NCBI RefSeq assembly: GCF_007279655.1
Contig: NZ_QKWN01000005.1
Coordinates: 1 to 58,983 of the forward strand
Source of the DNA: Robertkochia solimangrovi
Lineage (GTDB): Bacteria; Bacteroidota; Bacteroidia; Flavobacteriales; Flavobacteriaceae
DNA: 58,983 nt
Direction of reading: 5' to 3'
Position 1 is the stretch's first letter. Every line of letters starts with the position of its first letter. The translations under genes and the position numbers were made by a program. This document shows positions 1 through 58,983 of the stretch, piece after piece. The notes below the pieces were generated by a model. It was not told the origin of the DNA. It did no database searches and saw nothing but the letters and a program-made list of their open reading frames with translations.

Positions 1-16
1 CCGCGACACTAGAGAA

Positions 17-61
17 CTGATCGCGCCAGCGATCAGGATCGACACTCAGCACCAAAGGTGC
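17..61. other. Stacked hairpins at window edge
   Basis: Two perfect short hairpins sit next to each other: CTGATCGC (17-24) with GCGATCAG (29-36) around a 4-nt loop, and GCACC (49-53) with GGTGC (57-61) around AAA. They lie just past the stop codon of the following minus-strand gene, in DNA that looks more GC-rich than the neighbouring intergenic regions. There is no T-run, so a Rho-independent terminator is not shown. The region is cut by the window edge and its role is unknown. Confidence 0.35.
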
Positions 62-97
62 ACGTCACTCCATCGTGCGCAAGCAGACGATTTGCTT

Positions 98-541
98 TTA
101 AGCAGCCGAATACGAATCGACTTCAATTTTACTTTTCTCAAAAGCAATCTGATTCAACTGATTTTCAAGGATATCATAAACATCATCGGGAAGCCTGTTG
201 AGCATCATCACTTCTTTGTAAACATCCTGCAATAATGCTTCCCATTGAAGAACGGCGGTCAGCAAAAGCTCGTCATCAGAAACCACCAATCCACGAGAGA
301 AGACGAGATCCTGGAAAGAATAGAAACTTTCAGGCTCGAAATCATCACCTTTGTATCCATAGACACATTGTATCTCTCTGGCGAATTCATTACATTGATT
401 TGCCCGTTTCCCTAAGAAATCGAGTAACTCCCGGTTGTCTGTATAACCGGCCATTTCATCATAATTCAGCTCTGTCTCATAGACCATTTGCAGAAGCAGA
501 TCCATGTTATCTTTATAGCTCGTGTTCAACTGAATATCCAT
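98..541 (-). CDS. Conserved hypothetical acidic helical protein
   Basis: A 147-residue cytoplasmic protein without signal peptide or membrane segment. It is acidic and appears all-helical, with many regularly spaced Leu, Tyr and Glu residues. This resembles small ferritin-like or four-helix-bundle proteins, but the iron-binding ExxH pairs that would prove it are not visible. The start is ATG with no competing upstream start. A perfect TAnnTTTG element (TAATTTTG, minus strand, 606-613) lies about 65 nt upstream and may be its promoter. The gene stands alone and diverges from the TerB-like gene. I do not recognise a function. Confidence 0.7.
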   Translation of the reverse strand: MDIQLNTSYKDNMDLLLQMVYETELNYDEMAGYTDNRELLDFLGKRANQCNEFAREIQCVYGYKGDDFEPESFYSFQDLVFSRGLVVSDDELLLTAVLQWEALLQDVYKEVMMLNRLPDDVYDILENQLNQIAFEKSKIEVDSYSAA

Positions 542-605
542 AACCCAAAAATTTAGATCATTTTCACTTTATAAATTTAACGTGCAAAGGCATGATTTTA
601 ATATC

Positions 606-613
606 CAAAATTA
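606..613 (-). promoter_or_regulatory. Candidate -7 element of the 98-541 gene
   Basis: The minus strand reads TAATTTTG, matching the Bacteroidetes sigma consensus TAnnTTTG. The nearest TTG (-33-like, 643-645) is about 29 nt away, longer than the usual 17-23, so only the -7 half is convincing. Confidence 0.35.
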
Positions 614-810
614 TTAATTGTGAGTAATTTAACTATCCTTCACAACCTTTGGTTAAACACAAAAAATATGACAAACGTCATTGTTTTACGGTATGGATAA
701 TTTTATGTTAACCCCCGGATTCAAGGCATAGCACTCCCTCGTAATTCGTTAAATTTCAATCGTTTTCGCTATATATTTAATATCTTTATGAAAACAAAAT
801 CCGAACGAGT

Positions 811-1245
811 ATGTCATATTGTGATCTTTATTCCAGCGGTTTTCGTGAACGTAACCGTGACCATTTCGCAGCCATTGTCAGAGTAGCACTTTCAGACGGC
901 CCCATCAATGAAAGAGAACAGGCTTTTCTCGACAGACTGGCTTATAATCTGGACATTGATGAAGAACATTATATCAAGATCCTGGACGACCCCTATGGAT
1001 ATCCTGTACATACCCCTCACTTTCACGATATACGATTGGAACGGCTTTATGATATCGCCCGTATGATCTATGCCGATGAGATCGAAGGAGCGGACGAATT
1101 CCGCATCATGCGAAGACAATGTATCGGACTCGGATTCCGGCACGAGAATATCGATGATCTTATCACACGCAGCATGGAGCTAGTGCACAATAAGGTGGAC
1201 CTGGATACATTTCAGGAAGCTCTGAAACACCAGCATCATCATTGA
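811..1245 (+). CDS. TerB-family (tellurite-resistance-like) protein
   Basis: This 144-residue protein fits the TerB/DjlA-type all-helical fold. It has the acidic helix pattern IVRVALSDGPINEREQAFL (about residues 22-40), which corresponds to the 'ADG...E...' motif of TerB. A second acidic stretch, YADEIEGADE, lies near residue 90. TerB-like proteins in other bacteria bind metal or sit in membrane-stress complexes. Here no other ter genes are nearby, so tellurite resistance should not be assumed. The C-terminus is His-rich (HQHHH). The gene converges with fbp, leaving only about 17 nt between the stop codons. In flavobacteria this is usually annotated as a plain TerB-family protein. Confidence 0.75.
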   Translation: MSYCDLYSSGFRERNRDHFAAIVRVALSDGPINEREQAFLDRLAYNLDIDEEHYIKILDDPYGYPVHTPHFHDIRLERLYDIARMIYADEIEGADEFRIMRRQCIGLGFRHENIDDLITRSMELVHNKVDLDTFQEALKHQHHH

Positions 1246-1262
1246 AAATAATTTCCGAAAAA

Positions 1263-2267
1263 TTAACTTTGCTGCATGAACTCTTCAGCCTTGGTCACCA
1301 TATTTCGACTACCGCAGAAGAAGGGAACGCGCTGATGCAATTCGGTTGGCGCTATATCCATGATTCGCGTAAAACCATCGCTGGCTTTACCTCCTGCCTG
1401 CTCTGCGATGAACGCCATCGGATTACATTCATACAACAACCGTAGTTTACCATTTTCAGCAGCATTGCTCTTAGGATAGATATAGATCCCACCCTTGATC
1501 ATATTACGATGAAAATCGGAAACCAGGGAACCGATATAACGTGAAGTATAGGGCCTGTCACCCTCTTCCTGCTGACAGTATTTGATATACCTTTTTACCC
1601 CTTCAGGAAAATGGACATAATTACCCTCATTCATGGAATAGATCTTACCGTCTTCAGGATACCTCATGTCAGGATGTGAAAGATAAAAAGTCCCAATAGC
1701 CGGATTCAGGGTAAATCCGTTAACACCATGGCCTGTAGTATACACCAGCATGGTTGACGTGCCGTAAACGATATACCCGGCTGCCACCTGATTGCGCCCC
1801 GGCTGCAGGAAATCCTCAATCGACACCGGAGTCCCGATAGGAGTCACTCTTCTGTAGATCGAAAAAATGGTTCCAACCGAAACGTTTACATCAATATTAC
1901 TGGAACCATCCAGCGGATCGAACAATACCACATATTTATTCTGGTGATTATTATCAAGACTATTGATCGAAATAAAATCATCTTCTTCTTCTGAAGCGAT
2001 CCCACAAACAATCTCGCGATTGGTCAACGTCTGAATGAATTTTTTGTTCGCCATGACGTCGAGTTTCTGTTGATCCTCACCCTGAACGTTGGTTTCGCCA
2101 CTCGCACCGAGTATATCGACAAGACCCGCTTTGTTCACCTCATGGTTCACAACTTTGGCCGCAAGTCGAATTGCATTGATCAATTTTGAAAGTTCTCCGG
2201 TTGAATATTTGAAAGAAGCCTGATTTTCGATGATAAACTCCCCCAAAGTCTTGGTATTTCCCGACAT
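1263..2267 (-). CDS. fbp: Fructose-1,6-bisphosphatase, class I
   Basis: Hydrolyses fructose 1,6-bisphosphate to fructose 6-phosphate in gluconeogenesis. At 334 residues the length is normal for the class I (FBPase/IMPase-fold) family. The metal-binding motif [10 protein letters not shown] lies at about residues 117-126. The acidic metal ligands SEEED lie near 92-96. The phosphate/sugar-binding segment with NEGNYVHFP and [12 protein letters not shown] follows, and the C-terminal half is complete. The ATG start gives the usual N-terminus. The gene is divergent from the GNAT-lysC operon, with a 126-nt AT-rich gap. Assignment is secure from the motifs. Confidence 0.97.
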
Positions 2268-2393
2268 TCTGATAAATAATTGGTTAATAGTTGTGTTCGA
2301 GGAAACAAATATCGATATTTTTGTTAAGCTACAACGTTTTCGTAAAATTATATTTTTTTCTATTTGTAACTTTTAGTGAAATTTGTAACAATT

Positions 2394-2870
2394 ATGGAAT
2401 ATACAATACGCAACGCCAAAGAAAGCGACATGGATCAGGTACTCGAACTGATCAAAGAACTGGCAGAATTTGAGAAAGAACCTGATGCAGTTGAGGTAAC
2501 TGTAGAGGATCTAAAAAAGGATGGTTTCGGAACCAATCCTCTTTTCCATTGTTTCGTTGCCGAAATTGGCAACGCCATAGTAGGGATGGCACTGGTCTAT
2601 CCCCGGTATTCTACCTGGAAAGGCAAGACAATCCATCTGGAGGATCTTATCGTGAAGGAAGTGATGCGGGGAACCGGACTCGGAAGTGCTCTCTTCGATC
2701 GTGTGATCAAATATGGTTACGACAAAAAGGTGCGGCGTATTGAATGGCAGGTACTCGACTGGAACGATCCAGCCATACGATTCTATGAAAAGAACGGAGC
2801 CAAAGTATTACGAGACTGGAATACCGTTCAACTGGATGAATCAGGAATAAGAAATTTTTTATCACTTTAA
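2394..2870 (+). CDS. GNAT-family N-acetyltransferase
   Basis: A single-domain GNAT protein of about 158 residues. The acetyl-CoA pyrophosphate-binding signature is present as VMRGTGLGSALFDRV, with the expected R/Q-x-x-G-x-G/A pattern, after the beta4 strand HLEDLIVKE. The C-terminal DWNDPAIRFYEKNGA segment is typical of the diamine/spermidine acetyltransferase-like branch (SAT1-like), so a polyamine or amino-acid amine is a plausible substrate, but that is inference. A GTG six codons upstream (2376) is in frame. ATG at 2394 is preferred because it gives the usual MEYTIR N-terminus. One base separates it from lysC, indicating co-transcription. Confidence 0.9.
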   Translation: MEYTIRNAKESDMDQVLELIKELAEFEKEPDAVEVTVEDLKKDGFGTNPLFHCFVAEIGNAIVGMALVYPRYSTWKGKTIHLEDLIVKEVMRGTGLGSALFDRVIKYGYDKKVRRIEWQVLDWNDPAIRFYEKNGAKVLRDWNTVQLDESGIRNFLSL

Positions 2871-2871
2871 C

Positions 2872-4122
2872 ATGAGGATTTTTAAATTCGGAGGTGCATC
2901 TGTAAAGGATGCCGATGGGGTACGCAATGTAGTTAATGTACTTAAAACCGCAGGACATGAAAATACCCTGCTTGTGGTTTCGGCAATGGGCAAGACGACC
3001 AATGCCATGGAAGTTGTAGTTAAAAATTATTTTGAAAATAAAAATGCGCTCGCTGAATCTATTGAGGTGATCGTGGATTACCATAACGGAATACTCGGTG
3101 ATCTGTTCAGCACAGACCAGCATCCCGTTTATGCACAATTCAATACGTTAATCGAGGAGCTTACAGGATTTTTAGCCTGGAACAAATCTCCAAAATACAG
3201 TTTTGTATATGACCAGGTGGTTTCTTATGGAGAATTGATCTCTACAACAATTCTCAGTGCCTATTTTAACGAAGTAGGACTCAAAAACAAATGGCTGGAT
3301 GTTCGAAATTTCATCAAAACCGATGACAAATACAGAGATGCTCACGTTGACTGGGACACTACCCAACAAAAGATCAGCGAAGGAGTTGACCGCAAAAGTC
3401 TGAACATCACTCAGGGTTTCCTGGGTAGTGATGAAAATAACTTCACCACCACCTTAGGCAGGGAAGGTTCCGATTATACGGCAGCGATCTTTGCCTATTG
3501 CCTGAATGCTGATTCGGTTACCATCTGGAAGGATGTTCCCGGTGTACTGAACGCAGACCCGAGATATTTTGAAAATCCGGAACTGCTTCACCAGATTTCA
3601 TACCGTGAAGCGATAGAGCTTGCTTTTTACGGCGCCTCGGTTATTCACCCTAAAACCCTTCAGCCTTTACAACGCAAGGAAATTCCGCTATTTGTTAAAT
3701 CCTTCATCAATCCTGATGCGGATGGCACCGTAGTTTCCAAAGGAAAAGGAATCGTACCCGACGTACCTTGTTTCATCATGAAGAAAGAGCTTGTTCTGAT
3801 TAAACTATCTTCACTAGACTTCTCCTTTATTGTGGAAGACAACATCAGTGAGATCTTTAAACTTCTGGCAGATTCGAGAATGAAAGTAGACCTGATCCAA
3901 AATTCAGCCATCAGTTTTTCGGTTTGTGTTGATAATAAATTCAACCAACTCGACACCTTGTTGAAATCGTTAAAATCAAAATTCAAAGTGACTCATTACG
4001 AAGATGTTTCACTCTATACCATTCGTCATTTTAATGAAAAAGCGATCACTTCACTTCAAAATGGCAAGGACATTTTGCTCGAACAGCGCACTAAGGAAAC
4101 TGTACAGTTAGTTGTTAAATAA
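2872..4122 (+). CDS. lysC: Aspartate kinase (monofunctional)
   Basis: Phosphorylates aspartate, the first step to lysine/diaminopimelate, threonine and methionine. The 416-residue protein begins with the kinase motif KFGGASV (residues 5-11). It carries the aspartate-binding TTLGREGSDYTAA segment (about 193-205) and SVTIWKDVPGV, then a regulatory C-terminal half of ACT-like repeats from about residue 290. There is no homoserine dehydrogenase domain, so this is the monofunctional form. The start codon lies one base after the GNAT stop, so the two genes are translationally close. The conserved partnership with GNAT and OlsF-type genes may be operonic rather than functional. Confidence 0.94.
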   Translation: MRIFKFGGASVKDADGVRNVVNVLKTAGHENTLLVVSAMGKTTNAMEVVVKNYFENKNALAESIEVIVDYHNGILGDLFSTDQHPVYAQFNTLIEELTGFLAWNKSPKYSFVYDQVVSYGELISTTILSAYFNEVGLKNKWLDVRNFIKTDDKYRDAHVDWDTTQQKISEGVDRKSLNITQGFLGSDENNFTTTLGREGSDYTAAIFAYCLNADSVTIWKDVPGVLNADPRYFENPELLHQISYREAIELAFYGASVIHPKTLQPLQRKEIPLFVKSFINPDADGTVVSKGKGIVPDVPCFIMKKELVLIKLSSLDFSFIVEDNISEIFKLLADSRMKVDLIQNSAISFSVCVDNKFNQLDTLLKSLKSKFKVTHYEDVSLYTIRHFNEKAITSLQNGKDILLEQRTKETVQLVVK

Positions 4123-4144
4123 AGAAGGCAAGAATTTCTTTTTC

Positions 4145-4152
4145 TATATTTG
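4145..4152 (+). promoter_or_regulatory. -7 element upstream of the acyltransferase gene
   Basis: TATATTTG matches the Bacteroidetes TAnnTTTG consensus exactly and is placed 24 nt before the ATG at 4177. The -33 TTG is not at ideal spacing. It could give the OlsF-type gene its own transcript in addition to read-through from lysC. Confidence 0.45.
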
Positions 4153-4176
4153 TATCATGTACCAACAACGTGATTC

Positions 4177-6006
4177 ATGGGATTAGTTACCGCAAGAGAA
4201 GTAGCTCAGGTAATTAACGCTGACAGATTTGGCTTTCTGGGGACCTTCATGGGATGGAGTCTTATGAAGGTCTTGAAAATTTCCAGGTTAAACCGGATTT
4301 ACAATAAACATAAGGAAAAAAAAGACCTGGATTTTCTCAACGCCATACTCGAGGAGTTTGAGATCAATTTTGAGATTCCCGAAGAAGATCTGACAAGACT
4401 TCCGAGAGAAGGCTCCTATATCACTATTTCCAACCATCCACTGGGCGGAATCGATGGTATCTTGCTATTAAAACTCCTGCTGGAACAGCGTCCTGATTAT
4501 AAGATCATCGCCAATTTCCTTTTACATCGTATCGAACCACTGGTTCCTTATGTAATGCCGGTAAACCCTTTTGAGAATCATAAGGATGCTAAAAGTAGTA
4601 TTGCCGGATTCAAGCAGTCTCTAAAACATCTTCGGGACGGCCATCCGCTGGGTATATTCCCTGCTGGTGAAGTTTCCACCTATCGCGACGGACAACTCAT
4701 CGTAGACCGACCATGGGAAGAGGCCGCGATGAAATTGGTCAAAAAAGCACAGGTACCCGTTGTACCGATATATTTTCATGCGAAGAACAGCTCGTTGTTC
4801 TATAGTCTCTCGAAAATAAATGACACCCTACGCACCGCTAAATTACCGTCAGAACTTCTGACACAACGCAACCGGGTGATTCGGGTGCGCATCGGTAAGC
4901 CCATCAGTGTGGAAGCTCAGAACGAACATGAATCCCTGGATGAATTCACCGAATTTCTGAGAAGGAAGACTTATATGCTTTCGAATCCGTACCATAAAGG
5001 GCGTATGGAACTAAAAGTACCTACGAACTTTAAGATTCCAAAATCCCCTAAGCGCATCGTAACTCCGGTGAGCAAGGAATTGATGGACCAGGAAGTAACC
5101 GAACTCAGGGACAACGACAAAAGGCTTTTGCACAGTAAAAACTATGAAGTCTATCTTTCCCAGGCATTTGAAATTCCTCATATCTTAAGGGAGATAGGAA
5201 GATTACGTGAAATCACCTTTCGCGAGGTAGGAGAAGGCACCAATCAGGCGATCGATCTGGACCATTACGATGAATATTACCACCATCTTTTCCTCTGGGA
5301 TAACGATGCAAAAGTGATCGTAGGAGCCTACCGAATGGGACTGGGAAAAGATATTTATAAGGAACACGGAATCTACGGATTTTACCTGATGGAACTGTTT
5401 AAGTTCGAACCGGAACTCCACAAGATGATGAGCGAATCGATCGAGATGGGACGTGCTTTCATTATCCGTGAATATCAGCAAAAACCGATGCCACTGTTCC
5501 TTCTTTGGAAAGGAATCGTACATACCACGCTTCGTTTTCCGGAACATAAATACCTTATCGGCGGCGTAAGTATCAGCAACAAATTTTCGAACTTCTCCAA
5601 ATCATTGATGATCGAGTTCATGAAATCACATTACTGGGATCCGTATGTGGCTCAATACATCAGTCCGAAAAAAGAATTCAAGGTAAAACTCAAAGACGCC
5701 GACAAAGAATTCATTTTCGATGAGACCAGAGCCGATCTGAATAAGTTCGACAAACTGATCGACGAAGTGGAACCGGGAAGCCTCAGACTACCGGTACTGA
5801 TCAAAAAATACATCAAGCAGAATGCCCGGGTGGTGGCCTTTAACGAAGACCCCCTCTTCAACAATTCCGTAGACGGACTCATGTATATTCGCATCGCAGA
5901 CCTTCCGGAAAGCACCGTGAAACCCGTAATGGAAGAATTCCAGGCAGAACTCGAACAGAAGTTCATGGATAACCATGAACCAGACCACTCCGAAGAGCAG
6001 CCTTAA
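4177..6006 (+). CDS. olsF: Fused lysophospholipid-type acyltransferase / OlsB-like GNAT (OlsF type)
   Basis: A 609-residue two-domain protein predicted to make amino-acid lipids at the inner membrane. The N-terminal half is a PlsC/LPLAT domain with the HX4D motif in NHPLGGIDG (H87, D92) and the phosphate-binding FPAGEVS loop (about residue 160). The C-terminal half (about 300-500) resembles the hemolysin-like OlsB N-acyltransferase fold (LREITFREVGEG; GAYRMGLG; IEMGRAFI). This order matches OlsF, the bifunctional ornithine-lipid synthase described in Serratia and Flavobacterium johnsoniae. Glycine or other amino lipids are an alternative product. The last four bases overlap the convergent ArsR gene. 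The domain call is firm; the substrate is inferred. Confidence 0.85.
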   Translation: MGLVTAREVAQVINADRFGFLGTFMGWSLMKVLKISRLNRIYNKHKEKKDLDFLNAILEEFEINFEIPEEDLTRLPREGSYITISNHPLGGIDGILLLKLLLEQRPDYKIIANFLLHRIEPLVPYVMPVNPFENHKDAKSSIAGFKQSLKHLRDGHPLGIFPAGEVSTYRDGQLIVDRPWEEAAMKLVKKAQVPVVPIYFHAKNSSLFYSLSKINDTLRTAKLPSELLTQRNRVIRVRIGKPISVEAQNEHESLDEFTEFLRRKTYMLSNPYHKGRMELKVPTNFKIPKSPKRIVTPVSKELMDQEVTELRDNDKRLLHSKNYEVYLSQAFEIPHILREIGRLREITFREVGEGTNQAIDLDHYDEYYHHLFLWDNDAKVIVGAYRMGLGKDIYKEHGIYGFYLMELFKFEPELHKMMSESIEMGRAFIIREYQQKPMPLFLLWKGIVHTTLRFPEHKYLIGGVSISNKFSNFSKSLMIEFMKSHYWDPYVAQYISPKKEFKVKLKDADKEFIFDETRADLNKFDKLIDEVEPGSLRLPVLIKKYIKQNARVVAFNEDPLFNNSVDGLMYIRIADLPESTVKPVMEEFQAELEQKFMDNHEPDHSEEQP

Positions 6007-6326
6007 AAACAATTCTCGTGAGTCGTATTGAAAAAATGTGACATCTGTTGTTTTACTTCATACAAACGATCGATGTTGACCCTGTATTTGCTTTTTTTAC
6101 CATGAGGTATCGCATCGATGACCCCGATTTTCTTAAGCTCCGAAAGATGTTGGGATATGGTGGATTGTGCAAGCTCAAAATCGCTTACCATATCATTACA
6201 AATACAATCGGGATTGATAGAAATATATTGTAGCATCGCTACTCGTGCCGGATGTCCCAGCGCTTTAAACATACGGCCCAGATCATTTTGCTCAAGGGTA
6301 TGTATGGTATTTTTGGAAAAGCCCAT
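6003..6326 (-). CDS. ArsR-family winged-helix regulator
   Basis: A 107-residue DNA-binding regulator. The core matches ArsR/SmtB proteins: FKALGHPARVAMLQYI, then the recognition helix region FELAQSTISQHLSELKKIGVI and the wing HGKKSKYRVN. Possible metal or redox residues are the Cys of PDCICND and the terminal HENCF, but the canonical ELCVCDL metal box is altered, so an arsenic or zinc sensor is not demonstrated. It follows the TM2-protein gene by 34 nt on the same strand. Its stop overlaps the stop of olsF by four bases in convergent orientation. Its target is unknown; autoregulation is a reasonable guess. Confidence 0.88.
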   Translation of the reverse strand: MGFSKNTIHTLEQNDLGRMFKALGHPARVAMLQYISINPDCICNDMVSDFELAQSTISQHLSELKKIGVIDAIPHGKKSKYRVNIDRLYEVKQQMSHFFNTTHENCF

Positions 6327-6360
6327 AGTATATATTAAGAGAAGGGGTTAAACAAATTGA

Positions 6361-6735
6361 TCAGAACCAAGGTTTTCGACCCACCTGATAGGTATTATAA
6401 AATTCCTCATCGGACATAGTCAGGTAAATGATCCCTTCGATCAATCCTATGACTCCCGCCAGTCCTGCTCCGGCACCACAGGTGAACGGACTTAGTACCA
6501 GCGTTACGGCAAGGAGTATGATACCTTCCTTTGTATATCCCAGGACGAATTTATGAACCCCTAACGCACCTAAGACAATCGCCAGCACCCCTATGAGTAT
6601 CCTTTGACTATTATCTCTGTTAAACGCTTCTTTAGCACCTTCACTAAAGTCTTTTGCGGTTTGCTTGAATTCCTTTTCCGCATCATCGGCAAACTTTTTG
6701 GCTTTTTCGCTGAAGCTTTCTTCTTCTTCGTTCAT
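6361..6735 (-). CDS. TM2-domain membrane protein
   Basis: A 124-residue protein with a charged, Lys/Glu/Phe-rich helical N-terminus (about 1-43, repeated KxFxxxAxxxF pattern). A TM2 domain follows: two hydrophobic helices (about 46-65 and 72-100) joined by the HKFVLGYTKEG turn, ending in the conserved GIIYLTMSDEEF. TM2 proteins are widespread small membrane proteins without a defined biochemical role in bacteria. It is immediately upstream of the ArsR regulator and probably shares its transcript. Confidence 0.85.
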   Translation of the reverse strand: MNEEEESFSEKAKKFADDAEKEFKQTAKDFSEGAKEAFNRDNSQRILIGVLAIVLGALGVHKFVLGYTKEGIILLAVTLVLSPFTCGAGAGLAGVIGLIEGIIYLTMSDEEFYNTYQVGRKPWF

Positions 6736-6787
6736 TTTTTCAGGTTTGGTTGATTATCCACTAAAAATAATAAAAATTCTCAGTTGT

Positions 6788-7171
6788 TCATAAGAATGCC
6801 TTATCAACTGGCTCCCAAAGCTCGATCTTATTACCCTCAGGGTCAAGGATCCAGGCAAATTTCCCATAATCATAGGATTCCATATCACCAACAATGTTTA
6901 CGCCCTCTTCCTTAAGTACCTCCAGCAGTGCTTCCAGATCATCCACTCTGAAATTCATCATGAATGGTTTCTCACTCGGACTAAAATAAGTGGTATCGTC
7001 TTTGAACGGACTCCATTGGGTAGAACATTTATTCCCCGCCTCATCCTTCCACCAGAAGGTCCAGCCGTACTGATCAGTAGGAATTCCAAGATGTTGTTTA
7101 TACCAATTTTTAATGTTGTCAGGATCTTTGGTTTTGAAAAAGAATCCACCTAATCCGGTTACGCGTTTCAT
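6788..7171 (-). CDS. VOC-superfamily (glyoxalase-like) protein
   Basis: A 127-residue single VOC module with paired beta-alpha-beta-beta-beta units: VTGLGGFFFKTKD at the N-terminus and IVGDMESYDYGKFAWILDPEGNKIELWEP at the C-terminus. The C-terminal Glu of IELWEP is the usual metal-ligand position of glyoxalase I-type folds. Members may be glyoxalases, dioxygenases or antibiotic-binding proteins, and the substrate cannot be told. The open frame extends to 7240, but that start would run 26 nt into the DUF1801 gene and adds a non-conserved tail. ATG at 7171 (MKRVTG) is chosen. It probably belongs to a transcript with the DUF1801 and dehydrogenase genes. Confidence 0.88.
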   Translation of the reverse strand: MKRVTGLGGFFFKTKDPDNIKNWYKQHLGIPTDQYGWTFWWKDEAGNKCSTQWSPFKDDTTYFSPSEKPFMMNFRVDDLEALLEVLKEEGVNIVGDMESYDYGKFAWILDPEGNKIELWEPVDKAFL

Positions 7172-7214
7172 ATATGTTCTGTTTTGATTTTGTTTCGGTA
7201 ACCCTAGCACATGA

Positions 7215-7673
7215 TCATTGTCGCTTAATGACCGATTCATACCGATTGATCCATTGTTCCGGTGTCATTCGGGTCATTAATGCAGCTATTAGTTCATAAG
7301 GAATCTGTTCCGGCTTTTTAAAGCGGATACAACTCTTTCCCATATCGAGTTTTCCGGTAGTATGTTGGGGATATTCAGTCACAAACCATTCCAACAGCTC
7401 AGGATCAGCATAGATCCCACTGTGGTACAGGGCTATAAAATTCTTTTGAGAGGCAATATTGATAAAAGGCAATGGTAGCTCCGGATTACAGTGATAACCC
7501 GCGGGATACAACGCATGTGGCACCACAAAACCGATCATATTATAGCTCATGGTCTCCTCAAATCCGTGAGGGAGGTTATCCCGTACCAAATCTCTTAATT
7601 TACGTACCGCCTCCTGACGGTCTTCCGGGAGTTGAGCGATATATGCTTCCGTCGTTTCTGCCTCGTATTTCAA
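7215..7673 (-). CDS. DUF1801 (YdhG-like) protein
   Basis: A 152-residue cytoplasmic protein with the features of the DUF1801/YdhG family: an N-terminal helix TTEAYIAQLPEDRQEAV, a central segment ETMSYNMIGFVVP, and LPFINIASQKNFIALYH followed by GKSCIRFK. The fold is known from structures of related proteins, but its biochemical role is not established. The best start is TTG at 7673: it gives the family's normal N-terminus, and no in-frame ATG fits. The gene lies 8 nt after the stop of the 2-hydroxyacid dehydrogenase gene on the same strand. Confidence 0.88.
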   Translation of the reverse strand: MKYEAETTEAYIAQLPEDRQEAVRKLRDLVRDNLPHGFEETMSYNMIGFVVPHALYPAGYHCNPELPLPFINIASQKNFIALYHSGIYADPELLEWFVTEYPQHTTGKLDMGKSCIRFKKPEQIPYELIAALMTRMTPEQWINRYESVIKRQ

Positions 7674-7681
7674 ATCATTAG

Positions 7682-8644
7682 TTATATAGTCTTTGTAACA
7701 AAGAATGTTTCTCTCACTTTATCAGCGATCACCGAAGCCAGCTTTACCTTACTCTCGGCGGTCCAACCGGCAATATGAGGAGTAAGAATAACATTCTCGG
7801 CATCGATCAAATATTGTAAAGGCTCCGGTAGCTTTCCGTCATCAAAGAGGTTCTCAAAAGAGGACTTTTCATATTCCAGCACATCGAGTCCGGCACCCAG
7901 CACCTTACCGGTACGGAGGGCGTCAACCAGATCGGCCGTAACTACACTTTTACCTCGCGCCGTATTCAGGAACCAAAAGGGTTTATTAAAAGATTCTATG
8001 AACTCGCTGTTTACCATCGCCATGGTTTCGGGAGTTTGCGGTGTATGCAAACTCACTATATCCACGTTCTTTCTGAATTCCATAATACCCACCTGACGAG
8101 CATTGGCATCTCCCACGCCACCAACGATATCATAACAGATCACCTCCACATCAAATCCAGCCAGCTTTTTAGCAAAAGCCTTACCCATATTTCCATAACC
8201 GTAGATGCCCACGGTTTTTCCATCGAGTTCAAGTCCGCGATTTTCCTCACGCTTCCAGATACCGTTTCTCACCTCCCGATCCGCAACCAGTAATTTATTA
8301 AAAAGTACGAGTAACATCCCCAGGGTATGTTCGCCAACTGCGTTTCGGTTTCCTTCCGGAGCATTAAACAACCGGATATTCCTTTGCTGTGCGAATTCCA
8401 TGTCGATATTTTCGAGTCCTGCCCCTACTCTCCCAATAAACTTCAAATTAACCGCAGCTTTCAAAAACTCTTTATCCACCGGGAATCTACTACGTATTAT
8501 GAGTCCGTCATAATCTCCGATCTTCTTCATGATCTCTGCTTTGGTCCCGGTATAATCCTCATGATTCTCACATCCCATCTCCGCAAGACTATTCATCAAT
8601 ACAGGGTGATTGGTATCTACATGCAGCACTTTCATCGTATTCAT
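7682..8644 (-). CDS. D-isomer specific 2-hydroxyacid dehydrogenase
   Basis: NAD(P)-dependent oxidoreductase of 320 residues. It has the split catalytic domain and a Rossmann domain with the GIYGYGNMGKAFAKKL nucleotide-binding loop (about 147-162). Catalytic residues are recognisable: Arg in LNTARGKSVV, Glu in GAGLDVLEYE, and His in ILTPHIAGW. Its closest look is to phosphoglycerate dehydrogenase or hydroxypyruvate reductase-like proteins of Bacteroidetes. It has no ACT domain, so feedback-regulated SerA is unlikely, and the true substrate is open. The ATG at 8644 or the fourth codon (8635) could be used. It leads a minus-strand run with DUF1801 and VOC genes. Confidence 0.9.
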   Translation of the reverse strand: MNTMKVLHVDTNHPVLMNSLAEMGCENHEDYTGTKAEIMKKIGDYDGLIIRSRFPVDKEFLKAAVNLKFIGRVGAGLENIDMEFAQQRNIRLFNAPEGNRNAVGEHTLGMLLVLFNKLLVADREVRNGIWKREENRGLELDGKTVGIYGYGNMGKAFAKKLAGFDVEVICYDIVGGVGDANARQVGIMEFRKNVDIVSLHTPQTPETMAMVNSEFIESFNKPFWFLNTARGKSVVTADLVDALRTGKVLGAGLDVLEYEKSSFENLFDDGKLPEPLQYLIDAENVILTPHIAGWTAESKVKLASVIADKVRETFFVTKTI

Positions 8645-8717
8645 TAAAGGTAATTTAAAATATGATTTGAAATATGATCAAATTTACGAATTTATCCCTG
8701 TTAAATATATGGACACC

Positions 8718-8758
8718 CCTCCTCGTTTGACCCCAGCCTTAAAAGGGAGCCGAGGAGG
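8718..8758. other. Inverted repeat near the dehydrogenase start
   Basis: CCTCCTCG (8718-8725) and CGAGGAGG (8751-8758) form a perfect 8-bp stem around a 25-nt loop. It lies upstream of the dehydrogenase gene and downstream of mgtE, both on the minus strand. There is no T-run on the relevant strand. It could be a weak terminator for mgtE or an operator; undetermined. Confidence 0.35.
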
Positions 8759-8802
8759 CTGAAAACTCAATATCGGAACAGCATATTCAAACTATGAATT
8801 CA

Positions 8803-8928
8803 GAATGGAGAATTGAGAATGGAGAATGGAGAATTGAGAATTGAGAATGAAGAATGGAGAATGGAGAATGGAGAATGGAGAATGGAGAATGGAGGATTGA
8901 GAATTGAGAATTGAGAATGAAGAATTGA
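8803..8928. repeat. Tandem heptad repeat, 18 units
   Basis: Eighteen perfectly contiguous 7-bp units, mostly GAATGGA or GAATTGA with a few GAATGAA and one GGATTGA. Six identical GAATGGA units run in the middle (8852-8893). It fills the non-coding gap between mgtE and the dehydrogenase gene (8645-8998). Related heptads occur at 21962-22038 and at the right edge of the window. There are no spacers, so it is a microsatellite-like array, not CRISPR. Confidence 0.95.
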
Positions 8929-8998
8929 AGTGAAATTACAATCTAAAATTTACAATTTACCACTAACATTTCCGCGGTTTGCTTTTGAACGGGTCTGT

Positions 8999-10354
8999 TC
9001 AGAATCCCAGGATCATCTTGGCGATAAGAAAGTAGATAAGGATACCGAAAACATCATTACTCGTCGTGATGAACGGTCCGGTAGCTACTGCGGGATCAAT
9101 CCCGCGATTATTGAGCAGTATTGGAATGAATGTGCCGATCAGGGCAGCTATAATGATCACGGTAACCAAGGCCACGCCTATCGTTACACTAACCATATAC
9201 GGTGCTCCAAAAGCGAAATGTCCGATCACCAATACCACTGACGCAATGGCCAAACCGTTTACCAATGCGAGCAGAAACTCCTTACCAAGTCGGCCCAGAA
9301 TTTCTCCTTTCACGGTATCGTTAGCTAATCCCTGAACGACGATCGCCGACGATTGCACCCCTACATTTCCGGCGGTTGCCTGGATCAGCGGAATAAAGAT
9401 CAGCAATATGGAATAGCTCTGCATCACTTCCTGAAAACCATTGATGATACTCGCTGCTCCCAGACCTCCCAGCATACCGATCATCAACCAGGGTAAACGT
9501 GCCCGGGTGAGTTTCCAGATACTGTCATCAGCTTCTACATCCTGGGTAATACCGGCAGCGAGCTGATAATCCTTTTCAGCCTCTTCACGGATCACATCCA
9601 CGATATCATCGATTGTAATACGACCAACCAGTCTTCCCAGTTCATCGATAACCGGAATGGCCTCCAGGTCATATTTCGACATCAATCGCGCTACATCCTC
9701 GGCCTTTTCATGAACGGTCACGTAATCTACCTTAGGAATATAAACTTCACTGATCTGCGTTTTGGTGGAAGTGGTAAGAAGGTCTTTCAGCGACAACCTT
9801 CCTTTAAGTTTCTCTTCGTCATCGACCACATATATGGAATGAACCCGAGTCACATTCTCTGCCTGTCGGCGCATCTCCTTAACACAGGTTAGCACATTCC
9901 AGTTCTCATTCACCTTAACAAGCTCTTTCGCCATAAGTCCCCCGGCTGAATTCTCATCATACCTGAGGAGTTCGACAATATCACGGGCGTGTTTGCGGTC
10001 ATCGATATGTGCGATGATCTCCTTTACCCTTTCTTCCGGCAGCTCTGCGATAATATCGGCAGCATCATCCGTGTCGAGTTCCCCTAATTCTTCTGCGATC
10101 TCTTTGGCAGACAGGTTACTCAGGATCTGCTCCCTTACATCTTCATCGAGTTCCGTGAGGATATCGGAGGTCTTTTCACTATCGATAAGTTTGATCAGAT
10201 AGGTCGCTTCAGGAAGATTGAGCTCATTGATGATCTCCGCTATATCCGCATAGTGGAACTCATTCATCATTTCAAGCAATAATCGATCCTGTTTCTCTTC
10301 GATGAGATTCTCGATCTGCTCTATAAGTTCATCGCTAAGCTTAAATGGAATCAT
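8999..10354 (-). CDS. mgtE: Magnesium transporter MgtE
   Basis: Inner-membrane Mg2+ channel of 451 residues. The domain order is the textbook one. A cytosolic superhelical N domain (about 1-130) is rich in Leu/Glu/Asp with ELGELDTDDAADIIAELPEE. Two CBS domains (about 135-260) include IPVIDELGRLVGRITIDDIVDVI. Five membrane helices (about 285-450) carry the pore signature (PLIQATAGNVGVQSSAIVVQGLA) and a late GIDPAVATGPF motif. Mg2+ binding between the N and CBS domains gates the channel in studied homologues. The gene is 108 nt downstream of rsmA on the same strand. Confidence 0.96.
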   Translation of the reverse strand: MIPFKLSDELIEQIENLIEEKQDRLLLEMMNEFHYADIAEIINELNLPEATYLIKLIDSEKTSDILTELDEDVREQILSNLSAKEIAEELGELDTDDAADIIAELPEERVKEIIAHIDDRKHARDIVELLRYDENSAGGLMAKELVKVNENWNVLTCVKEMRRQAENVTRVHSIYVVDDEEKLKGRLSLKDLLTTSTKTQISEVYIPKVDYVTVHEKAEDVARLMSKYDLEAIPVIDELGRLVGRITIDDIVDVIREEAEKDYQLAAGITQDVEADDSIWKLTRARLPWLMIGMLGGLGAASIINGFQEVMQSYSILLIFIPLIQATAGNVGVQSSAIVVQGLANDTVKGEILGRLGKEFLLALVNGLAIASVVLVIGHFAFGAPYMVSVTIGVALVTVIIIAALIGTFIPILLNNRGIDPAVATGPFITTSNDVFGILIYFLIAKMILGF

Positions 10355-10462
10355 GGCCTATCCTTTAATTGATCAGGGCGCCGGCTTCGGAGCTTCCGGG
10401 TAAATATAAATCCACGCTACTCATAAAAGCAGCAGATTTACAGGTTCCCGCGTTTCCGGGCG

Positions 10463-11308
10463 CTATAGTCTGGTAACTGCTTCGATCCTGACAGTGAGGT
10501 CAATAAAATCCTGGACGCTCATCTGCTCAGGTCGTCGGTCAAAGATAGCATCTTCTTTTAAATTATCGGGTAGTTCGAAAGTTTTTAAACTGTTACGAAG
10601 TGTTTTTCTTCTCAGCTGAAATGCTGACTTCACAACCCGAAAAAACAAACGCTCATCACAAGGCAGACCATAATCTTCCTTTCTTCTCAGACGAAGTACT
10701 CCGGAATCAACCTTAGGCGGAGGTGAGAACACTCCCGGAGGTACGGTAAATAGATATTCGGCATCATAGAACGCCTGCGTTAGCACCGACAAAATACCAT
10801 AAGTCTTACTCCCTTCTTTTTCACAGATACGCTGCGCCACTTCTTTTTGAAACATCCCGGTGAATTCGATCACCTGATCACGGAGTTCTATCGCTTTAAA
10901 GACAATTTGAGAGGAGATATTATAGGGGAAGTTCCCGGTTATCGCGAATTGTTGCTTATCAAATAGCTGTGAGAGATCGAACTTAAGAAAATCGGCTTCC
11001 AATACTTTAAATTCACGGGTTCGGTTACGCAAGGCCAGATATTCATTATAAAACGCGGTATTCAAATATGCCACCGACTCGGTATCGAGATCCATCGCAT
11101 ACACATCGAGATCCTTTTCCAGGAGATATTTGGTCAACACTCCCATTCCGGGCCCGATCTCGAGCACCTGATCATAGCCATTCAGGGTAAGGGTATCACC
11201 TATCTTTCGGGCGATATTCTCATCCCTGAGAAAATGTTGCCCAAGGTGTTTCTTTGCCCTGACGTTTCCGGAGGGATTTTCTGCGGATCTACCCGAATGT
11301 TTCTTCAT
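10463..11308 (-). CDS. rsmA: 16S rRNA dimethyladenosine transferase
   Basis: RsmA/KsgA dimethylates two adjacent adenosines in the 3' hairpin of 16S rRNA, using SAM, late in 30S assembly. The protein shows [19 protein letters not shown] near the N-terminus and the SAM-binding [12 protein letters not shown]. The catalytic [13 protein letters not shown] motif and the C-terminal [14 protein letters not shown] also match the family. ATG at 11308 gives 281 residues. A TTG nine bases upstream (11317) overlaps the preceding DUF4286 stop and is a less likely alternative. The N-terminal basic tail before AKKHLG is slightly long. DUF4286-rsmA-mgtE is a run commonly seen in flavobacteria. Confidence 0.96.
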
Positions 11309-11313
11309 CTTAC

Positions 11314-11625
11314 TCAATGTTCGCTAATGATCTCAAGTTCCGTACGAAATGCGACGAATTTATTGGGAAATGCTTTCAGAGCTAACGCTCTTAACCGATC
11401 GGCATCTTCCTGATAGTATCGTTCCAGGATCTCTTTGCTCTCTGTGAGGAATTGTACAGAATACGTAATTCCGCCCATCTCTTCTTCTACAAGAACCTTT
11501 ACCATTCTGGCGTTGGTAAACTTTCCGGTACTCATCATTTCGGGAATATGTGACTCCTGCATCCATTTCACCCAGGCATCATGAACACTCTCATCGATGT
11601 TTATAGTGACATTATAAATGTACAT
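11314..11625 (-). CDS. DUF4286 family protein
   Basis: A 103-residue protein that begins [21 protein letters not shown], typical of DUF4286. It has a ferredoxin-like alternation of strands and helices ([31 protein letters not shown]). No catalytic residues are evident. It is translated just ahead of rsmA with essentially no gap, suggesting co-expression with ribosome maturation, but the role is unknown. Confidence 0.85.
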
Positions 11626-11670
11626 TGTAAAGGATTTATCGTTCGGAACTGCAAAGAACGGGATAATTAT

Positions 11671-13458
11671 TCATTCGAGCACATCACCCCTGAGCTTTCG
11701 GTAGACTTTTCTGGCCTCCACAAAATAGACACTATCCTGATGTTCGAAAATAAGTCTTTCAAATAGTGGCTTAGCTTTTTCCGGACTGTTCATATCTTCC
11801 ATATATAACATCCCCAGTTCGTAGAGCGCATCATCCATCAATATACCGTCTGCAAAAAAATTTATGATCTTCACATAGTTCTTCTCAGCCATTTCAAACT
11901 CCCCTTTCTTGCGAAACAGGGACGCCTGTTTCAATAAAGCCTCATCCTCTATATCTTCCCCCTTATGATTGACAAGCAGCGAATCCAGAAGGGCTATTGC
12001 TGCCTCATCTTTTTCCTGATAAGCCATCAGATCTGCCTTCGCATAGATCTTTAGTGCTGTCTGAAGGGAATCGCCCAGGGTATTATCGGAAATCAGTAAT
12101 TTCAATTGCAGGGCATCGTTAGCGATCAATTGGGAGGTGGAAGACTTCAACACCTTGGCCTGGGTCTCAGCCCATTCAAAATCTCCTTTATAGAAGCTTG
12201 CCTGAGCCACTTTAAAACGTGCGGTCTGCCCCAGCACATCGTTCTTCATTTCCTTTTGAACCTGTGCGTAATAGATCAGCGCCTGATTGAACTGTTCCAT
12301 ATACACCAAAATATCTCCCAGCTCCATTTTAACGCTGGCTCGTTCATATTTAGACAATGGTTCCTCCAACATAGTCTTCAGGATCTTTACCGCTTCCGCT
12401 CCATTATCCAGGGTAAAGGCAGAAAAACGGGCTCGCTCCAACTGCAATGCAACCGTGGTCTGATTGGCTCCATAGGTTTCTAAAAGGGCATTGAACTGTT
12501 TTTCAATAGCAGCGTAATCATCCGGTGTAGAGGATAGGATACGGATCTTCAACAGATAGAGCTCAGCCTCCAGCTTGGTATCAGCCATGGAAGTATGCTC
12601 TCTGATAAAATCGAACGCACTTTTCGCGGTCTCCATATCATTATCGTCATAAGCGATCATTCCAAGGTCAATGATTCCGTCCAGAGAAGGTTCCTCTGCC
12701 CTGTTATAGATCGCTTTCTCTTGGGTCAGAGCACTGCGATAATGTTTCTGCTGAATAAAAAGCCAGCTTAATAGCTCGTTCCAAAGTATATTCGGTTGTG
12801 TCTGTGCACGTTTTAGCAATATCTTACGGAGTAATGCATTGCTTTCCGCATCCTCATCATCAAAGATGAACCTACCGATATTGCGTTTGATGTTCTCTTT
12901 CAGATTAGAACGGTCAACGATAAGGTCGAGATAAGTCTCATACATATTTTCCAGATCACCTTTCTCCCCGTATATATAGGCAAGGTCATAATTAAAGTTA
13001 AGATTCGGATCCAGCTCCATGCCTTTTTTAAAAGCTCGAATAGCCTCATCCAGCAGCGCCTTGTTCTTGAAGGTATGCCCCACACTATAGGCATAACTCG
13101 GACGCTCATCCAGGGAGGCAATAGCCTTATCATAACAGGCATCTTCCTCCTTCTCATTACCTTTGAGTCCGTAGTTGTATCCGAGATCGATATAAGTCAC
13201 CGGCGATACGGGTGATTTTGTCAATTGTTCTTTCAGAAGATTCTCGGCATCATCAAGTCGGTCGAGTTCCTGATAACAATACACCAGCGACCGGATATAG
13301 TTTTGATTCATCGGATTCTTACGATGTAATTTTTCAAAATACACCAAAGCCTTCTCGAAATTCCCATCATTAAAATACTGATGTGCGATCGCCTGATCCT
13401 GTGCGTATAGTCCACAGGAACCCAATACAAAGACAAATATGATCAGGATTTTCCGCAT
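11671..13458 (-). CDS. Secreted TPR-repeat protein
   Basis: A 595-residue protein with an N-terminal signal peptide (MRKILIIFVFVLGSCGLYAQ). At least eight tetratricopeptide-like helical pairs follow along its length, e.g. HQYFNDGNFEKALVYFEKL, GYNYGLKGNEKEEDACYDKA and ALYELGMLYMEDMNSPEKA. The 'GSC' near the end of the signal might be a lipobox, though the downstream LYAQ cut site fits a Sec signal equally well. Proteins of this type in Bacteroidetes act as periplasmic or outer-membrane scaffolds, for example in gliding, secretion or envelope assembly; the partner here is unknown. It sits between serS and DUF4286 on the same strand. Confidence 0.85.
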   Translation of the reverse strand: MRKILIIFVFVLGSCGLYAQDQAIAHQYFNDGNFEKALVYFEKLHRKNPMNQNYIRSLVYCYQELDRLDDAENLLKEQLTKSPVSPVTYIDLGYNYGLKGNEKEEDACYDKAIASLDERPSYAYSVGHTFKNKALLDEAIRAFKKGMELDPNLNFNYDLAYIYGEKGDLENMYETYLDLIVDRSNLKENIKRNIGRFIFDDEDAESNALLRKILLKRAQTQPNILWNELLSWLFIQQKHYRSALTQEKAIYNRAEEPSLDGIIDLGMIAYDDNDMETAKSAFDFIREHTSMADTKLEAELYLLKIRILSSTPDDYAAIEKQFNALLETYGANQTTVALQLERARFSAFTLDNGAEAVKILKTMLEEPLSKYERASVKMELGDILVYMEQFNQALIYYAQVQKEMKNDVLGQTARFKVAQASFYKGDFEWAETQAKVLKSSTSQLIANDALQLKLLISDNTLGDSLQTALKIYAKADLMAYQEKDEAAIALLDSLLVNHKGEDIEDEALLKQASLFRKKGEFEMAEKNYVKIINFFADGILMDDALYELGMLYMEDMNSPEKAKPLFERLIFEHQDSVYFVEARKVYRKLRGDVLE

Positions 13459-13592
13459 AGTTGAAAACTAGTCTCTTTCAAATATAGCTGATAAGCGTCA
13501 ATGATGCTGTTAAAAAGAATGAAAATCGAGGAATCGCAGACAATCGTAGATTGTTATTTCCCTAACTTATAAGTAAGCTTAAGAATTAAAAC

Positions 13593-13620
13593 AAAAAAGT
13601 CCGGATATTTCCGGACCTTT
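13593..13620 (-). terminator. Rho-independent terminator of serS
   Basis: A perfect 7-bp stem, GTCCGGA (13599-13605) with TCCGGAC (13610-13616), and a 4-nt loop. On the minus strand it is followed by six T residues (complement of 13593-13598). It lies just past the serS stop. CTTTTC on the plus side could make it weakly bidirectional. Confidence 0.85.
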
Positions 13621-13638
13621 TCTTATATAAAATTTTGT

Positions 13639-14910
13639 TTAGTCGATAATATCGAATCCTGTATAAGGCCTTAGCACTTCCGGAATAACAATACCTTCCG
13701 GTGTCTGGTAATTTTCCAGGATTCCTGCCAATACTCTTGGGAGTGCAAGGGCGCTTCCATTAAGTGTATGTGCCAGCATATTCTTTCCATCAGCATCCTT
13801 ATAACGAAGCTTCATACGATTCGCCTGGAACGTTTCGAAATTAGAAACCGAACTGATCTCCAGCCAGCGCTCCTGAGCGGTTGAATATACCTCAAAATCA
13901 TAGGTCAGTGCTGAAGTAAAGGTAAGGTCGCCACCACAAAGCCTTAAAATTCGGTATGGTAATTTAAGATCTCTGAGTATCTCTTTCACATGCTCGATCA
14001 TTCCTTCATGGGCCTCATAGGACTTATCCGGATGTTCAATCCTTACGATCTCTACTTTGTCGAACTGGTGCAATCTGTTGAGACCGCGAACATGCGCACC
14101 ATAACTACCGGCTTCTCTTCGGAAACAAGGAGTATACGCAGTACACTGAATCGGAAAATCTGATTCGTTCAGAATAACATCACGAAAGAAGTTGGTTACC
14201 GGCACCTCGGCAGTAGGTATCAGATACAGATCATCGGCTCCCACATGATACATTTGCCCCTCCTTATCAGGAAGCGAACCGGTACCATAACCAGAGGCTT
14301 CGTTCACCATATGAGGCACCTGATATTCCTCATATCCGGCAGCTGTATTCTTATCCAGAAAATAGCTGATCAGTGCACGTTGCAATCGCGCACCTTTACC
14401 TTTATAGACCGGAAATCCCGCTCCTGTGATCTTAGCCCCAAGATCAAAATCGATGATATCATATTTTTTGGCCAGTTCCCAATGTGGTAATGCTCCTTCA
14501 TATAGCTCAGGAACTTCCCCTTCACGGAAAATCTCTTCATTATCTTCATCAGAATTCCCTGCCGGAACACTTGGATGTGGAACATTTGGAATCTTATACA
14601 ACAGTTCGGTAAGCTCGTTAGCCGTTTCATTAAGCTTCTCGCTGAGTTCGCGTGAACTCTCCTTGAGTTCCGCTGTTTTAGCTTTCATTTCATTGGCCTC
14701 AGCAGCTTTCCCACTCTTAAAAAGATTACCGATCTCCTTGGACAATTTATTGGACTCGGCAAGGGTGTTGTCTAACTTGGTTTGTACCCCTCTTCTCTCC
14801 TCATCAAGGGAAAGAACCTTCTCGATCATCGGTGCCGCATCTATATTTCGGATAGCGAGTTTTTTGATGACCTCATCCTTGTGATCTCTGATAAATTGTA
14901 CCTGAAGCAT
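13639..14910 (-). CDS. serS: Seryl-tRNA synthetase
   Basis: Charges tRNA-Ser and tRNA-Sec with serine. The 423-residue length is normal. Residues 1-110 form the long antiparallel coiled-coil arm (ERRGVQTKLDNTLAESNKLSKEI and following). The class II catalytic core then shows TAEVPVTNFF, motif 2 FRREAGSYG and motif 3 NGSALALPRVLAGILENYQ. The ATG start gives the universal MLQVQFIRDHKDEV opening. A candidate promoter (14965-14972) lies upstream and a strong terminator downstream, so it is probably a single-gene unit. Confidence 0.97.
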   Translation of the reverse strand: MLQVQFIRDHKDEVIKKLAIRNIDAAPMIEKVLSLDEERRGVQTKLDNTLAESNKLSKEIGNLFKSGKAAEANEMKAKTAELKESSRELSEKLNETANELTELLYKIPNVPHPSVPAGNSDEDNEEIFREGEVPELYEGALPHWELAKKYDIIDFDLGAKITGAGFPVYKGKGARLQRALISYFLDKNTAAGYEEYQVPHMVNEASGYGTGSLPDKEGQMYHVGADDLYLIPTAEVPVTNFFRDVILNESDFPIQCTAYTPCFRREAGSYGAHVRGLNRLHQFDKVEIVRIEHPDKSYEAHEGMIEHVKEILRDLKLPYRILRLCGGDLTFTSALTYDFEVYSTAQERWLEISSVSNFETFQANRMKLRYKDADGKNMLAHTLNGSALALPRVLAGILENYQTPEGIVIPEVLRPYTGFDIID

Positions 14911-14964
14911 ATTTTGTATTTTAAATTTCGGCCAGTATTACTTTTAAGGCCTGAATTGAATGGA

Positions 14965-14972
14965 CAAATTTA
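14965..14972 (-). promoter_or_regulatory. -7 element of serS
   Basis: The minus strand reads TAAATTTG, an exact TAnnTTTG match 55 nt upstream of the serS ATG. The -33 box is weak. Position in the gap between two same-strand genes supports a real start site. Confidence 0.5.
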
Positions 14973-14996
14973 AACCATTAAACGTGATTTGGAAAT

Positions 14997-16322
14997 CTAT
15001 TCTACGTCTTTTTTAAAGGGGAGTATCCATTTTTCATGCCGGAAAAAATGCCATTTTTCAGCAGCGAGATCTATTTCCGGGTCGATGAGTTGCTGAGCGT
15101 CCCTGCTGTTGACAACCACTTTTCCCGATTCAGCGTAAACCGCCACATCTCTGCCCTTTTCTGCATATTCGTCCTTGAGTCTTTGGGCGAACTGCCAGAT
15201 GACATCCGGCTTCGTAGCGATGATCCGCCTTTGTTTATCGGAAAGATAATCATCGAGTCTTACACGAAAGCGTTCCCCGGTAACCTTGTCCACTACTCGG
15301 AATCGAATGTAACCTGACTTCCCCCGTAACATCATCCGCCAGCTCAGTCGATGTCCTTCTTCGGTCCATAATACATCTCCTGGTATCGCGTGATGTCTTA
15401 ACGGCAAAAGGATCTGGATCACAAAATAGACACAGGCAACGAACAACATCTTCCCTTTATGAGCAGGAACTTTCACTTCTTCTTCCAGGTAAGGTTCCTT
15501 TTTCCGCAGAAACAATCTGCGAATCGTTTCCGGATCGAAGAAGAACAGACAAAATCCCAGCGACAGATATGGAAAAATCCCGATCTGAAAGACCACAGAG
15601 TTGAACAGGTGAAAAAATATCGCGATACCAAAGACCCATTTTCGAGTCGGTTTCCACAATAACAAAGGCACGATTAACAAATCGAAAAGTATCCCGGTAT
15701 AGGTAATAGCAACATGCACCCAATGCTGTTGCAACAAATCACCGACAATAGGATAATGGGAACGCGCCTGCATCAGATTTTCAGCGACGCTGAAATTCAG
15801 CCAGTCAGGATACAGCTTGGCGATGGAAGCATAGGTATACACGATCCATATCTGTAAAATGATGAGCCAGGAACACCAGCGTGACATGGTAATACTTTTC
15901 AGGGAGGGGTTTCGCTTAACATCAAAAGACAAATACCTGTTTGCCGGAAGGACCAGCATGATCAGACAGATAAGGATCAACAGGTAATAGTGATTGTTGT
16001 AGGATGCCTTCTGCATCAGGTAAACGCTCGTCCAAAGAAGTGTAAAGACTGATAAGCTCAGCCGATACCGATAGCCGACCATTACCAGAAGACCGCATAC
16101 GCCCATCAGCGCAAAATAGAAATACATGCCGTTTCCGGGAAGCGGCTGCAAGAATTCGAAACCGATAAAATTAAAGGTAAACTGCGGATCGATAAGGGTA
16201 CGTCGCACCCACCCGGTAAAGATGGCTCCAACCGACTCCAGAAAGATCAGGAGTCCGAATATTACCCTGAAAACGATCAGAGGACTGTTGTCTATCTGTT
16301 TGAACAGCCAACGGTCAAGCAT
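14997..16322 (-). CDS. HTTM / vitamin K-dependent gamma-carboxylase-like membrane protein
   Basis: A 441-residue integral membrane protein with about eight to ten hydrophobic helices in the first 300 residues and a soluble C-terminal beta-rich tail. It matches the HTTM (horizontally transferred transmembrane) domain family, bacterial relatives of vitamin K-dependent gamma-glutamyl carboxylase. The SYNNHYYLL segment (about 108-115) and SIAKLYPDWL (about 166-175) align with conserved blocks of the human enzyme. K169 corresponds to its catalytic lysine. The substrate in bacteria is unknown; the family may carboxylate or oxidise using a reduced quinone. It overlaps ribF by 8 nt, so the two are probably co-translated. 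Confidence 0.85.
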   Translation of the reverse strand: MLDRWLFKQIDNSPLIVFRVIFGLLIFLESVGAIFTGWVRRTLIDPQFTFNFIGFEFLQPLPGNGMYFYFALMGVCGLLVMVGYRYRLSLSVFTLLWTSVYLMQKASYNNHYYLLILICLIMLVLPANRYLSFDVKRNPSLKSITMSRWCSWLIILQIWIVYTYASIAKLYPDWLNFSVAENLMQARSHYPIVGDLLQQHWVHVAITYTGILFDLLIVPLLLWKPTRKWVFGIAIFFHLFNSVVFQIGIFPYLSLGFCLFFFDPETIRRLFLRKKEPYLEEEVKVPAHKGKMLFVACVYFVIQILLPLRHHAIPGDVLWTEEGHRLSWRMMLRGKSGYIRFRVVDKVTGERFRVRLDDYLSDKQRRIIATKPDVIWQFAQRLKDEYAEKGRDVAVYAESGKVVVNSRDAQQLIDPEIDLAAEKWHFFRHEKWILPFKKDVE

Positions 16323-17280
16323 AGTTCTTCCTTATAAATGCAAGTGATTTTAATTTATCTTCCTTTAATTTATCCTTGAGCTCCTCCAACGATTCAAAAC
16401 GCACCTCTTCCCTAAGCCATTCCAGTAATTCCACCTGTATCACCTTGCCGTAAAGATCTTCTTCGAAATCAAAGAAATTCACTTCGATGGTCTGCTTTCT
16501 GCCTTCGGGATCGATGGTCGGATTAAATCCGATATTCATCATTCCATAGACCAATCTTCCATCGATAGTACTCCTTACCACATACACCCCGTTACGAGGT
16601 ATGAGTTTGTACGATTCTGCAATGGTCAGGTTCGCCGTTGGGAATTCAAGCTGCCTGCCGATCCCTCTTCCCCGAGTGATCTCCCCAGTCAGAATATAGG
16701 GGTATCCAAGGTACTGATTCGCTTTCCGGACCTTTCCTTCAAGCAACGCTTTTCTGATCTTTGTAGAGCTAACCGATACTTCATTCACTTCCTCTGCCGA
16801 GATCTGCTCTACTTCAAACCCGTATTTCTCACCATAGATCACCAGGTCATCGATGGTAGCGGTACGATTTCTTCCGAACCGGTGATCATATCCGATGATT
16901 ACCTTTTTCGCATTGATCCGTCCAACAAGGATATCACGAACATATTCTTCAGCGGTAAGCCGGGAGAATTCGAGCGTAAACGGGTGAATGATCAATTGAT
17001 CCAGACCGGTATTTTCAAGTATTGCGATCTTCTCATCCAGGGTGTTTAGCAACTTTAAATCGCTATCCTGTTGCAAAACCATTCTCGGATGTGGAAAAAA
17101 AGTAAGAATGGTCGATTTGAGATCATTGGCACTGGCATTATCCACCAGTTTTTTAATTATCTTTTTATGGCCCACATGAACGCCGTCGAATGTCCCTATG
17201 GTTACCACTGTATGATGATTCTCTTTTTTATCAAAAAGATTTCGCTTTATAATCAACTTTAAAGCTTTTTGAGTTAGCAT
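16315..17280 (-). CDS. ribF: Bifunctional riboflavin kinase / FAD synthetase
   Basis: Converts riboflavin to FMN and then FAD. The N-terminal nucleotidyltransferase half shows TIGTFDGVHVGHKKI and IIGYDHRFGRNRTA. The C-terminal riboflavin-kinase half shows GRGIGRQLEFPTANL, GVYVVRSTIDG and MNIGFNPTI. ATG at 17280 gives 321 residues, a normal length; a GTG four codons earlier (17292) is an unlikely alternative. It is followed by the HTTM gene with an 8-nt overlap. FAD supply and a quinone-dependent membrane enzyme could be linked, but that is speculation. Confidence 0.96.
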   Translation of the reverse strand: MLTQKALKLIIKRNLFDKKENHHTVVTIGTFDGVHVGHKKIIKKLVDNASANDLKSTILTFFPHPRMVLQQDSDLKLLNTLDEKIAILENTGLDQLIIHPFTLEFSRLTAEEYVRDILVGRINAKKVIIGYDHRFGRNRTATIDDLVIYGEKYGFEVEQISAEEVNEVSVSSTKIRKALLEGKVRKANQYLGYPYILTGEITRGRGIGRQLEFPTANLTIAESYKLIPRNGVYVVRSTIDGRLVYGMMNIGFNPTIDPEGRKQTIEVNFFDFEEDLYGKVIQVELLEWLREEVRFESLEELKDKLKEDKLKSLAFIRKNYA

Positions 17281-17404
17281 TAATCTTACCACAAAATAAC
17301 GAATTATAAGTTGAAAATCTCAATATTTTATTCCCATGGTATTTGAAATAAATTAACAGGACATCTACTATTTTTTATAAATTTACCATCAGACCGCCTT
17401 AATA

Positions 17405-20400
17405 ATGAGAGACTTTAAATACTACATCCTTTTCACCCTAATTTTAACCGTCTTCCATTCCGGCTTCGCCCAACAGGTGAATCCATGGGAAGAATCGGTT
17501 AGTACAACCCTGCAAAAGGGGCTGCTGTCCGGAGCCGACACAAAGATCTTCCGGCTTGATAAAGACCAGCTTAAAAATGCTCTTTTACCAGTTACCAAAG
17601 GAATTTCCGGTAAATCATCCGTCTCTCAGGTCACACTGACCTTTCCCGACATCAAAGGAACCGCTGACTACAGGGTGAGTCCCTATTCCACACTTTCCGC
17701 AGGTCTGCAGGAAAAATTCCCTGAGGTCAGGTCGTATAAAGGCATCAATGTTTCGGACCCCTCCAAAATACTTTACTTTACACTTGACCCTTATGGATTT
17801 CATGGGATGATACGAGAGGGACACGACATTCATTATATCAACCCGACAGAAAATACGAAGGACACCTATTATATCGCTTCCCGAAAAGACCTTTTGAGTA
17901 CTGATGACCAATGTTTGGTACTGGATGAAAACGCGATGAAGTCCACTGCTGAAAAGGAATTGCTATACCGTGGCGTAAATGACGGAAATCTACGAACCTA
18001 CAGACTGGCCATAGCCTGTACCGGTGAATACGCCACTTTTCATATCAACAGAGCAGGAGTTTCCAACGGGACCGAATCACAGAAGATCACAGCAGTACTT
18101 GCCGCTATGAACACCACAATGACGCGGGTGAATGGGGTATTTGAAAACGAACTGGCTATAACCATGGAGATCATCGCCAATAACGAGGAGATCATCTTTC
18201 TGGATTCAGCGACCGACGGACTTACTAACAGCAACGGAAATACTCTTTTGAACGAGATCCAGGATATAATCGATGATGCCATCGGCTTTACTAATTACGA
18301 TATCGGACATGTTTTCAGTACCGGAGGCGGTGGGGTTGCACAGGTAGCTTCGGTATGTACTTCAAATAAAGCGCGGGGTGTTACCGGACTCAACAGTCCG
18401 GTGAACGATGATTTCGATATCGACTTCGTCGCTCACGAAATGGGACATCAATTCGGCGCCACACATATTTTCAATAATTCCTGTGATGACAACCGCAGTG
18501 CGGCGACCGCTGTAGAACCCGGAAGCGGTTCGACGATCATGGGGTATGCGGGGTTATGCCCGGCAAACGTTCAGGGAAACAGCGATGCATATTTTAACGC
18601 CATCAGTATCGCTCAGATATGGGATAATGTTACTGTCGGCAACAGCCAATGTGCACAACTTACCGCTATCGGAAACAATGCTCCCGTGGTAACGGAGGGA
18701 GCAGATCACACGATTCCGGCAGGCACTCCCTTCGTACTGGAAGGAATCGCTTCCGATGCTGATGGAGATGGCCTCACCTATTGCTGGGAACAACAGAACA
18801 ATGAGATCGGCGAACAACCCCCGGCATCCACAGCAACTGGCGGACCAATATTCAGATCCAGAGCCCCGGTTTCCTCGCCAAAAAGATATTTCCCACAAGC
18901 AAGCGCCCTACTCAATAATAATCTGAGTCCGACCTGGGAAGTCATCCCTACTGTAAGCCGGACTATGGATTTTTCACTAACTGTAAGAGACAATAATGCA
19001 TTGGGAGGTCAGTCGACCCGTGACGATATTCAGATCGAGGTTCATGACACCGGCGAACCCTTTTCCGTAAGTTCACACACTTCAGAAAGTGTACTGGCTG
19101 GAGGATCGACCACACAGGTAACCTGGAATGTCGCCAATACCAATATCGCTCCCATCAACACTGACTTTGTAGATATCTACCTGATCGTTGACGGAAACTT
19201 TACTAATCCCGTACTAATTTCAGACAACACTGAAAATGACGGTGGACAGGAAGTGATCATACCGGGAGACATTTCATCAGACAATGTACGGATCATGGTA
19301 AAGGCAGATGACAATATTTATTTTGCCCTTAACACAGCCACCCTGGAAGTACAACAATCAAACTTCGCCCTGGAGATCCCAACTCTTGAATATGATGTTT
19401 GCCAGCCGAATGATCTTATCTTTACCTTTACGTACCATGCCTATTCCGGATTTAACGAAACCACTACTTTTTCAGCTACTGATGTTACCAGCGGACTCGC
19501 GGTTTCCTTTAGTCAGCCCACCGCTGTAAATGACAATACAGAAGTAGAAGTATCCGTTTCAGGAACCGGCAATACGGACACAGGACTGGTTAGTTTCGAT
19601 CTGATCGCTGAGTCATCGGGAGGTCAATCCAACACCTATCCGATCAGCATCAACCTGTATAATACCACTTTCGAACAACTGACGCTAAACACCCCTTCAG
19701 ACGGCTCCTCCAATGTACTTCTGGACAATGTTTTCACCTGGGAAGAACATACCAACGCCAAGAGTTACGAAATTCAGATCTCACAAACGCCAAATTTCAA
19801 TACGATCATCGAGACCGCAGAAGTAAATTCCCCGGAATATGTACCTCAAATGCTGGAAGGGAACACGCAATATTTCTGGAGAGTAAGACCCATCAATGAT
19901 TGCGGAGAAGGAGCTTTTTCGAATGCTTTTTCTTTCGCAAGTATTCCGATCAATTGCAACACATTTACGAACAACAATACCGTAAACATTCCTTCAGAGG
20001 GTACACAAACGATCACTTCAGTAATCGCTCTAAACGAACAGGCTACTCTGAACAGCCTGTCTGTTTCCGTGAATATAACACATACTTTTGTCGAAGACCT
20101 GATCATTACACTGACTTCCCCTTCCGGCAAGACTGCTACGCTTATCAGCCAGCAATGCGGAAGCGGACAAAACATGAATGTGACCTTTTCAGATGATGGG
20201 GACCCATTGGTCTGCGGTAATTTACCGGCGGTAAGTGGCACTGTACAACCACAACAGTCATTCTCGATCTTTAGAAATGAGCCTGTGAACGGGAATTGGA
20301 CATTGACCGTCAATGACACTTTTACTCAGGACGGAGGAACCCTCAATAGCTTCGGTCTGAACCTCTGTGTAAACGGGACCTTTGAAGAAGATTCTGACGG

Positions 20401-21199
20401 AGATGGAGTATTCGACAGTATCGATCAGTGCCCGGACACCCCTGCCAACTCAAAGGTAGACGTAAACGGATGCCCGATCTTTTCCGTTGCAGAAACCAAT
20501 TATCAGTTATTATTAACCGGCGAATCCTGTTCAGACAATAATGACGGAACTATCAGTATCACAACGGAAAGTTCATATAATTATACTGCAACCTTAACCG
20601 GTTTAAGCGGAAATATGGCAGTAGATTTCACCGACTCGGCATCTTTTAGCAATCTTTCAGCAGGGGTTTATCAACTCTGTTTTACCGTGGAGGGAGAAGA
20701 TGACTATCAGCAATGTTTCGACATCAACATTGAGGAACCGCAATCGCTTCAGGTTTACTCCGTAGCAGACCAAAGAACGAAAACAGTTACCCTTGAACTT
20801 TCAGGAGCGGACCTCTACAATATAGAACTCAACGGGATCACCACACAAACAGCAGCCTCCACCATAACGCTGGATCTGCAGGAAGGCATCAATAATCTGA
20901 AGGTAACTACCAATAAATCCTGTCAGGGAATCTATGAAGAAAAGATCAGCCTCGGAAATCTTCTGGTGGCAGCTCCGAATCCTTTCACCGACAAAGTGAC
21001 CGTTTACCACACCATGACCGGAGAAGCAGTATCGATACGGATCTATTCGCTATCGGGAAGAATGGTATACCGATCTGAAGGCATTACGAATAAAGGCCAA
21101 CAGCTCGAAATAAGCCTCGGACATTTACAACAGGGAATGTATCTGTTAAATCTTACAGACGGACAGGAGCAAAAAATCTTCAAACTGGTTAAAGAATGA
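17405..21199 (+). CDS. Type IX-secreted reprolysin-like (M12B) metalloprotease with P-domain
   Basis: A 1264-residue secreted zinc protease. It has a signal peptide (ends FHSGFAQQ) and a propeptide-like region to about 190. The metzincin catalytic domain carries HEMGHQFGATH (344-354) and a Met-turn at M379 (STIMGYAG). Beta-sandwich modules follow: a cadherin/Ig-like segment at about 420-545, then others including an Fn3-like segment near 760-845. A proprotein-convertase P domain spans about 850-988. A thrombospondin type 3 calcium repeat (DSDGDGVFDSIDQCPD) lies at about 996-1024. A C-terminal sorting domain (about 1190-1264, APNPFTDKVTV ... GMYLLNLTDG) targets it to the type IX system. The stop overlaps the next lipoprotein gene. 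It probably degrades extracellular protein. Confidence 0.93.
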   Translation: MRDFKYYILFTLILTVFHSGFAQQVNPWEESVSTTLQKGLLSGADTKIFRLDKDQLKNALLPVTKGISGKSSVSQVTLTFPDIKGTADYRVSPYSTLSAGLQEKFPEVRSYKGINVSDPSKILYFTLDPYGFHGMIREGHDIHYINPTENTKDTYYIASRKDLLSTDDQCLVLDENAMKSTAEKELLYRGVNDGNLRTYRLAIACTGEYATFHINRAGVSNGTESQKITAVLAAMNTTMTRVNGVFENELAITMEIIANNEEIIFLDSATDGLTNSNGNTLLNEIQDIIDDAIGFTNYDIGHVFSTGGGGVAQVASVCTSNKARGVTGLNSPVNDDFDIDFVAHEMGHQFGATHIFNNSCDDNRSAATAVEPGSGSTIMGYAGLCPANVQGNSDAYFNAISIAQIWDNVTVGNSQCAQLTAIGNNAPVVTEGADHTIPAGTPFVLEGIASDADGDGLTYCWEQQNNEIGEQPPASTATGGPIFRSRAPVSSPKRYFPQASALLNNNLSPTWEVIPTVSRTMDFSLTVRDNNALGGQSTRDDIQIEVHDTGEPFSVSSHTSESVLAGGSTTQVTWNVANTNIAPINTDFVDIYLIVDGNFTNPVLISDNTENDGGQEVIIPGDISSDNVRIMVKADDNIYFALNTATLEVQQSNFALEIPTLEYDVCQPNDLIFTFTYHAYSGFNETTTFSATDVTSGLAVSFSQPTAVNDNTEVEVSVSGTGNTDTGLVSFDLIAESSGGQSNTYPISINLYNTTFEQLTLNTPSDGSSNVLLDNVFTWEEHTNAKSYEIQISQTPNFNTIIETAEVNSPEYVPQMLEGNTQYFWRVRPINDCGEGAFSNAFSFASIPINCNTFTNNNTVNIPSEGTQTITSVIALNEQATLNSLSVSVNITHTFVEDLIITLTSPSGKTATLISQQCGSGQNMNVTFSDDGDPLVCGNLPAVSGTVQPQQSFSIFRNEPVNGNWTLTVNDTFTQDGGTLNSFGLNLCVNGTFEEDSDGDGVFDSIDQCPDTPANSKVDVNGCPIFSVAETNYQLLLTGESCSDNNDGTISITTESSYNYTATLTGLSGNMAVDFTDSASFSNLSAGVYQLCFTVEGEDDYQQCFDINIEEPQSLQVYSVADQRTKTVTLELSGADLYNIELNGITTQTAASTITLDLQEGINNLKVTTNKSCQGIYEEKISLGNLLVAAPNPFTDKVTVYHTMTGEAVSIRIYSLSGRMVYRSEGITNKGQQLEISLGHLQQGMYLLNLTDGQEQKIFKLVKE

Positions 21200-21888
21200 G
21201 AAAAATCTTAATCTACATAAGTCTTGCATTGGTAATTTTAAGTTGTGGTAAGGACGACCCGGCACCGAGTAGTCCGGAAACTCCGCAACTTGTATTCCCG
21301 GAAAACAATTCAGAATGCATCGAAGGCGCCATTAACGGAACGAATTTAAGCACCATCGGTTTCACCTGGGAAACCACCGCAAGAGCAGACCGGTATACCC
21401 TTACGGTAAAAAATCTGGAAGACGGATCTTCGAGCACTTATGCTACAACCAATACAACATATGATGTAAGTTTAATGCGGGGAATGCCATACTCATGGCA
21501 GGTGACCGCGATCAATGATGCTTTAACTGACCAGCCAACGAATAGCGCCACCTGGAAATTCTATAATGCAGGTACCGGCACTTCATCATATCCACCGTTT
21601 CCGGCTGAATTATTATACCCGCAATCAGGAGCGAATATCTATTATGAGACCGGTAGCAGTATCGATCTTCAATGGGATGCCAGTGATGTGGACGGTGACA
21701 TCACTACCTACACGATTCTTTTTGGAACCAACTCAAACCCACAAAATGTTGCCGGAATCAATATCACGTTAAAAAGGCTAACGGTAAGCGATCTGGTTAA
21801 GAACCAAACCTATTATTGGCGTGTGATCACCAATGATGCGAACGGCAACCGATCTTATTCCGAAGTTTCACAATTCAGAACGCGTTAA
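21196..21888 (+). CDS. Fn3-like surface lipoprotein
   Basis: A 230-residue lipoprotein: the signal peptide ends ALVILSC, with acylated Cys at about residue 17, then a KDDPAPSSPE linker typical of Bacteroidetes outer-membrane lipoproteins. Two fibronectin type III-like repeats follow, each with the pattern 'Pro-rich start ... W ... Y ... YxWxV/YYWRV'. Examples are GFTWETTARADRYTLTV ... MPYSWQVTA and DLQWDASDVDGDITTYTILFG ... NQTYYWRVITN. The ATG overlaps the protease stop (ATGA), so the two are translationally coupled. A role as surface partner or anchor of the protease is inferred. Confidence 0.85.
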   Translation: MRKILIYISLALVILSCGKDDPAPSSPETPQLVFPENNSECIEGAINGTNLSTIGFTWETTARADRYTLTVKNLEDGSSSTYATTNTTYDVSLMRGMPYSWQVTAINDALTDQPTNSATWKFYNAGTGTSSYPPFPAELLYPQSGANIYYETGSSIDLQWDASDVDGDITTYTILFGTNSNPQNVAGINITLKRLTVSDLVKNQTYYWRVITNDANGNRSYSEVSQFRTR

Positions 21889-21961
21889 AATAGAGATTTT
21901 GTTTGAATTTAGCCCAGGCTTAAAGCTCTATACCCGTTCTTCACATTCAAACTTTGCTTTT

Positions 21962-22038
21962 GAATTGAGAATGGAGAATGGAGAATTAAGGATTGAGGAT
22001 TAAGGATTAAGGATTATGGATTATGGATTATGGATTTA
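21962..22038. repeat. Tandem heptad repeat, 11 units
   Basis: Eleven contiguous 7-bp units drifting from GAATTGA/GAATGGA through GGATTAA to GGATTAT. This is the same unit length and consensus (GRATKRA-like) as the array at 8803-8928. It lies between convergent genes. Confidence 0.9.
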
Positions 22039-22082
22039 TGATTACTACTTAACACTAAGGCCTCTTGTGCTTACATTACACC

Positions 22083-22706
22083 CTAAGTATTATTGAACGT
22101 ATTCATGGTATTGGCGAGTCCGGCGGTGCCGAAGGATTTTATGAGGGCTACGGAACGATCGAGTCTTTCCTTCATTTTGGCCTCTTCATCGGCATTCCAC
22201 TCACCGAGGACATAATCGACCTGGCGGCCTTTTTCGAAATCAGCGCCTACACCAAAACGGAATCGGTTATAGACATTGGATCCGAGTTGTGCCTGAATAT
22301 CTTTTAAACCGTTATGTCCGCCATCGGAGCCTTTCGTCTTAACCCGAATAGTTCCGAAAGGTAGGTTCAGGTCGTCAGTGATGACAAGGAGGTTTTCCGG
22401 CGCGATCTTTTCGAGTTGCATCCAGTATCGAACCGCTTTCCCGCTCAGGTTCATATAGGTACTGGGTTTGAGTAATAAAAAGGTACGTCCTTTGTATTTA
22501 TAGGTCGTCATATCGCCTAATTTACGGGTCTCGAAGGTGAGTCCTTCCTGGGCAGCGAGATGGTCAAGGACTTTAAATCCGATATTATGACGTGTATTTT
22601 CGTATTGCGAACCAATATTACCGAGTCCGACAACGAGGAACTTTTTCATATCCGTAACTTTTACAGGCTTATCTTTTCGAAAGATATCAAACAGCCGGTC
22701 AATCAT
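22083..22706 (-). CDS. pth: Peptidyl-tRNA hydrolase
   Basis: Releases tRNA from peptidyl-tRNA that has dropped off the ribosome. The motif VGLGNIGSQYENTRHNIGF contains the catalytic His, and further conserved blocks are KPSTYMNLSGKAV, DDLNLPFGTIRVKTKGSDGGHNG and YNRFRFGVG. The 207-residue form includes a 19-residue N-terminal extension before MKKFLVVG. Such extensions are common in flavobacterial Pth, so either Met may be the start. The gene follows rplY, separated by the rplY terminator. Confidence 0.96.
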   Translation of the reverse strand: MIDRLFDIFRKDKPVKVTDMKKFLVVGLGNIGSQYENTRHNIGFKVLDHLAAQEGLTFETRKLGDMTTYKYKGRTFLLLKPSTYMNLSGKAVRYWMQLEKIAPENLLVITDDLNLPFGTIRVKTKGSDGGHNGLKDIQAQLGSNVYNRFRFGVGADFEKGRQVDYVLGEWNADEEAKMKERLDRSVALIKSFGTAGLANTMNTFNNT

Positions 22707-22720
22707 AGTTAAGTTTTAGG

Positions 22721-22728
22721 CAAAAATA
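22721..22728 (-). promoter_or_regulatory. -7 element of pth
   Basis: The minus strand reads TATTTTTG, an exact TAnnTTTG match 15 nt upstream of the pth ATG and just beyond the rplY terminator hairpin. A -33 TTG is not evident. Confidence 0.4.
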
Positions 22729-22760
22729 AAAAGCACCCTTTAAAGAAAAAGGGTGCTTTT
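22729..22760 (-). terminator. Rho-independent terminator of rplY
   Basis: AAAAGCACCCTTT pairs perfectly with AAAGGGTGCTTTT around a 6-nt loop. The A-tract on the plus strand becomes a U-run at the 3' end of the minus-strand transcript. It ends the prs-rplY transcript. Confidence 0.9.
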
Positions 22761-22781
22761 AAGATTTATAGCTGTAAAGGC

Positions 22782-23381
22782 TTATTTTTTACCAGACTTC
22801 TCAGCTTTAGCAGCTTCCTGAGCAGCTTTCATAGCAGCACGTGAAATTCTCACCTGACATACTACGGTGTTATCTGGATGCATGATCTTATAATTATCAT
22901 TCGCAAGTGCAGTAACATAAAGTTTGTTACCGATGTTAAGCGAAGTGATATCAGCATCGATAAAATCAGGAAGGTTAGCTGGAAGCGCTTTAACCTTCAG
23001 TTTACGTTGGTTAAGACGTAGAACACCACCGGCCATAACCCCTGGAGAGTTACCTACTCTACGTACCGGGATCTCGATAGTTACTTCTTTATCATCGTGT
23101 AACTGATAGAAATCGATGTGTAAGATTTCATCGCTAACAGGATCAAACTGGATATCCTGCATAATAGCATTAAGCTTAGTTCCGTCCTCCAATGAAATTA
23201 CCACAGTGTGTGCATTCGGAGTGTAAACAAGATCTTTAAAAGACATTGTATCTGCTGAAAAATGTAATGGCTTGTCTCCTCCGTATAACACGCAAGGAAC
23301 CTTTCCAGCATTACGTAAGGCTTTAGTCGACGACTTACCCACGCTTTCTCTTTGAGATCCTTCAATAGTGATTGACTTCAT
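22782..23381 (-). CDS. rplY: 50S ribosomal protein L25 / Ctc
   Basis: Binds 5S rRNA in the large subunit. The 199-residue protein is the long Ctc form. The N-terminal L25 domain ([27 protein letters not shown]) is followed by the C-terminal beta-rich TL5 domain ([19 protein letters not shown]). It ends in a low-complexity Ala/Lys tail ([10 protein letters not shown]), as usual for Bacteroidetes. It lies 23 nt after prs and shares its transcript. Confidence 0.96.
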
Positions 23382-23404
23382 TATATAAATATTAAATTAA
23401 TATA

Positions 23405-24346
23405 CTACATTAAAAACTTAGAACTGATACTGGTATTGTGGTGTACGCGATGCATAACATCTGCGAACAGGTCGGCACAGCTCAGTACTTTGATCTTTGG
23501 TGATTCCTGTTTCAATGGAATGGAATCGGTAACGATCAGTTCAGTAAGTTTTGAATTTTCGATACGCTCATAGGCATTACCTGAAAGCAGGGCATGTGTG
23601 GTGATGGCTCTAACGCTCAATGCACCTCTTTCGATCATCAGATCGGCAGCCTTGGTCAGGGTTCCTGCGGTATCTACCATATCATCTACAAGAACGACAT
23701 TCTTATTGGTCACATCACCGATCAGTTCCATATGATCGATCACGTTCGCTTTTTTACGTTGTTTATAACAGATCACCACGTCACTGGCAAGGAATTTCGA
23801 ATAAGCGTATGCTCTTTTCGACCCCCCCATATCAGGAGATGCGATGGTCAGGTTATCGAGTTTCAGACTTTCGAGATAAGGAAGGAAAATGGTTGAAGCA
23901 AAAAGGTGATCAACCGGTTTTTCAAAGAATCCCTGAATCTGGTCCGCGTGGAGGTCCATAGTAATAATACGGGTCGCTCCTGCAGCCTCGAGTAATTTAG
24001 CAACCAGCTTCGCTCCTATCGGAACACGCGGCTTATCTTTACGATCCTGGCGTGCCCATCCGAAATACGGCATTACTGCGGTAATGTGACGAGCGGAAGC
24101 GCGTTTAGCTGCATCGAGCATCAACAACATTTCCATAAGGTTTTCCGGACCCGGATTGGTAGAACCGATAATAAATACACGTGATCCGCGCACCGATTCT
24201 TCGAATGAAGGCTGAAACTCACCATCACTGTAACGTGAGAAGGAAACCTTCCCGAGTTCGGCTCCAAAGGCCCTGGCTATTTTCCCTGCTAATTCCGAAG
24301 TTTGCGTACATGCAAATATCTTTGGATCGGGCATTGAATAAGGCAT
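23405..24346 (-). CDS. prs: Ribose-phosphate pyrophosphokinase
   Basis: Makes PRPP from ribose 5-phosphate and ATP for nucleotide, His and Trp synthesis. The 313-residue class I enzyme shows the FSRYSDGEFQPSFEESVRG region and the ATP-binding YFGWARQDRK. The metal/ribose segment MDLHADQIQGFF and the PRPP-binding loop VVLVDDMVDTAGTLTKAA are also present. A perfect TAAATTTG element lies upstream on the same strand. The prs-rplY pair is conserved across Bacteroidetes. Confidence 0.97.
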   Translation of the reverse strand: MPYSMPDPKIFACTQTSELAGKIARAFGAELGKVSFSRYSDGEFQPSFEESVRGSRVFIIGSTNPGPENLMEMLLMLDAAKRASARHITAVMPYFGWARQDRKDKPRVPIGAKLVAKLLEAAGATRIITMDLHADQIQGFFEKPVDHLFASTIFLPYLESLKLDNLTIASPDMGGSKRAYAYSKFLASDVVICYKQRKKANVIDHMELIGDVTNKNVVLVDDMVDTAGTLTKAADLMIERGALSVRAITTHALLSGNAYERIENSKLTELIVTDSIPLKQESPKIKVLSCADLFADVMHRVHHNTSISSKFLM

Positions 24347-24397
24347 TTAAAAAACTGTTTTATAGGTTGTTATTGTACTCGCTTTCAAAATGAGGTG

Positions 24398-24405
24398 CAA
24401 ATTTA
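24398..24405 (-). promoter_or_regulatory. -7 element of prs-rplY
   Basis: The minus strand reads TAAATTTG, an exact TAnnTTTG match 52 nt upstream of the prs ATG. It is divergent from the tRNA promoter at 24451-24478. Confidence 0.5.
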
Positions 24406-24450
24406 GAAATTTATTCGAAGACGGAAAGTATATTTGTTGGTATTTTTGTT

Positions 24451-24478
24451 TTGGAAATAAAAATATTTTATAGTTTTG
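24451..24478 (+). promoter_or_regulatory. Full promoter ahead of the tRNA-Leu array
   Basis: TTG (24451-24453), a 17-nt spacer and TAGTTTTG (24471-24478) fit the Bacteroidetes TTG-N17-TAnnTTTG promoter exactly. It is followed by a short hairpin (ACCGCTT / AAGCGGT near 24482-24501) and then by the truncated tRNA-Leu piece at 24512. It looks like the original tRNA-Leu promoter. The intact tRNA now lies about 430 nt further on, and no equal match precedes it. Confidence 0.75.
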
Positions 24479-24511
24479 CACACCGCTTCATGGAAAGCGG
24501 TTGAATTTAAT

Positions 24512-24535
24512 GCTCGAGTGGCGGAATTGGTAGAC
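24512..24535 (+). pseudogene. 5' fragment of tRNA-Leu
   Basis: Twenty-four bases identical to the first 24 of the intact tRNA-Leu at 24943: acceptor arm GCTCGAG, then the D-arm up to GGTAGAC. Identity then breaks off inside the D-arm, where a nested hairpin begins. After the hairpin the text resumes GCGC-T-GAT, resembling the next tRNA bases but degraded. No 3' half is present here. It is best read as the remnant of a target-site duplication or of a tRNA copy disrupted by insertion. Confidence 0.85.
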
Positions 24536-24570
24536 CTGTCTACCGATAGGCGGGCCTATCAAACGACAGG
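24535..24570 (+). repeat. Nested palindromic (REP-like) hairpin
   Basis: CCTGTC (24535-24540) pairs with GACAGG (24565-24570). Inside it GATAGGC (24545-24551) pairs with GCCTATC (24554-24560). It sits at the break in the tRNA D-arm. A diverged second version (TGTC/GACA outside, CTGCC/GGCAG inside) lies at 24853-24888. Confidence 0.85.
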
Positions 24571-24595
24571 CAGGCGCGCTTGATGAAATATTGAA
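24562..24595 (+). repeat. 34-bp direct repeat, left copy
   Basis: It matches 24882-24915 with two mismatches; the first 25 bases are identical (AACGACAGGCAGG followed by CGCGCTTGATGA). The two copies bracket the GIY-YIG gene exactly. Confidence 0.9.
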
Positions 24596-24601
24596 TTATT
24601 G

Positions 24602-24844
24602 ATGATCGTTTATGCACTTTCCAGTATCAACAGAAATTACATTTATGTAGGCATGACACAGAATCTGGAAGAAAGGTTTAAACGGCATAATGAAGGAAGA
24701 GAGAAAACGACAAAGCCGTATGCTCCGTTCTCAATTCTTTATCAGGAAGAATGTCCAGATCGAATCGCTGCTAGAAAGCGAGAAAAGTTTTGGAAATCTG
24801 GAATAGGTAAAGAAAAATTAAGAACTTTGAGAGATCAAACTTGA
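24602..24844 (+). CDS. Small GIY-YIG endonuclease-domain protein
   Basis: An 80-residue stand-alone GIY-YIG nuclease module. Its 'VYALSS ... YIYVGMT' strands correspond to GIY and YIG. The catalytic Arg lies in NLEERFKRH, and the Glu-containing helix REKFWKSGIGKEKL follows. ATG at 24602 is preferred to a TTG one codon earlier. There is no DNA-binding domain, unlike UvrC or large homing endonucleases. The gene is bracketed by 34-bp direct repeats and lies between a broken and an intact copy of tRNA-Leu. That arrangement suggests a minimal homing or mobile unit that targets the tRNA gene. Family membership is firm; mobility is inferred. Confidence 0.88.
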   Translation: MIVYALSSINRNYIYVGMTQNLEERFKRHNEGREKTTKPYAPFSILYQEECPDRIAARKREKFWKSGIGKEKLRTLRDQT

Positions 24845-24881
24845 AGTTCGAGTGTCTGACTGCCGAATGGCAGGCATATCT

Positions 24882-24915
24882 AACGACAGGCAGGCGCGCT
24901 TGATGACATACTGAA
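24882..24915 (+). repeat. 34-bp direct repeat, right copy
   Basis: Right partner of the repeat at 24562-24595 (two mismatches). It is preceded by GTTCGAGTG (24846-24854), possibly a decayed tRNA 5' end, and a weak hairpin. It ends 27 nt before the intact tRNA-Leu. Confidence 0.9.
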
Positions 24916-24942
24916 ATTAGATCTGAAGAGATCACACTATTA

Positions 24943-25024
24943 GCTCGAGTGGCGGAATTGGTAGACGCGCTGGATTCAAAATCCAGTTCTTTCGGGAGTG
25001 TGGGTTCGATTCCCACCTCGAGTA
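24943..25024 (+). tRNA. tRNA-Leu (anticodon CAA)
   Basis: An 82-nt class II tRNA without encoded CCA. The acceptor stem GCTCGAG (24943-24949) pairs with CTCGAGT (25017-25023), with a G-U first pair, and A73 is the discriminator. The anticodon stem CTGGA/TCCAG closes the loop TTCAAAA with CAA at 24977-24979. A long variable arm follows. The T arm is GTGGG/CCCAC with loop TTCGATT. It reads UUG codons. It has no convincing promoter of its own within about 95 nt, so read-through from 24451-24478 across the GIY-YIG gene is likely. Its last 16 nt form part of the island repeat. Confidence 0.96.
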
Positions 25025-25080
25025 CAGCGAAGCCTTGTGAAATGAAAATTTCGCAAGGCTTTTTTATTTTATTGAATTTC
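25009..25080 (+). repeat. 72-bp direct repeat (attL-like)
   Basis: It contains the tRNA-Leu 3' end (25009-25024) and its terminator, and recurs at 31707-31778 with a single mismatch (T25073 against G31771). A tRNA 3'-end direct repeat is the classic footprint of site-specific integration. Confidence 0.93.
25030..25067 (+). terminator. Terminator of tRNA-Leu
   Basis: AAGCCTTG (25030-25037) and GAAAT pair with ATTTC and CAAGGCTT (25054-25061), with one T/G mismatch in the stem and a GAAA loop, followed by a T-run. An identical copy lies at 31728-31765 in the distal repeat. Confidence 0.9.
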
Positions 25081-25337
25081 ACTGCTTCAATTTAACCTGC
25101 TTTATTTCAAATCTTACTTTTCCCATTACAATCCCTGAACTTAAACCCTGGAAATCAATTCACGAAATCACACCTCAACTTGAGATTTTCATGTTGCAAA
25201 ACAACAGTCAATTATCTAATTTTCATATATTTATGGTGTCCCGCGTCCACACCAAATAATTAACAACCTTCCAGATAGGTGTATTGCTTAAACATTATTG
25301 CTTTATGGTATAAAGGTGATTAATAAAATTTGAAATT
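25081..25337. other. Non-coding left end of the island
   Basis: About 260 bp between the attL-like repeat and the sulfatase gene. No integrase, tRNA or recognisable gene is present. TAAAATTTG near 25325-25333 resembles a promoter -7 box with one extra base. Confidence 0.5.
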
Positions 25338-27770
25338 ATGGGTGCGCTATACAATTCTATCTGCTCACTATACCAGTATCTTTGGAAGTTCAGAAATTTA
25401 AAAATCTATGGGTTCGTTCTAGTAATCCTTCCGGTTCTCTTACTGAGTTGCCAGAATGCCGGAAACACTCCAGCTAATGAAAGTCCCTCGAAAAATGAAA
25501 ATGTAAACAGTCTCCCTTATCCGGACCCACCGTTCCACGGAAAAATAGGACGCACCTATAAGGATTCGGAAATGGACTGGCCAAAATTACCCTCACCACC
25601 AGAAGGTGCTCCGAATGTGATATTGATTATTCTGGATGATGTTGGATTTGGAATGACCAGTACCTTTGGCGGCTCTATCCCAACGCCTAATCTGGACAAA
25701 CTGGCTTCAAAAGGCTTAAAATATAACCGTTTCCATACCACAGCTATATGTGGACCCTCCCGAGCCGCATTGATTACCGGAAGAAACCACCACAATTCCG
25801 GTAGTGGATTCCTGGCTGAATGGGCAACCGGTTATCCCAGCTATACCACTATGATCCCCCGTAGCACAGCTACCGTAGCCAAAGTTTTAAAATACAACGG
25901 GATGAACACATCCTGGTTTGGGAAAAATCACAATACCCCGGATTGGGAAACGTCAGCGGTCGGACCTTTTGACAGATGGCCCACCGGATTAGGATTTGAT
26001 TATTTCTATGGCTTTAATGCAGGGGAAACTCATCAGTATTATCCGGTTATTTTTGAAAATACCATTCCGGTAGAGCCGGATAAAACTCCTGAGGAAGGAT
26101 ACCATTTCCAGACCGACATGACCGATAAAGCTATCAGCTGGCTGCAACTTCAGAAATCCATCTCTCCTGAAAAACCTGTGTTCATGTATTATGCTCCGGG
26201 AGCAGTGCACGCCCCTCACCATGTGACCAAAGAATGGAGGGATAAATTCAAAGGTAAATTTGATCATGGATGGGACAAGGAACGGGAAATCGTCTATGAA
26301 CGACAGAAGAAAATGGGGATTATTCCTCCGGATGCATTATTATCTCCCAGAAATGATTCTGTCCCCACCTGGGAATCCCGAAGCGACGAAGAAAAGAAAT
26401 TCTACACGTTACTCTATGAGAACTTTGCCGGATACCTGGCCTTTACAGACTACGAAGTTGGACGTTTATTGGATGTGGTTTACGAATTACCCGATGCCGA
26501 CAATACGCTAATTATTTATATAGTGGGTGATAATGGAGCAAGTGCCGAAGGTGGAAAAGAAGGAACTATCAATGAAGTCAAAGGGCTTAACGGTATTCCC
26601 AGTGAGATCAGTGAAAATCTTAAAAAAGCAGATGAAGTGGGCGGCCCCACTACCGAACCTCATTTTCCTATTGGATGGGCCTTTGCCGGCAACACTCCCT
26701 TCCCATGGGTAAAACAGGTGGCCTCACACTTTGGAGGTTCCAGAAATCCCATGGTAGTTTCCTGGCCTAAGGTCATAAAGGATTCGGGCGGAGTCCGATC
26801 TCAATTCCTGCACCTGATCGATGTAGTCCCCACAATTCTGGAAGCAACCGGTATTAAAATGCCCGCGGAGATCGATGGCATCAAACAACGCCCCATAGAT
26901 GGCAAATCCTTTATGTCCACCTTTGCCGATCCCAATGCTCCTGAAATCAGGACGACCCAATATTTCGAGGTATTTGCGAATCGCGCCTTGTATCATGAAG
27001 GATGGGTAGCAGCACATCAGCATACCTTCCCATGGAGACAGGATCTGGCTCCCGGATTTGAAAATGAAAAATGGGAATTGTACAATATTGAAGAAGACTT
27101 TTCTGAAGCGGTGAATGTCGCTGCAGAATATCCTGAAAAGCTGGAAGAGCTAAAAGGACTTTGGGAAGAAGAAGCAGAAAAATACCATGTATTTCCACTG
27201 GATGACCGGGGAGCCGGACGATTGGGAGTACCTAAACCGTCACCATTGGGAGACCGAACACGCTTTACCTTTTATGAAGGAGCTATCAGAATACCAGAAA
27301 CGGCTGCACCGAACACCAAAAACACTTCCTGGACGCTGGAAGCCATGCTTGAAACGACCGCCGGTCATAAGGATGGTGTGATTAACGCTATTGGCGGACT
27401 CGGGGCAGGTTACACGCTGTTTGTAAAGAATGGTTATCCAACCTTTATCTACAATTTCTTTGAGGCGGAAATCACTACCATTAAATCAAATAAAAAATTA
27501 CCAGACGGACTCGCAAGTGTCAAACTCACTTTCGACTATGAGGGTGGCGGAGCCGGAAAAGGTGGTATGTTTACACTGTTCATCAATGAAGAAAAAGTCG
27601 GCCAAGCCAAAGTGAACAGTACGGTTGGCGGACGCTACGGAATTGATACCTTTGGAATCGGAGCAGATACAGGGTCACCGGTTACCGAAGAATACGAGGC
27701 ACCAAATACATTCCAGGGACATATTGTAGAGGTCACTATTGATATTGCACCAAAAGATACTATGAAGTAA
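25338..27770 (+). CDS. Arylsulfatase-type lipoprotein (family S1)
   Basis: An 810-residue formylglycine-type sulfatase. The N-terminal signal ends VLLLSC, giving a lipoprotein. The metal site begins with [13 protein letters not shown], and the modification motif C138-G-P-S-R142 is followed by AALITGRN, so Cys138 should become formylglycine. Further sulfatase elements are GKNHNTPDW, the metal ligands in GDNGAS, and a late region (about 640-805) with a LamG-like beta-sandwich character. It most resembles the long S1_4-type arylsulfatases; the natural sulfate ester (polysaccharide, steroid or aryl) is unknown. No sulfatase-activating enzyme is in the window. It is the first gene inside the tRNA-Leu island. 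Confidence 0.92.
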
Positions 27771-27861
27771 AATCCGGTTTGGTTTACAATGTTTATTGAC
27801 TTAACTATGTTTCTGAATTATGCAAAGAATTTCAATTGGAAATTAATTAAGGAAGTGAACA

Positions 27862-28233
27862 GTGATAAGGAAAATAAAAAAGACGCTAAAGATTTTGATT
27901 CCCATTACATTTGCAACGATGCTTGCAGTGACACTATTAAAAGGAATGGACACCTCCATTCCCTTTTAATCTGACCAATGGAAATCGTGGCAGGAAACTG
28001 AATCAACATTGTTCATGCGTTGGGATATGATGAACAGTCTACGTGAAAATTATACCCTTACGGGCATGTCAAAACCTGAAATCTTGCAATTATTGGGCAA
28101 GCCTGATTCAGCAATTAAATCTGAATTCCGTTATTTTCTCGGACATACAAGATTTGGAATCAACACCGGTAGTCTGACACTTAAATTTGACGATGCTGAT
28201 AAGGTGGTTACTATTAATGTCTATCAGGGATAA
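27862..28233 (+). pseudogene. Small membrane/secreted protein interrupted by an in-frame stop
   Basis: A single reading frame from GTG 27862 encodes a basic N-terminus and hydrophobic helix (KTLKILIPITFATMLAV). It then hits TAA at 27967 and continues in the same frame as SDQWKSWQETESTLFMRWDMMNSL...LTGMSKPEILQLLGKPDS...TLKFDDADKVVTINVYQG to 28233. The downstream part has the layout of a common Bacteroidetes small-protein family (Trp/Arg-rich start, GM-KxEIxxLLGxP, YxLG, beta-strand end), which normally has an N-terminal membrane helix. The simplest reading is one gene killed by a nonsense mutation. The alternative is that the second half starts at ATG 28009 as an intact 74-residue protein. Confidence 0.55.
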
Positions 28234-28239
28234 AAATAA

Positions 28240-28737
28240 TCAGGCAACTCCATTCACAGAAAAATCAAAAAATTCCTTTTCCTCAATCCGATAGTTTATA
28301 TTCCAAAAATGGCTTCCTCCGTCCATTACAATAACGAAACTACTTTTCCAAGAATCATCAGTTCCTGAATATCCATTCCAAACAAAATTTACATGGATGA
28401 TTCTTTGTCCATTTTCATTAATTATTCCAACATACTGACGAATATACTTTCTCAGATTCTTATGAATTATAGGCCCATAATGTCTACCCTGATTAGGTTG
28501 GTTTCTGTTTATGAATTTTAGTTGATCTTTTAAACTCTTTTCCAATTCCATGATCTCCCTTTTGCTTGGGGTAAAGCGATTTTCTAAAGGTATTTCGTTT
28601 GAATAAGGAATTTCATAAATCCTCGAAAAAATCACTCCTTGAAAATCATCACTTGTAACAAGAACAGGGTTTTGAGAAAATGATGAAACCCAAATAAGAT
28701 TCAGCATAAGAACCCATGCTATTTTCAATGTATTCAT
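28240..28737 (-). CDS. Secreted protein of unknown function
   Basis: A 165-residue protein with a Sec signal (MNTLKIAWVLMLNLIWVSSFSQ). The mature part is polar with mixed strands and helices; YIRQYVGIINENGQRIIHVNFVWNG and FVIVMDGGSHFWNINYRIEEKEFFDFSVNG look like paired beta-strands. I recognise the general appearance of a Bacteroidetes-restricted hypothetical family, but no function. It converges with the interrupted gene, with only 6 nt between the stops. Codon use is more AT-rich than the chromosomal genes outside the island. Confidence 0.75.
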   Translation of the reverse strand: MNTLKIAWVLMLNLIWVSSFSQNPVLVTSDDFQGVIFSRIYEIPYSNEIPLENRFTPSKREIMELEKSLKDQLKFINRNQPNQGRHYGPIIHKNLRKYIRQYVGIINENGQRIIHVNFVWNGYSGTDDSWKSSFVIVMDGGSHFWNINYRIEEKEFFDFSVNGVA

Positions 28738-29543
28738 AATAATAAATTCCTGATATCAAGATAACGCATTTTCTGATAATCTCATACCCGAGCTGGTTAT
28801 ACGGTTCAAATCGCCCTAAAATCTTTCCGAACTAATACTATTTTGCCATTGGCTTACAGCCAATACAATGACATAATTACCCGGAAAAAAGGCTTTTTGT
28901 AGCAAATAAAAACCTATTTACAGGGCTTCCCAAAGGATTTGCAGCAAATCCATGAAAATCAAACTTTTTAAAACTGATTTGAAATGAGCTGGTTTTTAAT
29001 GCAACTCGGACAGTACAAATTACCGTCTAAAAAAGTCATTTACTTTAAATTTTCCTTGATTTTAGGGGGCTGCGGGCGCATTTACTTTAAATCCACCCAA
29101 AATTTAATATGCATCAAAACTCCAAAAAGCCCATATATTAAAAGGATTTTGGGCAAAAATAAACACCTGTAACATCGCGGCTGCGTGTTACCCTCTTGCT
29201 CTTCCCCTTTGATTTCAGAAGATAACATCAAGGTTATTCTGGAATTAATAAATTAATCCCAAAAGCTAACCGTTTAGTTCGGTAAGATATTTGGGGCTGA
29301 TGAAGGAATACCACTTCGAATTCAAGGTGAAAATAGCCGAATACAAACGTTTATAATTGTTTACGACCGGGCAATTGGATCTAGACAAACTTCATTAAAC
29401 AATTTTATCTTACGGAAATCCGTAAGAATAGTTCTAAGGTATTTTTTATTTTAGACGACTTTAATTAATATGTATACAATTGCATATAATCCATAGTTGG
29501 TAAAACGTTTTTACGGCCCCAGCTATTTACAAAAACATTTTCA
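28738..29543. other. Long non-coding gap with palindromes and direct repeats
   Basis: No gene can be supported across about 800 bp. It holds inverted repeats ATTGGCT/AGCCAAT (28848-28864) and GGATTTGC/GCAAATCC (28935-28951), and a 14-bp direct repeat CATTTACTTTAAAT (29037-29050 and 29079-29092). A short coding-like tail (about 29260-29355, MKEYHFEFKVKIAEYKRL then stop) may be a gene remnant. The end of the gap holds the nuclease leader at 29344-29460. Confidence 0.6.
29344..29460 (+). repeat. Nuclease leader repeat, copy A
   Basis: About 115 bp starting CAAACGT that aligns with copy B (30322-30440) over most of its length. Shared blocks include CAAACGT-T-TAATT, TAAACAATTT and the hairpin CTTACGGA / TCCGTAAG (29409-29426), then TATTTTAG. 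It precedes the NERD nuclease gene. Confidence 0.8.
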
Positions 29544-30302
29544 ATGATAATGGAATTCATAATTATCACCGCCATTATAATCTTTTATGGATTCTCCTAT
29601 TATTATAAAAAAAGGATTGCACCTAAAATAAAAGGTGCTCTGGGAGAGTACAGAGTAGCTTACAAGCTAAAACGTCTGAACAAAAAGGAATATATAGTAT
29701 TAAATGATATTTTATTAAAATACGGTAACTCCACCACTCAAATTGACCATATTGTAATTAGTAGAAGTGGAATTTTTGTAATCGAAACGAAAAACTATAA
29801 AGGATGGATTCATGGGCATCAAAACTCAGAGTATTGGACACAAACCATATATAAACATAAAAAGAAACTCCGAAATCCCATAAAACAAAATTGGGTTCAT
29901 GTATTCGCTATTAAAAAAACACTTTCTGAGTTTAATTACATTAAATATTTCCCAATTGTTGTATTTACTGGGAGTGGCATATTAAAAAACATTACTACAA
30001 CACTTCCCGTTATTTACAAAAAAAATCTTCTTAAAACAATTAAGAATTTAAATAAAGAAGAACATCTATCGTACAAGCAAATAAAATTAATTTCAAATAA
30101 ACTACATAAAAATAATATAGTCGACCGAAAAGAATATAGAAATCATTCAAAACAAGTTTCAAAACAGGTACAGGAACGAAAAATAAAGGAAAAACTAAAA
30201 ATATGTCCTAGATGTGGGAATAAACTCATTTACAAAAGAGGTAAATATGGAAATTTTTATGGATGTCAAAACTTCCCTAAATGTAAATATACATTGAACT
30301 AA
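29544..30302 (+). CDS. Membrane-anchored NERD nuclease with topoisomerase-type zinc finger
   Basis: A 252-residue protein with one N-terminal membrane helix (about 4-21). A NERD nuclease-related domain follows (GALGEYRVAYKL, QIDHIVISRSGIFVIETKNYKG), with the D68 ... E81-x-K83 pattern of the PD-(D/E)XK fold. A basic linker leads to a C-terminal C4 zinc finger of the topoisomerase I type (CPRCG ... CQNFPKC, about 221-247). Such proteins are predicted to cut or bind DNA, often in defence or mobile-element settings. The gene is strongly AT-rich with Lys/Ile/Asn-rich coding. It lies inside the island, ahead of the Mrr-type gene, and carries the same leader type. Confidence 0.9.
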   Translation: MIMEFIIITAIIIFYGFSYYYKKRIAPKIKGALGEYRVAYKLKRLNKKEYIVLNDILLKYGNSTTQIDHIVISRSGIFVIETKNYKGWIHGHQNSEYWTQTIYKHKKKLRNPIKQNWVHVFAIKKTLSEFNYIKYFPIVVFTGSGILKNITTTLPVIYKKNLLKTIKNLNKEEHLSYKQIKLISNKLHKNNIVDRKEYRNHSKQVSKQVQERKIKEKLKICPRCGNKLIYKRGKYGNFYGCQNFPKCKYTLN

Positions 30303-30321
30303 ATTGACCACTAACCTCCTT

Positions 30322-30440
30322 CAAACGTCTGTAATTATTTACTGGCAGTTAATTGAGTGAAAATAAACTACACTAAACAATTTACGCTTATGGAATTCCG
30401 TAAGAATATTTCTATAGAATTTATATTTTAGTGGAGTTAA
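30322..30440 (+). repeat. Nuclease leader repeat, copy B
   Basis: Second copy of the leader at 29344-29460. The hairpin is conserved with a wobble change: CTTATGGA / TTCCGTAAG (30387-30404). It ends 10 nt before the Mrr-type gene start and may carry its promoter (TATTTTAG-like box at 30424-30431). Confidence 0.8.
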
Positions 30441-30449
30441 GAAGAAAAT

Positions 30450-31691
30450 ATGAAGAAATTATCATTCAAGGAAGCAGCCAAAAAAATTTTAAAAGAAGCT
30501 GACGAACCTCTTTCCGCAAAAGAGATTACTCATATTGCTTTGAATGAAGACTTGATCGAAACTTCGGGAGCAACGCCTGAAGCAACTATGGCAGCACAGC
30601 TTTATACTGACACTGGCAAATTCAAAAAAGTAGGCAAAGGACTTTTCGCTCTTGTAAAACAAACAGAATCTGCCAAATCACCACTTTTAGCCATTCAAAA
30701 TCAAAATAGCCTTGTTAAACAAAAATTGATTGAAACAATTCAGGAAATGGATCCATTTCAATTTGAATTTTTAGTCGCTGAGCTTTTAAATAAAATTGGA
30801 TATGAAAACGTAGAAGTGACTAAAAGAAGTGGAGACAAAGGTATTGATGTAATTGGGAATTTAACTGTTGGAGGACTTACAAACGTCAAAACAGTTATTC
30901 AGGTAAAGCGATATAAAACGGGAAACAATATTTCTGGTAAATATATAACACAATTAAGGGGTAGTGCAGAGGTTGATCAGAGAGGGCTAATAATTACAAC
31001 CTCCAATTTCACAAAAGATGCAATCAATGAATCAAAGGCAATAAATAAAATGCCGGTAGCCCTGGTTAATGGCCAAAAACTGATTGAACTTTTGTTTAAA
31101 TATAAAGTTGGCGTTAAGGAAGAAATAGTGAGCGTTTTCTCAATAGACACTGAACTTTTTGAAATTGAATTGAATGATTCAACAAAGAATGGTACTGAAA
31201 ATAAAAGCCGATCAATTTGGCCTCTCCCAGGAGGTAATTATGCTTATATCGAAACTCTTAATCAACTTTTAGATCGAATCTCTGAAAAAGAAACTTCAAG
31301 AAATGAAATGATTGATTGGTTTGTTAAATCCTTTGATAATGTTACTTCCAGGAATACAGCTTATGGTTATTTAAATGTTCCTAAAAACATGGGACTAATT
31401 GAACTCAAGGATGGTTATTATAATTTGACAATTGCGGGTAAACATTATCGAGACAATAAGAATCTGGAATTTCTGTTTAATACAATTTCTAAAAATATTC
31501 TTGCTTTCGAGGAAATACACCAGTTTCTTTTGAGTAGTACAGAACCAAAATCCGAAGAAGAGATTTTGGAATATGTAAATGAAAATTTTGATGTGAATTG
31601 GAGCACCCTGGCTCAGGTCAATTTTCGACTATTTTGGTTAATCAACCTTGGAAAAGTAGAAAAAACCGAAGCGGGATATATTGGAATATAA
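30450..31691 (+). CDS. HARE-HTH / Mrr-type restriction endonuclease
   Basis: A 413-residue protein. The N-terminal HARE-HTH domain (about 3-70, SFKEAAKKILKEADEPLSAKEITHIAL) is a winged helix thought to sense modified DNA. The Mrr catalytic domain (about 97-215) shows FEFLVAELLNKIGYENVEVTKRSGDKGIDVIG and VIQVKRYK; D133 and Q151-V-K153 are the PD-(D/E)XK active-site residues. The C-terminal part (about 260-413) looks like further winged-helix modules. This layout fits type IV restriction enzymes that cut methylated foreign DNA. No methyltransferase is nearby, as expected for type IV. AT-rich; last gene before the distal tRNA repeat. Confidence 0.9.
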   Translation: MKKLSFKEAAKKILKEADEPLSAKEITHIALNEDLIETSGATPEATMAAQLYTDTGKFKKVGKGLFALVKQTESAKSPLLAIQNQNSLVKQKLIETIQEMDPFQFEFLVAELLNKIGYENVEVTKRSGDKGIDVIGNLTVGGLTNVKTVIQVKRYKTGNNISGKYITQLRGSAEVDQRGLIITTSNFTKDAINESKAINKMPVALVNGQKLIELLFKYKVGVKEEIVSVFSIDTELFEIELNDSTKNGTENKSRSIWPLPGGNYAYIETLNQLLDRISEKETSRNEMIDWFVKSFDNVTSRNTAYGYLNVPKNMGLIELKDGYYNLTIAGKHYRDNKNLEFLFNTISKNILAFEEIHQFLLSSTEPKSEEEILEYVNENFDVNWSTLAQVNFRLFWLINLGKVEKTEAGYIGI

Positions 31692-31706
31692 CAAATGAAT
31701 TCCCCT

Positions 31707-31778
31707 ATTCCCACCTCGAGTACAGCGAAGCCTTGTGAAATGAAAATTTCGCAAGGCTTTTTTATTTTATGGAATTTC
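31707..31778 (+). repeat. 72-bp direct repeat (attR-like) with tRNA-Leu 3' fragment
   Basis: Copy of 25009-25080 with one mismatch. Its first 16 nt (31707-31722) are the tRNA-Leu 3' end without the rest of the tRNA, followed by the same terminator hairpin (31728-31765). It marks the right border of the island, 15 nt past the Mrr-type gene. Confidence 0.93.
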
Positions 31779-31881
31779 GATTGGCATACTACTTTAAAAT
31801 CTTGATCTCACATCGATCCCTCTAAATTAAATTCTATCAAATTTTTAGAAATAATTTTATCAAAGTGAATTTGTCATACTA

Positions 31882-31889
31882 TACCTTTG
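31882..31889 (+). promoter_or_regulatory. -7 element of the aguBA operon
   Basis: TACCTTTG, an exact TAnnTTTG match, lies 88 nt upstream of the aguB ATG and just outside the island repeat. The -33 box is weak. Confidence 0.5.
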
Positions 31890-31977
31890 CTTCGTAAATT
31901 TAAAGAGTGTTTTAATTTCAACAGAGTTCAGGAATGGCACTTATACCCGTTTGGAGACTCTGATATAATTTGATAAG

Positions 31978-32865
31978 ATGAAAAGAAAATATTCCATAGC
32001 TGTTGTACAGCTCAACCTTAATGACACCGCAGCCAACAATTTGAAAAAATGTATGGAATGGGTGAAAAAAGCTGCAAAACAAGGCGCCGAGGTGATCTGC
32101 CTGCCGGAACTTTATAGCAGCCATTACTTTTGTCAGAGTGAGGATGTAGATAACTTCGCTTTGGCGGAACCCTTATACAGTACTTCTTTTATCGCCTTTA
32201 GCGAACTGGCGAAAGAATTAGGGGTGGTCATCATCGTGCCTTTCTTCGAAAAAAGAATGGCTGGAATCTATCATAACAGTGCCTATATCATCGATACCGA
32301 CGGATCGGAAGCCGGACTCTACCGTAAGATGCATATTCCGGACGATCCGCATTTCTATGAAAAGTTCTACTTCACTCCCGGAGACCTCGGATTTAAAACC
32401 ATCCCGACAAAGGTCGGACAGATCGGCACACTGATCTGCTGGGATCAATGGTATCCGGAAGCTGCACGATTGACTGCCTTACAAGGAGCTGAAGTGTTAT
32501 TCTACCCTACGGCGATCGGCTGGCACCCTTCTGAAAAGGAAAAATATGGCACCAATCAACACGGCGCCTGGATGAATGTCATGAAAGGACACGCTGTTGC
32601 CAACGGCACGTATGTAGCTGCGGCTAACAGAATAGGTCTGGAAAAATACCTGCCCGATACCGACGGACTCGAATTCTGGGGAGCTTCCTTTATCGTAGGT
32701 CCGCAGGGTGAGATCCTCGCCCAGGCCTCTCACGATCAGGAAGAGATCCTTATGGCAGAGGTCGATCTGGATCATCAGGAGAACGTTCGTCAAAACTGGC
32801 CTTTCTTCAGAGACCGAAGAATCGATTTCTATGGGAATATCACCAAAAGAGCCATTGAAAAATAA
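31978..32865 (+). CDS. aguB: N-carbamoylputrescine amidase
   Basis: Hydrolyses N-carbamoylputrescine to putrescine, CO2 and ammonia. The 295-residue nitrilase-superfamily protein has the Glu-Lys-Cys triad: E44 in CLPELYSSHYF, K117 in YRKMHIPDDP and C154 in LICWDQWYPEAA. The segment HGAWMNVMKGHAVANGTYVAAANRIG and the C-terminal FFRDRRIDFYG are typical of AguB. It stands 4 nt before aguA, so the two make a complete agmatine-to-putrescine route. The arginine decarboxylase that supplies agmatine is not in the window. Confidence 0.95.
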   Translation: MKRKYSIAVVQLNLNDTAANNLKKCMEWVKKAAKQGAEVICLPELYSSHYFCQSEDVDNFALAEPLYSTSFIAFSELAKELGVVIIVPFFEKRMAGIYHNSAYIIDTDGSEAGLYRKMHIPDDPHFYEKFYFTPGDLGFKTIPTKVGQIGTLICWDQWYPEAARLTALQGAEVLFYPTAIGWHPSEKEKYGTNQHGAWMNVMKGHAVANGTYVAAANRIGLEKYLPDTDGLEFWGASFIVGPQGEILAQASHDQEEILMAEVDLDHQENVRQNWPFFRDRRIDFYGNITKRAIEK

Positions 32866-32869
32866 TCCT

Positions 32870-33916
32870 ATGACCAAGTCACGTAGATTCCCTGCTGAAT
32901 GGGAAAAACAAAGTGGAATCCTGCTTTGTTTTCCGGCTAATGGAAATGATTGGCCCGGAAAATATCAGGCTATCCAATGGGCTTTCGTCGAATTCATCAA
33001 GAAAGTCTCCGAGTATGAAAGCGTCTATCTCATGGTTGCAAATGAAGATCTGAAGGAGAAGGTCGCAGAAATGCTCGACAGGGCAAATGTCGATTCGGAT
33101 AAGATCCAGTATATCATTGAAAAGACCAACCGCAGCTGGATGCGGGACTCCGGTCCAATCATTGTCGAGAACGATGATAAGTCGAAAGAAGCGATCAACT
33201 TCAATTTCAACGGTTGGGCAAAATATAAGAATTACCGACTCGATAAGAATGTTCCGGAATCGGTAGGCAAGGCGTTAGGACTCCCCGTAACTGTGGCTAC
33301 CTATAATGGGAAACCGGTAGTTCTGGAAGGCGGTGCTATCGATACCAATGGTAAAGGTACGATCATGACCTCGGAAGAATGCTTATTACATCCGGATATC
33401 CAGGTTCGAAATGCCGGCTTTACCAAAGAAGATTATGAGGCTGTCTTCAAAGAATATCTCGGTGCCACCAACGTGATCTGGCTGGGTAACGGTGTGGAGG
33501 GTGATGATACACATGGCCATATCGATGACCTTTGCAGATTCGTCGATGAAGATACTATCGTAACAGTAGTGGAATCCGACAGTAAAGATGCTAATTACAA
33601 GGCTTTACAGGATAACCTCGAACGCCTGAAAAATGCAACCCTGGAGAATGGCAAAGCTCCAAAGATCGTAGAACTGCCAATGCCTAAAAAGCTGGTCTTC
33701 GAAGATCTCCGTTTGCCGGCAAGCTATGCCAATTTTCTGATCGTCAACGGTGCCGTATTGGTGCCCACTTTTAACGATCCGAATGACCGAAAGGCTCTGA
33801 ATATCCTGGCGGATTGCTTTCCGGATCGCGAGATTATCGGCATCAGTGCCATCGACCTTATCTGGGGCTTTGGTACGCTGCATTGTTTGAGTCAGCAAAT
33901 TCCGGTATTGGGATAG
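32870..33916 (+). CDS. aguA: Agmatine deiminase
   Basis: Converts agmatine to N-carbamoylputrescine and ammonia. The 348-residue protein of the guanidino-modifying family carries NRSWMRDSGP, VVLEGGAIDTNGKG and the catalytic GDDTHGHIDDLCRF. The nucleophile C339 lies in GTLHCLSQQIP. The open frame extends upstream into aguB, but ATG at 32870 gives the correct family N-terminus (MTKSRRFPAEWEKQ). It follows aguB by 4 nt, and the pair produces putrescine for polyamine synthesis. Confidence 0.96.
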   Translation: MTKSRRFPAEWEKQSGILLCFPANGNDWPGKYQAIQWAFVEFIKKVSEYESVYLMVANEDLKEKVAEMLDRANVDSDKIQYIIEKTNRSWMRDSGPIIVENDDKSKEAINFNFNGWAKYKNYRLDKNVPESVGKALGLPVTVATYNGKPVVLEGGAIDTNGKGTIMTSEECLLHPDIQVRNAGFTKEDYEAVFKEYLGATNVIWLGNGVEGDDTHGHIDDLCRFVDEDTIVTVVESDSKDANYKALQDNLERLKNATLENGKAPKIVELPMPKKLVFEDLRLPASYANFLIVNGAVLVPTFNDPNDRKALNILADCFPDREIIGISAIDLIWGFGTLHCLSQQIPVLG

Positions 33917-33975
33917 TCAATTATTTAAGACAAAATAACAGCCCGTCTTTGTGTTGTTTTACAAATGATATTCTC

Positions 33976-34002
33976 GAGCCGATCATGAATTGTGATCGGC
34001 TC
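33976..34002 (+). terminator. Stem-loop after aguA
   Basis: GAGCCGATCA (33976-33985) pairs perfectly with TGATCGGCTC (33993-34002) around a 7-nt loop. There is no T-run, so efficiency is uncertain. Its arm sequence resembles the stronger terminator at 56746-56782. Confidence 0.6.
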
Positions 34003-34031
34003 ATCCATTAATTAATAATACCCTGATACTC

Positions 34032-35021
34032 ATGAATGTTGCCTCCGCCTTAAGCTCCATTATCTCTCCTGACTATCTGAAAGAACTGATCATAGATCGA
34101 TATGGATTTGATAACAGTTCAACTTGCAGCATCTTAAAGACCGGAATCAACCATAATTACCTGTTCACAACCGATATCGGTCAAAAGTTTGTCTTCAGAG
34201 TCTATTCCAAAGATTGGCGTTCTTTGCAGGAGATCGAAGAAGAATTAGCCTTGCTATCCTATTTAAAAGACCACGAAGTTTCGGTGTCTTACCCCATAAA
34301 GGATGTGTCAAACCAACAGATCCAACGAATAAATGCATTTGAAGGGGAGCGCTTCGGAGTGCTGTTTTCCTATGCAGAAGGACAAACCCAAAGGAATCCT
34401 TCCACAGCGACCTGTTACCATCTCGGACACCTGATGGCTAGGATGCATCGATTAACGGTTGGTAACAGAATCCACAGAAAGACCTATGATGAGACATCGC
34501 TGATGGCATGGGCATTCGAAAAAGCGAAGGAACGATTCGATGAATCCATGAAGGAGATGCGCTATTTTGCCCGGGCAGTTTCGCTGATTACCGATGAATT
34601 CAAAGAGATAGATCCGAAATCTGTTCGAACCGGGGTCGTCCATCTGGATATGTGGTATGATAATATGAAAATAAAAGAGGATACGGAGATCACCTTATTC
34701 GATTTTGACAATTGTGGTAACGGCTGGTTATTCCTGGACATTGGCTATAGTCTAATGCTGCTATTTAGAAATGAGCCCGACAAACACGAATATGAAAAGA
34801 AAAAAGCTTCCTTTTTTAAGGGCTATGAATCGATCATCCCAATAGCTGAAGAAGAAAAAAGATTGATTCCTTTGGGTGGCTTAGCGATCTGGCTTCATTA
34901 TACCGGGATACATGTGGTTCGCTTTAACGACTTTGCAAATCATTTTTTAAGTGATGAATTTTTAAAATATTGGATCCATACCGTAGATCAATGGATGCGT
35001 TACCATCATATTGAATTATAA
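34032..35021 (+). CDS. APH/choline kinase-family phosphotransferase
   Basis: A 329-residue kinase-fold enzyme. The Brenner-type catalytic motif is VVHLDMWYDNM (HxDxxxxN), followed by metal-binding LFDFDNCGNG. The N-terminal lobe has LKTGINHNYLFTTD and FVFRVYSKDW, with the phosphate-anchoring Arg or Lys region. It resembles homoserine kinase-type or choline/ethanolamine kinase relatives more than true aminoglycoside resistance enzymes. The substrate could be an amino alcohol, amino acid or sugar, so no resistance claim is made. It follows aguA after a hairpin. Confidence 0.85.
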   Translation: MNVASALSSIISPDYLKELIIDRYGFDNSSTCSILKTGINHNYLFTTDIGQKFVFRVYSKDWRSLQEIEEELALLSYLKDHEVSVSYPIKDVSNQQIQRINAFEGERFGVLFSYAEGQTQRNPSTATCYHLGHLMARMHRLTVGNRIHRKTYDETSLMAWAFEKAKERFDESMKEMRYFARAVSLITDEFKEIDPKSVRTGVVHLDMWYDNMKIKEDTEITLFDFDNCGNGWLFLDIGYSLMLLFRNEPDKHEYEKKKASFFKGYESIIPIAEEEKRLIPLGGLAIWLHYTGIHVVRFNDFANHFLSDEFLKYWIHTVDQWMRYHHIEL

Positions 35022-35409
35022 ATCCATCCCCCATATTCCGGCGGAACTTAACCTGCAAACCGACCTTACAAAAAGACCTCACAATTGAGCAATATCATTT
35101 TGTATGTGCAACTTCTAAACTAAATTCCGCTGCTATTCCGCAAATAAAGATCACTGCAAACCAGGAATAGTAGTGCCTGGTATCCCCATCTCTCCTTTGT
35201 AAAAAATTGAAGCTGGTCCTACCCACACCTATGGCCCTACCCTTTCTGTTACCACTACTGAAAAATTCACCGCTTTTAAAGTAAAAGCATGGTTAAACGT
35301 AGCATTTGATTATAAAACAAGGGAATAATGAGGATAATTTCCGGATTCGGACCTGACAATCTGAAAAATCCTGATGCACTTCCTCATGATAAACATTAAA
35401 ACCACACCG
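35022..35409. other. Gap with a possible gene remnant
   Basis: No intact gene in about 390 bp. The frame 35203-35328 reads as a protein tail (AGPTHTYGPTLSVTTT ... KVKAWLNVAFDY then stop) with natural-looking composition but no start, so it may be the end of a decayed gene. I do not recognise the family. Confidence 0.35.
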
Positions 35410-36846
35410 ATGAAAAATCCATTATTAGTCCTATTCGTTTTCAGTTTTGTACTACTGCTGAATTCATGCAAGGAGCAAAGATCTGATACCGCTCAGACTG
35501 CGGTAGATGACAACGGCTATGCAATTCTTACCGATGACGAAGTTTCCAATCTGGTTAGAAGATCCTACCAATATGTAGCCATGTATAATGTCAACAACAA
35601 ATTCGCATTAGCCGATAAGGGCATGTCTACGAAAGGCTATAACAAAGGTCTTAAAAACACCCAACTACTGGATCATACGGTTAAAGCCATCGCCAGACCC
35701 AACAACGATGTGATGTATCAAATGGCCATGCTTGATCTGCGCAAAGATGCAGTGATCTTCGAGTTTCCTGCGATGGATTCGAAGTATGTCTCACTCATGG
35801 CTACCGGATATGACCACTATGTGAATGTACCACTTTCCACCACAGAAGGAGATTTTAAGGAGCCCATTACACTTTTGTTCTATAGTGCCAGAACAGAAAA
35901 CTACAAGGGAGCACCCGTAGAAGGTGTGGATGAAGTTCTGGAAATGACAGGAGACTTTATTTCTCTGGTCTTAAGAGTCATGCCGCATGCCAACGAGCCG
36001 GAAAAATATAAACGGATCATCGATCAGATCAATGCTATTAAAGGAATGTCTCTTTCGGAATATCAAAACAAACCCAAACTACAGGATGATCCGATCGATT
36101 TTCCTGATTATGGGGATACCGATGCCGATACCTACAAAAACAATCTTTTGGAAGTAATGCAATTCATCTTTAACCATACCACTTTCGATACGACGAATGT
36201 ACTCGATAATACTATTTTAAAAGCCTTTCAGCCGCTGGGAATTATACCCGGAAAGGTCTACAACCCACAAGACGCAATAAGGATCGATGGAGATCGGTTC
36301 GCAAAAAAATCGCTGGAGATCAAAAATGAATATCTCGCTAAAATGAATGACCCTGAAATCAGCAAAGTACTATTGCCAAGACTATTTCAACTGAAAGATA
36401 AAATGGAAATGGAACCTATGCTTTTACAATCCGTTATCGGCCCCATTGGGCTCCCACTCAAAGAAGCGGTCTATCCTCCGGTGGTTACCGCTGATGGTTC
36501 ATCCATGAATGCTATGCATGATTATATCATCGAAATGTCAAAAGAAGAAATCCCTCCTTCCAATGCTTTTTGGTCTATGACCTTATACGATACGGAAAAT
36601 GGCTTCTTTATTCCCAACGATCATAAAAAATATAGTGTCGGAGAAAATTCCGGAATGAAGCTCAACGCAGATGGAGGCATAAGGATATCCATTTCAGAAT
36701 CTAAACCAGCAGACATTCCAGAGGAAAATTGGCTTCCTATCAACAGGATCGACCAAAATATGGACGTGATCTTAAGGGTATATGCACCGGATCTGGAAAG
36801 GATGAAAACATGGTCACCTCCAAAGGCGATCAAAGTAGAGGAATAA
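35410..36846 (+). CDS. DUF1254/DUF1214 lipoprotein
   Basis: A 478-residue protein with a lipoprotein signal (VFSFVLLLNSC). An N-terminal DUF1254 region follows (DEVSNLVRRSYQYVAMYNVNNKF; VKAIARPNNDVMYQMAMLDLRKDAVIFEFP). The C-terminal DUF1214 domain has FWSMTLYDTENGFFIPND and LPINRIDQNMDVILRVYAP. The open frame starts at 35374, but ATG at 35410 gives a clean signal peptide. The fold is a paired beta-sandwich; no enzymatic activity is known to me for the family. It appears monocistronic and precedes a DUF1593 gene. Confidence 0.88.
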   Translation: MKNPLLVLFVFSFVLLLNSCKEQRSDTAQTAVDDNGYAILTDDEVSNLVRRSYQYVAMYNVNNKFALADKGMSTKGYNKGLKNTQLLDHTVKAIARPNNDVMYQMAMLDLRKDAVIFEFPAMDSKYVSLMATGYDHYVNVPLSTTEGDFKEPITLLFYSARTENYKGAPVEGVDEVLEMTGDFISLVLRVMPHANEPEKYKRIIDQINAIKGMSLSEYQNKPKLQDDPIDFPDYGDTDADTYKNNLLEVMQFIFNHTTFDTTNVLDNTILKAFQPLGIIPGKVYNPQDAIRIDGDRFAKKSLEIKNEYLAKMNDPEISKVLLPRLFQLKDKMEMEPMLLQSVIGPIGLPLKEAVYPPVVTADGSSMNAMHDYIIEMSKEEIPPSNAFWSMTLYDTENGFFIPNDHKKYSVGENSGMKLNADGGIRISISESKPADIPEENWLPINRIDQNMDVILRVYAPDLERMKTWSPPKAIKVEE

Positions 36847-36984
36847 GTTAAAAATTTAAGTTCAACGCGTTATTGGTTTAGGTTATCCAAGGCCTTCAAA
36901 GAAGCAATAATTTACTTAGTAGTAGTAATTAGGAACGGAAGTTCCAGATACCTGCCCATGTAATCCTTTTAGTTTTCATATTTT

Positions 36985-37017
36985 AGGGGTGTGTTGAAAA
37001 TACTTCATTACACCCCT
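36985..37017. other. Hairpin ahead of the DUF1593 gene
   Basis: AGGGGTGT (36985-36992) pairs perfectly with ACACCCCT (37010-37017) around a 17-nt loop that itself contains TGAA/TTCA. It lies 17 nt before the ATG at 37034. It could terminate the preceding transcript or control translation of the next; undecided. Confidence 0.5.
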
Positions 37018-37033
37018 TATTATTGATAAACTC

Positions 37034-38455
37034 ATGACTAATTCTCTTGACAAGATCCTTATTACTATTCTGACCCTTGGGTTTTTAACCACTGCATATG
37101 CGAATACAAAACCCAGGGTGATCGTTACCACTGACGGGGAAGCAGATGACCGGGCTTCCATGGTAAGATTCCTGCTCAGTGCCAATGAATTCGACGTCGA
37201 AGGTATCATAAACAGTAGTTCCCAATTCCACTGGGTTGGCGGAGAGGGTTGGAATGCTTTTCATGAGGTCTCATGGATACGGGATTATATCGATCTGTAT
37301 GCAAAAGTCTACGAAAACCTGTTACTCCATGACCCTGACTACCCAAGTCCGGAATTTTTGCTAAGCAAATGGAAAGTGGGGAATATCAATGGAATCGGTG
37401 AAGATGATATCCGAACTGAAGGAGCCGAATGGATCGTGAAGGTCTTACTGGACAAAAGTGATCCCCGCCCGGTCTGGATCCAGGCCTGGGGAGGTTGTAA
37501 TACAATCTCAAGAGCCTTAAAGATCCTTCAGGAAGATCATCCCGACAGGATGGAAGAGGCAGCGAAAAAAATGCGGTTATTTCTTATTTGGGAACAGGAT
37601 GAAACCTACCAGGAATATATCCGACCGAATTGGGAAAAGTTCAATATTCCAACCATTATTTCCGATCAATTCGATTGTATGGCCTATATATGGCCAAAAG
37701 TACTCCCTGAAACTGTAAAACCCTTTTTTGAGGCTGACTGGATGACAAATAATATCATTAATGGCCATGGTGCGCTGTGTGAAGTGTATGAGAATAACAA
37801 TGGGGCATTCAACGCAGAGGGTGACACTCCTTCTTTCCTTCATTCCATTCCTAACGGACTCCGGAGTATGGAGTCACCCGGATTTGGTGGCTGGGGAGGA
37901 CGCTATGTGAAAATACGTAACAATGTCTGGATGGATCCTCTTCCCGATACCACTTTTGAATATCCTGCCAGACAATGGGGATTCAGCAATAGCTGGTCGA
38001 AGAAAATGGAACACGACACCGAACCGGAAAAGATTGCCCGCCGTACCCACTATTTTAAACCGATCTGGAGATGGCTCATCGATGTGCAGCATGATTTTGC
38101 AGCTCGTGCAGATTGGTGTACTAAAGATTATGCTTCTGCCAATCATCATCCGGAAATACGATTGAAGAACACCCCCTTAAATATTACGGCAAAAGCTGGT
38201 ACAAAACTCAAATTGGATGCTTCCCCAACCATAGATCCGGATAAGGATTCCTTGAATTTTAAATGGTGGCATTATAAAGAACCAGGCACCTATAAAGGCG
38301 AAATTATTGAGGATTCCCCTACTGCCAAAACTAAAATTACGATTCCGAAAAATGCCCAACCTGGTGATACGATCCATATGATCTGTGAAGTATCGGATAC
38401 AGGCTTACCATCGCTAACCCGTTATCAACGAGTGATCATTACCGTCACTGATTAA
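37034..38455 (+). CDS. DUF1593 nucleoside hydrolase-like secreted protein
   Basis: A 473-residue secreted protein with a signal peptide (ILTLGFLTTAYAN). The mature part opens with PRVIVTTDGEADDRASMVRFLL, whose TDGEADD is equivalent to the Asp-rich calcium site of inosine-uridine nucleoside hydrolases. It continues with WIQAWGGCNTISRAL and NGHGALCEVYE. A C-terminal Ig-like domain (about 375-473) carries LDASPTIDPDKDSLNFKWW. DUF1593 proteins are often annotated as cellulose-binding or nucleoside hydrolase-like, and their substrate may be a ribosylated or glycosidic polymer. The role here is inferred only to that level. Confidence 0.88.
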   Translation: MTNSLDKILITILTLGFLTTAYANTKPRVIVTTDGEADDRASMVRFLLSANEFDVEGIINSSSQFHWVGGEGWNAFHEVSWIRDYIDLYAKVYENLLLHDPDYPSPEFLLSKWKVGNINGIGEDDIRTEGAEWIVKVLLDKSDPRPVWIQAWGGCNTISRALKILQEDHPDRMEEAAKKMRLFLIWEQDETYQEYIRPNWEKFNIPTIISDQFDCMAYIWPKVLPETVKPFFEADWMTNNIINGHGALCEVYENNNGAFNAEGDTPSFLHSIPNGLRSMESPGFGGWGGRYVKIRNNVWMDPLPDTTFEYPARQWGFSNSWSKKMEHDTEPEKIARRTHYFKPIWRWLIDVQHDFAARADWCTKDYASANHHPEIRLKNTPLNITAKAGTKLKLDASPTIDPDKDSLNFKWWHYKEPGTYKGEIIEDSPTAKTKITIPKNAQPGDTIHMICEVSDTGLPSLTRYQRVIITVTD

Positions 38456-38482
38456 ATATAGACCAACTCTAAAAATCACGAT

Positions 38483-38806
38483 TTGAATCAGAAGACTCAT
38501 AATTTTGAATCGCCGGGATTTCCATCCATTCAGATCTTTGAGGATCATTTCGAAATCAAAGCGATCGATCACTGGGAGTATAGAACCTTTGCATATTTAG
38601 CGGTAAAGAAAATCAAATATTTTAACCCTAATAACCAATGGTGGAACCGCATTATGATCACAACTTCATTTTTTGCTAATAATGATCCCTTGATTTTAAA
38701 GATCATATTAAAAAATGGAGGTGACTGGACCTATGTAACCTCAAATAAATATAACCCTGATTTCAGAAAAACTATCAACCAAATACAATCTAGGTGCAGT
38801 ATTTAA
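38483..38806 (+). CDS. Hypothetical PH-like small protein
   Basis: A 107-residue cytoplasmic protein with no signal peptide. Alternating short strands (SIQIFEDHFEIKAID, RTFAYLAVKKIKYF, LILKIILKNGGDWTYVTSN) and a terminal helix give it a PH-domain-like look, but I do not recognise a family. The only good start is TTG at 38483, 27 nt after the DUF1593 stop; the next in-frame ATG would remove half the protein. Medium confidence that it is expressed. Confidence 0.6.
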   Translation: MNQKTHNFESPGFPSIQIFEDHFEIKAIDHWEYRTFAYLAVKKIKYFNPNNQWWNRIMITTSFFANNDPLILKIILKNGGDWTYVTSNKYNPDFRKTINQIQSRCSI

Positions 38807-39053
38807 AATTATAGAAACAAGCTAATTCCGCTTAAACCTCGAACGAAACATATATTAGACTGTTAGTTCATGAATCTTAGTGAGGTCTATTTCCCTCTTT
38901 ACCGTCGCATCATCCTGAATTTTCAGGAAACACTCATACAATTATATAGTTACGTAAGGATAATGCTACAAAATTTATATCTTAGAGCAAACAATGAATT
39001 CCCTACAGGAAGGCTTTGTACATATTCTAAATCCAATAAACCACCTTTAAATT

Positions 39054-39509
39054 ATGAGAAAGTTTATTCTTTTAACATTTTTAATGTATAGTGCAATATC
39101 TTTTAGTCAACAATCCAAATCCGAAACTTGCGATTGCAGTGAACTAACAATGCAGGGTAAGGATGGCAGGTCTGCGTTTAAGGAAAACTTCGTCTATACA
39201 GGCACCTGCATAACCACCAACCCGGAGGGAGTTGTTATCAAGGAACAAGCATTTATTAACGGGCAACTCGAAGGAGAATTAAAGGAATATTTTCCGGCCG
39301 GAAACATCAAAGAAATTACAACCTACACCAAGAACATGAAACACGGCAAATATGTTCTTTATAATCAAAGCGGAAAAATTTTAATCGAAGGAAGCTATAG
39401 CAACCAACAAAAAGAAGGCGTTTGGAATTTTTACGATAAAGCTTCCGGAAAACTGATAAAATCAACGACCTACCGATACGGAAAAGAAAATCTTCCCGGA
39501 ACCAAATGA
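39054..39509 (+). CDS. Secreted MORN-repeat protein
   Basis: A 151-residue protein with a Sec signal (LLTFLMYSAISFSQ) and then a Cys pair (CDCSE). Several MORN/YwqK-type repeats follow, with the pattern 'G-x-x-x-Y-x-x-G-x-x': GQLEGELKEYFPAGNIKEI, MKHGKYVLYNQSGKILIEG, QKEGVWNFYDKASGKLI. Such repeats are beta-hairpin scaffolds. In Bacteroidetes these proteins are often secreted and linked to envelope or antitoxin-like roles. It overlaps the long form of the next gene by four bases. Confidence 0.85.
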   Translation: MRKFILLTFLMYSAISFSQQSKSETCDCSELTMQGKDGRSAFKENFVYTGTCITTNPEGVVIKEQAFINGQLEGELKEYFPAGNIKEITTYTKNMKHGKYVLYNQSGKILIEGSYSNQQKEGVWNFYDKASGKLIKSTTYRYGKENLPGTK

Positions 39510-39544
39510 TCAAAAAAAACCTTTTCATCTATCCAAAGTTACCA

Positions 39545-40456
39545 ATGAACAAATCATTCTCATTCCTAAGAATTATCACAGTGATCCTGCTGCTTTTTGG
39601 AATCTGTTCCTGTGAACCTGAAAAGACGAAGCAAGAACTACTGGAAGCAACTATTCAGTCGCAGATCGATTCTATTGCCGGGGATATCGCGGTAGCATTT
39701 CTGAATTTATCCGATCCTTCAGATACGCTTTTTATCGCAGCGGACGAAAAATTCCACGCCGCAAGTACTATGAAGGTACCCGTCATGATTGAACTCTTTA
39801 AGCAACAGGAAGCAGGAACGTTAAACCTCAACGACTCCATCCTCCTGATCAATGAATTCAAGAGTATTGTAGATGGGAGTCCGTACAGTATGGATATTTC
39901 CGATGACAGCGACGATATCATTTACGATAAGATCAATTCCAGAGTAGCCTTGAATGACCTAATGTATAGCATGATCACGGTCAGCAGTAACCTGGCGACC
40001 AATGTACTGATCGAACTGGTGGATGCTAAAAACGTAACTGCCACGATGAGAGATCTCGGAGCCCAAAAAATTGAAGTCCTTCGAGGGGTGGAAGATCAAA
40101 AGGCCTATGATATGGGGCTCAGCAATTCGACCACAGCAAGAGATCTCCAGATCATCATGGAGTCCATCGCCTCCGGTAAAGCGGGAACCAAAGAAGATTG
40201 TGATTCGATGATCGCTATCCTGAAAGATCAGCAATTCAACGAGATCATCCCTAAAGAGCTTCCCGAAAATGTTTCGGTTGCCCATAAAACAGGATCGATC
40301 ACAGGAATTCACCACGATGCAGGAATCATCTACCTCCCGGATGGAGGTTCGTATGTACTGGTACTGCTGTCTAAGAACCTGGAAGATTTCGATAAAGGCA
40401 CCGAACAACTAGCCGGAATATCCCGTTCTTTCTATGCGCATATGACCGGGGAATAA
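39545..40456 (+). CDS. Class A beta-lactamase-fold lipoprotein
   Basis: A 303-residue serine hydrolase with lipoprotein signal (LLFGICSC). It has the penicilloyl-serine transferase motifs S74-T-M-K77, SSN (in MITVSSNLATN) and K248-T-G. The omega-loop glutamate region (RGVEDQKAYDMGL) differs from well-known class A enzymes, so beta-lactam hydrolysis is not certain; related proteins act as esterases or peptidases. A longer start at 39506 would overlap the MORN gene stop; the signal peptide argues for ATG at 39545. It is followed closely by the DUF4844 gene. Confidence 0.85.
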   Translation: MNKSFSFLRIITVILLLFGICSCEPEKTKQELLEATIQSQIDSIAGDIAVAFLNLSDPSDTLFIAADEKFHAASTMKVPVMIELFKQQEAGTLNLNDSILLINEFKSIVDGSPYSMDISDDSDDIIYDKINSRVALNDLMYSMITVSSNLATNVLIELVDAKNVTATMRDLGAQKIEVLRGVEDQKAYDMGLSNSTTARDLQIIMESIASGKAGTKEDCDSMIAILKDQQFNEIIPKELPENVSVAHKTGSITGIHHDAGIIYLPDGGSYVLVLLSKNLEDFDKGTEQLAGISRSFYAHMTGE

Positions 40457-40469
40457 TAGGTCTAATGAA

Positions 40470-40936
40470 ATGAAAAAAACCATTTTACTACTGATTTCCA
40501 TCGCATTTTTTTTGCATGCGGATCGAAATCTGTTCTTATGAAACCTCCTGAAAATGCCTCTCAAATGTTTGATGATTTTATAGCCAAGGAGAAATTCATC
40601 CGGGAGTCATCACAGCCGTTTTATCCGGGAATCCGTGACGAAAAAATGCGCCCGACCTATTCGACAAAGATCAATCAGGTAGCGGAAAGCTTTCGATCGG
40701 TTGCCGAATCAGCGGAACCCACCGAACAAAAATACCTGGAGGAAATCCGAAAAGGACTCTTACGTTTTGAGGAGCTTTATTTGGAGTTGGATACCGAAGA
40801 TCGTGAACGTGTCTGCAGTTATTTTGAAGAACTGATGGACATTGTGGAATTAGCAAGTTCAAACGGGCAATTGAATAATTTCATGTACGGATTTGATCCC
40901 AATGGTTTCAATAAGACTGATGACAGTGACCAATAG
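40470..40936 (+). pseudogene. DUF4844-type lipoprotein, frame broken at a T8 tract
   Basis: ATG 40470 starts a perfect lipoprotein signal (MKKTILLLISIA). At T8 (40506-40513) the frame shifts: the signal frame ends soon after, while the other frame continues as ACGSKSVLMKPPENAS... to 40936. Adding one T, or removing two, would join them into MKKTILLLISIAFFFACGSK-type lipobox plus the body. The body (MFDDFIAKEKFIRE ... EEIRKGLLRFEELYLELDTEDRERVCSYFEELMDIV) resembles DUF4844. Possibilities are phase variation or polymerase slippage at the poly-T tract, a true mutation, or a sequence error. Without the shift, an unsecreted 132-residue form could start at ATG 40538. Confidence 0.7.
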
Positions 40937-40996
40937 TGGAATATAATCAGGATATGGCGCCAAATAGCCATCATACACCATTTCAAATTATCATAC

Positions 40997-41004
40997 TATC
41001 TTTG
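40997..41004 (+). promoter_or_regulatory. -7 element of the first AraC gene
   Basis: TATCTTTG matches TAnnTTTG, 72 nt before the ATG at 41076. A -33 box is not seen. Confidence 0.45.
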
Positions 41005-41075
41005 ATAACCTACTGTTTAAAAAAGGATATTATGTCCCCGGATGAGTTAATAACGCTTCTGTGCTTTTATAAAAC

Positions 41076-42065
41076 ATGAGTTTAGTTTCCAGGCATATCT
41101 ATCAAAAAGTGGTGAACAAAGCGATTTCGGAAGGATTACCCCCTGAAAAACTGCTGCATCATAAAATCCCCGACTTTAAAGAAACCTCAACCGCCTTTGT
41201 CCCTTTTGAACTCCTGGCAGAAATTTATGAATTAGGACATCATCATTTATCTCCGGGCTTTGCCATACGGGTAGGCGCACAAATGATTCCTGAAGATTAC
41301 GGGACATTAGGCTTATCCTGGAAAACATGCTGGAAAGCGAGAGATGTATTTGAACGTGCTGTAAGATATGCCATCCTGATCACCACTATTGGAGGTATTG
41401 AAGTCGTAACCAAAGAAAACCTTACTATCGTTTCGTTGAACAGACCTGCCTATCGTCTGGGTCAGGCGCTATCGAATGAAGCAACCTTTGCCGTTAGTGT
41501 AAATATTGTCAGACTGATCACGCAAAGTAATATAGATCCGGTAAAGGTATCCTTCGAACATCAGTCACCCACGAATACTTTAGAATATCAGAATTTCTTC
41601 AATTGTGATGTTCATTTTTCAAAAAAGGAAAACTCCCTGTCTTTTCTAACCACAGATCTGGAAACTCCATCAACAAAGGCAGATAAAAGCATCAGCAAAT
41701 TTCTGTTGGAACGTATGGAAGAAGAAAGAATCGGTATTCAAAAGCTGGATATCCGAATCGTATCTGAGATTCGATCACTGGTTAAGGATGCACTGCCAAG
41801 TGGAATTCCACCCATTCAACAGATCAGTGACCATATGGGAATGAGTAGCCGAACCCTAAAGCGCAGATTAGCGGAGAACAACACGACCTACCGTGAAATA
41901 ATTAAAGATACTCAGGTGGAGATCGCTCAATATTTACTTTTCAGTTCCGACCAAAGCGTAGCAGAAATTGCCTTCTTAACCGGATTCTCAGAACAAAGTG
42001 CATTTAACCGGGCTTTTAAAAAGTGGACCTCCAAAACACCACTGGAATATAGAAAAAGCCTGTAA
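41076..42065 (+). CDS. AraC-family regulator with Arabinose_bd-type sensor
   Basis: A 329-residue transcription factor. The N-terminal two-thirds resembles the PF12625-type ligand-sensing domain of OruR/ArgR-like AraC proteins (FVPFELLAEIYELGHHHLSPGFAIRVGAQM ... LGLSWKTCWKARDVFERAVRY). The C-terminal double HTH shows ISDHMGMSSRTLKRRLAENNTTYREI and IAFLTGFSEQSAFNRAFKKWTSKTPLEYRK. It probably controls the oxidoreductase gene downstream (42241); the 175-nt gap holds the inverted pair TGTCAAA/TTTGACA. Ligand unknown. Confidence 0.93.
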   Translation: MSLVSRHIYQKVVNKAISEGLPPEKLLHHKIPDFKETSTAFVPFELLAEIYELGHHHLSPGFAIRVGAQMIPEDYGTLGLSWKTCWKARDVFERAVRYAILITTIGGIEVVTKENLTIVSLNRPAYRLGQALSNEATFAVSVNIVRLITQSNIDPVKVSFEHQSPTNTLEYQNFFNCDVHFSKKENSLSFLTTDLETPSTKADKSISKFLLERMEEERIGIQKLDIRIVSEIRSLVKDALPSGIPPIQQISDHMGMSSRTLKRRLAENNTTYREIIKDTQVEIAQYLLFSSDQSVAEIAFLTGFSEQSAFNRAFKKWTSKTPLEYRKSL

Positions 42066-42086
42066 TTTCTTCGGATTGGCACAAAG

Positions 42087-42127
42087 TGTCAAATTATTGG
42101 TTCATCCAGTCAATAAAATGTTTGACA
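42087..42127 (+). promoter_or_regulatory. Inverted repeat between the AraC gene and the reductase gene
   Basis: TGTCAAA (42087-42093) and TTTGACA (42121-42127) are perfect inverted heptamers 27 nt apart, about 115-150 nt upstream of the 42241 ATG. They could be an operator for the AraC protein. TTTGACA also resembles a -33 or -35 box. Confidence 0.35.
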
Positions 42128-42240
42128 AGCAGCGGAACTTTGCTTCATCAAGGTTATAGTGATAGTCGTATAACCCATCAATGAATCAACGAACCGTTAA
42201 GCGCTAAACAATCCATAGCGCCAAAAAAAGCAAGACACCT

Positions 42241-43089
42241 ATGCAATCAGAGAACATTTTAGTACTTGGAGGAACCGGTAAGACCGGGCGTCACGTCGTA
42301 GAAAAATTAAAAGCGCTAAACCACAATGTACGCATTGGCTCAAGAACCAGTGAACCTTCTTTTGACTGGAGTAAACCCGAGAATTGGTCAGCGGCTATTA
42401 ATGGAATGAGCAGAATCTATATCACCTACCAACCTGATCTTGCCGTACCCGGAGCAATACGTGCGATTGAGCAGTTGATCATTGTTGCAAAGCAGGCAAA
42501 TATTCAAAAACTAGTACTTCTTTCCGGTAAAGGTGAACGTGAAGCCGAATTGTGTGAACAGGTTATCATACGATCAGGAATTAACTACACCATCATCCGG
42601 GCCAGTTGGTTCAATCAAAACTTCAGTGAAAGCTTTTTAACCGAACCTATTCAAAGGGGTATGTTGGCATTACCGCAATCTCATGTGAAAATTCCGTTTG
42701 TAGACACCCGAGATATTGCTGAGGTGGCCGTTAAAGTATTGACAGACGATGTGTATAATGGTCAGATCTATCAACTCACAGGACCCGAAGCATTAACCTT
42801 TAAGGAAGCACTGGAAATCATTGCAAAGGCATCCGGTCGATCTGTTTCATTTATTCCCGTTTCCATGCAGGACTATGTACAAGGAATGCATGACGCTGAA
42901 GTGCCGGATGATTTCATATGGTTGATCGGCTATTTATTCACGGAGGTATTAGGCAATCCGGAAAATTCGGAGATCACGCAGGATATTCAAAGGGTGTTGA
43001 ACAGAAAACCGACCACCTTTGCTGAGTATGCAAGCGTAACTGCCGAATCAGGAATATGGAATCCGACTTCCAAACTCAATATCCGTTAA
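42241..43089 (+). CDS. NmrA-family NAD(P)-binding oxidoreductase
   Basis: A 282-residue atypical short-chain dehydrogenase. The Rossmann motif is VLGGTGKTGRHVVEKL (residues 7-22). There is no classical YxxxK pair in the usual place. YTIIRASWFNQNFSESF and the C-terminal TFAEYASVTAESGIWNP are typical of NmrA/ergot-alkaloid-type reductases. These often act as redox sensors or reduce quinone- or dihydroflavonol-like compounds. The preceding AraC gene is the likely regulator. Exact substrate unknown. Confidence 0.88.
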   Translation: MQSENILVLGGTGKTGRHVVEKLKALNHNVRIGSRTSEPSFDWSKPENWSAAINGMSRIYITYQPDLAVPGAIRAIEQLIIVAKQANIQKLVLLSGKGEREAELCEQVIIRSGINYTIIRASWFNQNFSESFLTEPIQRGMLALPQSHVKIPFVDTRDIAEVAVKVLTDDVYNGQIYQLTGPEALTFKEALEIIAKASGRSVSFIPVSMQDYVQGMHDAEVPDDFIWLIGYLFTEVLGNPENSEITQDIQRVLNRKPTTFAEYASVTAESGIWNPTSKLNIR

Positions 43090-43309
43090 GACTATATCCC
43101 CATGATGGTTTCATAGCCAATTTGATAGCATAGCACTAATAGTTCACCCCCTGTACTAATCCTTATTCTCCTTCTGAAAACTGAAGGACTAAAAAATCAT
43201 TGTTCCATTTCATGCCGTAAGACTAACTACGAACTTGCTTAGGTATTAAAGATGCCATCCTGCACAGAATGAAGAAGATGCGATAGCGGAAAAATGTCCA
43301 TCTGATGGC

Positions 43310-43329
43310 GTAGAACATCCATGTTCTAC
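43310..43329 (+). promoter_or_regulatory. Perfect inverted repeat upstream of the AhpD-like gene
   Basis: GTAGAACAT (43310-43318), CC, ATGTTCTAC (43321-43329): a 9-bp perfect dyad, 59 nt before the ATG at 43388. Flanking TGTCC/GGACA extend the symmetry. It looks like an operator for a dimeric regulator. Confidence 0.6.
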
Positions 43330-43387
43330 CGCTAAGTTCCGGGACATCTTTGCAATGTAAAAATGTTTAATCCTAAAAATGTAAAAA

Positions 43388-43933
43388 ATGGAAACAATTA
43401 AAAAGATTGAAATCAAAGTACCTGAAAGAAGTGAAGTGTCAGCCACTAATCAGGCAATTTTTGACAAACTGGAAAATGCCTTAGGGTTTGTACCTAACCT
43501 TTACGCCACCATAGCGCATTCAGATCATGCCCTTGAAAGGTATTTAAATTACCAGAATGCCAGAACCTCATTCTCTAACAAGGAGAAAGAAGCGATAAAT
43601 CTTGTTGTTAGCGAAGTGAATGGATGTATCTATTGTCAAAGTGCCCACACTGTTATAGGGAAAATGAACGGGTTTTCCGATGCGCAATTGATCGCGATCA
43701 GAAAGGGTAACAGCGATAATGCTAAACTGGATGCTTTAGTTAAACTCGCTGCTGATGTTACTATAAACAAAGGACAGGTACGTGATCAAAACCTTCAAAA
43801 TTTCTTTAATCAAGGATATACCAGAGAAAATCTTGTTGATCTGATCCTTCAGGTAAGTGATAAAACCGCCATGAACTATTTGCACAATCTTACGCAAATA
43901 CCTGTCGATTTTCCGATCGCCACGGCCCTTTAA
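43388..43933 (+). CDS. AhpD-like carboxymuconolactone decarboxylase-family peroxidase
   Basis: A 181-residue protein of the AhpD/CMD superfamily. The redox site is VNGCIYCQSAHTVIG, with C80-x-x-C83 and H87, the arrangement of AhpD-type peroxidases ('uncharacterised peroxidase-related' branch). The N-terminal helix NQAIFDKLENALGFVPNLYATIAHS is also typical. It probably reduces peroxides with help from a thiol partner. A strong inverted repeat upstream suggests tight control. Confidence 0.92.
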   Translation: METIKKIEIKVPERSEVSATNQAIFDKLENALGFVPNLYATIAHSDHALERYLNYQNARTSFSNKEKEAINLVVSEVNGCIYCQSAHTVIGKMNGFSDAQLIAIRKGNSDNAKLDALVKLAADVTINKGQVRDQNLQNFFNQGYTRENLVDLILQVSDKTAMNYLHNLTQIPVDFPIATAL

Positions 43934-43949
43934 AACTAAAGTAAGGAGT

Positions 43950-43970
43950 CCTCTCCTTCCTTTGGAGAGG
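43950..43970 (+). terminator. Hairpin after the AhpD-like gene
   Basis: CCTCTCC (43950-43956) pairs with GGAGAGG (43964-43970), loop TTCCTTT. It lies 17 nt past the stop and 28 nt before the next ATG; the downstream T-run is poor. It could attenuate rather than stop transcription. Confidence 0.55.
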
Positions 43971-43998
43971 CTCATTTAACCCTTAAAAAGAAAGCAAA

Positions 43999-44451
43999 AT
44001 GAATACACATAAAATCAATTGGAAAAATGCGATCCTGGCTGGAATCACCGGAACTTTAGCCTTTGACCTCATCGGATTACTATTTACCGGAACCTGGTGG
44101 GATATTGCCGGCATCATCGGTGAAAAAACCGGGTTAGGAATGGCTTATGGAGTAATCGGACATTATTCGAATGGAATTTTACTCGCCGTTCTATATGCCG
44201 GAATTGCCCCCTCCCTGATCGGCCCAAAATGGCTTCGGGCGCAAATATTTGTAATCGCAGAAACCATTGCACTGGTTTGGTTCTTTATGTTTCCCCTCCT
44301 GGGAGCCGGGGTTGCAGGATTAAAAGCAGGCGCCTTACTTCCGGTACTATCGATGGTAAGGCATTTAGCCTACGGTATTCCACTATGGTATTTTATCCAT
44401 AAATACCAACAAAGTACCCTCAGGAACAAAGCTTCCTTAAGAGAAATATGA
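43999..44451 (+). CDS. Four-helix integral membrane protein
   Basis: A 150-residue membrane protein with about four helices (about 12-30, 48-70, 80-105, 110-135). Gly-rich segments such as AILAGITGTLAFDLIGLLF and AYGVIGHYSNGILLAVLYAGI resemble DUF1440/DUF6789-type small membrane proteins. Conserved His residues (GHYSNG, VRHLAYG) are within or near helices. Function unknown. It probably shares a transcript with the AhpD-like gene and the following DUF1348 gene. Confidence 0.75.
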   Translation: MNTHKINWKNAILAGITGTLAFDLIGLLFTGTWWDIAGIIGEKTGLGMAYGVIGHYSNGILLAVLYAGIAPSLIGPKWLRAQIFVIAETIALVWFFMFPLLGAGVAGLKAGALLPVLSMVRHLAYGIPLWYFIHKYQQSTLRNKASLREI

Positions 44452-44531
44452 AATCTGTAATTATTCGGATAATGCATTTTTGATTCTATGAAGAATTGCG
44501 TTTACCGATTTTAATTTAAAATATTTTAAAA

Positions 44532-44951
44532 ATGTCAGAAGAAATAAAAACTCCGGTCCCTCCCTTTACTGAAGAAACTGCCTTACAAAAGGTTCAGATG
44601 GCGGAAGATGCATGGAACAGCCGAAATCCAGAAGTTGTTGCTAAAGCATATACGATCGATTCTGAATGGAGAAACAGAGCACAATTCCTTAACGGTCGAA
44701 AGGAAATCGAAGAATTTCTAACCAATAAATGGAAGCACGAAAGAGATTATAAGCTTAAAAAGGAACTCTGGGGCTTCAGAAACAACCGAATTGCGGTACG
44801 TTTTGAATACGAATATCGCAATGATAAAGGGCGATGGTTCAGAGCCTATGGAAATGAACTATGGGAATTCAATGAGCACGGACTTATGAGCAGACGTTAT
44901 GCGAGTATCAATGACCTGGAAATTCAGGAAAAGGACAGAAAATTTAAATAA
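44532..44951 (+). CDS. DUF1348 (SnoaL/NTF2-like) protein
   Basis: A 139-residue single-domain protein of the NTF2-like fold. [40 protein letters not shown] is the conserved opening of DUF1348, and the pocket strand [25 protein letters not shown] completes the cone. Such proteins are often called nuclear transport factor 2 family; whether it is an enzyme is unknown. It lies in the small-molecule/redox group. Confidence 0.9.
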
Positions 44952-45032
44952 GATACTTCATCAAATCTCCTCCCGATGATTAAAACCTCCTATAAAAACT
45001 TATTAGAACCAGTAAATAAAGATTGAACGATC

Positions 45033-46073
45033 ATGAACAGAAGAATTTTAGGAAATATATTACTCTTTACTTTACTGGTTCTTTTAAGCTCCGGAATCAT
45101 CATGTATTTCAAGCCTTTTGACAGCCGTATCGCAGCTATACATACGTTCTTTGGAATAGTATTCCTGATGGTAATTATTCTTCACCTCAAAAACAATAAA
45201 AAACCATTGTCCGATTATGTCACCGGAAAAAGAAAAAAGGGAATCAAAAAGCTTCAGGCACCCTTTGTATTATTGATGATGATCATTTTAGCTTCAGGAG
45301 TTTTCTTTGATTTACCGGGATTGAATAGCATTTATATGTTCGGTAATGAACTGAGAAACAGGCAAACTGGCATTACTGAAGAAAATTTCGGTTATCAGTT
45401 GATTCAGTTAAACAATTCCAAGGGCAACAATAACATTGCAGTCGAACTAAAAAAAGGATCCGCTTTTCAATACCCGCTTTTTGCTATTTGGGCCGAAGAT
45501 AGCCTGGGCAACTACCTTGAGACCCTCTACATCTCCCGGGTGATCGCTTCAAGCACTTATGACTTTGGTATTAACATCGACGGTGAATGGGAACCCGCAG
45601 TTAAAAGAAGACCGGAAGCCTTACCTTATTGGACCCACAAAAGAGGGATAAAGGCATCGGACGGGCTTTTTACTCCGCTCGAAAACTCAGCAGACATCGA
45701 TGCCGTTTCCGGAGCAACACCAACAGGTAATTTTTTGATCGAATCCAGAAGTAATTTTGAGCTAAATAATTACAGAATCCTGTTAGAAGTCAACCAATCT
45801 TACGACTGGAATGAATATTATAGCAAGGACAGGTTCCCCGAGGATATGATTTACTCCGGATCCGGACAGGTAGGTCAGCCTTCCCTTATCTACGCCGCTG
45901 ATATTTTTTCAGAATTCAAAGAATCAACGGTTCATGGCCTGATGAAGCTCATCGGACACGGACACCATTCCGGAAAGAATGGTGAATTATATGAAGATCT
46001 CTCTGAGATAACGACGGCTAAACAAATTATTGACAGAGTGATCATAAGCATTGATCGTACTAATGAAAATTAA
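45033..46073 (+). CDS. DUF4405-type membrane protein with DUF2271-like periplasmic domain
   Basis: A 346-residue protein. The first 95 residues hold three or so membrane helices with possible haem or metal His residues (IAAIHTFFGIVFLMVIILHL), like DUF4405 cytochrome b-related proteins. The rest (about 120-346) is a soluble beta-rich domain resembling DUF2271: IAVELKKGSAFQYPLFAIWAEDSLGNYLETLYIS, DAVSGATPTG and a His-rich IGHGHHSGKNG. These pairs are thought to belong to electron-transfer or flavin/FMN-linked systems. The next gene is another AraC regulator, 8 nt on. Confidence 0.8.
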   Translation: MNRRILGNILLFTLLVLLSSGIIMYFKPFDSRIAAIHTFFGIVFLMVIILHLKNNKKPLSDYVTGKRKKGIKKLQAPFVLLMMIILASGVFFDLPGLNSIYMFGNELRNRQTGITEENFGYQLIQLNNSKGNNNIAVELKKGSAFQYPLFAIWAEDSLGNYLETLYISRVIASSTYDFGINIDGEWEPAVKRRPEALPYWTHKRGIKASDGLFTPLENSADIDAVSGATPTGNFLIESRSNFELNNYRILLEVNQSYDWNEYYSKDRFPEDMIYSGSGQVGQPSLIYAADIFSEFKESTVHGLMKLIGHGHHSGKNGELYEDLSEITTAKQIIDRVIISIDRTNEN

Positions 46074-46081
46074 ACTTTTAA

Positions 46082-46966
46082 ATGATGATGACGAATTCAG
46101 ATTATACCTTGATCGATCCCATTACTAAGTATCAGGCCTTAAAGATCTATAGCCTTGAAAATGAAAATCCGTTTCTCGAACTTCAACGTCTTGATCATTA
46201 TACGTTGATCTGGATCAAGCAGGGAAAGGGCACTATTCAGGCAGATTTTGCTAAATTTCAGTTTGGGGAAAATTCCCTGGTCTCATTTTCTCCTTACCAA
46301 CCTTTTAAATTGATGATTGAATCCATCGATGCTCAGGTCATACATTTTCATCCTGATTTTTTCTGTATTCATAAACATCATAAGGAAGTGGCTTGTGATG
46401 GCGTATTGTTTAATAACATTTATGATTCCCCGGAAGTAAGGCTTGATGAGCCTGCGCAGGGGAAACTGAACATGATGATCGACCAGATGATGACCGAAAT
46501 GAAACATCCGGAACTTGCGCAACATGAGTTGCTGGTTTCTTATCTCAAGATCTTTCTGATCACAGCCTCACGCCTTAAGAAAGAACAAGGGCAAGATCCC
46601 GACAAAAATACCGCTACTGAGGATGAACCTTTTGTACTGAAAAAGTTGAAAGATTATATCAATGAAAACTACCGAACCAATCACTCAGCCAGTGATTATG
46701 CGGATATGTTAGCCATCAGTCCGAAAGCATTAGGGAAACTAACAAAAACTCATTTCAAGAAAACATTAACCGATCTGATCTCCGAACGCATTATGATCGA
46801 AGCGAAACGCGAACTCTACCTGACCAACAAATCCATCAAAGAGATCGCTTTTCAACTGGGTTATGATGATGAATATTATTTCAGTCGTTTTTTCAAAAAG
46901 AAGGCAGAGGTTTCACCTCAGATCTATCGAAGAAATATCGGATCTGACAGAGCCTCACAGGCATAA
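46082..46966 (+). CDS. AraC-family transcriptional regulator
   Basis: A 294-residue regulator. The N-terminal cupin-like sensor ([41 protein letters not shown]) is followed by an AraC HTH pair: [32 protein letters not shown] and [33 protein letters not shown]. Three ATG codons at the start (46082-46090) leave the exact first residue open. It is 8 nt behind the DUF4405/2271 gene, so it may report on that pathway. It is the second AraC protein in the region and is not closely similar to the first. Confidence 0.92.
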
Positions 46967-47035
46967 ACTCAAATTTTTCTGTTACCCGAATACTAGATCG
47001 GCCGTCATACGCTAAACGATCAAAACAAATCGGAA

Positions 47036-48112
47036 ATGAAAATCACTAGTTCTTTACCATTACTTTTATTATTTACACTTTTAATCCTAAACCCTCCCAC
47101 AACGATTCACGCTCAAGGCCTGGCTTCCAGAGTCGATAGTATCTTACTGCAAAAATACCATCCGGAAGAACCGGGTGCCAGTTTTCTGATCGCCAAAGAT
47201 GGCAACATCCTCTACAAAAAGGCTTTCGGACTCTCCAATCTCGAATTGAATGTACCCATGAAGCCTGACGATGTGTTCGAAATAGGCTCCATGACCAAGC
47301 AATTCACCGCTGTCGCTATATTAATGCTTATGGAATCAGGCAAAATTAGTCTGGATGATAAGCTAACTCAGTTTATCCCTGATTATCCCGAAGGAGATCA
47401 TATCACTATACACCACCTTCTCACCCATACTTCCGGGATTAGGGATTTCACAAGGGTCAAAGGTCTGAATGAGATCTCAAGAGCAGATCTATCACCCGAA
47501 GAATTCATCGATTTCTTTAAAAATGAGCCGAAAGATTTTCAACCTGGAGATTACTTTAAATACTCCAATGCGGGTTATGTTTTACTGGGATATATCATTG
47601 AGATCGTATCTGGAGAAACCTACGCCGATTATATCGAAAAACATATATTTCTAAAACTAAACATGACAAATTCCTGGTATGCCCGTCACAAAAAGGTGAT
47701 CGCGAACCGAGCCTCAGGATATCACAAAAAAGACGACACGTATAGCAATAGTAATTACATCAGCTTTTCTTTACCCTATGCCGCAGGCTCTTTAATGTCT
47801 ACCGTCTCCGATATGATGCAATGGGTAGAAGCGATCAGGAACCATCGGCTGATCAGTGAAAAAACCACCGAAATGGCCTTTACCAACTATTCGCTAAACA
47901 ATGGAACCCTCATTAACTATGGATATGGTTGGCATATCGAAAACCTAGCAGACCAAAAGAGCTATGAACATGGCGGTTCTATCTTCGGATTTAAATCGAT
48001 GGGTGTATACCTGCCGGATTCCGAAATTTATGTGATAGGATTGACCAATTGCGATTGTAATTCGCCAACAAAGATAACCCGTGAAATCGCGGAATTGGCC
48101 TCAAAATATTAA
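47036..48112 (+). CDS. Secreted serine hydrolase (beta-lactamase class C fold)
   Basis: A 358-residue exported protein with a signal peptide (LLLFTLLILNPPTTIHAQ). It has the class C/DD-peptidase motifs S85-M-T-K88 (in EIGSMTKQFTA), Y176-S-N (FKYSNAGYVLLG) and a late H-G-G (SYEHGGSIFGF) in place of KTG. This set is typical of the broad 'serine hydrolase/esterase EstB' group rather than antibiotic-resistance AmpC. Substrate may be an ester, D-peptide or peptidoglycan. Stand-alone gene, with a 294-nt gap after it that shows no gene. Confidence 0.9.
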   Translation: MKITSSLPLLLLFTLLILNPPTTIHAQGLASRVDSILLQKYHPEEPGASFLIAKDGNILYKKAFGLSNLELNVPMKPDDVFEIGSMTKQFTAVAILMLMESGKISLDDKLTQFIPDYPEGDHITIHHLLTHTSGIRDFTRVKGLNEISRADLSPEEFIDFFKNEPKDFQPGDYFKYSNAGYVLLGYIIEIVSGETYADYIEKHIFLKLNMTNSWYARHKKVIANRASGYHKKDDTYSNSNYISFSLPYAAGSLMSTVSDMMQWVEAIRNHRLISEKTTEMAFTNYSLNNGTLINYGYGWHIENLADQKSYEHGGSIFGFKSMGVYLPDSEIYVIGLTNCDCNSPTKITREIAELASKY

Positions 48113-48406
48113 AAGTACTACCGTCATGATCGGTATTACGGTCCACGGGAATGTACAAACACTTCCAGTTTTTTTACAAGGAAATAACCTGCAAACTTCG
48201 GAATTTTATGGTTCAGAAAAAGAATAAAGATCGAAATCTGCAGTCCCTTCCTGTAAATGCCATCCTGGATCCCCCTCAACACGGTCAGGCTTAAATGGGA
48301 AGGCTGCAAATTCGATGCTAAAATAAGGTTACCATGGCCACCCTGAAAAATTACATGAAAACACCCGTTACGGATTCGTTAATGGTAGTCCACAACACTT
48401 TTTAGT

Positions 48407-49582
48407 ATGCAGCAATTAAGCAAAGGACTCTTATTCCTGATGGCTGCTACTACCGGTCTGGTAGTTGCCAACAACTATTACAACCAGCCTTTACTCGGCT
48501 TGATGGCGAAAAGTTATGGTGTTACAGAACTTCAGATCAGCAGTGTTCCCATGCTTACTCAGATCGGTTATGCCTTCGGATTATTCCTGATCGTTCCGCT
48601 GGGAGATAAATTAAAACGTAAAAAACTTATCCTCTCCGATTTCTTCCTGATCATCGCAGCCTTATTGTGCTCTGCCTTTGCCGGTTCACCCTTGCAATTA
48701 AAGATCGCCAGTTTTTTTATCGGCCTCACTTCCGTAGTCCCGCAATTGATGGTTCCTATGGCTGCCCAACTAGCCGATGAGAAAAAGCGCGGGGCCGCGA
48801 TAGGCGCAGTCATGACCGGGATGTTCATCGGTATTCTGGGTTCAAGAACGTTGAGTGGACTAGTGGGAGAATACTATGGCTGGCAAACCATGTACATCAT
48901 TGCAGCAGTGATCATGATGATCTTGTTTCTGTTCCTGTTCAGACACCTCCCTGAAATAAACCCGGATTTCAAAGGCAGTTATGGCTCTCTGTTGAAATCC
49001 ATCATCGTACAATTCCGAACCCAGCCAAAATTGCGCCTGGCAGGCTTACGCGGAGCACTGGACTTTGCCTGTTTCAGCATCTTCTGGACCACCCTGGTGT
49101 TCTTGCTGGAAGGCGCACCGTTCCATATGGGAAGTGATGTGGCCGGCGGTATGGGATTGGTAGGGATCGCCGGAGCCATTATGGCATCGGTGGTTGGAAA
49201 ACTGAGTGATCGTATGCGGAAAAGTACCCTGATCGTGATCGCGATCCTGATCATCATGGCATCCTGGATCATCATCGGGTTTTCATCAGAAAGTTTGATC
49301 AGTCTGATCATCGGTGCATTCCTGCTCGATATGGGTATACAATCGGTACACATCACCAACCAGACCATCATCTTTGAAGGGAATCCCGCGGCAAGAAACC
49401 GTATCAATACGGTATATATGGTTATGTATTTTACCGGAGGTGCGCTTGGCACCTTTATCGGCGGCTATATATGGTACTATTTTAAATGGGAAGGAATATC
49501 CATCGCCGGCTTTGTGATCGCTACTTTGGTATTGCTCACCCACTGGATCGGTGAAAAAAAGATTAAAAATAAAACTCTATGA
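48407..49582 (+). CDS. MFS transporter
   Basis: A 391-residue permease with twelve predicted membrane helices. GLVVANNYYNQPLLGLMA is at the N-terminus. The loop 2-3 motif GDKLKRKKLILSD is the MFS signature G-x-L-x-D-x-x-x-R-K/R variant. The second half repeats it in VGKLSDRMRKSTLI. It is closest in appearance to the YfcJ/drug or sugar exporter-type MFS branch. Its stop overlaps the start of the Gfo/Idh/MocA gene by four bases, so transporter and enzyme are co-translated. Confidence 0.9.
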   Translation: MQQLSKGLLFLMAATTGLVVANNYYNQPLLGLMAKSYGVTELQISSVPMLTQIGYAFGLFLIVPLGDKLKRKKLILSDFFLIIAALLCSAFAGSPLQLKIASFFIGLTSVVPQLMVPMAAQLADEKKRGAAIGAVMTGMFIGILGSRTLSGLVGEYYGWQTMYIIAAVIMMILFLFLFRHLPEINPDFKGSYGSLLKSIIVQFRTQPKLRLAGLRGALDFACFSIFWTTLVFLLEGAPFHMGSDVAGGMGLVGIAGAIMASVVGKLSDRMRKSTLIVIAILIIMASWIIIGFSSESLISLIIGAFLLDMGIQSVHITNQTIIFEGNPAARNRINTVYMVMYFTGGALGTFIGGYIWYYFKWEGISIAGFVIATLVLLTHWIGEKKIKNKTL

Positions 49583-50649
49583 AGGATATCAAAAAAATAA
49601 ATACCGTCATTCTGGGCTATGGCTTTTCAGGCTCTATCTTCTTTGCACCCTTTTTACATTTACATGAAGGTTTTACCCTAAAAGGTGCCTGGGAACGATC
49701 GGAAAAGAAAATTCAAAAAGACTATTCCTATGTTAACAGCTATGAATCATTAGCAGAGATCCTCGCCGATGAATCCATTGACCTGGTAGTTGTGAATACC
49801 CCGATCGATACTCATTATACATACGCTAAAGAAGTATTAAAAGCCGGAAAGCATGTTATTGTAGAGAAAGCATTTACCAATACGGCCGCAGAAGCCAAAG
49901 AGCTTTGTGAACTGGCCAAAAATATGGATCTACATTTGATCGTGTACCAGAACCGAAGGTTCGACAGTGACTTCCTGACCGCTAAAAAGATTCTCAAATC
50001 AGGAAAATTAGGTCCCTTAAAAGAAGTAAATATAGCTTATGATATTCACCATCCCCAATTAAGGGAAGGTGGTGAAGCACATACTGAAAAACCGGTGAGT
50101 GGCGGTGAGTTTAATAACAGGGGCTCTCATATAACCGATCAGGCTCTGAATCTCTTCGGTTTACCAACTGCGGTTTTTGCAGATTTTGCAACCTTTCGAA
50201 AAGGAGGTACCGTTGAGGACTATGTAAACGCTATCTTATTTTATCCTGACAAACGTGTAAAATTACACGAGACTAATATTGCTGTACGCAGACAAGATGC
50301 CTATGTCTTTCACGGACTGGAAGGATCCTTTTTTAAAAGCAGATCCGATATGCAGGAAGACCTGTTACTGACTGGTGCAAAACCTTCAAAAGGCCCTTGG
50401 TGTGCTGAACCGGAGAATGAAGAAGGCCATTTATATTATTTCAGTAACGGAGAGCGTATAAAAGAAACTATCCCGACGGAAATCGGTAATTACTACAACT
50501 ACTTTGAAGCGGTTTATCGGGCATTAGTATATGGTGAACCGGTGCCTGTAACCGGTTGGGAGGGCTATCACACCATGCTTGTCATGGATGCTGTACGTAA
50601 AAGTGTAAATACCGGAAGTATTGTAGAAATTGACCTGACCGGATATTAG
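49579..50649 (+). CDS. Gfo/Idh/MocA-family oxidoreductase
   Basis: A 356-residue NAD(P)-dependent dehydrogenase. The Rossmann fold begins VILGYGFSGSIFFAPFL. The conserved 'EKP' motif reads EKAFTNTAAEAKEL here, a mild variant that keeps the catalytic Lys. The substrate domain has GGEFNNRGSHITDQALNLFGLP, where the His of SHITDQ is the usual proton relay. It resembles the YhhX/YdgJ group acting on sugars or cyclitols. Overlap with the MFS gene and the two following genes points to one sugar- or inositol-like pathway. Confidence 0.92.
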   Translation: MKDIKKINTVILGYGFSGSIFFAPFLHLHEGFTLKGAWERSEKKIQKDYSYVNSYESLAEILADESIDLVVVNTPIDTHYTYAKEVLKAGKHVIVEKAFTNTAAEAKELCELAKNMDLHLIVYQNRRFDSDFLTAKKILKSGKLGPLKEVNIAYDIHHPQLREGGEAHTEKPVSGGEFNNRGSHITDQALNLFGLPTAVFADFATFRKGGTVEDYVNAILFYPDKRVKLHETNIAVRRQDAYVFHGLEGSFFKSRSDMQEDLLLTGAKPSKGPWCAEPENEEGHLYYFSNGERIKETIPTEIGNYYNYFEAVYRALVYGEPVPVTGWEGYHTMLVMDAVRKSVNTGSIVEIDLTGY

Positions 50650-50706
50650 TATTATCTTTAATAGTATACGGATCAAAGGATCAATCTCCAAGAAAAACAC
50701 ATTTTA

Positions 50707-51534
50707 ATGACCAATAATAAACCAAAGGTAGGAGTTATCACATGGACTTACGGAATTAAGGATCTGGAGACACTTTTTTCCAGTATCAAATCAACAGGCT
50801 TTGAGGCTATTCAATTCAGTGGTGATCATAAGTTCTATGATCCTGTCACTGTGGTAACACTGGCTAAAAAATATGAATTGGACATAAGGGTCTATGATCC
50901 GATGAATTATAAACCTTGCAACGAAGAACAATTCACGCTCAAAGACTGCGTCAGTCATTATCAGGAAATTATTGCTTTCGCAGTAGCGATCGGAGCGCCT
51001 GTAGTTACACTTCAGGGAATTTCCTATTGGACCAAAGAAATCGGAAATTATGAAAAAGCGATGGATTTCATCATAGAAGCAGTACGACAATTAGACCTAA
51101 TTGCTCAAAATGAGCAAATAACACTCTCGTATGAGGCCTGCAATCACTATGAATTACCCTGGGTACAAACCGCCGAAGAACTATTACGCATATATCGCGA
51201 ATCTAAAGCGAAAAACCTGTTACTGGTTCTTGACAGTTTTCATATGAATATCTGTGAATCAGATATGCACTCACCCTTGTTGAAGATCGGGGATTTACTA
51301 CACAGTTATCATATTTCAGATTCAGGACGAGGTGGTATCGGAACCGGACATATTGATTATACTGAACAATACAGGACTTTGAAGGAGATCGGATTTGAGG
51401 GTTATGTATTCTTCGAATTCGTTCTGCCGGAAATTCGTCCGTATAAATACCCGATGAACAAAGAACAAATGCAGGAATTTTTAGGTCAATGTCGCAGGAG
51501 TCTGACACTTTGGACTTCAATCATCAAAAATTAA
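50707..51534 (+). CDS. Sugar phosphate isomerase/epimerase (xylose isomerase-like TIM barrel)
   Basis: A 275-residue protein of the AP-endonuclease-2/TIM-barrel superfamily. Barrel strands are recognisable: KVGVITWTYG, GFEAIQFSGDH, ITLSYEACNHYELPW, LLLVLDSFHMNICESD, LLHSYHISDSGRGGIGTGHIDY and GYVFFEFVLPEI. Metal ligands would be the Glu of SYEA, Asp of VLDSFH, His of SYHISD and Glu of FEF. This suits isomerisation or epimerisation of a keto- or inosose-type substrate. It is 57 nt after the oxidoreductase gene and 18 nt before the PRISE-like gene. Confidence 0.9.
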   Translation: MTNNKPKVGVITWTYGIKDLETLFSSIKSTGFEAIQFSGDHKFYDPVTVVTLAKKYELDIRVYDPMNYKPCNEEQFTLKDCVSHYQEIIAFAVAIGAPVVTLQGISYWTKEIGNYEKAMDFIIEAVRQLDLIAQNEQITLSYEACNHYELPWVQTAEELLRIYRESKAKNLLLVLDSFHMNICESDMHSPLLKIGDLLHSYHISDSGRGGIGTGHIDYTEQYRTLKEIGFEGYVFFEFVLPEIRPYKYPMNKEQMQEFLGQCRRSLTLWTSIIKN

Positions 51535-51552
51535 AATTCAGTTTAAAAGAAC

Positions 51553-52602
51553 ATGAGAACAGCATTGATCGCAGGAGGAAATGGAATCATCGGCAGAAAT
51601 CTAACCGATTATTTCTGCAACCGGGATGATTGGAAAGTTATCGTAACTTCAAGGTCACCCTTAAAATATAATACAACCGCTAACTATGTCTCACTGGACC
51701 TCAGTAATGAAAACGCAGTATTTCAGCAAATCGATATACTTCAGGAAGTAACCCATGTATTCTATTCCGCCTATACTGAACGCGTCGATCCTTACGAACA
51801 GGTAAATGCCAATCAGGAATTACTGGAAAACCTTATTACCGGACTCGAAGCAATAGAAGCCCCTTTACAACGAGTAGTATTTATTCAGGGAGGGAAAGCC
51901 TATGGTGCCCATTTGGGTATCTATAAAACCCCGGCTTTAGAAACCGATCCACGTAGTATCACCCCTAATTTCTATTATAATCAGGAAGATTATCTTAGGG
52001 AACGATCAAAGGATAAATTCTGGACCTGGACAGCAATTCGACCCGATATTGTGATTGGGTACACCCTAGGCAATCCGATGAATCTATCCAACCTGATCGC
52101 AGTTTATGCAACACTCTGTAAAGAAGAGGGTATTCCTTTTCGATTTCCTGGATCACCGAAAGCCTATCAGGTGCTGGTCAATGTCACGGGAGTAGAGGTA
52201 TTGAGCAAGGGTATGGATTGGGCCTCCACTTCTGCGTCAACAGAAAACGAGATCTTTAATGTTACCAATGGTGATATATTTAGATGGTATCAGGCATGGG
52301 AAAAATTCGGAGAATTCTTCGGTGTCGAGATCGCAGAACCACAGACCTTCAGTCTTTCGGAATATATGCCTGGAAAATCGGAACTGTGGCAAAGGATAGT
52401 GGAGAAATACGGACTTCAAAAAAACAGTCTTGATGAATTGGTACAATGGGGTTTCGGTGATTTTATATTCAATGTGGAATATGATGCCATTCTGGACGTC
52501 AACAAGGCCAGAAGACATGGCTTTCACGAGATGCATGTCAACAGCATCGAGAATATGATCCAAACCTTTCAAACACTAAAGGAGCAGAAGATTATTCCTT
52601 AA
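51553..52602 (+). CDS. PRISE-like NAD(P)-dependent reductase/epimerase
   Basis: A 349-residue extended SDR. The nucleotide motif is ALIAGGNGIIGRNLTDYF. In place of YxxxK, the catalytic residues match progesterone 5-beta-reductase/iridoid synthase: K115 in QGGKAYG and Y141-Y142 in PNFYYNQEDYLRE. NVTNGDIFRWYQAWEKFGEFFGVE is a further family block. PRISE enzymes reduce activated C=C bonds (enones). In this operon it may reduce an unsaturated sugar-derived ketone. The annotation 'epimerase' alone would be misleading. Gene order places it last of the four. Confidence 0.88.
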   Translation: MRTALIAGGNGIIGRNLTDYFCNRDDWKVIVTSRSPLKYNTTANYVSLDLSNENAVFQQIDILQEVTHVFYSAYTERVDPYEQVNANQELLENLITGLEAIEAPLQRVVFIQGGKAYGAHLGIYKTPALETDPRSITPNFYYNQEDYLRERSKDKFWTWTAIRPDIVIGYTLGNPMNLSNLIAVYATLCKEEGIPFRFPGSPKAYQVLVNVTGVEVLSKGMDWASTSASTENEIFNVTNGDIFRWYQAWEKFGEFFGVEIAEPQTFSLSEYMPGKSELWQRIVEKYGLQKNSLDELVQWGFGDFIFNVEYDAILDVNKARRHGFHEMHVNSIENMIQTFQTLKEQKIIP

Positions 52603-52896
52603 AGTAAATCTGCCTGCATAAATGGAGAAAAAGCCCCGTAAACCAACGGAAAACAAAAGGTCGAATCCACGAATCTCATACGCTTATTTGAATTCAATCT
52701 GGAACATAATTTCTTAGAACTTCATAAGTATACAGCTCATTTACCCAGACTGCATAATCTTAATAGTTAGTCATTCTTTATGACAACCCGCTAAATAGAA
52801 AAGTTTTGAAAACCGATCTTTCCAAAGATTCAATACTGGGTATTCCATTCCCGGATTTTATCAGGAAATCTATATATTCGGGGCATTGAAATACAC

Positions 52897-53598
52897 ATGA
52901 AGGATATCTTAATCATTATACTGGTAATTCTGATCTACTTTTCGCCTGTTTTTTATCAACTGTTCATTGTAATTAAGGAGAATAAAAAAGGGAATAAAGT
53001 TCCTTTAGGAAAGCTGAAAAGAATACTCAAGATCAGTCTCATGATCATTGTTCCACTGCTGATCGCATTTGCGCTTTTAATACGTGTAAATTATTTAAAT
53101 TATGAAAGACCGATGACCTTTGACAAATATGATCAAATCACGTTTGAGAATTTCAGAGGCCTTGAATTTTTCAGAAAATCCCTCTATGGAAATGAACGCT
53201 TTGCCTATGTGGTTACTACTATAGAAACCGATATAAGTAATGATGGCGTAACGATTGAATCGCTATTTCATCCTTCGCGTTCATTTGTGTATAAAAGAAA
53301 TATTTTTAGTGAGGACCTTTTGTCTCATGAAAAATATCACATAAAAATCACTGAGCTTTTTACTCGAAAAGCAAAGAAGAAAATTGCAAAACTGGATCGT
53401 TATGACAAAGAGAGAATTGAAATGATCATTGACGACATGTATGCTGATGTTCACGACTATCAAAAAGAATATGATTATAACACTTTCCATAGCTATGTAT
53501 GGAGTGAACAAAAGAGATATGAAAAAGAAATTGATAGTTTATTAAATTTACTGGCTGAATATAAAAAACCCAAAATTCAATTCAATGAAAAGAATTAA
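52897..53598 (+). CDS. Two-helix membrane protein of unknown function
   Basis: A 233-residue protein with two N-terminal membrane helices (about 3-26 and 46-67) and a soluble, charged C-terminal domain (about 75-233). The soluble part has TFENFRGLEFFRKSLYGNERFAYVVTTIETDIS and a Lys/Tyr-rich helical tail. I do not recognise a family. The stop region overlaps the following lipoprotein gene by 14 nt, so they are expressed together. Confidence 0.75.
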   Translation: MKDILIIILVILIYFSPVFYQLFIVIKENKKGNKVPLGKLKRILKISLMIIVPLLIAFALLIRVNYLNYERPMTFDKYDQITFENFRGLEFFRKSLYGNERFAYVVTTIETDISNDGVTIESLFHPSRSFVYKRNIFSEDLLSHEKYHIKITELFTRKAKKKIAKLDRYDKERIEMIIDDMYADVHDYQKEYDYNTFHSYVWSEQKRYEKEIDSLLNLLAEYKKPKIQFNEKN

Positions 53599-54340
53599 CC
53601 TAATCCTACTCCTTCTAACCTGTTTTATTTCTACCCACTGTACAACGGAAAAGCATCAATTCCCGCTAGACAAAAGATACTGGGATCTTGTTGATTATGA
53701 AGCGTCCATTCTTGAATTAAACTATGGCTATGACACCGATGAAAAACTCCCAAATTTTAATGATCCGGAAACAAGACTCATTGTAGAAAAACTTACAGAT
53801 CATCAAAATTTTAAGGTAGTATTGGATGATGAAGAACTCGGATTGAAACACAGGAATGAATACGCTCAGAAATTCTTCACCCAATGGAAAAATATGAGTA
53901 AGATCTATAAAGATCAGGATAGAAAAGATCAATATTTATACGATAAGGAAATGCTGGCAGTTTGGCATTTTGGATTGGATCTTCAGGTCAGATATTTTAC
54001 GTTAGCCAACACTGAAATTAAGGAAAGTGCAGATGATCCGAATGCTAGTAAGGTTTCATATACTCTCAACAAAAATTTAGAATCCATGATCAACAACTAT
54101 TTGATCTATATGGATGAGCTCAACAATGAAAAAGCATTTTCAGAGGAAGGTAAAGAAATACTTGCAGAAGGAATCGATACTTATTTCACCGAACTAGTAG
54201 AGATCTATCCAGAAGCAAATTTTGATAAAATGAAAAAGAAGGCTGAATTGATGTTGAAGAAAAGTGAATCTGATAAAGTAAAATCATCCCTCGAAAGATT
54301 GATCGATCTAATCGATTCAAAAAAAACAGCGAATCTCTGA
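53585..54340 (+). CDS. Hypothetical lipoprotein
   Basis: A 251-residue protein with signal peptide LILLLLTCFISTHC (Cys at about 20). The rest is helical and highly charged, with no known domain; EMLAVWHFGLDLQVRYFTLAN and YLIYMDELNNEKAF look like long helices. It overlaps the membrane-protein gene by 14 nt; the two probably form an uncharacterised envelope pair. AT-rich coding relative to the neighbouring peptidase. Confidence 0.75.
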   Translation: MKRINLILLLLTCFISTHCTTEKHQFPLDKRYWDLVDYEASILELNYGYDTDEKLPNFNDPETRLIVEKLTDHQNFKVVLDDEELGLKHRNEYAQKFFTQWKNMSKIYKDQDRKDQYLYDKEMLAVWHFGLDLQVRYFTLANTEIKESADDPNASKVSYTLNKNLESMINNYLIYMDELNNEKAFSEEGKEILAEGIDTYFTELVEIYPEANFDKMKKKAELMLKKSESDKVKSSLERLIDLIDSKKTANL

Positions 54341-54622
54341 GGTAATTTATATAGGTACTGCTCATTGCGGATTGTGAAATCGATGAACTTTAATACACCC
54401 AGTTCTTTCGAATTCAACAATCTCCCAATGAAGTATTTCATAGTTATCATGTAATTCCTCGTTTTTCACAATATTTTGCAATTCTGCTCTTACAAATTCA
54501 ATAAAATATTCTTTTTTAATATCTTAGAAACTGCTTTTAACGTAACTAATGGGCAACATAAGAACACCAGTAACTGCTATTGATGTACTTATGTACGGCC
54601 TGATAAACTGAAACCACCAACC

Positions 54623-56635
54623 ATGAAAAAAATTTTAATCCTTTTTGTTCTGGTACTTGCCGTTCAGGCTTGTTCCACTGAACCTGAAAAGAAGATCGTG
54701 AAGATCGAAGGTATCGACACCAGTCTTCGGCCCGGAGATGATTTCTTCAAATACATGAACGGGATCTGGTACGACTCTGTTCAAATTCCTTCCACCCAGG
54801 CGGGAGTGGGTGCTTATATGTTTATGAATTACCCACAGCGTATCCGCCTTCAGGGGTTGCTGGATAGTATTTCCAAAAGTGAGAATCCGGATGGTAGTAT
54901 CGCCCAAAAAGTAGGTGACTTCTATGCCTCTGGAATGGATACTGCTGCCATCAACAAAAAAGGATACGAGCCGATAAAACCGGTATTGACTTCAATCGAA
55001 GCCATCAACGACATTCCCGCAATGATCCAATTCATCGCCGATCAATATAAGGTTTATAATTCCTCCTTATTCCGTTTCCGAATAGGACCGGACGACAAGA
55101 ACAGTTCTATGAACATAGCTCATGTCTACCAAACAGGACTCGGACTTCCTGACCGGGATTATTATTTTAAAACGGATCCTTCCACGATTGGAATCCAGGA
55201 TGCTTACAAAAGCTACCTGAAAAGCCTTTTCGAACTGACCGGAAGTGATTCTGCAGAAGCAGCAAAAAGTGCAACAGTGGTTTATGATATCGACAAACAA
55301 TTAGCTGAATCGCATAAGACCAGAATAGAAATGCGGGATGTAAAAGCCAATTACAACAAAATGGCTGTTTCCGAGCTGATCGAAAGTCAGCCAAATCTTG
55401 AATGGCAAAATCTTCTGAAAAGCCTCGGAATGAAAACCGACTCTATCGATGTTCGTCAACCCGGTTACTATAATACGCTCAACGAACTGTTACCTAGTGT
55501 TGCCTTAGATGACTGGAAGACGTACTTAAAGGCAAAGTCGATTATGAATTATGCGGATAATCTCAGTGCTCCCTTTGTCGATGCCAAATTTGCATTCAAT
55601 AAAGTGATTTCCGGACAAGACGTTCCAAAACCAAGGAGTGAAGAGATGACGAGTGCGGTAGACCGCCTTTTAGGAGATGGGCTGGCGCAGCTGTATGTAA
55701 AGAAATATTTCCCGGAATCCGCTAAAAAGAGAATGCTTGACCTGGTGAACAATTTGCAAAAAGCCTATGCTGCCCGAATCGACAAGCTGGAGTGGATGAG
55801 TGACAGTACCAAGATAAAAGCCAAAGAAAAATTATTTGCGATCACCAAAAAGATCGGGTATCCTGATAATTGGAAAGATTATTCCGATCTCACTATCGTT
55901 GCTGATGATTATTTTGCCAATATCATCGCTGCGAATTCCTTTGATTATCAGTATGACCTTTCAAAATTAGGGCAACCGGTAGATAAAAAAGAATGGTTCA
56001 CAACACCTCCTACGGTTACTGCCTATAATAATCCTTCTGCCAATGAGATCGTATTTCCAGCAGGAATCCTTCAACCGCCCTACTTTGATAACGATGCCGA
56101 TGACGCACTGAACTACGGAGGGATCGGTATGGTGATCGGACATGAAATCACTCATACTTTCGATGATCAGGGTGCTCAATTCGATAAAGACGGGAATGTG
56201 AAAAACTGGTGGACAGCGCAGGATTATGAAAAGTTTAAAGAGAAGACCCAACAAGTGATCGACCTGTACAGTACTTTCACGGTATTAGACTCGATTCACA
56301 TCAAAGGAGCTATGACCGTTGGGGAAAACACAGCCGACCTCAGTGGGGTAGCCGTAGCATATGACGCCTTTAAAATGACCGCTGAAGGACAGGATACAAC
56401 GAAAATTGATGGCTATACACCCGATCAGCGATTCTTTATGTCGGTAGCCAGAATTTGGCGGGTAAAAATGAAGGATGAATTCTTACGTCTTTGGATCAAT
56501 AACAACCCGCATTCTCCACCGATGTGGCGTGTGAACGGACCCCTGATGAATATCCCGGGATTCTATTCGGCCTTCGATGTACAACCCGAAGACAAGATGT
56601 ACCTGCCGGAAGGGGAACGTGTTTCTGTTTGGTAA
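54623..56635 (+). CDS. M13-family (neprilysin/PepO-like) metallopeptidase lipoprotein
   Basis: A 670-residue zinc endopeptidase. The lipoprotein signal ends LVLAVQAC. The N-terminal helical domain (GDDFFKYMNGIWYDSVQIP) is the PF05649-like half. The catalytic C-terminal half has NEIVFPAGILQPP, VIGHEITHTFDDQG (zinc ligands H507 and H511) and GENTADLSGV (E568, the third ligand). The terminal MWRVNGPLMNIPGFYSAFDV completes the family. It cleaves short peptides in the periplasm or at the surface. A strong terminator follows. Confidence 0.95.
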   Translation: MKKILILFVLVLAVQACSTEPEKKIVKIEGIDTSLRPGDDFFKYMNGIWYDSVQIPSTQAGVGAYMFMNYPQRIRLQGLLDSISKSENPDGSIAQKVGDFYASGMDTAAINKKGYEPIKPVLTSIEAINDIPAMIQFIADQYKVYNSSLFRFRIGPDDKNSSMNIAHVYQTGLGLPDRDYYFKTDPSTIGIQDAYKSYLKSLFELTGSDSAEAAKSATVVYDIDKQLAESHKTRIEMRDVKANYNKMAVSELIESQPNLEWQNLLKSLGMKTDSIDVRQPGYYNTLNELLPSVALDDWKTYLKAKSIMNYADNLSAPFVDAKFAFNKVISGQDVPKPRSEEMTSAVDRLLGDGLAQLYVKKYFPESAKKRMLDLVNNLQKAYAARIDKLEWMSDSTKIKAKEKLFAITKKIGYPDNWKDYSDLTIVADDYFANIIAANSFDYQYDLSKLGQPVDKKEWFTTPPTVTAYNNPSANEIVFPAGILQPPYFDNDADDALNYGGIGMVIGHEITHTFDDQGAQFDKDGNVKNWWTAQDYEKFKEKTQQVIDLYSTFTVLDSIHIKGAMTVGENTADLSGVAVAYDAFKMTAEGQDTTKIDGYTPDQRFFMSVARIWRVKMKDEFLRLWINNNPHSPPMWRVNGPLMNIPGFYSAFDVQPEDKMYLPEGERVSVW

Positions 56636-56954
56636 CCGTACCACTTACGTTCTAATGATGACAACTTTGGATATTTGAATAGAGTCCGGGAAAACCTGGC
56701 TGCTCCGGGCACGTATATAATTACGTAATACTTTCTTCTGAATAGAATAAGAGCCGATTAATTTCCATAATCGGCTCTTATTTTTTCAAAAATCAACGAA
56801 AAATCTGTCATATTAACTCTTTGATTATTACCAGTAAGAGAATATTTTCCTATATTCCCCTATTGATTTGAGTCATGGATGTCTGAAACTCTACATCCTA
56901 CTATTTCTCCCCCACCCGACTCATCAAAGAATTCAAATATTTAAGATTCATTTT
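56636..56954. other. Gap after the M13 peptidase
   Basis: About 320 bp with no supported gene. It holds the strong terminator at 56746-56782 and, on its right side, AT-rich leader DNA before the next lipoprotein gene. Confidence 0.6.
56746..56782 (+). terminator. Rho-independent terminator of the M13 gene
   Basis: A 15-bp perfect stem, AATAAGAGCCGATTA (56746-56760) with TAATCGGCTCTTATT (56768-56782), a 7-nt loop and a T-rich tail (TTTTC). The A-rich left flank may allow function on both strands. Confidence 0.92.
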
Positions 56955-57704
56955 ATGAGTAGACTCCTTATGCTTCCCCTGATCATCTTTGCCATATCCT
57001 GTGGAAAAAAGGATGAAAGGATACAAGTCATTGAAGAAACCGATCTGACACCGCAACAAATCGATTCGGTGCTCGATGAATATAGTTTCGAATACTCGAG
57101 AATCGTTATGATCGACAGTATTGAAAAGGTGATTTTACCCATTACAACCCAACGATCCTCCGGAAGTACTTTTCCCCGGTATAGTAGCAAATTTGACAGC
57201 GAAGCGGATAGCTATCCGAATTACTGGAACTTCATTTTTTATGATATCAAAAGTGGCAGCGCCCGGTTACTAACCAAAAAGAAAACCCGAATCTCCGAAT
57301 TCGAAACCAATTTTTACAGGGTTGGCCCCCTTCTGAAAAAAAGTGTTTTGTATAAGTTGGCCGATACCGATTTCAATAAGGATAACAAACTCACCTCTGA
57401 AGATCCTCTGCAACTCTGCATAACAGATCAGGATGGTGAAAATTATCGTCGTTTAAGTCCGATCACAGAACACCTTGTGGAATACCATATCGTACCAAAT
57501 ACCGATAAAATTATTTATAAGACTTTAAGAGATACCAATAATGACCAAAAATTTGATGTAAAGGATGAGGGAATCTGGTACATCATTGATCTTTCAAAAG
57601 ACTCAAAACCTATTGAACTGATAAATACCAAGGAAAGAAAAGAAATTGAGAATCTCTATTTCAAACAATGGCTGGTTAAGGAAAAAGAGGAACCCGCTAT
57701 TTAA
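56955..57704 (+). CDS. Hypothetical lipoprotein
   Basis: A 249-residue protein with lipoprotein signal LMLPLIIFAISC. The open frame begins earlier (56868), but that tail would precede the signal; ATG 56955 is preferred. The mature part has beta-propeller-like phrases, such as YWNFIFYDIKSGSARLLTKKKTR, LADTDFNKDNKLTSEDPLQLCITDQDGENYRRLSP and DTNNDQKFDVKDEGIWYIIDL. The D-x-D/N repeats resemble calcium loops of WD40-like or TolB-like sensors. No family is assigned. It is directly upstream of the TlpA-like gene. Confidence 0.75.
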   Translation: MSRLLMLPLIIFAISCGKKDERIQVIEETDLTPQQIDSVLDEYSFEYSRIVMIDSIEKVILPITTQRSSGSTFPRYSSKFDSEADSYPNYWNFIFYDIKSGSARLLTKKKTRISEFETNFYRVGPLLKKSVLYKLADTDFNKDNKLTSEDPLQLCITDQDGENYRRLSPITEHLVEYHIVPNTDKIIYKTLRDTNNDQKFDVKDEGIWYIIDLSKDSKPIELINTKERKEIENLYFKQWLVKEKEEPAI

Positions 57705-57737
57705 TTGAACCCGTTTTACAACGCAAACCATAACCCT

Positions 57738-58811
57738 ATGAAATTCAATCTCATCGCAATCACCCTTACCCTATTCTTCATTTCCTGTGCATCGGAAACG
57801 AAGGAATCTTTCGTGCTTACCGGTCAAATAAATGTTGACTTCGATTCCTATATCTATTTGAAATATGAAGACAAACTGGATAGTGCGCTTGTTACTCAAT
57901 CCAGATTTACCTTTACCGGACAAGTTGATCATCCTACAGAGGCAACCGTCTACCCGGTTTCTCCAAGTTTAAACACAACATCTGGTATTACCACATTTAT
58001 GCTTGAGAATGGTGAGTTAGCACTCTTCCTCCTGTATTCGGAGGCCACATACCGTGGTGAGGAGATCAAACTGATAGATACTGACAGCGTTTCCGGTTCT
58101 GCTTCTCAAATACTTAAAGAAGATTTTGAAAAGAATATGGAGCTCACCTTTCATAATCTGGAAAATGACAGCTTAAAACCAGCCATACTTTATAACAACC
58201 TGAATGAATTTGTCAGTAAAAATCCGACCTCAGAACTCGCCGGAAAATATGTAGCAGAATTTAATAGTGTTTATGATTACTTAACTGAGAAACAACTAAT
58301 CTCACTTATAACTAAGATCGACACTTCATTTCAAACGAAGAAAGACCTGATCTATATTAGAAATATGATCGCAAGAGAAAAATCTCAGGCTATAGGTGCT
58401 ACACCACCTCAACTAATTCTCCCGGACAATAAAGGCCTGGTGATCGATTCAGAATCCCTGAAAGGGAAATTTGTATTGCTAGAATTCTGGGCTTCATGGT
58501 GTGCCCCTTGCAGAGACAATAATCCGGCACTTCGGGAGATCTACGGATCCTCGTCAAGGGATGATTTTGAGATTCTCGGAATATCCATCGACAAGGATAA
58601 GGAGGCATGGCAAAATGCCATCGCAGAAGATGAACTACTCTGGCCACAAACCATCGATTCTCTTGGAACCGCCGAAACCGATTATTATATCACCACGATC
58701 CCCTTCAATCTCTTGCTTGACAAGGAAGGAAAGATCATCGCCAAAGACTTAAAACCTAAAGAACTGAAAGAAGTACTTAACGAATTGATGCCGATGACTT
58801 CCGGGGTGTGA
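57738..58811 (+). CDS. TlpA-like thioredoxin-family lipoprotein (DUF4369 + AhpC/TSA)
   Basis: A 357-residue periplasmic or membrane-attached thiol oxidoreductase. It has a lipoprotein signal (LTLFFISC) and an N-terminal DUF4369 beta-sandwich (FVLTGQINVDFDSYIYLKYEDKLDSALVTQSRFTFTGQVD). A thioredoxin-like AhpC/TSA/TlpA domain follows (about 220-355) with W254-C-A-P-C258 as redox site and the cis-Pro region YITTIPFNLLLDKEG. It may reduce disulfides or serve cytochrome maturation or peroxide defence. A start six residues past the previous stop (TTG 57705) is possible but gives no signal peptide. It probably shares a transcript with the preceding lipoprotein. Confidence 0.9.
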   Translation: MKFNLIAITLTLFFISCASETKESFVLTGQINVDFDSYIYLKYEDKLDSALVTQSRFTFTGQVDHPTEATVYPVSPSLNTTSGITTFMLENGELALFLLYSEATYRGEEIKLIDTDSVSGSASQILKEDFEKNMELTFHNLENDSLKPAILYNNLNEFVSKNPTSELAGKYVAEFNSVYDYLTEKQLISLITKIDTSFQTKKDLIYIRNMIAREKSQAIGATPPQLILPDNKGLVIDSESLKGKFVLLEFWASWCAPCRDNNPALREIYGSSSRDDFEILGISIDKDKEAWQNAIAEDELLWPQTIDSLGTAETDYYITTIPFNLLLDKEGKIIAKDLKPKELKEVLNELMPMTSGV

Positions 58812-58875
58812 GCGTGCAACGCAGGCAATTGGTCTATTTGTAGATTTTACCTTGGAGCTTCACTTTTCTGAATTC

Positions 58876-58983
58876 CGTTTTCTCCATCAATTCTCAATTC
58901 GTTTTAGTTACGCTGTTACATGTTACCTTGTGAAGCAGTATGCAGTAAGCGGTATTCTGTATTAACTCTTAATTCTTAATTCT
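58876..58983. repeat. Partial heptad repeats at window edge
   Basis: On the minus strand, units GAATTGA (two near 58883-58897) and GAATTAA (two at 58969-58982) appear, the same family as the arrays at 8803 and 21962. The array continues past the window end and cannot be sized. Confidence 0.6.

Follow-up and report, generated by a model that had tools for sequence, protein, structure and literature searches.

Minimal GIY-YIG nuclease genes between broken and intact tRNA genes in Bacteroidota, a candidate family of small homing-type elements

Elements of the integrase type, such as phages and ICEs, have their attachment sites in tRNA genes, of which an intact one remains after insertion, group I introns with homing endonucleases occur in bacterial tRNA genes, and REP-RAYT systems combine short dispersed palindromic repeats with a HUH tyrosine transposase. 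In yeast mitochondria, GC clusters have been proposed to be moved by intron-encoded endonucleases, and GC-rich palindromes flank tRNA genes in the mitochondria of Neurospora, the latter according to a reference title (both from the available excerpt of PMC4478555). Among phages, seven free-standing endonuclease genes of T4 appear promoterless and use upstream promoters, segB lies between tRNA-Arg and tRNA-Ile and has a reported regulatory hairpin, and free-standing enzymes are described as cutting at a distance of hundreds to thousands of bp from the gene that encodes them (as excerpted from PMC2988022). SegB also promotes tandem amplification of a tRNA segment in phage T6 (excerpt of PMC13096335).

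T4-like phages encode free-standing GIY-YIG homing endonucleases, and these, SegB in particular, are the closest in behaviour to a locus of Robertkochia solimangrovi that we analysed within a window of 58,983 nucleotides (the whole stretch of DNA under study, positions 1 to 58,983 of contig NZ_QKWN01000005.1). In both cases the GIY-YIG gene stands outside any intron and next to tRNA genes, but the nucleases described here are cellular, measure about 80 aa and are flanked by two copies of the same tRNA gene, one broken and one intact, whereas SegB itself sits between two tRNA genes in the excerpted account (PMC2988022). With integrase-type elements the locus shares its insertion in a tRNA gene and the intact tRNA that remains; however, the present elements span a few hundred bp, the break can lie at either end of the tRNA, palindromes occur in the broken copy, and the forward ORF in the 431 nt between the starts of the two tRNA copies is the GIY-YIG gene rather than an integrase. 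An endonuclease gene inside a tRNA gene also recalls group I introns, although no splicing is needed where an intact tRNA adjoins the broken copy, and Rfam at its gathering threshold returned tRNA alone from 24300-25200, with no group I or group II intron family; an intron, save perhaps a degenerate one below that threshold, was rejected on these grounds. Like REP-RAYT repeats and GC clusters, the palindromes found here are short and dispersed, but they interrupt or replace arms of a tRNA copy beside a GIY-YIG gene, and this gene, not a HUH tyrosine transposase, is the only family-assigned one between the two tRNA copies.

In full-text literature that holds few subscription journals, and as far as its excerpts go, we found no account of GIY-YIG genes nested in cellular bacterial tRNA genes, of palindromes replacing tRNA arms or of a nuclease stop codon inside a tRNA, nor any text joining GIY-YIG with "repetitive extragenic palindromic" or with tRNA genes in "Flavobacteri". 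The excerpted part of a paper on the GIY-YIG superfamily likewise contains nothing on tRNA genes as insertion sites (PMC1564403). The minimal elements reported here form a widespread and apparently undescribed family. We consider it fairly likely that the locus belongs with the free-standing homing endonucleases, as a small selfish element whose sole gene encodes a minimal GIY-YIG nuclease.

The Robertkochia locus and its nuclease

All features of the locus lie on the forward strand. It opens at 24451-24478 with the promoter-like site TTG-N17-TAGTTTTG, which the preliminary description had recognised and which we take to be the Bacteroidota-type promoter consensus; it would be that of the original tRNA-Leu gene, like sequence being found directly 5' of the intact tRNA in two empty sites (L079 and L083). 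A short inverted repeat in the leader, ACCGCTTC..GAAAGCGGT (24482-24501), is missing from both empty sites. The first 24 nt of tRNA-Leu(CAA) follow at 24512-24535, identical to the intact gene. This copy had been described as broken in the D-arm, and it is interrupted there rather than ended: past a nested palindromic insert in the D-arm (24536-24574), which corresponds to the hairpin noted before and belongs by sequence to the CCTG..CAGG family, tRNA-like sequence resumes as a diverged stretch upstream of the ORF (24575-24595, CGCGCTTGAT versus CGCGCTGGAT). The insertion point of the palindrome, GGTAGA^CGCGC, is common to many relatives too, and in relatives the resumed stretch extends to tRNA nt 38 (L004), 42 (L024) or 58 (L062). 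The nuclease gene occupies 24602-24844 and encodes 80 aa from an ATG start, or 81 aa if a TTG at 24599 is the start.

Where the preliminary description saw 34-bp direct repeats around the nuclease gene, there is instead a 60-nt pair at 85% identity (24536-24595 and 24856-24915). The second repeat had been read as the plain other flank of one element, but it lies at the left end of a second, decayed unit (24846-24942) made up of a degenerate tRNA 5' end (GTTCGAGTG), palindromes, the repeat copy and a remnant of the ORF 3' end. The right end of this stretch resembles the 3' end of the nuclease ORF (alignment score 19.5, with 0 of 500 shuffles as high; under stricter scoring, 1 of 500 was as high), and because of its tRNA-like left end and ORF-like right end we read it as a second unit from which the nuclease may have been deleted. 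The intact, full-length tRNA-Leu(CAA) follows at 24943-25025, with a terminator-like stem and T run, as judged from the sequence, on its 3' side (25028-25066). The motif TAnnTTTG is absent from 24845-24942, between the nuclease and the intact tRNA, compared with two occurrences in 24440-24511, in agreement with the earlier observation that the intact tRNA has no promoter of its own. The nuclease has a single match in the genome and the repeat occurs twice, which rules out a high copy number, and the genomic matches to tRNA-Leu(CAA) consist of one full gene, the 24-nt fragment and one full-length match at 77%, which is tRNA-Leu(TAA).

The encoded protein belongs to the GIY-YIG superfamily (PF01541, 62.8 bits, E=3.7e-17), as had been claimed from its 80 residues, and Y15, R25, H29, E61 and K65, to which we assign catalytic roles after I-TevI, are invariant among 35 aligned nuclease sequences. 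Profile matches among solved structures led to UPF0213 proteins (1ywl, E=3e-7; 1zg2, E=1.4e-5), then to I-TevI (1mk0) and SLX1, which would make UPF0213, presumably the YhbQ-like proteins of COG2827, the closest in sequence among solved structures. Size and fold family are the same in both; in contrast to UPF0213, the present nucleases have a KSGxGKEKL-like C-terminal motif, common to the tRNA-linked sequences of the search profile introduced below, and are tied to target-gene fragments and palindromes. An NCBIfam intron-endonuclease model scored 23.4 bits, below its cut-off of 56.05 bits. A phage origin was rejected, since 11 of 50,697 phage records gave weak matches, with a best E of 4e-5 and less than 80% of the query covered in each, as was a plasmid origin, with no match among 72,556 plasmid records. 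Some loci of the family sample have nuclease ORFs broken by internal stops.

Recurrence, targets and nuclease clades

A first scan of genome contigs with the window's own protein returned 68 loci, a set skewed toward close relatives by that choice of query. An intact same-strand tRNA lay closely downstream in 50 of the 68, in most of which part of the same tRNA was recognisable in the upstream flank at scores beyond those of shuffled controls, and several of the remaining loci were of a mirror form. Because of the skew, a profile (A2, built from 28 sequences) was searched against 199 genomes of the family, and 62 of these had matches at E<=1e-12. In this family sample, the window included, 64 of 89 loci had an intact same-strand tRNA within about 320 bp (L178, with its ORF in weak pieces, is outside this count): downstream only in 43, upstream only in 18, on both sides in 3 and on neither in 25. 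Chance adjacency to a tRNA is estimated at under 1%, assuming roughly 50 tRNA genes per genome. The left and right flanks of the nuclease shared a direct repeat above shuffles at 54 of 88 loci (L157, at a contig end, stands outside this test), against 0 of 18 control positions. A phylum-wide search of 296 genomes gave matches at E<=1e-15 in 84 of them, with up to 15 in one genome; of the 26 new loci that scored best in that search, 24 had a tRNA next to them. The combination of tRNA fragment, GIY-YIG gene and repeat, on which the preliminary description had staked its reading, is therefore found in many genera.

Both polarities occur, the tRNA copy being broken at its 5' side or, in the mirror form, at its 3' side, and tandem arrays reach 8 ORFs in L160 and 5 in L213. 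At one locus, L053, a 3' tRNA fragment also lies downstream, its acceptor end matching the intact tRNA; this undid the locus as a clean case of a foreign tRNA brought by the element. Recurrent palindromes, the mirror form, tandem arrays, stop codons inside the tRNA and non-tRNA targets all go beyond what had been described from the single locus.

The adjacent tRNAs cover about 18 isoacceptors: Leu (CAA, CAG, GAG, TAA), Arg (CCT, TCT, TCG, ACG), Ser (GGA, TGA, GCT), Met (CAT), Ala (GGC), Pro (TGG, GGG), Asp (GTC), Asn (GTT) and Cys (GCA). This count keeps out the Gln (L075) and Val (L186) labels, and for most upstream-form Asn loci and the Ser(GCT) of L180 it reflects adjacency only, with no fragment shown. 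In a tree of 151 nucleases, 118 of them labelled by tRNA, tRNA identity needs 26 changes, compared with 66.8 on average and never fewer than 62 in 200 label shuffles, a result that speaks for clustering rather than an exact history, as the tree is built on 80 columns with about half of its forks open. The tree pools the skewed genome-contig set with the family sample, in which genomes may repeat (the proteins of L028 and L123 are identical), and omits L019 (the same locus as L004) and L119 (the same as L001).

Two clades lack this association with tRNA genes. In the first (L006, L009, L195, L197, L203 and L205), 0 of 6 rows have an adjacent tRNA. The second comprises L008 (R. marina), L169, L171, L177, L208 and L167; in L008, L169, L171 and L177 the start of an NAD-dependent epimerase/dehydratase gene (identified from Pfam for L177 and L169) is followed by the nuclease and then by the intact gene. 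The partial copy in these four spans the gene start to the codons of the glycine-rich loop, and in L177 fragment and intact start show four differences within 32 nt. At the end of the copy, a stop codon and an ATG are near each other within a TTTAACCCGTGAAATGATG-like sequence, an arrangement that would couple translation. L178, outside the tree, has the epimerase layout too, L208 has the start of the epimerase gene before the nuclease, whose frame is open to the end of the fetched stretch, and the flanks of L167 differ from this layout. Plain tRNA duplication was rejected as an explanation of the locus, the same layout recurring on unrelated tRNAs and on a protein gene.

Promoters, stop codons and palindromic hairpins

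Among 78 five-prime loci (those with a fragment alignment score of at least 11), 33 have the motif TAnnTTTG no more than 40 nt upstream of the fragment and 10 have it ahead of the intact tRNA, as do 12 of 29 three-prime loci, compared with 7 of 500 random windows. A promoter-like motif precedes both tRNA copies in L020 and L031, so some elements carry a promoter for the intact tRNA. The positions of the motif fit the earlier proposal that the intact tRNA is transcribed through the nuclease from its former promoter, a proposal that here has the support of sequence and is kept conditional: in the 5' form, the native promoter would stay with the broken copy and drive fragment, nuclease and intact tRNA as one transcript, from which RNase P would release the tRNA.

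Of 97 loci that have a tRNA downstream, 36 carry the nuclease stop codon inside that tRNA, at nt 8-10 (TAG) in 18 cases and at nt 21-23 in 11, a count that pools the skewed genome-contig set with the family and phylum samples and in which genomes may be counted twice. In the rest of the 97 the stop stands before the tRNA (57) or straddles the tRNA start (3), or the frame runs through the whole tRNA (1); at Leu(CAA) loci the stop stands before the tRNA in 39 of 43. RNase P cutting at the tRNA 5' end would strip an internal stop from the mRNA, and such cleavage may limit nuclease synthesis.

In the non-intact tRNA copies, one arm is often interrupted or replaced by a hairpin. A CCTGCCTGCCGGCAGGCAGG-like hairpin occupies the D-arm in Leu, several Arg and elongator Met copies, and the anticodon or T-arm in the mirror form (L124, L128, L136, L044). 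A TCACGCC..GGCGTGA-like hairpin replaces the T-arm of Pro(TGG) (L190, L181) and the anticodon arm of Pro(GGG) (L204), TCCCGA..TCGGGA occurs in Asp and one Asn locus (L173, L192, L207), and TCCGCC..GGCGGA in initiator Met (L166, L172, L176). The palindrome family goes largely with clade and target, and there is no fixed hairpin sequence overall. Hairpin scores of 120-nt windows on the fragment side, those under 80 nt being skipped, had a median of 19 (n=115) against 12 in controls (n=200), and reached 24 or more in 24 of 115 against 1 of 200. Hairpins of dispersed families in the broken copy may disrupt its homology to the intact one, making precise loss of the element slower. Some nucleases without an adjacent tRNA are flanked by other palindromes (L195, L197, L203, L205).

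The palindromes are also dispersed in the genomes. With up to two mismatches, the CCTG pattern matched the forward strand of five Robertkochia genomes 12 to 74 times each (12 in the genome of the window), against 0-1 matches of a reversed control pattern, and with one mismatch it was found in 72 of the 199 family genomes. Reversed controls matched in 5 of 199 genomes in the CCTG survey and up to 3 times per genome in another. CCTG-type palindromes were present in 27 of 32 genomes with a nuclease at E<=1e-20 and in 43 of 167 others (p=5e-10), and at three or more copies in 19 of 32 and 18 of 167, respectively, while three or more TCCGCC-type copies were found in 6 of 8 initiator-Met-clade genomes and 10 of 191 others; all of these are forward-strand counts that include copies inside elements and ignore kinship.

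Two of the three palindromes tested are therefore commoner where the nuclease is present. This, the match of palindrome family to clade and target, and the other palindromes beside nucleases without a tRNA are what would be expected of a bipartite system like REP/RAYT, in which the GIY-YIG enzyme would mobilise dispersed hairpins, each clade its own palindrome family, with tRNA genes as a safe site for the coding copy. However, co-occurrence is not convincing for the TCACGCC palindrome of the Pro clade, the strict TCACGCC..GGCGTGA pattern being absent from 5 of 10 genomes with a Pro-linked match and having its highest count (12, in G124) in a genome without one, and palindromes also occur in genomes without a nuclease match (up to 28 CCTG copies, in G127). 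We regard such a system as possible but doubtful. At a similarly low level of confidence, one may picture a general class of mobile elements in Bacteroidota, and perhaps in neighbouring groups, that regenerate the gene they enter. Their GIY-YIG nucleases of roughly 80 aa would fall into clades, and every clade would have its own conserved target, either a tRNA isoacceptor or the beginning of a gene for a dinucleotide-binding enzyme, as well as its own family of hairpins, mobilised by the nuclease itself. In such elements the hairpin would be swapped into an arm of the displaced tRNA copy, the host promoter would be taken over, and the gene would end inside the tRNA so that RNase P processing and translation of the nuclease exclude each other.

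Host history, movement and implications

The nuclease precedes tRNA-Leu(CAA) in three of five Robertkochia genomes (G000, G002, G003), whereas G001 and G004 are empty, with a promoter and an uninterrupted tRNA at the same place beside prs (as we name the neighbouring gene from its sequence, ribose-phosphate pyrophosphokinase). Occupied and empty alleles of one site thus occur within the genus, which answers the call of the preliminary description for a comparison with empty sites, and the pair with the closest Prs of the five (95.5% identical) consists of occupied G003 and empty G004. In an AU test of the three Robertkochia elements, with L191, L075 and L043 left out, a single origin was not rejected (p=0.58); independent gain in each species is given no support by this test, and either gain or loss of the element may underlie its distribution in Robertkochia. 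The intact tRNA sequence in G000, G002 and G003 equals the empty target in G004, so self-cutting must be avoided somehow. Fragment ends vary among loci, and for this reason no precise cut site can be named.

Across the wider sample, prs adjoins 45 of 49 Leu(CAA) loci, and the prs-tRNA-Leu neighbourhood is conserved in many genera, so a long vertical stay at one site is possible. At 45 of the 49 Leu(CAA) loci, where the adjoining prs was of sufficient length, distances between nucleases and between Prs proteins correlated with r=0.27 (0 of 999 permutations as high), against r=0.75-0.80 for pieces of Prs and the rest of Prs, and the nearest neighbour was the same in 13 of 45 cases, against 17-24 of 45 for the Prs pieces. 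The tie of the nuclease to Prs is weaker than that of the Prs pieces, as expected of a gene that also moves. Placing the nuclease on the prs topology was rejected (delta lnL 148), but this was dropped as evidence of movement, as pieces of prs fail the same test on the topology of the rest (65-116).

The conserved neighbourhood, the possible single origin in Robertkochia and the correlation with Prs would also be seen if there were no mobile element, tRNA genes being duplication hotspots beside which a small, vertically inherited GIY-YIG gene lies by happenstance. This we hold to be highly improbable, given about 18 tRNA targets tracked by clade, the layout on a protein gene, both polarities, the tandem arrays and the empty sites; moreover, the clade with 0 of 6 loci linked to a tRNA indicates that the link is not general to such genes. 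Only slightly less improbable is a service to the host, in which the nuclease would have been domesticated, and duplication of the tRNA together with its hairpin-bearing copy would control or safeguard the supply of tRNA, perhaps by offering decoys to defence or toxin enzymes that cut tRNA. The persistence of the conserved residues and the stable association with tRNAs within clades are in keeping with such a role, and phage SegB offers a parallel in amplifying a tRNA segment against a tRNA-cutting defence system (excerpt of PMC13096335), but presence is patchy (62 of 199 genomes, and 3 of 5 in the genus at the prs-linked site), some ORFs are broken, epimerase genes show the same layout, and the hairpins have no fixed sequence.

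Movement is favoured by the empty sites, both polarities, the tandem arrays, the target-specific clades and the weak tie to host history, and the nuclease genes probably do move, though seldom, and stay at a target for long periods. As a selfish element of the homing type, the locus would arise when the nuclease cuts a tRNA gene and the element is copied in by break repair, one tRNA copy being left broken and the intact copy standing on the other side, which would keep the essential tRNA. The phrase by which it was first characterised, a minimal tRNA-targeting unit that regenerates a working tRNA, describes the locus well as far as its layout goes, and its reference to targeting holds to the extent that cutting and movement occur as proposed.

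If the proposal works, the locus represents a very small autonomous mobile element, with a single gene of 80 codons in a few hundred bp, that enters an essential tRNA gene and leaves its host alive. The association of one tRNA with each nuclease clade makes testable how a minimal GIY-YIG domain, without an obvious added DNA-binding domain, chooses its target. The family would also provide a natural example of an mRNA that RNase P processing is expected to destroy through loss of the stop codon. For the Bacteroidota, it would readily explain why partial tRNA genes occur next to small GIY-YIG genes, and it links dispersed palindromic repeats with a candidate enzyme.

Additional tRNA-Leu copies and fragments

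In L026 (2250-2470) and L056 (2255-2490), from Galbibacter and Salinimicrobium, the tRNA-Leu(CAA) lying 3' of the GIY-YIG gene breaks off near nt 43. Beyond it stands a second, unlike tRNA-Leu (GCCGAAGTGGTGG..) that is complete and has a similar terminator, with GGTACAACATAGGTACAACA repeated. This arrangement may reflect another element that supplies a whole tRNA of its own. At locus L053 (1930-2490), a 5' fragment, an intact tRNA-Leu and a 3' fragment occur in succession, with the acceptor strand differing in the 5' fragment and palindromes present in both the D-arm and T-arm of the 3' fragment. One Robertkochia genome (G002) also contains an isolated 35-nt tRNA-Leu piece (L089; contig 6, 674830-674864; 97% identical to nt 30-64), approximately 11 kb from the element.

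Initiator tRNA-Met halves and palindromes

GIY-YIG genes at L160 and L198 are preceded by 3' halves of initiator tRNA-Met that start near the anticodon, with an array of eight at L160. No intact tRNA was found within the stretch fetched around either locus. In three other loci (L034, L048 and L049), the GIY-YIG stop codon falls within the palindrome at the tRNA 3' fragment, and the encoded protein ends in ..LSxDR, as in CCTGTCTACCGACAGGTAG. Palindromes of the TCCGCC..GGCGGA family, associated with the initiator-Met nuclease clade, were also clustered in G105, where about twenty of the matches listed occupy one stretch of contig 1 (73-111 kb) at spacings of ~0.6 to 7 kb, perhaps constituting a gene-cassette array.

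Epimerase-linked GIY-YIG genes

Within the GIY-YIG clade mostly set at the start of NAD-epimerase genes, L167 lacks an adjacent tRNA; a 19-nt repeat is common to its two flanks, and these flanks may derive from one interrupted protein gene. At L208, the GIY-YIG frame lies 3' of the start of an epimerase gene and itself continues without a stop, giving a 455-aa open frame; here the GIY-YIG gene may be fused to its target gene.
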